28,512 nucleotides of DNA from a virus. Position 1 is the first letter of the stretch; every line of letters begins with the position of its first letter. Where the stretch lies: the IMG/VR virus record IMGVR_UViG_3300009159_000235, positions 1 through 28,512 of that record; one strand, written 5' to 3'. Below are positions 1 to 28,512 of the stretch, in pieces. The position numbers and the translations under genes are program-made. Under the pieces are notes generated by a model. The model was not told the DNA's origin, ran no database searches, and saw only the letters and a program-made list of their open reading frames with translations.

Positions 1-857
1 ACAAATTCTGGAATCATGCCATAATGCACAAGATCGTCAGGAGTTATAGTTGATAGGTCAACTTCGTTTTCTACAGTCACTGACGCATTGAACCCCATGG
101 CAGTACCAACTTGGCGATGTTTTATTACAGATTCCAGGCCCACAAATGCTCCGCCAGCAATAAACAAAATATTTGAAGTATCAACTTCTACCATGTCAGT
201 GCCTGGATGTTTTCTATTGCCTGCTGCCGAGAAGCGGCAAATGGTGCCTTCTACAATTTTTAGCAAAGCTTGCTGAACGCCCTCGCCCGACACATCTCGG
301 GTAATACTGACACTCTCGCCTTTACGTGCAATTTTATCAATTTCGTCAATAAAAACAATGCCACGTTGTGTACGTGCAATATCATTTCCAGATGCCGCAT
401 ACAGTCGACTGATTAACATTTCTACATCATCGCCAACATATCCGGCTTCAGTAATTGATGTAGCATCAGCAATCACAAAAGGAACATCTAAAAATTTAGC
501 TACAATTTTAGCCAATAAAGTTTTACCTGACCCAGTAGGGCCAATCATGAGTACATTGGCTTTGCTGATATCAGCACCAATACGCTTGAGTCGTTTGTAG
601 TGATTTACCACTGCCACAGCCAGTACAATCTTGGCCTGGTGCTGTCCAATAATATATCGATCCAAGAATTCTTTAAGCTCACGAGGATCATTCTGATTTA
701 CATCAGGATCGGGTAATTTGTCACTTGGGTCTTGTAACAAGTCATCGCATAACTTAACACACTCACTACAAATTGCTACTTTTTCACTGACAATGAGTTT
801 TTGAACATCGTCTTTGTGTTTGTTACAAAAACTACAATTTTCAATAATATCGGACAT
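1..857 (-). CDS. clpX: ATP-dependent protease unfoldase subunit ClpX (3' end outside window)
   Basis: ClpX is the AAA+ unfoldase that recognises tagged proteins and threads them into the ClpP peptidase. About 285 residues are visible from the ATG at 857; the rest runs off the left edge (bacterial ClpX is about 420 aa). The N-terminal zinc-binding domain is intact (C8-x2-C11, C30-x2-C33). Walker A GPTGSGKT is at 106-113, the GYVG pore loop at 139-142 and Walker B with IDE at about 167-172. The [16 protein letters not shown] block, an RKHP loop and IPEF near the edge follow the bacterial protein closely. The IGF loop that docks ClpP would lie outside the window. The start overlaps the stop of the upstream membrane-protein gene (TAATG), so translation is probably coupled. 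ClpX identity is near certain; that it is a phage gene rests on its phage-like neighbours. Confidence 0.96.
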
Positions 858-2347
858 TAAATATTCTTGTTTAATTTTAATTGAATCTCCTGACTCTCGG
901 CGTCAGTTAGGAGGTCTGGATCATACTCGCCTGCTCCAACGGCTGCGATAAGATGATCAATATACGCACTGTCGTATGCATACTGATCGGTAGTGTCTTT
1001 ATCTATCTGTATCCAACGGTCACCATTAAATTTATACAGTTGTGATGGTTGTGGTTGTATATTCAAAAACAAATCTCCACGTTGTGGTGTTTTAGGAAAC
1101 TCTCGACCAAAACTAAAATTATGTTCCACAGCATTGTCTACTACATAATCTTCCCAGGGCAAGTGATCTATAACACCACGCTCGAGCAATTGACGTTGTT
1201 CTTTTAATGTTAGACCTGGGTTGTCTAATTTCCATTGACTACGTGCTTGTTTAAGTCTAGGGTCGTCTTCCTCAACTTCATCTTGTTCTTCTTGTGTGTC
1301 TTCAATTGTGGCTGTGTCGGGGTAGTACACCATGGGCTTGAGATTTTCAAAATGCACAAATGGCTTGTTTAAGTATGCGTGTCGTGTACGGTCAAATTCA
1401 CGAATGACTTCTTCAATTTCGGTGTCACTCATGGGATATGGTTGTTCAACTTCACCAAACATCCATCCTGGTGGTGTGGGGTCTTGTCCGGGTTGCTTGT
1501 CTAATGCGGCAATTTCTTCCGGAGTAAAAGGGCGAAGATCTTTTTCATCAGGCGGCACAATGGCCATGGCCAGTTGATCTTCATTTCGTTTGGCACGTAT
1601 CCATGACATAGATTCTGTTGCAGCCAACAGCATCATCACTGCTAGTGGATCAAATACCACAACCAAAATAATGATCACCCAACGTACTGCTTTTTCTAGT
1701 ACATTAGAGTCAGGGTTGTCATCATATATCAGTGCGGCTATGTATTTGATTGGTCCGACTTCAGCTTCTACTTTGCGTACTTCGGCCGCAATCGGCGCAC
1801 GTTCTTCATTGAGAGATGTGATTTTCTTTTGAGCTTCTGCAATGTCCGCAAGGAGGCGAGCACGTTCTTTCTGCTGGGTTCTGCGTATAGCAACGGCTTT
1901 GTCCGCCCCTTTTTCATCTTGACTGCGACCCATAACTTGGTCCACAGCCTCATCCATTTGTTTGAGTGCTTTGCGATTAGCATCTATGTTTTCCTTTTCG
2001 ATCTTGATCTTTTCATCATACAAGGCAATCTTGGCCTGTACATCACCTGATACCATGCCCTGGTCCATGTGAGCTTTGCTCAAGAAACCAAAGATTCCCA
2101 TGCTGGTAATCAGCATGAGCATGGCCACAGCTGGCACTAGATACAGTTTCATTGTGAGTTTGGCCTGCCGCCAGTATTCATGTAGCCATACTGTCACAAC
2201 AAGTTTGGCCACTTCTAATATACTGCCCATGATAACAATAGGCACCACAGCCGCGGCAAAAATAGCAATCAATCCCATTATGGAATAAAAAGCAGCCACT
2301 GCACTCAAGCACAGGGCCACAAACAACATTAAATACGTCAGTAACAT
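857..2347 (-). CDS. Multi-pass membrane protein with central coiled coil, unknown function
   Basis: This is a 496-aa protein. Three hydrophobic segments lie in the first 90 residues (about 2-20, 24-45 and 68-90), followed by a charged Lys/Glu/Gln-rich stretch (about 100-200) that looks like a coiled coil. A fourth membrane segment containing FDPLAVMMLLAA lies near 222-245, and the acidic hydrophilic tail runs to the end. I know similar proteins from T4-like phages of marine and freshwater bacteria, where they are called conserved membrane proteins; no function is established that I can name. It lies between a small unknown gene and clpX and overlaps clpX by 1 nt. A role in the host envelope during infection is inference. 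Its ATG is preceded by a TAAATA motif that also overlaps the upstream gene's stop. Confidence 0.85.
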   Translation of the reverse strand: MLLTYLMLFVALCLSAVAAFYSIMGLIAIFAAAVVPIVIMGSILEVAKLVVTVWLHEYWRQAKLTMKLYLVPAVAMLMLITSMGIFGFLSKAHMDQGMVSGDVQAKIALYDEKIKIEKENIDANRKALKQMDEAVDQVMGRSQDEKGADKAVAIRRTQQKERARLLADIAEAQKKITSLNEERAPIAAEVRKVEAEVGPIKYIAALIYDDNPDSNVLEKAVRWVIIILVVVFDPLAVMMLLAATESMSWIRAKRNEDQLAMAIVPPDEKDLRPFTPEEIAALDKQPGQDPTPPGWMFGEVEQPYPMSDTEIEEVIREFDRTRHAYLNKPFVHFENLKPMVYYPDTATIEDTQEEQDEVEEDDPRLKQARSQWKLDNPGLTLKEQRQLLERGVIDHLPWEDYVVDNAVEHNFSFGREFPKTPQRGDLFLNIQPQPSQLYKFNGDRWIQIDKDTTDQYAYDSAYIDHLIAAVGAGEYDPDLLTDAESQEIQLKLNKNI

Positions 2348-2353
2348 AACAAA

Positions 2354-2650
2354 TTATTTATCGGAATTTAACTTGGAATCACTTTGCACTTGTATGCTGT
2401 GTTTAACTGAAACCCAGGTGGCAAACTTGGGATCAGGCACTTCAAACCAAACCAACTGCTGTTTACGTGTGTGCCGGTGATTGTATGTTTCTAGCTTGCG
2501 TCTGACCTTGGGCTGGCACTTCCAATTTTTACCAAACCAGGTTCGACACTCGGCCATGACAGCATACCATTGCTTTTCATCGCTGAGTGCAAACCAAAAA
2601 CGATGCAGATCCTGGGCCGTTTCTTTAAGTGGATCAAGTGACTTCGACAT
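2354..2650 (-). CDS. Small tryptophan-rich protein of unknown function
   Basis: This 98-aa protein is not recognised. It is basic and rich in Trp, Lys and Arg, with a run of aromatic residues (HRFWFAL near 16-22) and WFGKNW near 38-43. No signal peptide or membrane segment is visible. It is the first gene downstream of the structured 2680-2906 segment and its promoter, so it is probably expressed from that promoter with the membrane protein and clpX. GGAG lies about 17 nt before the ATG, which is far for a ribosome binding site, so the start is moderately sure. It ends 6 nt before the membrane-protein gene. Confidence 0.7.
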   Translation of the reverse strand: MSKSLDPLKETAQDLHRFWFALSDEKQWYAVMAECRTWFGKNWKCQPKVRRKLETYNHRHTRKQQLVWFEVPDPKFATWVSVKHSIQVQSDSKLNSDK

Positions 2651-2679
2651 AATAAATTAGAGATCTCCGAGTTGATACA

Positions 2680-2906
2680 TTACAAATGCTTTACACCTTG
2701 CCGCCCCTATTGAGGCTTACTCCCAACCCTAGAGGTACTCCCCGAGTACGTAGTTGGTTGGTTTTAACTTGGCTATTTCACAGCGGCTATCCAAGTCCGG
2801 AGGTGCCACACCTTGAGGAGTTACGGTTACTTGTGCCACGGGGATCAACTGCATGGTTACATGCTGTCATACCCTTAACCCCCCTCCATAATCTCCCGAT
2901 CACTGC
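2680..2906 (-). ncRNA. Candidate structured non-coding RNA or long structured 5' leader
   Basis: No convincing gene covers this stretch, yet on the minus strand it holds a chain of good helices just below a sigma70-type promoter. Helix 1 pairs 2896-2886 with 2826-2817 (10 bp, one bulged A) and encloses a GCATG/CATGC hairpin at 2864-2851. An 11-13 nt hairpin AGGTG-TGG-CACCT is at 2813-2801. ACTTGG pairs with CCAAGT over 2796-2767. CCAACC (2761-2756) and GGTTGG (2728-2723) flank a perfect GTACTC-GGG-GAGTAC hairpin at 2749-2735. A last hairpin GCCTC-AATA-GGGGC is at 2716-2703. GCCGC in the loop of the third helix could pair with GCGGC at the end as a pseudoknot. I do not recognise it as tmRNA, RNase P RNA, 6S, SRP RNA or a tRNA. 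No terminator separates it from the gene at 2650, so it may instead be a leader. Ends are estimates. Confidence 0.55.
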
Positions 2907-2912
2907 ACATGT

Positions 2913-2941
2913 ATTTTAGCAGATTTATTTGTGTAATGCAA
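2913..2941 (-). promoter_or_regulatory. Sigma70-type promoter for the structured RNA and the clpX operon
   Basis: On the minus strand, TTGCAT (2941-2936) and TAAAAT (2918-2913) are spaced by exactly 17 nt. A start is expected near 2906. It sits directly after the terminator that closes the upstream operon, so it starts a new transcription unit. Confidence 0.7.
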
Positions 2942-2968
2942 ATAAAAAAGCCGCATAATGCGGCTTTT
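2940..2968 (-). terminator. Rho-independent terminator of the ligase operon
   Basis: AAAAGCCGCA (2968-2959) and TGCGGCTTTT (2955-2946) form a perfect 10-bp stem with a 3-nt loop, followed on the minus strand by TTTATT. It lies 5 nt after the stop of the last operon gene. Confidence 0.9.
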
Positions 2969-2973
2969 GGCAA

Positions 2974-3090
2974 TCATGAAGTTTCTACTATTCGATATTT
3001 AGAATAAGGATACTGTGTCTGCAACCACTCCAAGAGATCGGGTTCCCAGGGCAGATTGATACTGCCATCACAATTGGTTATGTAAATCAT
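2974..3090 (-). CDS. Small protein of 38 aa, last gene of the ligase operon
   Basis: The reading frame ATG at 3090 to TGA at 2974 codes for MIYITNCDGS...YSKYRIVETS. Its ATG overlaps the stop of the upstream gene as ATGA, the same coupling used along this operon, and its stop lies just before the terminator, so it fills the only gap there. The sequence is acidic/aromatic with no membrane segment. Its C-terminus (LEWLQTQYPYSKYRIVETS) resembles that of the 57-aa protein at 5970-6143 (EFLEKYPESEYTIIKETY), suggesting a small phage family. Function unknown. Confidence 0.65.
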   Translation of the reverse strand: MIYITNCDGSINLPWEPDLLEWLQTQYPYSKYRIVETS

Positions 3091-3290
3091 TCTTCATCCT
3101 CAATTCCAAAATGACGTTTGACAGCTCTGCTGGTATTCCAGCCAATATTTTTATATAGATTTTTCTCAATCACCATAGCACATTCCTGAACAATCAACTC
3201 GGCGATTAATTCTACCTTGTCAACTGCCATCCACTTACCGCTAACGTCTGTTCCCACGGTGTCAATTAATTGTTTGATTTGCAAATTCAT
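3087..3290 (-). CDS. Conserved small phage protein, unknown function
   Basis: This is a 67-aa protein. The middle part (ELIVQECAMVIEKN) followed by a short tail with KRHFGIE matches a pattern I know from many small proteins of aquatic phages, usually found in runs of small early genes; its function is not known. No cysteine motif or membrane segment is seen. It overlaps both neighbours by 4 nt (ATGA), which supports the start and its place in the ligase operon. Confidence 0.8.
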   Translation of the reverse strand: MNLQIKQLIDTVGTDVSGKWMAVDKVELIAELIVQECAMVIEKNLYKNIGWNTSRAVKRHFGIEDEE

Positions 3291-3526
3291 GTGTATCTCT
3301 TAATGTCCTTGTGTTTAACAATTATAACATTGTAAACAACATTTTCAAACTTGATTGGCAAATCTAAATGCACAGAAATACGTGGGCCTTCTATGTGGTT
3401 AATCACTGTATCATTGCCCACAGTGCCCACAAATGGAATCCGATTCCATCGGCCAATTACTCGGTCACCAATGTAGTATTCAGGTCGGTAGCCAATACGT
3501 TCAAAATAATCTGTTTGATTGCCCAT
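3287..3526 (-). CDS. Small beta-rich phage protein, unknown function
   Basis: This is a 79-aa protein. The pattern RVIGRWNRIPFVGTVGN near residues 22-38, followed by alternating hydrophobic and charged residues, suggests a small beta-barrel; that is inference from sequence alone. Its start overlaps the upstream stop as TAATG and its stop overlaps the next ATG as ATGA. It belongs to the same operon as the ligase. Function not recognised. Confidence 0.78.
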   Translation of the reverse strand: MGNQTDYFERIGYRPEYYIGDRVIGRWNRIPFVGTVGNDTVINHIEGPRISVHLDLPIKFENVVYNVIIVKHKDIKRYT

Positions 3527-3747
3527 TATACAAAATTGTATGTTCGATCAAAAATGGGGCCATCACAAATATAAAGCTCGCCATCAACACCTTTCATTAG
3601 ATAGTCTCCAGGTTTGCCTTGTTTGTAATTGCCTTCAAGGGTGTTGACGCGGAACTCCTCGTCAATGCGTTTGGCATGTACCACAATGGGTTTCTTCATG
3701 CAACCTTGCATGCCATCTACTGTTTCAAATGTATCATATGTTTTCAT
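3526..3747 (-). CDS. Small protein with PGDY-type motif, unknown function
   Basis: This is a 73-aa protein. Its C-terminal half holds KPGDYLMKGVDGELYICDGPIF, a pattern (PGDY, GE-Y, C, IF-TY) that recurs in many phage and bacterial small proteins and may belong to the PGDYG family (tentative). The N-terminal half has KKPIVVHAKRIDEEF, also usual in that group. The family's biochemical role is not known to me. It directly follows the ligase gene with an ATGA overlap. Confidence 0.78.
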   Translation of the reverse strand: MKTYDTFETVDGMQGCMKKPIVVHAKRIDEEFRVNTLEGNYKQGKPGDYLMKGVDGELYICDGPIFDRTYNFV

Positions 3748-5117
3748 AATTTTTCTCCTGCTTCAAATCCACGGAATCTCACAAACCTAGGAAACCTTAA
3801 TGAGTACGAGCCATCTTGATTTTGTGTAACTGCATCAGCTTGCACTTCAACTACATTGCCAAGCAAGTCTGACTGTTCGGCCCAGTAGCTATCACGATCC
3901 CCATCACTAAAACCTGTGCCAACATTAACACGAATATTGCGTTCACTGTCAACTCCTTCACAGATTATAGCACCCAGTCGACCCGCATTGCGACCAGTAC
4001 CTTCTTCAAATCCCACAATGTTTAAATCCACTGTGATTGTAGGTTTCCATTTCATCCAAAAGTCACTGCGTTTACACTCGTATGGAGCGTCAACACTCTT
4101 GATCATGATACCTTCGTACCCTTGCTCTACTGATGCTTCGGCAAAGCGGCGCATGATGTCGTGGCCTTCAGCTGTGTCCAAGTCCACATTCATGCCAGGC
4201 ATGATACGCAAACAGTCTGTTTCTTCTAGTGCAGTTTTGGCACTGTCGAGCCAGTCAAGACGTTTATGTTGTTGCACATTCCAGTGACCTTCTTTGAGAG
4301 CATCCAAGGGAATGATATCAAATATGTGATATATCATGCCATCTGTCTTGGCATCACTTTTGCGGTGTGCCTGCTTCATGAGCTTTTGAAAAGTTTCACC
4401 CACAATCTCACCATCAAGTACAAAATGGCCGCCAGTACCACGCCCATGTTGAAAATGTTTGCGAGCATCTAACACAGCTTCGGCAACTTGTGGGAAGTTT
4501 TCAAACACCTTGCCATTGCGACTGTATAGTGTACAACTGGCTCCCGATACAACTGCTAGCACACGCACACCATCAAGCTTGACTTCAAGTCGCTTGGTGC
4601 CACGTAACTTTTTGGGTTGGTCCGTTGAATCTTGTGCCAGCTGACAAGTAAATACCGGGATCTTGTATTCTGTTTTGCCCAAGACCTTGTTAAGTGTTTT
4701 CTCGCTAATGCCGCATCGCAAGTCTTTACGGATCACACGAGCACACAAGTTGTTCCATTCATCACTGTCAAACAGTTCTGCGCATTCTTGTATCTTGTCA
4801 CGTGCACGATGTCCGGTGATACCGCGGGTACGCAGGTCTTCTAACAAGGCCCAAAATCTAGGCCAAGGATTAGGACGGCCGGTGAGATCTTGTGTGTCAG
4901 GTACTTGTTTGACATTGAATGTGTAAAAAGGATTATAAGCTTGAAAGCAATTGAACAAAAAAGCCTGGGCATCGGCACTGCCCAACTTTGAAGCCATCAG
5001 AGCTTTTTCGATTACCTTTTCTTTGTGTATTCGACTGTCAGAGCTTTCTAAATCGCGGATCCAACCTGCCGCCATTACTCCGTCAAACCTTGTGTTGGAA
5101 AAATCTGTTTCATTCAT
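3744..5117 (-). CDS. ATP-dependent DNA ligase, T4 gp30-like
   Basis: This enzyme seals nicks in duplex DNA through an enzyme-AMP step and would join Okazaki fragments and repair breaks during phage replication. From the ATG at 5117 it has 457 aa, close to T4 ligase (487 aa). The adenylation lysine is in motif I, VKLDGVR, at about K180. Motif III is FVLDGEIVG, motif IIIa YHIFDII, motif IV EGIMIKS and motif V WMKWKP, all in the usual order. The helical N-terminal part resembles the DNA-binding domain of this family, and the C-terminal part is the OB-fold. A TTG at 5132, right after the upstream stop, would add five residues; neither start has a strong ribosome binding site. It lies in the middle of the operon run from the promoter at 5.7 kb. 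Confidence 0.95.
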   Translation of the reverse strand: MNETDFSNTRFDGVMAAGWIRDLESSDSRIHKEKVIEKALMASKLGSADAQAFLFNCFQAYNPFYTFNVKQVPDTQDLTGRPNPWPRFWALLEDLRTRGITGHRARDKIQECAELFDSDEWNNLCARVIRKDLRCGISEKTLNKVLGKTEYKIPVFTCQLAQDSTDQPKKLRGTKRLEVKLDGVRVLAVVSGASCTLYSRNGKVFENFPQVAEAVLDARKHFQHGRGTGGHFVLDGEIVGETFQKLMKQAHRKSDAKTDGMIYHIFDIIPLDALKEGHWNVQQHKRLDWLDSAKTALEETDCLRIMPGMNVDLDTAEGHDIMRRFAEASVEQGYEGIMIKSVDAPYECKRSDFWMKWKPTITVDLNIVGFEEGTGRNAGRLGAIICEGVDSERNIRVNVGTGFSDGDRDSYWAEQSDLLGNVVEVQADAVTQNQDGSYSLRFPRFVRFRGFEAGEKL

Positions 5118-5132
5118 ATATTTACTTTTCAA

Positions 5133-5348
5133 TTAATCCAACAGAACCATGTATTCTTCAGGAAAGTGTTCTTGGAACCAATCCAGTCCCAAGCGAGCAG
5201 TTTTGTAATCGCCCATCATGTTGGCACCTGAGATTGTATCATACACTGCCACCGCTTCAGGTGTTAGTGTACAGGCCTGACCCGAAAAAGGATTGCGAAC
5301 TTCCACAGGTGCTGAATCTAAAATTGCACATTCAAAAGGCATTTTCAT
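5133..5348 (-). CDS. Conserved small phage protein, unknown function
   Basis: This is a 71-aa protein. The pattern RNPFSGQACTLTPEAVAVYD followed by GDYKTARLGLDWFQEHFPEEYM is familiar from small proteins of many unrelated tailed phages; the role is unknown. No signal or membrane segment is present. The ATG at 5348 overlaps the upstream stop (TAATG); a second ATG two codons later is possible. It ends directly before the ligase reading frame. Confidence 0.8.
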   Translation of the reverse strand: MKMPFECAILDSAPVEVRNPFSGQACTLTPEAVAVYDTISGANMMGDYKTARLGLDWFQEHFPEEYMVLLD

Positions 5349-5641
5349 TATCGTGTCTCCTGGTCCATGATGTAAGTAAACAAAACAAATTTGGCGCGAT
5401 TTAACAATTGTCGCTGATCTTCGATGGTATTGAAGTCGGGTTGCTCATACGCCATCATCTCTTGTGCGTCACTCATCATGCCGGCCACAACCATTGCAGG
5501 ACCAGAAAGTTTGAAAGTAATTGAACTTTCTACTGCTTCACGCATTTGAGATTCAGTGCAACCATACATGCGAATTTCACGTTCTTGCTGAATGTTGCGG
5601 CCTACTGCGGCACGGATTGATGCTGTTTCTGTTGCTGTCAT
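5348..5641 (-). CDS. Conserved small phage protein, first gene of the ligase operon
   Basis: This is a 97-aa, mostly helical, charged protein. The central stretch GPAMVVAGMMSDAQEMM and the later DQRQLLNRAKFVLF match small hypothetical proteins that sit next to genes like the one downstream in aquatic phages. No function is known to me. It has a strong ribosome binding site (AAGGAG, about 9 nt before the ATG) and a near-perfect promoter upstream, so it is likely to be expressed well from host sigma70 polymerase. Confidence 0.8.
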   Translation of the reverse strand: MTATETASIRAAVGRNIQQEREIRMYGCTESQMREAVESSITFKLSGPAMVVAGMMSDAQEMMAYEQPDFNTIEDQRQLLNRAKFVLFTYIMDQETR

Positions 5642-5672
5642 TTCCTAGCTCCTTTTTAATTACTATACAAGT

Positions 5673-5701
5673 ATTATAGCAAATGAGACAATTCTGGTCA
5701 A
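5673..5701 (-). promoter_or_regulatory. Sigma70-type promoter of the ligase operon
   Basis: TTGACC (5701-5696), a 17-nt spacer and TATAAT (5678-5673) on the minus strand. The -35 box overlaps the last codon and stop of the gene ending at 5698. The spacer shares most positions with the promoter at 5935-5963. Confidence 0.88.
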
Positions 5702-5928
5702 CCAAAAGCTTTGTATAACCCTACTAATCCTATGGCTATTGACACAATATTCACAGTCATTTGTGGCTTATTTGCAACACGATAGGCCCAGATTAGGAAC
5801 GCCAAAGTGCCCACACAAAATGTCACGATATTGTAAGGGTAGACCTCGGGTCCGATTGCGTTAAGAGTATGGCCTGCTATGATGCAGATTGCCCCGCTCC
5901 ACTGTAAAATGTCATTTGTTTTATTCAT
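5698..5928 (-). CDS. Small three-segment membrane protein, unknown function
   Basis: From the ATG at 5928 this is a 76-aa protein with about three hydrophobic segments (near 8-25, 31-48 and 55-74) and short polar ends. The closing VNIVSIAIGLVGLYKAF resembles small phage membrane proteins and, loosely, the CBU_0592-type bacterial domain (tentative). A longer form from an upstream ATG at 5952 would start inside the promoter, so the ATG at 5928 is preferred. The -10 box ends only 6 nt before that ATG, so the mRNA is probably leaderless. It forms a unit of its own between two promoters. A role in modifying the host membrane is possible but not shown. Confidence 0.75.
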   Translation of the reverse strand: MNKTNDILQWSGAICIIAGHTLNAIGPEVYPYNIVTFCVGTLAFLIWAYRVANKPQMTVNIVSIAIGLVGLYKAFG

Positions 5929-5934
5929 GTGTTT

Positions 5935-5963
5935 ATTATAACAAATGTGCAATTTCTGGTCAA
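5935..5963 (-). promoter_or_regulatory. Sigma70-type promoter, probably giving a leaderless mRNA
   Basis: TTGACC (5963-5958), a 17-nt spacer and TATAAT (5940-5935). The ATG at 5928 begins 7 nt after the -10 box, which is where transcription is expected to start. No ribosome binding site fits between them. Confidence 0.88.
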
Positions 5964-5969
5964 CCAGAT

Positions 5970-6143
5970 TTAATATGTTTCTTTGATAATAGTATATTCT
6001 GATTCGGGATATTTTTCTAGAAACTCAGGGGTTTTAATAAACTTATTGAGCTCTGCCGCAGTAAAAAACATTTTATTTAGAACGCTTTTAATAGAACCAC
6101 GTGGGCATACTGTGAGATAACAAGATTTTGCTTTACCGGCCAT
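5970..6143 (-). CDS. Small protein of 57 aa, unknown function
   Basis: The frame runs from ATG at 6143 to TAA at 5970 with a good ribosome binding site (AAGGAG, about 8 nt upstream). It starts MAGKAKSCYLTVCPRGSIKS and ends EFLEKYPESEYTIIKETY. The basic N-terminus has two cysteines; the C-terminus matches the pattern seen at the end of the 38-aa protein at 2974-3090. It follows the gene ending at 6170 and is probably co-transcribed with it. Function unknown. Confidence 0.7.
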   Translation of the reverse strand: MAGKAKSCYLTVCPRGSIKSVLNKMFFTAAELNKFIKTPEFLEKYPESEYTIIKETY

Positions 6144-6169
6144 TATCGACTCCTTGTGTGAAAATTAAT

Positions 6170-6379
6170 TTAGATGTTTCGACCTACCAGCATGGCAAGA
6201 ACGCTCTGTTGTAATTCTGCAACATCTTCGTGCGGAACATAAAAGTCGGTAGTGGGGTCGTAGTATGAACCTTCTTTGGGATCGTAGTACAAAACTGCTC
6301 CGTTAGGATAGTGGAAAGGACCTTCGAGTCCCTTGCGCGGGCCATACTCTTTGTTGTGTTTGAAAACTGTGTATGCCAT
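6170..6379 (-). CDS. Conserved small phage protein, unknown function
   Basis: From the ATG at 6379 this is a 69-aa protein. The core (LEGPFHYPNGAVLYYDPKEGSYYDPTTDFY, described here by its YPNG, YYDP and DFYV elements) is a tyrosine-rich pattern common in small proteins of aquatic phages. A longer frame from TTG at 6385 is unlikely because AAGGAG lies about 7 nt before the ATG. The promoter at 6409-6437 drives it, probably with the 57-aa gene. Role unknown. Confidence 0.8.
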   Translation of the reverse strand: MAYTVFKHNKEYGPRKGLEGPFHYPNGAVLYYDPKEGSYYDPTTDFYVPHEDVAELQQSVLAMLVGRNI

Positions 6380-6408
6380 ACCCAACTCCTTTTTGTTGCA
6401 ATACCACT

Positions 6409-6437
6409 ATTATACAACAAACACGATTAGATGTCAA
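6409..6437 (-). promoter_or_regulatory. Sigma70-type promoter for the small genes at 6.0-6.4 kb
   Basis: TTGACA (6437-6432), 17-nt spacer and TATAAT (6414-6409): a full consensus match on the minus strand, placed just after the terminator of the adhesin-like gene. Confidence 0.9.
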
Positions 6438-6440
6438 CTA

Positions 6441-6470
6441 AATGAAAAACCCTGCTCTGAGCAGGGTTTT
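6441..6470 (-). terminator. Rho-independent terminator of the adhesin-like gene
   Basis: AAAACCCTGCT (6470-6460) and AGCAGGGTTTT (6456-6446) form a perfect 11-bp stem with a 3-nt loop, then TTTTT continues into TCATT on the minus strand. It begins about 20 nt after the stop at 6491. Confidence 0.9.
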
Positions 6471-6490
6471 GTAGTACTTCTGTTTTTAAC

Positions 6491-7390
6491 TTATACAGTT
6501 ACTGGTGTGTACTCAATGCCAGTAGTAGCCAACCCTACTAAACCAATTGATGTCTCAAAATCAGACAACTCACTAGCAATAACCAATACGTCTGCTTGGC
6601 TGTAGTGATTACCATTCATCCAGTTTGTTAATGCTGTGACATCCAAGATAGTAGCGTCGTGTCCTGTTACATTTTTATAAACATGCTTCAGGAATGTTTC
6701 GTCACTAACACCACCAGCATCAGTTTTGTAAGTGTCTGTTGCCAATAATGCTGTAGCCAATTGCTTGTTTGTCCAACCTGCGTCAGCAAGATAGATACCA
6801 ATGCCTTCATATGCTTTAGTAACATCAGCAACACCAAGTGCGGCTGCTAGTAATGCATACACATCACCTGCGCGGCCTGCGGCGTCATAGGCAATGGCCT
6901 TGTCTGTAAACACAACACGTTCGTGGTCGGCAAGATTAAATTCCATGTTGCTAACCAATCCGCTGGCTAACTTTACATTGTTGGCAGTTTTTGTAACTGT
7001 GTACTCTGTGCTTGCACCGCCCATGGTGTAAGTGTCAACGCCTGTTGTGCCTGTTACATCCACAACAACATCAACTGTACCATCACCAATACGACCAGTA
7101 CCTACTACACCAAATGTAGCAACCTTACCTAGTGTACCAACTGTGCCAACTGTGACGATCAAGTTGTTTGAGCTAGTGCCACCTAATGCTGTGCCAGCAA
7201 GAGTGATTGTATCACCAGCTACATAGCCATGTCCTGCGCTGGCTGCTAGTGAATCTAACACAACGGAATAAACTCCGTTGGTTTTTGTAACATCAAATGT
7301 GGCTCCGTCACCGGAGCCACCAGTAATACCAGTGACATTCTGATATGTGGTATTAACCGGTTTGTCTTTGATTGTAATTGTTGTAGTCAT
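6491..7390 (-). CDS. Adhesin/S-layer-like protein with DUF4214-type C-terminal region
   Basis: This is a 299-aa protein. The first half is a Gly/Thr/Val-rich beta region (for example GYVAGDTITLAGTALGG near residues 55-70), as in phage tail-fibre domains. The second half begins near NLADHERVVFTDKAIAYD and ends INxxGLAxTGIEY-like (here IGLVGLATTGIEYTP); this layout is known from C-termini of secreted calcium-binding, S-layer or RTX-type proteins of Betaproteobacteria, with a DUF4214-like FLKHVYKNVTG segment. No N-terminal signal peptide is visible, so export by the host would need the C-terminal signal; a virion location is equally possible. It has its own promoter, ribosome binding site (AAAGGAAAAA) and terminator, suggesting high and separate expression. 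The DUF4214 assignment is from memory of the family pattern. Confidence 0.75.
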   Translation of the reverse strand: MTTTITIKDKPVNTTYQNVTGITGGSGDGATFDVTKTNGVYSVVLDSLAASAGHGYVAGDTITLAGTALGGTSSNNLIVTVGTVGTLGKVATFGVVGTGRIGDGTVDVVVDVTGTTGVDTYTMGGASTEYTVTKTANNVKLASGLVSNMEFNLADHERVVFTDKAIAYDAAGRAGDVYALLAAALGVADVTKAYEGIGIYLADAGWTNKQLATALLATDTYKTDAGGVSDETFLKHVYKNVTGHDATILDVTALTNWMNGNHYSQADVLVIASELSDFETSIGLVGLATTGIEYTPVTV

Positions 7391-7416
7391 CTTTTTTTCC
7401 TTTAGTAATGTGATGT

Positions 7417-7445
7417 ATTGTAGACTCTTTTTAGTACTGAGTCAA
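7417..7445 (-). promoter_or_regulatory. Sigma70-type promoter of the adhesin-like gene
   Basis: TTGACT (7445-7440), 17-nt spacer and TACAAT (7422-7417). The spacer end TACTAAAAAGAGTC is close to that of the iscU promoter. A TAAATA motif lies just upstream at 7452-7457. Confidence 0.8.
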
Positions 7446-7510
7446 GACTAGTATTTACTCCTAAGTACATTTTGGAGGAAAAACTCAGTGTTTCTACTAA
7501 TTTTAATTAT

Positions 7511-10500
7511 CTAACTGTTGTTTATTCCAACAGGAACAGTCAAATAATTATTAGGTGCGCCTTGTAAACTGTACACATCTGTATATCCGCCACCAGAATC
7601 TGGGATTTGCCCAGTGGCCGCATTGCTGACAACATAATTTCGGGCGGCAGCTTGGTTGTAAGTAGGCTCAATTTCTACTGCGCAAGCCAGTAATCCCGAC
7701 ACCTGCGGTGCGGCAAAGCTAGTACCGCTATACTTTGCAATGTAGTACGACGTATTTCTTGGATCAGGCACTGGGGCTGGGTAGCCAGCACCAGTTGGAG
7801 CACTGGATGTTAACCAAGAGCTAGTGATATAAGACCCCGGCGCAAACAAGTCTACCCTAGGCCCACAATTGCTAGCACTAGATTTACGATCGCCGCCGCT
7901 GGCAATACTGGCACCAATACTGCCCACACAGATTACATTTTCAGTTGCCACAGGACTAGATCCACGAGTGTAGTATATTGGTATTCCAGAATTGGCTCCT
8001 GTGGCGGTGAGTGTGTTGTTGTAATCAATTTCACCAGGTACAGCAATTCTTGTGTCGTTGTTACCGGCACATCCTATCATGATGATTCCGGCGTTGATAC
8101 ATGCCTGAATGTCTGCATCCATACTGGCATTTTGCAAACTTACAATGCAGTTGCCTGCGCCATCGTTTGTGATGCCGTAGTCGAGCAAGTCCGACAAGGT
8201 GAATGGTCCTGCAATTGTTGCGCCACGATAGGTCAACGAAGTGATATTGCCATAGGGAATTGTATAACGCGAATACCAACTGTTGTTGCAAATAGTGGGA
8301 GTCATGTTGCCTGCGGCACGTTTTTTGTTGTGCCATGCTAGAATATACTTGTAAAGATACAAATATTGTACGCCGCCGGTTACATATTGAGGACTGATGT
8401 TGTAGATATTTGCATTTGGTGCCCAACCTTGTGTGTTGCCTGCTACTACGCCTGCAACAAATGTAGCGTGTCTGCTGTCGTCTGCTGAGTTGGGTGCTGT
8501 GGTCGTAATAGGTGGGTTGTATGTTTGTCCAGCTCCGGGATTGCCGGGGACATCAAGTGCATACCAGTTTACATATTTTACACGGCTACCGCCAGTGCCA
8601 TTGGCGTTGACTGCAAACTCAGGGTGATTGGGATCAATCACAGCGTCAACAATAATAACGTCAACATTTTTTCCACTTGACTTTATGTTAACTGTTCCAG
8701 TTTGATTTGTTGTGCCATCATACCCCCAGTTGGCAACATTAGTGCCCAAGAATGATCGGTACAATCCCCAATTTCGATCAGCAGCCACCAATGTTGCTGC
8801 CTTGCTCCACGCTGTGGAATACCTACTCCATGGTGGCGTAATTGATCTTGATACTGCCGGTCCGGGACTGGGCGCATCGCTTAGTTGTGTGTCTAGCTGT
8901 AGTCCGGCATCTTGTAATGCGGCAAGATTAATGCCTTCTCTCATGCTAGCAACAATGCTTTGTCCACTAAGGGTGGCAGGATTTGCAACTGCATTTAGAT
9001 ATTCACTTGCGCCACCAGGAGCAACAGCCACACCGTAATCATGCAGACCAGCCGCAAAGCTCATGGCCGCCGAAGAAGAATTTCCAACAATATTGCCAAA
9101 GTCAACCAACGCCGAAGTTTGATTTTGTGCTTGTGTTATCAATGAAGATATAACATTGCCCCAAGAAGAATTGGCTCGGCTAACTTCACTAGAGTTATTG
9201 GCAACTATGCTTGTGATGGCTGTGTTGGCAGCTGGTAGTAGACCGGTTTCAAATGCATCGTCCCAGCTTGCGTATGTTCCGGCACCCGGTCCTGACGGAA
9301 TAATAACATTTCCAACTGGGCCGCCATATACATTGCCCAAGGTACCTAACATGTTGTTGTAGCACAAGGACAAGGTGTATAAAGAATTAGCTGTTTGTAA
9401 ATTAGATATAGAATTAGATACTGTGCTTAAATTACCGTTTAGAATGTATCCAGTGCCAGCGCCAATTATATCTACCAACAATATTGTACCATTTGGTCCG
9501 CTACCTTCTCCCAATTGAGATTGATAAAAAGTTTTAACGCTTGCGGGAACAGGAGTAACAAGATTTGCAATAGCCGAAAGGTTGCCAATACTTTGTGTGA
9601 CTCTCATGGCCGCACTCAATGCTGGCAGTGTGGTATTGGCAATGCGTTTGATCTGTTGCAATCCACGTGCCAGGGCTTTGTTGGCCACTGCTTGGTCTGG
9701 TGGTATTATCAACTTTAGTGTGGACAAACTATTGGTGTTATTAGGTCCAGTATAAGCCGCAACAGATGGGTTGCTCAACACTGGCTCAAGAGCTGTGTTA
9801 ATGGCTCCATTTGACAGGTACACCGGGGCTAAATTGGTTGTGGTAGGACAGAGCAATGTTTTATATGCTGTTGGCAATATCTGTTTAGGATTCAGCAACT
9901 GACCTAGATTGGTTATGCCAGTAACAGTAACTCCCAAAACAGTCAATGCCTGCGTCAACAAGTCACCAGTCACTGCGGTTAACACTGCATAAGCGGCTTT
10001 TTCTTCTTGAGATGATAAATCATCTACACCTTTACTTAATGAACTAATTTTTGTATTTGGTATTCCAGCCGCTTGTAACAACTCACTTATAGCGGGTAAC
10101 CCGCCATTGGTTACTCGACCTATTTGTGCTATTAGTTCACCGGGTAGCCCAAGATCATCGAGGTTAGCTAATGAAATCAACTGTCCTAGGTTGGCAAAAT
10201 CTGCGCCAAGCACAGACGAATTATTAGTAACTTGATTTATTCCACCAGTGCTGAGTGTGTCCATTCCACCAGTAGCAGGATCAAATGTTTGTGCTAGGAT
10301 ATCAGCATTCTTTACAGAATTCAACAGTTGATTGGCCTGTGCTACATATCCATCAGCTGACTGGAACACTTGACAAAACTTTGTCAGGTCACCATTGCCC
10401 ATTATCTCAGATATGTCATATTTGATTGCATCCGAAACTAGATAAATGTTGGCCGCAATATTGGCCGGTGTGCCGCTGACCAAGATATTGGCTATTACGT

Positions 10501-10771
10501 TACCCGGGGTTATGGTATCTGTCAAGGCAGGAAAATTACTAGCACCCAGTGTGATAATGCCAGACAAAGTAGAAGAAGAAATGTTGTTGGCTGCCGCTTC
10601 AATAACAGCAGAATTGACAACTGTTATTACATTTGAAACGAAAGGCAACCCACTGTAACGATCAACTGCCGCGGTATTGGCTACTATAGCAGTACCGACA
10701 TCACCGGGGGGATTTGGTAACAGCCCAGCCCCGGCAATGGACATTACACTAGATAACTGCCCCACAATCAA
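7511..10771 (-). CDS. Large virion-type protein with C-terminal subtilisin-like (S8) protease domain
   Basis: This is a 1086-aa protein. The first 640 or so residues are Ala/Asn/Ser/Thr/Leu-rich with no recognised domain. Residues from about 690 to the end form an S8 domain: catalytic Asp in IIVDAVID (D709), His in SRHATFVAG (H768), oxyanion Asn in CAGNND (N904) and Ser in GTSFAAP (S1018), so the triad is complete, although the usual D-S/T-G is D-A-V. No signal peptide is visible. Similar S8 proteins occur in T4-like cyanophages, but their role is not settled. The gene starts at a TTG overlapping the stop of the PAAR gene; the ATG at 10744 is the alternative. The coupling suggests it may work with the spike tip, for example as a tail-associated protease acting on the host envelope or as a protease for virion maturation (inference). 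Confidence 0.88.
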   Translation of the reverse strand: MIVGQLSSVMSIAGAGLLPNPPGDVGTAIVANTAAVDRYSGLPFVSNVITVVNSAVIEAAANNISSSTLSGIITLGASNFPALTDTITPGNVIANILVSGTPANIAANIYLVSDAIKYDISEIMGNGDLTKFCQVFQSADGYVAQANQLLNSVKNADILAQTFDPATGGMDTLSTGGINQVTNNSSVLGADFANLGQLISLANLDDLGLPGELIAQIGRVTNGGLPAISELLQAAGIPNTKISSLSKGVDDLSSQEEKAAYAVLTAVTGDLLTQALTVLGVTVTGITNLGQLLNPKQILPTAYKTLLCPTTTNLAPVYLSNGAINTALEPVLSNPSVAAYTGPNNTNSLSTLKLIIPPDQAVANKALARGLQQIKRIANTTLPALSAAMRVTQSIGNLSAIANLVTPVPASVKTFYQSQLGEGSGPNGTILLVDIIGAGTGYILNGNLSTVSNSISNLQTANSLYTLSLCYNNMLGTLGNVYGGPVGNVIIPSGPGAGTYASWDDAFETGLLPAANTAITSIVANNSSEVSRANSSWGNVISSLITQAQNQTSALVDFGNIVGNSSSAAMSFAAGLHDYGVAVAPGGASEYLNAVANPATLSGQSIVASMREGINLAALQDAGLQLDTQLSDAPSPGPAVSRSITPPWSRYSTAWSKAATLVAADRNWGLYRSFLGTNVANWGYDGTTNQTGTVNIKSSGKNVDVIIVDAVIDPNHPEFAVNANGTGGSRVKYVNWYALDVPGNPGAGQTYNPPITTTAPNSADDSRHATFVAGVVAGNTQGWAPNANIYNISPQYVTGGVQYLYLYKYILAWHNKKRAAGNMTPTICNNSWYSRYTIPYGNITSLTYRGATIAGPFTLSDLLDYGITNDGAGNCIVSLQNASMDADIQACINAGIIMIGCAGNNDTRIAVPGEIDYNNTLTATGANSGIPIYYTRGSSPVATENVICVGSIGASIASGGDRKSSASNCGPRVDLFAPGSYITSSWLTSSAPTGAGYPAPVPDPRNTSYYIAKYSGTSFAAPQVSGLLACAVEIEPTYNQAAARNYVVSNAATGQIPDSGGGYTDVYSLQGAPNNYLTVPVGINNS

Positions 10772-11040
10772 GTACCCACGTAAACATCACCACTACCTGT
10801 GGAATGAGTATGCTTGCAGAGATCCTTGGCTCCCACATACGTAACAGGCTTTCCGCCAGCATAAACTGTACCGCTGCCTTGTTGTACAGTGGCCTTGGCA
10901 TGTATAGCACCTTTTGGATGCGGGGTAATCTTGTCACCGACTACAGCAACAGGGCGTCCATTTACTTGCACTGACCCTACGCCACCCAGTATGATGCCTT
11001 TGCCGTTGTTTTGGTCACCTACTCTGCATACTTGTGGCAT
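10768..11040 (-). CDS. PAAR-domain spike-tip protein
   Basis: This 90-aa protein is one PAAR domain, the sharp cone that caps the central spike of contractile tails and type VI secretion systems and binds one metal ion. Evidence is the short repeating pattern GRPVAVVGDKIT, GSGTVYAGGKPVTYVGAK and HSTGSGDVYVG, with His and Cys residues (C5, CKHTH near the end) placed to bind metal. It is as long as a stand-alone PAAR protein. Its stop overlaps the start of the 1086-aa subtilisin-like protein, which suggests that the second protein is loaded onto or near the spike. The contractile-tail type agrees with the T4-like gene set. Confidence 0.92.
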   Translation of the reverse strand: MPQVCRVGDQNNGKGIILGGVGSVQVNGRPVAVVGDKITPHPKGAIHAKATVQQGSGTVYAGGKPVTYVGAKDLCKHTHSTGSGDVYVGT

Positions 11041-11048
11041 ATTGACTT

Positions 11049-11348
11049 TTATCCTGTAATAATCTGCTTGCTAACTGGTGCAATACCAGTAGTGGCTTGA
11101 ATCCAGCTGTTGCGAACATCTTCGCGAGCTTCGGCAATCATGGCCCAACTGTTATTATTTAGTCGCACTTTTTTGTCCATATTTGCCGAAAACAACCCTG
11201 GCATCATTTGCAAACCCTGTGGACTGATCACAGTAAGGATGGGATGTTCAATAATCATGTGATCAGCGTTGAGTGCGGCAATACGTGCTACAACTTCTTC
11301 GCCGGTGTTGAGTTTGATACTGTAAATTTCGTTAATTTCGATGTTCAT
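11049..11348 (-). CDS. Conserved T4-like phage protein, possibly Sm-like fold
   Basis: This is a 99-aa protein of unknown function. The N-terminal part YSIKLNTGEEVVARIAAL, followed by IIEHPILTV, looks like an Sm-type beta-barrel (a strand, GE-V turn, strand), and the end has REDVRNSWIQATTGI. I know similar proteins from T4-like phages of aquatic bacteria under hypothetical names. The Sm-like reading is inference and would imply RNA or protein-ring binding. It lies between glutaredoxin and PAAR with gaps of 15 and 8 nt, so is probably in one transcript. Confidence 0.75.
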   Translation of the reverse strand: MNIEINEIYSIKLNTGEEVVARIAALNADHMIIEHPILTVISPQGLQMMPGLFSANMDKKVRLNNNSWAMIAEAREDVRNSWIQATTGIAPVSKQIITG

Positions 11349-11363
11349 TTGAGTTTCTTTAGT

Positions 11364-11648
11364 TTAAAAGGGTGTATTGGAATTGGAGATTTCATTGCGA
11401 AGTTCAATTTCTCGCATGATGTCTTCTCCGCTGAGTTTACTTAAACCTTGCCAGCCACCTTCAACAAATAACTTGCCGTTGTAGTAAATCTGTGGTACTG
11501 TGCGATGTCCAGCTTGCATAATGTATTCACGAGCTTGGGGTGCATCTTCGATGTTGATTTCTTCAAACTCAATCTTGTTGTTTTTGAGATAGTTCTTTGC
11601 CTGTACACAATAAGGGCAAACTGTTTTTGAATATACTGTGAGTTTCAT
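11364..11648 (-). CDS. Glutaredoxin
   Basis: This 94-aa thioredoxin-fold protein uses glutathione to reduce disulphides, here most likely those left in NrdA after each turnover. The CPYC active site is at residues 11-14, the cis-proline motif TVPQI is near 50-54 and GGW follows at about 65-67. Length and order are as in bacterial GrxC and T4 NrdC. Its ATG overlaps the stop of the unknown gene between it and nrdB (ATGA), so it is part of the ribonucleotide reductase operon. Confidence 0.95.
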   Translation of the reverse strand: MKLTVYSKTVCPYCVQAKNYLKNNKIEFEEINIEDAPQAREYIMQAGHRTVPQIYYNGKLFVEGGWQGLSKLSGEDIMREIELRNEISNSNTPF

Positions 11649-11974
11649 ACGGGATCCATCCTTCTTGTAATATACATATCATGGCTGTCTAGCCATCTAT
11701 AAAAATACCGCACCCATGTTGGGTCGGCAGTTTTATTCTGCTCTGCGCTATCTTGATCTTTCCACACATAAGAATAGTTGATCATGGTCATTTTACCAGA
11801 TTCTATAACTTTTCGGCGATGCTGTTCCTGACGGATTTTAGCGGCAATAAACTCTTGTTGTTCCTCTGCACTCAACGTGCTGACCCAGGCAACCAGGGTA
11901 GGAACATCTTGCTCAAGAACTAGTTCTCGATCATCAGATTTACTATGGTAGGTAACAGACTCACTAACTCTCAT
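11645..11974 (-). CDS. Unknown protein encoded between nrdB and glutaredoxin
   Basis: This is a 109-aa protein, charged and mostly helical, with an EEQQEFIAAKIRQEQHRRK stretch near 36-55 and an aromatic end (WVRYFYRWLDSHDMY). It is not recognised. It is placed one base after nrdB and overlaps glutaredoxin by 4 nt, so it is made with the dNTP-supply enzymes. No catalytic motif is visible; a role as accessory to ribonucleotide reductase is only suggested by position. Confidence 0.75.
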   Translation of the reverse strand: MRVSESVTYHSKSDDRELVLEQDVPTLVAWVSTLSAEEQQEFIAAKIRQEQHRRKVIESGKMTMINYSYVWKDQDSAEQNKTADPTWVRYFYRWLDSHDMYITRRMDPV

Positions 11975-11975
11975 G

Positions 11976-13103
11976 TCAAAGACTCAGTCCCGATAATGTT
12001 GTTGAATCTACATCTTGTTTGGTGCCACCAATAACATAAGATGTGATTTCAGTTTCTTGCGGTGCTACTTGTACTTCTGAGCCAGCAATCCATTTAGCAG
12101 TCCAAGGTAAGGGATTGCTGCCGCCTTTGCTTTGCGTCGGTAGCCCCACAGCAGTCATGCGTTTGTGACCAATCCAGTCCACATATTCGCACAACAAATG
12201 TTCGTTGAGTCCAATCATGCTACCGTCTTTGAACAAAAATTTAGCCCAGTTCTTTTCTTGTTGGATTGCAGACTCATACATGGCGACCATTTCACTTTGT
12301 GTTTCTTCACGGATTCGAGCAAAGTCAGGATCATCCCCTGGCAATATCTTTAACAACTGCTGGGTGGATGCCAAGTGTACGTTTTCATCTCGGGCAATGA
12401 ACTTGATGATTTTGGCATTGCCTTCCATCTTTTTAAGTTCAGCAAACGCCCACGAACACGCAAAGCTTACATAGAATCGAATACCCTCAAGCACGTTGAC
12501 GCTGGCTATGGCTAACCAAATTCTGCGTTTGAGTTCATATTCATCAACTGTGATGTCTTTGCCATTTACAACATGATTTCCTACACCCAGTGTTTGGTAC
12601 CACAAGCTGTATTCTATCAAGTCATCATAATACCTGGTGATGTTGTGAGCACAGTCTACAATCTCAGCAATGTCTAACATTTCATCAAATACCCGGCCGG
12701 GGTCCGAGTATACGTTACGAATAAGGTGCGTGTAACTACGACTATGAACTGTTTCGTTAAATGTCCACGTGGTAATCCATGTTTCTAATTCAGGCAATGT
12801 GGTTAATGGCAAGAAACCAAGACTTGGACTGCGACCTTGTACTGAGTCCAGCAAAATTTGTCTTTTCAAATTACTGGTAAAGATATGCTGTTCATATTCA
12901 GTAAGATCTTTAAAGTCCTTGGCATCACGTAGCACATCAACTTCTTCCGGGCGCCAAAAGAATCCCAGTTGTTTGTCAGTGAGTTTGTCAAACTGTCGAT
13001 ACTTCAATGTATCAAATCGTTGCATACCAATGCCGCCTTCGGGGTCAAGGAAGGCTAGGCTTCGTGTATGGTCACGATCCTTTTTTAAATTTAAAACGCT
13101 CAT
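11976..13103 (-). CDS. nrdB: Class Ia ribonucleotide reductase beta subunit
   Basis: NrdB holds the di-iron/tyrosyl radical cofactor that starts radical chemistry in NrdA. This protein has 375 aa as in E. coli NrdB. The iron ligands are present: D86 (LLDSVQGR), E117 and H120 (NETVHSRSY), E206 (VLEGIRFY), E240 and H243 (RDENVHLAS). The radical tyrosine is Y124, so this is a standard class Ia type and not a metal-free or dimanganese variant. It starts 9 nt after the nrdA stop with AGGAT before the ATG. With NrdA and glutaredoxin it supplies dNTPs for phage replication. Confidence 0.97.
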   Translation of the reverse strand: MSVLNLKKDRDHTRSLAFLDPEGGIGMQRFDTLKYRQFDKLTDKQLGFFWRPEEVDVLRDAKDFKDLTEYEQHIFTSNLKRQILLDSVQGRSPSLGFLPLTTLPELETWITTWTFNETVHSRSYTHLIRNVYSDPGRVFDEMLDIAEIVDCAHNITRYYDDLIEYSLWYQTLGVGNHVVNGKDITVDEYELKRRIWLAIASVNVLEGIRFYVSFACSWAFAELKKMEGNAKIIKFIARDENVHLASTQQLLKILPGDDPDFARIREETQSEMVAMYESAIQQEKNWAKFLFKDGSMIGLNEHLLCEYVDWIGHKRMTAVGLPTQSKGGSNPLPWTAKWIAGSEVQVAPQETEITSYVIGGTKQDVDSTTLSGLSL

Positions 13104-13112
13104 GTTATCCTA

Positions 13113-15425
13113 TTATATTGTGCAACTATCGCACTCGGCATCGTCTTGTACTGCAATATTAACCGATTCAGTTAGTACCTGTTTTTGATTTAGTCGATCA
13201 AGGTCAATCTCACCTGATCCATCATATGTGTTAAAGTAGTATAGCTGTTTGCCACCATACTTATAAAACATCACAAGGTGTTTTAACATATCACTCAGTG
13301 GAATCTTTTCATCTTCATAATGTTGAGGATTGTAGCTGGTGTTTACGCTGATGCCTTGATCAATATATTTTTGCAGAACTGCACAGATTTTTAAATAGCC
13401 TTCGGGAGATTTTTGATCCCATAACAACTCGTATTTGTTCTTTAAACGACGGTATTCTGGAACAACTTGTTTGAGTACACCGTCTTTGCTTTGCTTGATT
13501 GAAACATAGCTACGTGGAGGCTCAATGCCGTTTGTGGCATTTGAAATTTGTGCGCTGGTCTCTGCTGGCATCAAAGCCATCAAGGTTGAATTACGAATAC
13601 CAGTGCGCTTGAGTTGTTCACGCAGGCTCGTCCAGTCCACTGCATCAACGTGTGGCACAAGTTCGTCTACTTCACGTTTGTAAGTGTCTACTGGTAACAC
13701 TCCATCATGATATTTGGTTTCATTTGATTTAGGGCAAGCGCCGAATTCTTGCGCAAGATCTGCTGAGGCCTTGATCAAGTAGTAACTCCAATGCTGTGCC
13801 CATTTATCAACCAGCGCCAGTGCGGCAGGGTCGCTATAGCTAACATCATTCTTGGCTAACCAGTAGGCAAGATTGATAATGCCAACACCTAGTGGACGGC
13901 GATTCTCTGTGGCCAATTGTGCAGCCAAGATGGGATAATTTTGATAGGTTAGTAATGCATCTAGTCCACGCACCGCCAATGTACAAGCCTTTTCCATGTC
14001 CTCGGGGTCACGGAACGATCCCCAGTTCAGTGCACTTAATGTGCACAATGCAATCTCGCCCTCGGGGTCGTTGATATCGTTGAGTGGTTTAGTGGGCAAG
14101 TCAATTTCACTGCACAAGTTGCTTTGTCGGATTGGCGCAAGCTCAGGCTTGAAGCTACCGTGACTGTTGGCATGGTCTACATTTTGCAAATAGATACGAC
14201 CAGTGTCTTTGCGTTCTTGCATGAAGCGAGAGAACAACTCCACGGCTGCTATTGTTTTCTTGCGAAGCTTGGTATTGCGTTCGGCTCGTTCGTACAGTTC
14301 ACGGAACTTTTCCACATCTGTATAAAACGCATCAAACATTTCAGGAACATCGTGTGGTGAGAACAAAGTGATATCACCATTGGTCAATAGTCGTTCATAC
14401 ATGACTTTGTTGAACTGCACACCATAGTCCATTTGGCGTACACGATTGTCTTCTGTGCCTTTGTTGTTCTTTAACACTAGAAGATCTTCAACTTCAAGAT
14501 GCCATAGAGGATAGTACAATGTTGCGGCGCCATTACGAACACCGCCTTGCGAGCATGAGCGTGTGGCTGCCTGGAACATTTTGTAGAACGGAATAACGCC
14601 TGTGTGGTAAGCATCACCTGATCGAATAGGTGAACCAATTGCACGAATACGTGCGGCACCAATACCAATGCCGGCCTTTTGACTCACGTACTTCACAATG
14701 CTAGATGTTGTGGCATTGATACTGTCAAGGCTGTCGCCTGTTTCGATCAAAACACAACTGGAGAATTGGCGTTGTGGCGTGCGCACGCCAGCCATGACAG
14801 GAGTAGGCAAACTGATCTGATGAGTAGAGATAGCATCGTAGTAATCACGAATCCAGGTCATGCGTGTGTTCTTGGGGTACTTACCAAACAGCGTGGCTGC
14901 AATCAATGCATAAGCCACTTGCGGTGTTTCAAATATTTGTTTTGTCACACGATTCTGCACAAGGTATTTGCCTCGGAACTGTTCCATGGCAGCATAGGTC
15001 AACTGTTCATCTCGATCGTGCCGAACAAATCCATTAATACGATCCCACTCTTCTGCGCTATAAGTGTCCAACAGCTCTTTGTCATAAAACCCACTAGCAA
15101 CATTGCGATCAACCAGTTCCTTTATGTGGCAAGGCTGGAATGATCCATACACTTGTTTACGCAAGTGATAGCAAATCAATCTACCAGCTACGTACTGGTA
15201 ATTGGGAGTTTCTTCTGAAATTAAATCAGCCGCACTCTTGATCAGAGTTTCTTGGATACTGGATGTAGGTATTCCATTAAAAAACTGTAAGTGGCTTTTG
15301 ATTTCTACTTCGCTTGCTGAAACTCCTGTGATACCCTCTGTTGCCCAGAACACTACTTGATGTAGTTTTTCTATGTCTAGCGGCTCACGATTGCCGCCCC
15401 GCTTTAGTACGTGGATTTGTGTCAT
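13113..15425 (-). CDS. nrdA: Class Ia ribonucleotide reductase alpha subunit
   Basis: NrdA reduces ribonucleoside diphosphates to deoxy forms. The 770-aa protein has an N-terminal ATP-cone (about 1-90), so the overall activity site is probably kept. The active-site cysteines are C224 (FSSCVLIE), C438 (SNLCSEI) and C461 (ALCTLSAL), with N436 and E440 beside C438. The radical-transfer tyrosines are Y729 and Y730 (QLYYFN). The C-terminal redox pair is C765/C768 (ECDSCTI), one step tighter than the CxxxxC of E. coli. All key residues are intact and no intein or intron is seen. It lies 3 nt after the upstream gene and just before nrdB. Confidence 0.98.
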   Translation of the reverse strand: MTQIHVLKRGGNREPLDIEKLHQVVFWATEGITGVSASEVEIKSHLQFFNGIPTSSIQETLIKSAADLISEETPNYQYVAGRLICYHLRKQVYGSFQPCHIKELVDRNVASGFYDKELLDTYSAEEWDRINGFVRHDRDEQLTYAAMEQFRGKYLVQNRVTKQIFETPQVAYALIAATLFGKYPKNTRMTWIRDYYDAISTHQISLPTPVMAGVRTPQRQFSSCVLIETGDSLDSINATTSSIVKYVSQKAGIGIGAARIRAIGSPIRSGDAYHTGVIPFYKMFQAATRSCSQGGVRNGAATLYYPLWHLEVEDLLVLKNNKGTEDNRVRQMDYGVQFNKVMYERLLTNGDITLFSPHDVPEMFDAFYTDVEKFRELYERAERNTKLRKKTIAAVELFSRFMQERKDTGRIYLQNVDHANSHGSFKPELAPIRQSNLCSEIDLPTKPLNDINDPEGEIALCTLSALNWGSFRDPEDMEKACTLAVRGLDALLTYQNYPILAAQLATENRRPLGVGIINLAYWLAKNDVSYSDPAALALVDKWAQHWSYYLIKASADLAQEFGACPKSNETKYHDGVLPVDTYKREVDELVPHVDAVDWTSLREQLKRTGIRNSTLMALMPAETSAQISNATNGIEPPRSYVSIKQSKDGVLKQVVPEYRRLKNKYELLWDQKSPEGYLKICAVLQKYIDQGISVNTSYNPQHYEDEKIPLSDMLKHLVMFYKYGGKQLYYFNTYDGSGEIDLDRLNQKQVLTESVNIAVQDDAECDSCTI

Positions 15426-15428
15426 TGT

Positions 15429-15854
15429 CTAGTTTATTAAAAAGTATAATTTTTCACAGTCAAGCCGCTGTGATGTTTTAAAATGTTCTGAATCGATATT
15501 TAATAGCTCACGTGGGCACCAATTCAGTATATATTTCCCATTGTCCACTAGGACTAAATTGTCATTGTTGTACTGGACAATACTGAGTCGATCTTGATAG
15601 CTATTGTCTACCATCATTAAAGTATACACTATTCCTAGTGCTCTTGCAAGGTCGCACCAGCTGTTATTGTCCAACAAGTCCCAGGGGTTAGGCCAATTAG
15701 GGAAATCGTCCCAGTGCAAATAATGGTTTATCATGGGTGCACGGAACCACCAATCGTTAATGGCCAGGTATCGGTCATGTCCTGACAATTCAGTCACAGA
15801 AACACGCAAGGCGTGCCACTGTTGTAGGCGTTCTTCAAAGGTAATAGGCCACAT
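15429..15854 (-). CDS. Conserved T4-like phage protein, unknown function
   Basis: This is a 141-aa protein, Trp-rich (for example NDWWFR and the WPNPWDLLDNNSW region near 54-66), followed by CDLARALGIVYTLMM. That pattern is familiar from hypothetical proteins of T4-like aquatic phages. No catalytic motif, signal or membrane segment is visible. Its ATG overlaps the stop of the tailspike gene (TAATG), so a link with tail assembly is possible, but nrdA follows within 3 nt, so position alone does not decide. Confidence 0.75.
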   Translation of the reverse strand: MWPITFEERLQQWHALRVSVTELSGHDRYLAINDWWFRAPMINHYLHWDDFPNWPNPWDLLDNNSWCDLARALGIVYTLMMVDNSYQDRLSIVQYNNDNLVLVDNGKYILNWCPRELLNIDSEHFKTSQRLDCEKLYFLIN

Positions 15855-17431
15855 TAGGCTAGGTGTGTGATTGAATAGGTTAAAGTGCCGGACAGGCCGG
15901 TTGAAGATGTGGAGTACTGCATTTGTACCTGTGATCCTGATTGTGTCACATGTAACACTACTCCAGTAAAAGTATTTTCAGTATAGTCATCCGACGTTGC
16001 TAAATCACCAACGCTGTCTGCAGGGCCAGATACCACTGTCATAACGCCGTTACGCACAGCAGGGCCTCGAGTGATGGTGTAAAACATTTGAAATGCTTTT
16101 ACATCATCGTTATTGACATAAAAAATAGGCAAGTAAGATGATCGGTTGTCTTGTAAAGTAAATGTCTGTCCGGTGCTTTGAAACAGTCTACCCATTTGTG
16201 ATTGCACACCACCAGACGTTACCGCACTAGATAGTATTCGAACACGAGGCATAATATAAGCATCACCATCGGATCTTTCAAACAAGTCATTTACAGATAC
16301 GTTGTTGTCATTTCCAAATGAAATTACCGGGCTTAGTGGTGTGCCTGTTGAAATATTGTAGCCTACATTATAAAATACATTGTAAGCTGATACATTAAGT
16401 CCAGCTTCACCGTAATCAATAGCTTCGGCATATATGTTATTGAACATGTTATGTACCGCACGGAATCCAGTAGGACCAGTGCCTGATGCAACACCGAGTA
16501 CAATACCTTGATACAAATAATTAAAGTTGCTGTTACTAACAGTGATACCCATTATTTCTGCCCCAGTGGCAATACCATAAGTGATATTTTCAAAAGAACA
16601 ACAATCAAATGTTATATCTTGTGTGACAAGAGTGGGAGTACTTTCAAAACCCACTGCGGCAATGTCTGGCAACGGGGTTACATCGGCATTTTCAAGACGA
16701 GTTGATGTGATTGATCCAACGAAATTCACACTGTGGAACCAACATTGCTGAGCACGGTCTACAAGAAATAAACTTATATCATCGTCTGACTGAAAAGTCA
16801 TGCTAGAAATTTCAATATTTCTAGGAGCAGTAGCACCGTTGGTGCCAATGTTTACGCCTGTTTGTTGGCGGCTATCGCCGTATTGGGCAAGTACTGACGC
16901 CGATCCCCCACTCATGTAAATAGTAGAGTGGTTTGCACCTTCGCCTACGAGTTTAGCATAGGTAGGGATAACAATGGTATCAGTAACAAGATAAGTGCCA
17001 GCAGGAAAAAACAAGCTTCTACGAATTTCTGAGTTGTTTTCGCGGCAATACAATTGATACAGAGCACGATTGATTGCGGCTGTATCATCAGTGACTCCAT
17101 CGCCGGCTGCGCCAAAATCTCGAATTGATGCCTGATCATCTAGCTTGGCCTGCAAGGTGCGAATAACCGGATCAGTTGCAGTTGGTCCGGTTTGTGCCGC
17201 ATACCCTACCACAGTATCTTCGTAGGTGTAATTGCTCAACACCACGATGTCTGAATTTTCAGTCAGTATCTCGGTATTGCCAACAACAGGGGCACCTTCT
17301 TGCAAAGTGCCGTTGCCGATATAGAGTCGTTGACTGTCTACTGCCCAGCCCAGTTCTGCACCAGCTAGTTGTGGTAGGTTTTCTTGTAAACCTTTACGGT
17401 TGGTTATTCTGGATACTTGTACTATAGCCAC
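15854..17431 (-). CDS. Tailspike/tail fibre with pectate-lyase-like beta-helix
   Basis: From the GTG at 17431 this is a 525-aa protein. Residues 1-45 (SRITNRKGLQENLP...GAELGWAVDSQRLYIGNG, given here by its key parts) match the short trimeric N-terminal module seen in phage fibres such as Mtd and hyaluronidase-type fibres. Residues from about 101 (IRDFGAAGDGVTDDTAAIN) start a pectate-lyase-3-type right-handed beta-helix with FFPAGTYLV. Such proteins bind and often cut host surface polysaccharide. The longer frame to 17497 is rejected: GAGGAA lies about 8 nt before the GTG and the long form would overlap the nuclease gene. A TAAATA motif at 17455-17460 supports late expression. Confidence 0.88.
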   Translation of the reverse strand: MAIVQVSRITNRKGLQENLPQLAGAELGWAVDSQRLYIGNGTLQEGAPVVGNTEILTENSDIVVLSNYTYEDTVVGYAAQTGPTATDPVIRTLQAKLDDQASIRDFGAAGDGVTDDTAAINRALYQLYCRENNSEIRRSLFFPAGTYLVTDTIVIPTYAKLVGEGANHSTIYMSGGSASVLAQYGDSRQQTGVNIGTNGATAPRNIEISSMTFQSDDDISLFLVDRAQQCWFHSVNFVGSITSTRLENADVTPLPDIAAVGFESTPTLVTQDITFDCCSFENITYGIATGAEIMGITVSNSNFNYLYQGIVLGVASGTGPTGFRAVHNMFNNIYAEAIDYGEAGLNVSAYNVFYNVGYNISTGTPLSPVISFGNDNNVSVNDLFERSDGDAYIMPRVRILSSAVTSGGVQSQMGRLFQSTGQTFTLQDNRSSYLPIFYVNNDDVKAFQMFYTITRGPAVRNGVMTVVSGPADSVGDLATSDDYTENTFTGVVLHVTQSGSQVQMQYSTSSTGLSGTLTYSITHLA

Positions 17432-17453
17432 TTGGAATTCCTCGGTTGTTTCA

Positions 17454-17460
17454 GTATTTA
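17454..17460 (-). promoter_or_regulatory. Candidate late promoter motif before the tailspike
   Basis: CTAAATAC on the minus strand, overlapping the stop of the nuclease gene and about 24 nt before the tailspike start. It resembles the core of T4 late promoters (TATAAATA). Confidence 0.45.
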
Positions 17461-18168
17461 GTTGGCCGAGTAGTACATTTCCACTCTGCGCAACCACTGA
17501 TCATTCCAGTGTGAAAATTCAGTTTCTGTTACTTCAAATTCTTGATACTGTGGTGTATCGTATGTGCCATCTCCCAGCTGTTTGGGCTGTACGCACATTA
17601 AAATAACGCCATCCTTGATATCGGTGCCATGCATGTCATTGTGTGCGGCTGCATAGGCTGCAAGTTGTAGAAAATAGTCCTCAATCCACTCAAGCTTTTT
17701 GGGTTTGTTGGTTTGTTTAAAATCCATGATGGCAGGTCTACCCTTCCATACACCCACAAGATCTGTTGTGCCTGCATACAATCCCGAATAATAAACAGGG
17801 ACTTCAGTTCCCCAATATTCGTCAACGTTTGCTAGTCCCTCAAGGATAACCTGAGCAGCCATGAACCATGAGGGGTGTGCAAAAGGGTTTCCGGGCAAGG
17901 GCTTCATTTCTTCAGTTAGAACATAATGCTCTAAATAAGAGTGCATGCGTGTGCCACGATTGGCAGCTTCAGTGACAATTTCTTGTGCCTTGGTTTCGCC
18001 TACTCGCTTTTTCCAGTTAGCAAGAGCCAGGCGTTTTTCTTCGGGTTTTGTGCGATCTAGAATGGTAGTAACGCTGGGCACCTTGGTACCATCGGGCAAA
18101 CAGTAATGGCGCTTGCCTTCAATTGTGGCACGATCAAGGGGTGTATAATTGTACCGTGGAGTTATCAT
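17458..18168 (-). CDS. PD-(D/E)XK nuclease of the RecB/Cas4 type
   Basis: This 236-aa protein is a single nuclease domain that probably works as a DNA exonuclease in recombination, repair or host DNA degradation. Motifs are in order: ANRGTRMHSYLE with H76, then GTTDLVG with D136, then AIMDFKQT with D149 and K151 (the D-x-K signature), then QLAAY (Q168-x3-Y172), typical of RecB-family nucleases. No CxxC iron-sulphur cysteines of the Cas4 type are seen, so it is not a true Cas4. Its ATG overlaps the iscA stop (TAATG), so it shares the iscU promoter. It is long enough to be complete. Confidence 0.88.
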   Translation of the reverse strand: MITPRYNYTPLDRATIEGKRHYCLPDGTKVPSVTTILDRTKPEEKRLALANWKKRVGETKAQEIVTEAANRGTRMHSYLEHYVLTEEMKPLPGNPFAHPSWFMAAQVILEGLANVDEYWGTEVPVYYSGLYAGTTDLVGVWKGRPAIMDFKQTNKPKKLEWIEDYFLQLAAYAAAHNDMHGTDIKDGVILMCVQPKQLGDGTYDTPQYQEFEVTETEFSHWNDQWLRRVEMYYSAN

Positions 18169-18491
18169 TAAATTCTAAAACTTTCTCCGCAACCGCAACG
18201 GTCACGTTCATTAGGGTTGCGAAATTCAAATCCTTCATTAAGGCCGTTACGCACAAAGTCAATAATCATGCCTTGAAGGTATGGGATATTTTTGGGGTCT
18301 ATAAAAACTTTCACACCATTACTGTCATAATGATGTACTGACGGTAAGTTGGGATTGTCTACATATTCTAACACATAAGCAAGTCCCGAGCAACCAGTAG
18401 TTCGAACGCCAACTTGTATACCTAGTCCTGATCCACGTCTGGTTATTGCAGTTTTAATTTTGTGTGCGGCTGCGTCAGTGACTGATATCAT
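18168..18491 (-). CDS. iscA: A-type iron-sulphur cluster carrier IscA
   Basis: IscA carries iron-sulphur clusters from the IscU scaffold to target proteins. The 107-aa protein matches E. coli IscA along its length. The three ligand cysteines are present: C34 (TTGCSG) and C99/C101 (RDRCGCGESF). The blocks LGIQVGVRT and FVRNGLNEGFEF are also kept. Its ATG overlaps the stop of iscU (ATGA). A-type carriers are known in aquatic T4-like phages; here the scaffold is encoded with it. Its sequence is closer to IscA than to ErpA or SufA by eye. Confidence 0.95.
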   Translation of the reverse strand: MISVTDAAAHKIKTAITRRGSGLGIQVGVRTTGCSGLAYVLEYVDNPNLPSVHHYDSNGVKVFIDPKNIPYLQGMIIDFVRNGLNEGFEFRNPNERDRCGCGESFRI

Positions 18492-18865
18492 GCGTGGTTT
18501 TTTCTATAGTCCTCAACCGCCGCTTTGATTGCATCTTCTGCAAGTATTGAGCAGTGAATTTTAACAGGGGGAAGGGCAAGTGCATCAGCAATAGTGCTAT
18601 TTTTAATCGCTGCCGCTTCGTCAAGTGTCCGTCCTTTGACCCATTCAGTAACAAGCGAACTTGACGCAATCGCACTGCCACAACCATATGTTTTAAATCT
18701 TGCATCTGTGATTACTCCATCTTGTACTTTTATTTGTAACTTCATCACATCACCGCAGGCTGGCGCACCAACCATGCCAGTACCTACGCCTTGTTCGTCC
18801 TTGGCGAAGGTGCCCACATTGCGTGGGTTTTCATAATGGTCTACTACTTGTGTGCTATATGCCAT
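18488..18865 (-). CDS. iscU: Iron-sulphur cluster scaffold IscU
   Basis: IscU is the scaffold on which iron-sulphur clusters are built from IscS-derived sulphur. From the ATG at 18865 it has 125 aa. All cluster ligands are present: C37 and D39 (GAPACGD), C62 (TYGCGSAIASSS) and C105 (KIHCSI), with H104. The LPPVK motif (98-102), bound by the HscA chaperone, is intact, so it may use the host chaperones and cysteine desulphurase, neither of which is seen here. A longer frame to 18910 is rejected because it would run into the -35 box and MAYS is the family start. A strong promoter lies 16 nt upstream with GAGAGAT before the ATG. Confidence 0.97.
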   Translation of the reverse strand: MAYSTQVVDHYENPRNVGTFAKDEQGVGTGMVGAPACGDVMKLQIKVQDGVITDARFKTYGCGSAIASSSLVTEWVKGRTLDEAAAIKNSTIADALALPPVKIHCSILAEDAIKAAVEDYRKNHA

Positions 18866-18881
18866 GTGTATCTCTCTTAAT

Positions 18882-18910
18882 ATTGTACTATCTTTTTTAG
18901 TAAAGATCAA
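18882..18910 (-). promoter_or_regulatory. Sigma70-type promoter of iscU-iscA-nuclease
   Basis: TTGATC (18910-18905), 17-nt spacer and TACAAT (18887-18882), 16 nt before the iscU ATG. The spacer (TTTACTAAAAAAGATAG) is close to that of the promoter at 7417-7445. No IscR-type operator was recognised. Confidence 0.8.
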
Positions 18911-18924
18911 TGACTTCTGGTGTG

Positions 18925-18949
18925 CTTGAATATTTATCGTTTATTCAAG
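18925..18949 (-). repeat. Inverted repeat between the radical SAM gene and iscU
   Basis: CTTGAATA (18949-18942) and TATTCAAG (18932-18925) form a perfect 8-bp stem with a 9-nt loop. It contains the stop codon of the radical SAM gene and a GATAAATA motif in the loop. There is no run of T after it, so it may be a processing site or weak terminator. Confidence 0.5.
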
Positions 18950-19852
18950 ACCTTTTCTGATGGATATAATTTTTTTGAATTCGTTCTTGGTAGGGCAAAA
19001 TTTGCACTGTGGGATTGGGTTGTCTATTGTGGCCAAGAACTCTGCACCCTTTGCAGGGAAATCACCAACTGACAGTGGGGCATAAGAGTTAAGTAGCTCT
19101 CGATCCGAGTCTGAAATATCAAAATTGTGTTGCTCATCAAATTCTGGAAACAATGCAACAGGGCCACACTTGTACAACTTTCCACGTATGAAATGGTATG
19201 ATTTGTTTTGTGCAATTGGACAGATGGCATGAGCATCTTCAGGCACACTAGAATGCAACCCGTACCGGCCATCGGGCAAAAACTTGATTGCACTGGGCAT
19301 AAACTCATCTTGAATCCACACTGGGATCCAGGCACGATTAACGTCTCGTCCACTGCCCGGGGTGACGGTTGTGTTGCTGTCTAAAAACTCATAGTCAGCG
19401 CCATACCTGGTAGCTGGATGCCCTTTGGTCAATTTAAGAATTGGAGGTGTCATGAACTTCTCTAGGTCTTTTTCCAACTCCGGCAAATAGTTTTGATCGT
19501 GTAAACTAATACCCACCCAGTTGTTGGTTTCTGATACCAGCTTGTATAGGCCGCGCACATGATTGAGTCTTGTGCCATTTGTGAGGATTTGTACGTATTT
19601 CCCCCAGATTTTTTCTAGTCCATAGGCCCACTCTAGCACTGTGGGGTTCAGTAAAGGTTCGCCTCCCAAGATTACAATTTGATCAATGTCAATGTATTGA
19701 GCCCACTCTTTATACATTTCCTCGTAGTCGCTCCATTTCTGCCAACCACGGAAATCAAGATTGTTGAATCTGTTACAATCTTCACATGTGAGGTTACACA
19801 CGTTTGTTATGTAGAATTCAACTTTGGGTATTTTGATCCGCTCTGGGATCAT
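18941..19852 (-). CDS. Radical SAM enzyme with SPASM-like C-terminal cysteines
   Basis: Radical SAM enzymes use a [4Fe-4S] cluster and S-adenosylmethionine to make a 5'-deoxyadenosyl radical. This 303-aa protein has the cluster motif CNLTCEDC (C19, C23, C26) and the SAM-binding GGEP near residues 62-68. Cysteines late in the protein (HAICPIAQ, KLYKCGPV and QCKFCP) look like a SPASM or twitch region that binds a further cluster. The substrate cannot be read; relatives in this group act on peptides, sugars or RNA. Its ATG overlaps the stop of the upstream unknown gene (ATGA). No obvious peptide precursor is next to it. The iscU-iscA pair directly downstream could help load its clusters (inference). 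Confidence 0.88.
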   Translation of the reverse strand: MIPERIKIPKVEFYITNVCNLTCEDCNRFNNLDFRGWQKWSDYEEMYKEWAQYIDIDQIVILGGEPLLNPTVLEWAYGLEKIWGKYVQILTNGTRLNHVRGLYKLVSETNNWVGISLHDQNYLPELEKDLEKFMTPPILKLTKGHPATRYGADYEFLDSNTTVTPGSGRDVNRAWIPVWIQDEFMPSAIKFLPDGRYGLHSSVPEDAHAICPIAQNKSYHFIRGKLYKCGPVALFPEFDEQHNFDISDSDRELLNSYAPLSVGDFPAKGAEFLATIDNPIPQCKFCPTKNEFKKIISIRKGLE

Positions 19853-20211
19853 ATTTTAACTGCTCGTTTGGCCATTTTGTTTACTGTGTCTCTGGCTTGA
19901 TCAACAGACATAGTGTCAGCATCAACTGCCCCTGGTTCTTGGGCACCTTGAAAATACACTTTGCCACTCTTGGGATCAGCTGGATCAAGTTCTACGTTGG
20001 TAATAATATTACTTAGTGGGGGTAACAAACTTAGATCTTTAAGTTGCTGTCCGGTCATGCTGATGCCCATGTTGTTGGCCAAATCAAGAAAGGCAGCTAA
20101 GTCAAAGGTTTTATTTGCATTAGTTCCCTCGGCACGAGACAGCAAAAACTGACTCAATGCCATGACTTTCTGATTATTCAAGCCGCCAGTGGCAACTTCA
20201 AATATTTTCAT
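19849..20211 (-). CDS. Conserved T4-like phage protein, unknown function
   Basis: This is a 120-aa protein. The parts VMALSQFLLSRA, FLDLANNMGISMTGQQL and LPPLSNIITNVE are familiar from hypothetical proteins of aquatic T4-like phages, usually next to a homologue of the 298-aa protein upstream. It is mostly helical at the start and has no recognised catalytic motif. TAATG overlap with the upstream gene and ATGA overlap with the radical SAM gene place it inside one operon. Confidence 0.78.
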   Translation of the reverse strand: MKIFEVATGGLNNQKVMALSQFLLSRAEGTNANKTFDLAAFLDLANNMGISMTGQQLKDLSLLPPLSNIITNVELDPADPKSGKVYFQGAQEPGAVDADTMSVDQARDTVNKMAKRAVKI

Positions 20212-21107
20212 TATCTACGCTCGCGACCCAGGTTAGCACCAATGTCTACTTCTTCCTCACCGTCATCGGTTGGCAATGTTGCATCAATGTCAAGGTCTGC
20301 ATCAATATCAGCGCCGGCATCGGCACCTAGGTCTGCGCCAGGTGCTGGCATTGCGCCTGTGTCTGCGCCAGGAACTATTGGAGCCTGGCCAGTTAACACA
20401 GCCTGGGCGGCTTCTAGTTGTGTTTTACCTGATTGAACTGCACCCAACAATGTTGTTAGTGCGGCTGTTGCATCAGCTTGATATTTGGTAGCTTGTTCAA
20501 TTCCCATGTCGTTGCGAATACTGTTGACCAAGGCAGGCATATCTTTAAATTGCATTTCAGAAATTTGTTCCATCATTTTCTGAATTTGATCAACCATGTC
20601 TTGTGCAGCCAATACAACTTGAGCTTGTTGCACTTCACTCTCGCTAATACGACGACGGCTTTCAGCCATGCCCATAGCAGGCTGACTAATTTGTTTTTGT
20701 ATAGCACGTACCTGCTCTTGAGCGGCTCTGAGTTGGTCTTGCAGTTGTTTTTTGCGTTGTGCAATTTGCATACCCATTTGTGCTGGATTAACGGCAGGAG
20801 CGGCACCACCAGGTGCGGCGCCGGTGGCCAAAGCCCCGGGCATGGCTGCTACTTCACCAGCTTCGTTAAGTCGTGCTGTTAGTGCTTGTTCCATCATTAC
20901 CAATTGCATGTACGCTGGGTTGCGTTCGCTCTTGTGGAACGAAGGTTGTGAGCGGTGCTCACTTAGCATGCCTTGCACCTTGGCCAACATGCCTTGTGCA
21001 CGACGGGGACCAATTTGGTCAAAGTCAATGCGTCTACCGTGCTGATTTTCTATCACGCGGGCGATTTGTTTGGTTAGGCGTTTGGCGCCGAGTTCTTGCA
21101 AGTTCAT
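20211..21107 (-). CDS. Conserved T4-like phage protein with acidic Ala/Asp-rich tail
   Basis: This is a 298-aa protein of unknown function. The first 75 residues hold RRIDFDQIGPRRAQGML, EHRSQPSFHKSERNPAYM and MMEQAL, which I know from a protein widely kept in T4-like cyanophages and pelagiphages. Residues 110-200 are a Gln/Glu/Arg-rich coiled-coil stretch. The C-terminus from about 240 is low-complexity Ala/Gly/Asp. The helical, acidic make-up would fit a structural or scaffold part, but this is inference. GAGGAT lies about 9 nt before the ATG. Its start lies inside the upstream gene by 74 nt. Confidence 0.8.
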   Translation of the reverse strand: MNLQELGAKRLTKQIARVIENQHGRRIDFDQIGPRRAQGMLAKVQGMLSEHRSQPSFHKSERNPAYMQLVMMEQALTARLNEAGEVAAMPGALATGAAPGGAAPAVNPAQMGMQIAQRKKQLQDQLRAAQEQVRAIQKQISQPAMGMAESRRRISESEVQQAQVVLAAQDMVDQIQKMMEQISEMQFKDMPALVNSIRNDMGIEQATKYQADATAALTTLLGAVQSGKTQLEAAQAVLTGQAPIVPGADTGAMPAPGADLGADAGADIDADLDIDATLPTDDGEEEVDIGANLGRERR

Positions 21108-21564
21108 CGTTGAATCCTCTTAGTTGAAAGTATTTAGCCAAATTAATGCATTTCGATAGTCGTTCTTGTGCATGGGTTAATTGTGCTTGTTTTTGTTCTA
21201 ATTTATCACGTACTACTCTACGACGTTCACGGTCTTTTAAAGTATGTAATAATGCCTGTGATGCGGCTACATCGTTTGCCAATCTAATGGTGTCAAAATC
21301 AGCTATTTCTAAGTTGCGGGACAAGGTATAATTTTTATTTTTTTCAGCCACACACCAGCTAATTGCAGTTTTAATCGAGCTAAATTCGCGTATTTGTTCT
21401 TGCTTAACAGTTACTATAACTGCCAGGGGCTTTTTTAGAATCTCGTAAATACCAAATGCATGGTACACACCTGATTCCTGAAATATTGCATTTTGTTGGG
21501 CAATTTCAGCTTCTGCTTTAATCAAGCGGTTGAGTCGATCTAGTACAACAAGGTCTTTTGTCAT
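21034..21564 (-). CDS. Conserved T4-like phage protein, unknown function
   Basis: This is a 176-aa protein. The N-terminal half (VYHAFGIYEILKKPLAVIV, SIKTAISWCVAEKNKNY) resembles a hypothetical protein of T4-like aquatic phages; the second half is Arg/Lys/Gln-rich and helical with DKLEQKQAQLTHAQERL. The C-terminus (after about 150) is basic and rich in Arg, Thr and Asn, and its 74 nt overlap with the next gene in another frame, which is long for this genome. It overlaps the upstream gene by 4 nt. Function unknown. Confidence 0.75.
   Translation of the reverse strand: MTKDLVVLDRLNRLIKAEAEIAQQNAIFQESGVYHAFGIYEILKKPLAVIVTVKQEQIREFSSIKTAISWCVAEKNKNYTLSRNLEIADFDTIRLANDVAASQALLHTLKDRERRRVVRDKLEQKQAQLTHAQERLSKCINLAKYFQLRGFNDELARTRRQTPNQTNRPRDRKSAR
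21131..21136 (-). promoter_or_regulatory. Candidate late promoter motif inside the upstream gene
   Basis: GCTAAATACT on the minus strand, 23 nt before the ATG at 21107 and within the end of the 176-aa gene. It matches the TAAATA motif seen before several other genes. Confidence 0.35.
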
Positions 21565-21821
21565 TTAAGTACATAATGTGATACTAGCCATCCAACTGTG
21601 CCCAGTAGTACGCCAATTAAGCCTGACCCCCAGGTAACCAATTGATCGTTTCGTTTGTTGGCCATGTTTTGCACCATGCCGTGCAGTTCTTCAATCATTG
21701 ATTTAAGACTACTAACATTGGTCTCTACTGTTTCCAGTTTGAGCTCTAGCATTTTGTAGCGTTCAGCGCACAATTCAACATGAGCCTCAAGACTCTTTTT
21801 TTCAATATCGGTAGTGTCCAT
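21561..21821 (-). CDS. Small coiled-coil protein with one C-terminal membrane segment
   Basis: This is an 86-aa protein. Residues about 5-55 form a heptad-like coiled coil (KMLELKLETVETNVSSLK), and residues 62-84 (VTWGSGLIGVLLGTVGWLVSHY) form one membrane helix. This layout resembles XhlA-type proteins encoded near phage lysis genes, but no endolysin is next to it. It could equally anchor a complex to the membrane. AAGGAAT precedes the ATG and a TAAATA motif lies at 21839-21844. Confidence 0.75.
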   Translation of the reverse strand: MDTTDIEKKSLEAHVELCAERYKMLELKLETVETNVSSLKSMIEELHGMVQNMANKRNDQLVTWGSGLIGVLLGTVGWLVSHYVLK

Positions 21822-21838
21822 GACGATTCCTTATAGAT

Positions 21839-21844
21839 TATTTA
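21839..21844 (-). promoter_or_regulatory. Candidate late promoter motif
   Basis: GGTAAATAAT on the minus strand, 17 nt before the ATG at 21821 and just after the end of the upstream gene. Confidence 0.4.
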
Positions 21845-21847
21845 CCG

Positions 21848-22270
21848 TCAAACTATGTCAAACCAAATATTGGGATTGTTGCTTTGAGTCTCAAGTGTAG
21901 TGCCTGACGCGGCAGTTTCTTCAAGTCCTTGTATCATAGGCACACCCTCACAATCTTTTATTAGCAATCCCAAAGGATTATCATTTACAAATATAGTATC
22001 GGGGTTTAGTACGTCAAATTCAAAACTCCAGGTTTGAGTTTTTGCGTTGTACTCGGGCAAGGTGATGTTTTCTGGTAGTGTTCTTAAAGAAATAAGTTGG
22101 TTTAGTGTTTCCCAATTACGCTGTTGGTTCCTGGCACGAGTCCAGTGAGAAATATCTTTTACAACTTGACCATCAGTGGTATGAAATGGCACCTGTGATT
22201 CTTTAAACTGGCTGCGGATTCCCGTGGCAGTTATATCAAATATAGTGTAACATTTGATTCGAATTGGCAT
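21848..22270 (-). CDS. Conserved T4-like phage protein, unknown function
   Basis: This is a 140-aa protein. The start IRIKCYTIFDITATGIRSQF, followed by RNQQRNWETLNQLISLRTLP, is a pattern I recognise from hypothetical proteins of aquatic T4-like phages; no function is known to me. The middle (TWSFEFDVLNPDTIF) looks beta-rich. No membrane segment is present. Its ATG overlaps the stop of the 2OG oxygenase gene (TAATG), so the two are translated together. Confidence 0.78.
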   Translation of the reverse strand: MPIRIKCYTIFDITATGIRSQFKESQVPFHTTDGQVVKDISHWTRARNQQRNWETLNQLISLRTLPENITLPEYNAKTQTWSFEFDVLNPDTIFVNDNPLGLLIKDCEGVPMIQGLEETAASGTTLETQSNNPNIWFDIV

Positions 22271-22893
22271 TATGCTAGTGTGATTCTGCTGTTTGCACTC
22301 AAAACATAACGTTCACGTTGTCCTCGATAAGGCAAAGCCGAGTGTTGAATCCAACTTGGAAATAATATCATCATTCCTGGCTCAGCCAAGATGTCTATAC
22401 TATTATCACGTGTCACGTACAATGTGCCTGCATCAGTATGCATGGTATTATTGGGGTTGTAAAAACGATTCATGCCGTTTTTTGTTGTGCCGTCCATGTC
22501 CCCACAATCAAGATAGTAAATGCAACTCCAGGTGCTGTTGGGGTGTATGTGCATGTCGTGGTAGCCGCCGTCGCGTGTGATATGACACCATGATTCATGC
22601 AATTCAATCTGAACATTTGTACCAGGTGGCCAGTGACGTTTGTTGGCATCATGACTGGCTTTGAACATACAGGCTTTTACCCAATCGGCCCAGGCCAGCA
22701 CAGCAGGATTGTCGTATTTGACAAAATCAAATCCGCTCTCGTACAGTCCTTTCTTAGCATCAGGTGCGACGTTGCTAACGTAATTGCGTTGTTCAAGATC
22801 CTGGCAAACTGCCTTGAGTTCTTGTGCATGAGTTTTGTGTTCAGCCCAGTCAAAGTTGTAGAACATTGTGGGCCATAGTGGCATTGGTTGCAT
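22270..22893 (-). CDS. 2-oxoglutarate/Fe(II)-dependent oxygenase
   Basis: This 207-aa protein belongs to the phage-type putative 2OG-Fe(II) oxygenase family, which hydroxylates unknown targets using iron, oxygen and 2-oxoglutarate. The signature MHIHPNSTWSCIYYL (H115 and H117) supplies metal ligands; the distal ligand is H184 in LFPSWIQHSALPY, with R195 and the end VLSANSR placed to bind 2-oxoglutarate. Such genes are frequent in T4-like aquatic phages, where the substrate (protein, nucleic acid or sugar) is unknown. A TAAATA motif is 9 nt before its ATG. Confidence 0.88.
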   Translation of the reverse strand: MQPMPLWPTMFYNFDWAEHKTHAQELKAVCQDLEQRNYVSNVAPDAKKGLYESGFDFVKYDNPAVLAWADWVKACMFKASHDANKRHWPPGTNVQIELHESWCHITRDGGYHDMHIHPNSTWSCIYYLDCGDMDGTTKNGMNRFYNPNNTMHTDAGTLYVTRDNSIDILAEPGMMILFPSWIQHSALPYRGQRERYVLSANSRITLA

Positions 22894-22901
22894 AGTGTGA
22901 G

Positions 22902-22907
22902 TATTTA
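22902..22907 (-). promoter_or_regulatory. Candidate late promoter motif before the 2OG oxygenase
   Basis: GTTAAATACT on the minus strand, between the terminator at 22915-22943 and the ATG at 22893. Being placed just after a terminator, it is a likely start for the next transcript. Confidence 0.5.
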
Positions 22908-22914
22908 ACAGCCA

Positions 22915-22943
22915 AAGAAAAACCCTGGAATAAATCCAGGGTT
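22915..22943 (-). terminator. Rho-independent terminator of the 153-aa virion-type gene
   Basis: AACCCTGG (22943-22936) and CCAGGGTT (22928-22921) form a perfect 8-bp stem with a 7-nt loop, followed on the minus strand by TTTC. It begins about 20 nt after the stop at 22963. Confidence 0.88.
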
Positions 22944-22962
22944 CTAATTGAGTTTAAATCAA

Positions 22963-23424
22963 TTAAGCTAGTTTGAAGCCAGCAGTTGTAACGTCTGTAC
23001 CAGTAACGTTAACACCTGTTACGGTGCCATCGCTGGCTGTGATTTGAACGTTGCCAAGTGCACGGAGGCTAGCTTGCAATGTAGTTGTAGTCCAGGCAGC
23101 TTGTGGATACACACCAATGCTGATCTGACCAGAGCTGTCAGCTTCAACTTGATACATAGCAACTGTAGCTGTGTTTTGGATGTTTTGCATTAGTTGGTTA
23201 ACAACACCAGGAGTGAAAACACCACCTGAGTATGAACCCAGTTGTGTTGTCAAATCGATGTTCTGATTGGAACCGTTCTGAACAATAATCTTGAAGTAAT
23301 CAAGCTTGGGGCCAGCCATCTGCACCAAGGCAGCTGAGCTGATTGTACCAGTTTGTGAACCGTTGTTAACGTCTAACGCAAATACTGGTTGCGAATCACC
23401 ATTGAAGGGTGGAAAATATGCCAT
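22963..23424 (-). CDS. Probable virion protein, single-gene unit
   Basis: This is a 153-aa protein, rich in Gly, Thr, Val, Gln and Asn with few charges. The start MAYFPPFNGDSQPVFALDVNN and the end TVTGVNVTGTDVTTAGFKL are typical of small head or tail decoration proteins, but the family is not recognised by name. It has a strong ribosome binding site (AGGAG, about 10 nt upstream), a TAAATA motif at 23467-23472, a short GGCC hairpin in the leader and its own terminator; this suggests strong late expression. Being a virion protein is inference from composition and expression layout. Confidence 0.72.
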   Translation of the reverse strand: MAYFPPFNGDSQPVFALDVNNGSQTGTISSAALVQMAGPKLDYFKIIVQNGSNQNIDLTTQLGSYSGGVFTPGVVNQLMQNIQNTATVAMYQVEADSSGQISIGVYPQAAWTTTTLQASLRALGNVQITASDGTVTGVNVTGTDVTTAGFKLA

Positions 23425-23466
23425 TTTAAAAATCTCCTAAGTTAGTGGCCTTTCTGGGCCTACTTT

Positions 23467-23472
23467 TATTTA
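23467..23472 (-). promoter_or_regulatory. Candidate late promoter motif before the virion-type gene
   Basis: GACTAAATAAAAG on the minus strand, about 43 nt before the ATG at 23424 and 15 nt after the stop of the upstream gene. The next gene ends in a terminator, so this motif is the likely source of its transcript. Confidence 0.5.
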
Positions 23473-23487
23473 GTCGATTGACAAAAA

Positions 23488-25419
23488 TCACTGTGGTTGA
23501 GGATTATTTCTAGCACGATTTTGTGCGGCAAAAGCATCTGAACTAAAGCGTCCCACTGCTTTGCTGTAGCCTGCAGGGGTGGCCATGACCCAGCCTTCTT
23601 GTCCTGGATGCTGTGCATCTAGCTGACCGCGGATGCCTTCTTTGATGTCGTGCAGTAGTAAAAATGCTTCAAATGCGGCTGTCATCCCAGCTTGTCGCTG
23701 TGGGTCATTTACATAGTTGGCAATGTTGTTGTATTTGCTGGCAGTCACTTTGCCCTGCAACCATTTACCAAATTCAGGCAGTAGTGTTTGTGGATTCAGA
23801 CGTTGTCCCACTTTGGTGTTAACATAGTCTACACAAAGTTTAGCTAGGTCAGCAATCTTGGCATCACGCATGGCAGCAGGGTCAAACAAACGGTTAATAT
23901 TGGTGCCCTGTGTGGCCACAATGTTTTGTAACTGTTTGACCTTGCCAGCATCGGGTACAATAGAACTTGGTACACTTGTTGCAGGATCAGCTAGTAACAA
24001 GCCCGGAACAGGATTAAATTCAACACCTCTAAGTGGCTCACGTGGTGCGTTTTGATCTGCATACATGGTGTGCATGGCCACTCCCACTCGACTTGCACCA
24101 ATACGTTTGCCCAGTGCGCTGTTTACAGGAATTTTATATGTGACTGTGTTGGGAGTAAACACATACCGCCCGTTTTCCACAGGTGGTGTATCCATGTACA
24201 ATAAGTCACCTTTAACATATCCACGGAAATCCCGGGGCAAGGCGGCATTTAACATGGGCCACAGTTGAGTATAGATAGGTGCTAGTTGTTCAACACGATT
24301 GCCTGCTTTGCCCTTGGCCACAGCACTAGCATCACGTTGCGCCATGTTTCGAGTAATAGCATCGGGGCTAGTAAACAATCCGTCGTAGCCCTTGGCATCA
24401 AATCCTGATCCGTCTGTGAGCACAAACTCACCTGTTGTAGGCTTGCGGCCAAATATGATAGCAGGCTTACCGTCCCATTTCACAGTTGTAGTTTCGCCGG
24501 GCGCGGCAGCAGCCTGTTGCACAATGTTTAGTGCCTGCTGAATGCCTGCTGTGCCATTGCGGAATACCATGTCTTCCAGGTGCTCAATACCCTTGGCTTG
24601 CCCGCCTACTCCAGCTTGTTCAGCTTCTACAAGTGGTCGCATGCCTTGGTTCACAATGCGGTCACGTAGTCGAGCCAAGAAGTTGACTTCGTTGTACTCT
24701 ATGTACAAGCTTTCTTTAACCTGCCCGGGCTCTTGTAAACCTTCACGAGCCAAGTATTCGCGGAAGTCTGCTAGTTTAGCATCACGCTGTGGATCTTTTG
24801 CTAGAGCTTGATAAATTGTTTCTACATTCTTTAAATCATTGCGATCATGCCCAGGGCCTAGTAATGCATTAGCCACGTAGTCGGGGTCCATGCCCCCGTT
24901 GACCAATTGGTTCGTAGTACGACTCAACATGCCGTTGGCACCAACTTTAAGCCCTTGTGATTTAGCAATTGAACTCATTAAAATGTTTCTGTACACACCT
25001 TTGTAGTTGCTGTCTGTTCCGCCAGCATAAAAGAATGTGCCCCAATCCAGGTTAGGGAAAAACATAAAGTCCGTTTGTACATAGCCATTTTTGGGATCGC
25101 CAGCAATGGGTGTCTTAAAGTGTACTTCGCCTTTTTTAACTACCCATTCACGTGGATCTTGTCCTTGGCTTTGTATGTATTGTGACAGCTTGGCCGCAAC
25201 TTGATCTTTGTTGACATCGTTTAAATCAACAGCCATGTCTAGGTCACCTGAGCTGGCAGCTCGACCAGTGGATCCCAGCCAGCGATCCTGTGGAAATTTG
25301 ATACCTGTTACTTTTTCCAACCAGGCTGCAGTAGCAGGTACGTCGGCCTTGTTGATACGCTGTGTTAAGGGTTGTCCTTGGGCATCTTTAAATACATTGC
25401 CGCCTTCATTAATCTGCAT
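23488..25419 (-). CDS. Fusion of a pol-beta-type nucleotidyltransferase and a KxDG ligase-like domain
   Basis: This is a 643-aa protein. The N-terminal domain has the pol-beta nucleotidyltransferase signature: LGSTGR at 48-53, GDLDMAVD with D59 and D61, and a third carboxylate at D117 (YVQTDFMFF). The second domain has VKWDGKPAI with K314, the KxDG motif I of ATP-dependent nucleic acid ligases and capping enzymes, then GEFVLTDGSGF, FRGYVKGDLLYM (motif III-like) and VTYKIPV (motif V-like). No separate OB-fold is obvious. Related proteins are known in T4-like phages under names such as DUF6267 (from memory). A role in repair of RNA or DNA ends is inference. It overlaps the upstream 85-aa gene by 11 nt. 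Confidence 0.82.
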   Translation of the reverse strand: MQINEGGNVFKDAQGQPLTQRINKADVPATAAWLEKVTGIKFPQDRWLGSTGRAASSGDLDMAVDLNDVNKDQVAAKLSQYIQSQGQDPREWVVKKGEVHFKTPIAGDPKNGYVQTDFMFFPNLDWGTFFYAGGTDSNYKGVYRNILMSSIAKSQGLKVGANGMLSRTTNQLVNGGMDPDYVANALLGPGHDRNDLKNVETIYQALAKDPQRDAKLADFREYLAREGLQEPGQVKESLYIEYNEVNFLARLRDRIVNQGMRPLVEAEQAGVGGQAKGIEHLEDMVFRNGTAGIQQALNIVQQAAAAPGETTTVKWDGKPAIIFGRKPTTGEFVLTDGSGFDAKGYDGLFTSPDAITRNMAQRDASAVAKGKAGNRVEQLAPIYTQLWPMLNAALPRDFRGYVKGDLLYMDTPPVENGRYVFTPNTVTYKIPVNSALGKRIGASRVGVAMHTMYADQNAPREPLRGVEFNPVPGLLLADPATSVPSSIVPDAGKVKQLQNIVATQGTNINRLFDPAAMRDAKIADLAKLCVDYVNTKVGQRLNPQTLLPEFGKWLQGKVTASKYNNIANYVNDPQRQAGMTAAFEAFLLLHDIKEGIRGQLDAQHPGQEGWVMATPAGYSKAVGRFSSDAFAAQNRARNNPQPQ

Positions 25420-25666
25420 CTGTGCGCCTTACTGATCTTACAAACTTACTTGGGTCCCGGTCACGAATGGCGTTTAGCAATTTTCTTGTTAGGTTTTCTG
25501 CTTGGTCCGGTGGGTAATTAGATTCAATTTGTTCAATCAAACGAATAGCACCTGCAATAACATTGCTTGCACGACTTTCAATGATGTACCGACGGTCGTG
25601 ATCAGGATGTCTTTCTGAATAGATTGACTCTAGTTCTTCTAAGATGCTCCGTGTTTTTTTCTGCAT
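25409..25666 (-). CDS. Small conserved T4-like phage protein
   Basis: This is an 85-aa, helical, charged protein of unknown function. The pattern IESRASNVIAGAIRLIEQI, then LTRKLLNAIRDRDPSKFVRS is known from small proteins that sit before the same large nucleotidyltransferase-like gene in T4-like aquatic phages, so the pair may work together. Its stop overlaps the start of that gene by 11 nt. No ribosome binding site is clear, but TAAATA motifs lie 20-24 nt before the ATG. Confidence 0.78.
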   Translation of the reverse strand: MQKKTRSILEELESIYSERHPDHDRRYIIESRASNVIAGAIRLIEQIESNYPPDQAENLTRKLLNAIRDRDPSKFVRSVRRTDAD

Positions 25667-25684
25667 AATTGTTTGATTTTTATT

Positions 25685-25690
25685 TATTTA
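25685..25690 (-). promoter_or_regulatory. Candidate late promoter motif in the divergent region
   Basis: CACTAAATAAATAAAAA on the minus strand, between the ATG at 25666 (minus) and the ATG at 25696 (plus). No clear promoter for the plus-strand genes was seen in this short gap. Confidence 0.4.
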
Positions 25691-25695
25691 GTGAA

Positions 25696-26913
25696 ATGGT
25701 ACCTATAAGTATTGGGATGGACAACGCCTTCCCCCAACCTTACCACAGTCAATTTGATTTGCGTGGCGAGTCTATGACATGTTACGGCTCTGATTTTAGA
25801 AATATCATTGATTATACGTTCAACAATCAAGGTTATCGATCCTTGGAAGATTTTGAAATAACCGACAAAGATCCATTATTGGTATGTTTAGGTAGCAGTA
25901 TTGCTACCGGGCACGGACTTGAATTATCACAATCATTCTCAAGTATTATAGCACAAAAGTTCAACAAAAAGCTATGGAATCTAGGCCAAGGATGTTTTAG
26001 ATCCAGTAATCAAACCATGCTGGAACAAGTGGAATTTTTGGTCACTACAGATCTAAACATAGATTATTGGGTGATACAATTCACGCATATAAATCGCCAG
26101 GGCAATCGATCCAACAGCTATGTTGAACTAGACAATGAAATTTGTATCAAAAACTTTTGTGACATACTAAACAAAATAACTCGGTTGTTAGCAGGTAAAA
26201 AATGGTGTTGGCTGTTAACTGATTGGAGTGGCAGTAAGTTTCCGAATTGGGTAACCAGCCACCCCAATAAAATTGCCATAGACCCCGACAGCGTGGATTT
26301 TGTCCCTGTAGCAGGCTACGAGCACTTGGCACCGGGCGACCATGCAATTCGAATGTTAAGGGTGCACCCCGGTCCAGAGTGGAATTTAGTTATTGCCAAT
26401 CAGATTATCAACTACTTTGATATGCATGCTACTATTAGTGGCACTTATTGGCGTAACAAGCAAGTGGGCAATACCGATGTGTTACTTGCACAAGAAGTAG
26501 CTTGTGTTAATTTTTTAAAAAAATACCAAAATTTAACATGGTGTTGGCAAGGGTTTTCGGATAATTTTTTTAATTACTGCAACAAAAAGTTTGTAATAAA
26601 CAACACTGATTACACTGGAGTGATAATCATCAACAGCCTGATAGGGGTAACACCACGACACTTTGTTGAGTATGTTGATTCTTTGTTGCATGACAATGTT
26701 CAAGCAGTTTATTTGGCTATAAATCGTTACGAGTTTATCCCAACTAATGACTTAAACATTAACTATCACGATGACCTAGGACAAAGTATTCGGCAGATAG
26801 TACAACATATTTCAAAACCGTTTCAACCTCTAGCATGGGACTGCCCAGAAATCAATGGGAATCATTTTGTGGGTATGCATGGACTAGATATTTTTGTTTA
26901 TGAGCGTAATTAA
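25696..26913 (+). CDS. SGNH-hydrolase-like protein
   Basis: From the ATG at 25696 this is a 405-aa protein. Its layout looks like SGNH/GDSL hydrolases: CLGSSIATGHGLE near the N-terminus (block I, with GSS in place of GDS), WNLGQGCFRSSNQ (block II with Gly) and RVHPGPEWNLVIANQII (block V with His and HPG). The Asp normally three residues before that His is a Leu, so the triad may be incomplete and activity is uncertain. The family removes acyl groups from sugars or lipids. The C-terminal part (after about 260) is unrecognised. It is the first of three plus-strand genes; the frame from TTG at 25669 is possible but has no better start signal. Confidence 0.68.
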   Translation: MVPISIGMDNAFPQPYHSQFDLRGESMTCYGSDFRNIIDYTFNNQGYRSLEDFEITDKDPLLVCLGSSIATGHGLELSQSFSSIIAQKFNKKLWNLGQGCFRSSNQTMLEQVEFLVTTDLNIDYWVIQFTHINRQGNRSNSYVELDNEICIKNFCDILNKITRLLAGKKWCWLLTDWSGSKFPNWVTSHPNKIAIDPDSVDFVPVAGYEHLAPGDHAIRMLRVHPGPEWNLVIANQIINYFDMHATISGTYWRNKQVGNTDVLLAQEVACVNFLKKYQNLTWCWQGFSDNFFNYCNKKFVINNTDYTGVIIINSLIGVTPRHFVEYVDSLLHDNVQAVYLAINRYEFIPTNDLNINYHDDLGQSIRQIVQHISKPFQPLAWDCPEINGNHFVGMHGLDIFVYERN

Positions 26914-27463
26914 TCACTATAGCCAACTTGACATACACTCGTTGCAACAAACAAGATTGTATGCACAAGGGCATCCGTTGATCAAACTCTGGCGTATGAA
27001 AAGAAGAAACATTGCGTTTACTGAGCCTTCCTGGGCCACTATGATCGATCAGGAACTAGATGGTGACTTTGTTTCTATCAACAGTGCTGGGTGGTATTTT
27101 GCCAACAATGCCAGGCATTGTATTGCAGTAGAGTCAAATCCGTTAAGCAAAAACTTTTGGACTGATGTACATATTGAGCATGATATCATGACATGGCATC
27201 CCACTTATCTTGGGCCGCAGACCGTGTTGGCATATTTCTCAGATGAACATCGTTACTGTACCATGGACGAGTTTGTGGGCTTTTGCGAACTTTGGTTGCA
27301 GTATCATCCCAAGCTTGTGATTGGGCTAGATCCTACAAAACTCAAATTCAATTATTTAAAATTTGATTTTGTTGATCACTTGTGTCAACGGCTACCATCA
27401 GCACATGTCAACACGCTCAGTTGTAAAGATTTTCATTTGTTGTTTACTATTGTAAAATTATGA
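26900..27463 (+). CDS. Unknown protein, possibly degenerate methyltransferase-like
   Basis: From the ATG at 26900 this is a 187-aa protein. The segment DGDFVSINSAGWYFANNA, then HCIAVESNPLS, and later TVLAYFSDEHRYC could be the glycine loop, acidic loop and motif IV of a Rossmann-type methyltransferase, but the glycine motif is weak, so this is a tentative reading. No membrane segment is seen. It overlaps the SGNH-like gene by 14 nt and the next gene by 4 nt, so all three plus-strand genes form one operon. Confidence 0.62.
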   Translation: MSVINHYSQLDIHSLQQTRLYAQGHPLIKLWRMKRRNIAFTEPSWATMIDQELDGDFVSINSAGWYFANNARHCIAVESNPLSKNFWTDVHIEHDIMTWHPTYLGPQTVLAYFSDEHRYCTMDEFVGFCELWLQYHPKLVIGLDPTKLKFNYLKFDFVDHLCQRLPSAHVNTLSCKDFHLLFTIVKL

Positions 27464-28209
27464 AAACGTTAATCTGGTTTCGAGAAGGCCTAAGCGGCCA
27501 TTATTTTAAATCTCTAGTAGATGATCAACCAACTGTTGTGTCATTCAGAATTGATCCTTGGTGGCCTGGGTTGTATGATGCACCGCCAGTGGTTGATCCA
27601 ACAATTAACTGTGTTTGCCTCCACCCTATTCCTAATTTTGATACATCGGCATTTCAAACAGTTGTTACTATATTAGCACATGACAAAATTTATCATGCTG
27701 CCTACAATGTGTTTTATAAAAAACTCTTGGTAGAACACCAGTTAACCGAAGAACACAAAAATTGGCAACTTAACCCAGTTGCTTGGTATGATCGGGCCTA
27801 CTATAACATACAAGAATATGTTGGCCTGTTTCAGCAAGATACCGTAAACAATACCATGCTAAATGTAATAAACTTTGATCATATACTACAAGAAGAATAC
27901 ATTGAATCAGTTTTTAAACAGTATTTCAACCGTGCCATGAGTGACAACATGAGGTCTATTGTTGCCCGCTATCGAGAACAACAACTTGGTATTGAATTAC
28001 CTCTTGCAGGTACTGAAATGTCAGACATTGTGTCTACTATTCCTGATCAATATTTTGCACAAGCCCCTTGGTTTGCTGCCTATTGTATATACAAATACGA
28101 ACACAATAACAAATTGGCCGAGACTGACCGGTTGTGGAGTATTGATTCTATTGAGCGTCCAATAGACAAGGAATTTTTACTGCAAATTGCTACTCAATAC
28201 AACAGCTAG
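27460..28209 (+). CDS. Unknown protein, possibly sulphotransferase-like
   Basis: This is a 249-aa protein. The start IWFREGLSGHYFKSLVDD resembles the phosphosulphate-binding loop at the N-terminus of sulphotransferase-like phage proteins, and the later VINFDHILQEEYIESVF also fits that group, but the match is weak. It is rich in aromatic residues and has no membrane segment. It starts within the upstream stop (ATGA). Its stop overlaps the stop of the convergent minus-strand gene at 28206. With the SGNH-like neighbour, a role in modifying surface sugars is a reasonable but unproved guess. Confidence 0.62.
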   Translation: MKTLIWFREGLSGHYFKSLVDDQPTVVSFRIDPWWPGLYDAPPVVDPTINCVCLHPIPNFDTSAFQTVVTILAHDKIYHAAYNVFYKKLLVEHQLTEEHKNWQLNPVAWYDRAYYNIQEYVGLFQQDTVNNTMLNVINFDHILQEEYIESVFKQYFNRAMSDNMRSIVARYREQQLGIELPLAGTEMSDIVSTIPDQYFAQAPWFAAYCIYKYEHNNKLAETDRLWSIDSIERPIDKEFLLQIATQYNS

Positions 28210-28508
28210 GATTGTTTGATCTGTCCCAACAATTGTTTCAACTTGGCACTTTGTATGTCTGCTGTAACCTTGGGTGCTTGCTCCCAAGCCGGGGTTCCTG
28301 TAGGCCGTTCCCATTTGGCGTTGGTATTACCTTCAACTTCATCAGCAGAGCGGGCTTGGCTTTTGGCCTTGATTGACTCCATAATTGAGCTGGTGGGTGC
28401 TCGAGATCCGTTACCTTCATCGCCGCCTTCATCAGTAATACGCATGGTTTCAATGTTATACTCCAAATCAATTTTTTGACCAACGCCGGTCGAGCTTCGA
28501 GATTTCAT
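28206..28508 (-). CDS. Hydrophilic phage protein at the right edge, possibly partial
   Basis: This is at least 100 aa from the ATG at 28508, but the frame stays open to the window edge (the codon before is TGT), so the true start may lie outside. The protein is hydrophilic and Gly/Glu/Ser/Lys-rich, with ITDEGGDEGNGSR near 24-36, and probably poorly ordered; no domain is recognised. Its stop lies across the stop of the plus-strand gene. Confidence 0.65.
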   Translation of the reverse strand: MKSRSSTGVGQKIDLEYNIETMRITDEGGDEGNGSRAPTSSIMESIKAKSQARSADEVEGNTNAKWERPTGTPAWEQAPKVTADIQSAKLKQLLGQIKQS

Positions 28509-28512
28509 ACAT

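Follow-up and report, generated by a model that had tools for sequence, protein, structure and literature searches.

The downstream-peptide/glutamine-II riboswitch of cyanobacteria and cyanophages, a family held in Rfam, is a pseudoknotted leader that lies before a short open reading frame (ORF) and also occurs in phages. Ribosomal-protein operons have autoregulatory leaders, structured RNAs at the ribosome-binding site of an operon encoding a small basic protein, and the put RNA of HK022 and the EAR element are structured RNAs with which a phage or operon transcript begins. Among orphan riboswitch candidates, the yjdF motif is an example of a conserved leader found almost exclusively before one gene family of unknown function (PMC4793209).

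The phage leader described here lies in the window, i.e. the whole 28,512-nt stretch of DNA that was analysed. It is approximately 250 nt long, with two predicted pseudoknots, one fixed target operon and no Rfam match, which distinguishes it from the downstream-peptide/glutamine-II class. Linkage to a single target is shared with the yjdF-type orphans; unlike these, it has no Rfam match and is found, as far as searched, only in large uncultivated phages. Like the ribosomal-protein leaders it is a structured element at the ribosome-binding site of an operon headed by a small basic protein, here termed p98, but p98 is no known ribosomal protein and is only a candidate for binding the leader. The put and EAR RNAs share the position at the 5' end, whereas the phage leader is locked to a start codon, extends into the ORF and has no Rfam similarity to them.

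Searching Rfam 15 at gathering scores gave no matches for the window or ten relatives, and at E<=10 (window, L034 and L095) only terminator-like or chance matches were returned. No tRNA or tmRNA was detected in the window with the ARAGORN model, and these empty searches agree with an earlier note, made by reading the letters alone, which had judged that the element fits none of tRNA, tmRNA, RNase P, 6S or SRP RNA. A T-box leader was considered because UGGUACC stands in the loop of P6 in subfamily II (see below), and was rejected: the motif is not constant (variants include CUGAUAC and UUGGUAG), subfamily I lacks it, neither RF00230 nor any other Rfam family matches, and no terminator follows the element. 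Our searches of the open-access literature turned up neither a phage leader of this sort nor a link to clpX. The element is a conserved folded RNA that consistently occupies the 5' UTR of the same target, and its structure overlaps the Shine-Dalgarno (SD)/AUG expression platform, as seen from covariation in helices P7 and P8, weakly so in the window. By kind it is a structured cis-regulatory leader, of a class that appears to be new and previously uncatalogued.

Genomic context and promoter

The leader occupies a gap between ORFs at 3087-3290 and 2354-2650 of the 28.5-kb virus record, whose main genes lie on the minus strand. Read on that strand, the gap holds an intrinsic terminator, a sigma70-like promoter and then approximately 260 nt without a credible gene. 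The terminator (2946-2968, minus strand; 10-bp stem and T-rich tail) belongs to the upstream gene cluster, from which it is predicted to insulate the leader. Directly after its stem comes the promoter TTGCAT-17-TAAAAT (2913-2941, minus strand, with the -35 box at 2941-2936 and the -10 box at 2918-2913), which the earlier note had already picked out together with its 17-nt spacer. The conserved structured RNA (approximately 2911-2646, minus strand) begins close to the predicted transcript start, reaches the p98 start codon (2650) and enters the ORF slightly, and no terminator separates RNA and ORF.

The assignment of this promoter draws on relatives as well as on its own sequence. A -10 box is present 3-17 nt upstream of the RNA start in all testable copies (54 distinct copies), and 34 of the 54 carry a perfect TTGACA/TATAAT pair. 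The mean number of mismatches is 0.7 in relatives compared with 5.2 in control regions, where every stretch has at least three. In the window's subfamily (window 2946-2968; L114, L115 and L118) the terminator lies immediately beside the promoter's -35 region or overlaps it, and some members seemingly rely on an extended -10 box (TGnTAAAAT).

The view that the gap holds no convincing gene held up, the sole long ORF (77 aa, plus strand, 2686-2919) being without a family match. Across the family, open stretches do not exceed those of shuffled sequences (62.4 against 60.5 codons). For the window's subfamily a conserved upstream mini-ORF (AUG UAU CAA CUC GGA GAU CUC UAA) was also considered and rejected, as its first codon may be AUG, CUG or UUG and its middle codons drift.

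Nearly all relatives carry an ATP-dependent DNA ligase gene (window 3744-5132, minus strand) at a distance of 2-3 kb upstream from the RNA, and genes for the large and small subunits of ribonucleotide reductase are found further upstream (window 11976-15425, minus strand). The window also encodes a 1086-aa protein with a subtilase (Peptidase_S8) domain (7511-10771, minus strand).

Downstream operon

The first gene (2354-2650, minus strand) encodes p98, a basic protein of 98 aa and pI 9.7 that always lies directly downstream of the RNA; the pI is 9.2-10.3 in all members tested. Its AF2 model (pLDDT 81.5) predicts a small beta/alpha fold in the order beta-alpha-alpha-beta-alpha-beta, and no family, PDB-sequence or confident fold match was obtained. 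The second gene (857-2347, minus strand) encodes a putative membrane protein of approximately 490 aa with a weak DUF4407 match. It comes next after p98 in 176 of 186 loci, the other ten having it after a short insertion (eight) or out of view (two). ClpX, identified by zf-C4_ClpX and AAA_2 domain matches, is encoded by the third gene (3-857, minus strand), which is cut by the contig end in the window and follows in 69 of the 71 loci with enough sequence. Relatives of the N-terminal half of the membrane protein occur, all unnamed, in many large phages (XacN1, SCTP-2, Mosig and the 735-kb LR756501); two that were inspected in isolated phages are not adjacent to ClpX.

In most relatives p98 has an N-terminal extension (MSVKIETSALSM...) encoded within the 3' domain of the RNA (L034, L104, L041 and others). 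Members of the window's subfamily have the homologous stretch out of frame or interrupted by a stop, so its nucleotides seem to be kept for the RNA rather than for protein. Phages without the RNA retain the same operon, several of them with a promoter-like sequence directly against the p98 start codon (L029, L134-L155), which gives the RNA the look of a module set between a promoter and this operon. In L134, L143-L149, L151, L155 and L029 it is the -10 box of this sequence that directly precedes the start codon, which suggests leaderless mRNAs for the same operon.

Relatives and distribution

Loci were gathered via neighbouring proteins, via p98 and, independently, via patterns derived from the RNA. 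A profile search detected the element in 194 of the 254 fetched loci, comprising about 70 distinct sequences. In all 189 loci with both parts visible the p98 homologue starts between -5 and +17 nt from the RNA end, the remaining five of the 194 being cut by contig ends. The position of the leader and the gene order are conserved. Even the searches with the RNA sequence alone thus recovered nothing but p98-linked copies. Among 16 large phage records, ten have the RNA, once each and always beside p98, three have p98 without it, and three have neither.

The element is carried by uncultivated phage contigs, several of 200-364 kb, and our searches placed it in large uncultivated phages only. A DNA search of phage isolates and plasmids gave no match. 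Relatives of p98 were found neither in a genome collection of 84,980 bacterial and archaeal species nor, using tblastn, in phage isolates.

Copies split into subfamilies, the window belonging to subfamily I. A covariance model (R1) built from subfamily II only has a single match in the window, at 2909-2623 on the minus strand (62.5 bits, E 5.5e-17; the first p98 codons, which the model includes, supply part of this score). The same model also detects the other subfamily I loci searched.

Predicted structure and covariation

Running RNAalifold on mixed MAFFT alignments gave almost no structure because the subfamilies differ by inserted elements. The subfamilies were therefore split and the helices drawn by hand, giving alignment A4 (subfamily II, 41 non-redundant sequences aligned with MAFFT from sequence only) and alignment A3 (subfamily I including the window, 18 sequences, with pseudoknot PK1 in the structure). 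In A4, 86.0% of cells are paired compared with 73.8% after shuffling, changes on both sides are seen in 33 of 44 pairs, doubly changed cells number 253 against 91.7 +/- 10.6, and the covariation score is 0.393 against 0.197; since cells count sequences and not events, such figures are not probabilities. None of 500 shuffles attained any of five measures, and moving the partner by one column lowered pairing to at most 46%. Pairs from the A4 helices also rank near the top in an unsupervised G-test with APC. In A3, 84.2% of cells are paired (66.1% shuffled). Both subfamilies, taken separately, and the slid controls point to the same predicted fold, and these comparisons bear out the proposal of the earlier note that the gap encodes a candidate new structured phage RNA, as do the R1 match, the promoter and the linkage to p98.

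Folding energy tells a different story. The minus strand of the window is no better than shuffled sequence (z -0.77, not significant), a check by which the earlier note would have given the RNA up, and the family mean is z -0.33. Real family members fold no better than their shuffles, which makes energy the wrong test of refutation here, while covariation, which the same note had proposed to test in homologues, was found in two subfamilies and supports the RNA.

All helices lie on the minus strand. The P2 domain (2817-2887) is made up of P2a (GGAG 2887-2884 with CUCC 2820-2817) and P2b (GGUUA 2880-2876 with UAACC 2829-2825). In subfamily II these are helices 1-2 of A4, 93-94% paired with changes on both sides in seven of eight pairs, and a swap test of P2a in subfamily I gave z=6.3; the exact register of P2 within the window is uncertain. 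Inside it lies hairpin P3 (GCAUG/CAUGC, 2851-2864; A4 helix 3), 5' of the near-invariant motif CCGUGGC (2835-2841). P3 is compensated in eight of ten pairs and 70% paired in subfamily II, and its covariation in subfamily I was not significant by the swap test.

The second domain (2694-2805) is closed by P1, which pairs CACCU 2805-2801 with AGGUG 2698-2694 and is 96.6% paired (A3 helix 1); its counterpart, A4 helix 4, shows CACUG/CAGUG versus CAAGG/UCUGG. It encloses hairpin P5 (GACUUGG/CCAAGUU, 2766-2797; A3 helix 2, six of seven pairs compensated), whose loop bears GCCGC, and hairpin P6 (CCAACC/GGUUGG with inner GUACUC/GAGUAC, 2723-2761; A3 helix 4 and A4 helix 6). PK1 pairs the GCCGC of the P5 loop (2787-2783) with GCGGC in the tail (2704-2700; A3 helix 3). 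In subfamily I 94.4% of its cells are paired and all five pairs have changes on both sides, the variants being GCCGC/GCGGC, GACCG/CGGUC, GCCAC/GUGGC, GACUG/CAGUC, GACUU/AAGUC, GGGCC/GGCCC and GCUAC/GUAGC. An alignment-free swap test found none as good in 20,000 permutations.

A second pseudoknot, PK2, is suggested between the GGC(N) of CCGUGGC and (N)GCC at 2718-2714, 3' of P6. Among distinct sequences the pairs are GGCA/UGCC (26), GGCU/AGCC (9), GGCG/CGCC (2) and GACA/UGUC (1), with A-U, U-A and G-C exchanged for one another and GAC/GUC as the one double change. Support is best in subfamily II, and the window keeps three pairs (GGC/GCC). The near-invariant unpaired motifs of this double-pseudoknot fold are CCGUGGC, AGGUGnGRCAC and GUGAAAG.

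The 3' part contains hairpin P7 (GCAUU-UGU-AAUGU, 2677-2689; A3 helix 5, 96.9%, and A4 helix 7), which lies 3' of the conserved GUGnAAAG, and the weak hairpin P8 (GGAGAU(CUCU..)AUGUC, 2646-2668), which takes in the SD-like GGAGA region and the start codon. In most relatives P7 holds the Shine-Dalgarno sequence and the AUG. In subfamily II the SD, AAAGGA, is placed together with an AUG within or next to this hairpin, and the middle pair of P7 couples a base of the SD with one of the second codon (A-U 26, U-A 9, G-U 6). P8 is 94.5% paired in subfamily II (A4 helix 8), compensated in four of four pairs and situated within coding sequence, with a family-wide swap test of z=9.8; in the window it is weak, with 3 bp only between GGAGAU and AUGUC.

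The earlier note had drawn several of these elements from a single sequence, and its reading of the RNA went astray only in details of the local folding. Its hairpins at 2796-2767 and 2761-2723 are the conserved P5 and P6, and its loop-to-tail pseudoknot is PK1. Two further hairpins are not conserved, that at 2813-2801 (GGUG/CACC) being displaced by the long-range P1 and that at 2716-2703 overlapping a PK1 strand. The helix of about 10 bp which it placed around a domain, taken here as the MFE pairing of approximately 2883-2875 with 2848-2840, competes with P2, the pairing that relatives support.

Possible modes of action

We think it probable that the element is a structured 5' leader RNA of a new class, acting in cis to govern translation of the p98-membrane protein-ClpX operon. 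Host-type sigma70 RNA polymerase would start just upstream of the leader, which would span the entire stretch from transcript start to p98 start codon and fold into a compact, multi-helix, pseudoknotted domain, with P7 and P8 enclosing the ribosome-binding site and/or the start codon. Whether the 3' part is folded or open, under some signal, would set initiation at p98, and through the polycistronic mRNA this control would extend to the membrane protein and ClpX. The signal may come from a small molecule, from p98 itself, from temperature or from the transcription machinery. What the sequences show is the existence, fold and position of the RNA, a promoter-like sequence and a conserved gene order; translational control, the sensing of a signal and switching between folds are inferred.

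Several observations argue for such translational gating. Covariation is seen in two subfamilies with both controls and in alignment-free swap tests, reaches the SD and second codon in P7, and continues inside the coding region in P8. All 189 complete copies end at the p98 start with no intervening terminator, the ten large phage records with the RNA hold a single copy and never without p98, and the subfamily II model recovers the window element together with the remaining subfamily I loci that were searched. The operon persists in phages lacking the RNA, several of which have a promoter-like sequence against the start codon, in line with a leader module that sits between promoter and operon. 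Against this reading, some phages do without the RNA, and in the window's subfamily the SD spacing is long (13 nt in the window, where P8 has 3 bp). P7 and P8 are short (3-4 bp) and would thus be weak repressors by themselves.

The fold could bind a small molecule or ion that infection produces or uses up, and so expose or hide the p98 start. A true riboswitch of this kind, itself one form of the leader reading, is plausible, though we would not bet on it: long near-invariant unpaired motifs in a double-pseudoknot fold are typical of ligand-binding leaders and there is strictly one target gene, but the genes concerned point to no ligand and only one type of operon is controlled. More tentatively, the double-pseudoknot aptamer may define a new riboswitch class of large uncultivated phages which senses an infection-linked metabolite or ion and turns on the ClpX operon.

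In another special case of the leader, p98 itself would bind the RNA and repress its own operon, as ribosomal proteins do. The RNA never occurs without p98, which is basic in every member tested and has a small beta/alpha layout, yet several phages have a p98 of similar charge and no RNA, and the fold search gave no confident RNA-binding match. We regard this autogenous control as rather doubtful.

Processive antitermination, in which the nascent RNA modifies the polymerase so that it reads through operon terminators, like the put RNA or EAR, would suit an RNA that begins where transcription starts, follows a near-perfect promoter and precedes a long operon. Such an element would not need a 3' end fixed to the ORF start and entering the coding region, and no terminator is seen between the RNA and p98, which makes this improbable. 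The earlier note had left the choice between a stand-alone RNA and a leader of the clpX operon, and it is the leader that stood, by its abutment on p98 and the ClpX gene that follows. An RNA acting in trans, whether transcribed together with the operon or cut out of its transcript, is clearly less favoured and similarly improbable. Phages can make abundant stable RNAs, and the fold is elaborate, but there is no terminator or separate 3' end, the RNA is never apart from p98, and its conserved structure crosses the SD, the AUG and the first p98 codons.

An RNA thermometer, with the weak P7 and P8 melting on warming and opening the ribosome site of an operon that encodes the chaperone ClpX, would explain short hairpins over the SD and AUG; it would have no need of a large conserved pseudoknotted core, and we consider it very unlikely. 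Chance hairpins or an unannotated gene, with no functional RNA, would agree with a folding energy no better than shuffled, but are already refuted by the covariation, the 0 of 500 shuffles, the slid controls, the absence of excess coding potential and the R1 match in the window, and have a negligible chance of being correct.

Implications for large phages

An uncatalogued leader precedes the same operon each time, and one gene of that operon encodes a phage version of ClpX, an ATPase that unfolds proteins. Leader RNAs with such depth of covariation often prove to be sensors. A concrete target is provided by some 70 distinct sequences, by a model of the secondary structure that contains two pseudoknots, and by naturally leader-less phages. 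The finding opens the question of how large phages time the takeover of host proteostasis, and may offer a route to a new ligand or RNA-protein pair.
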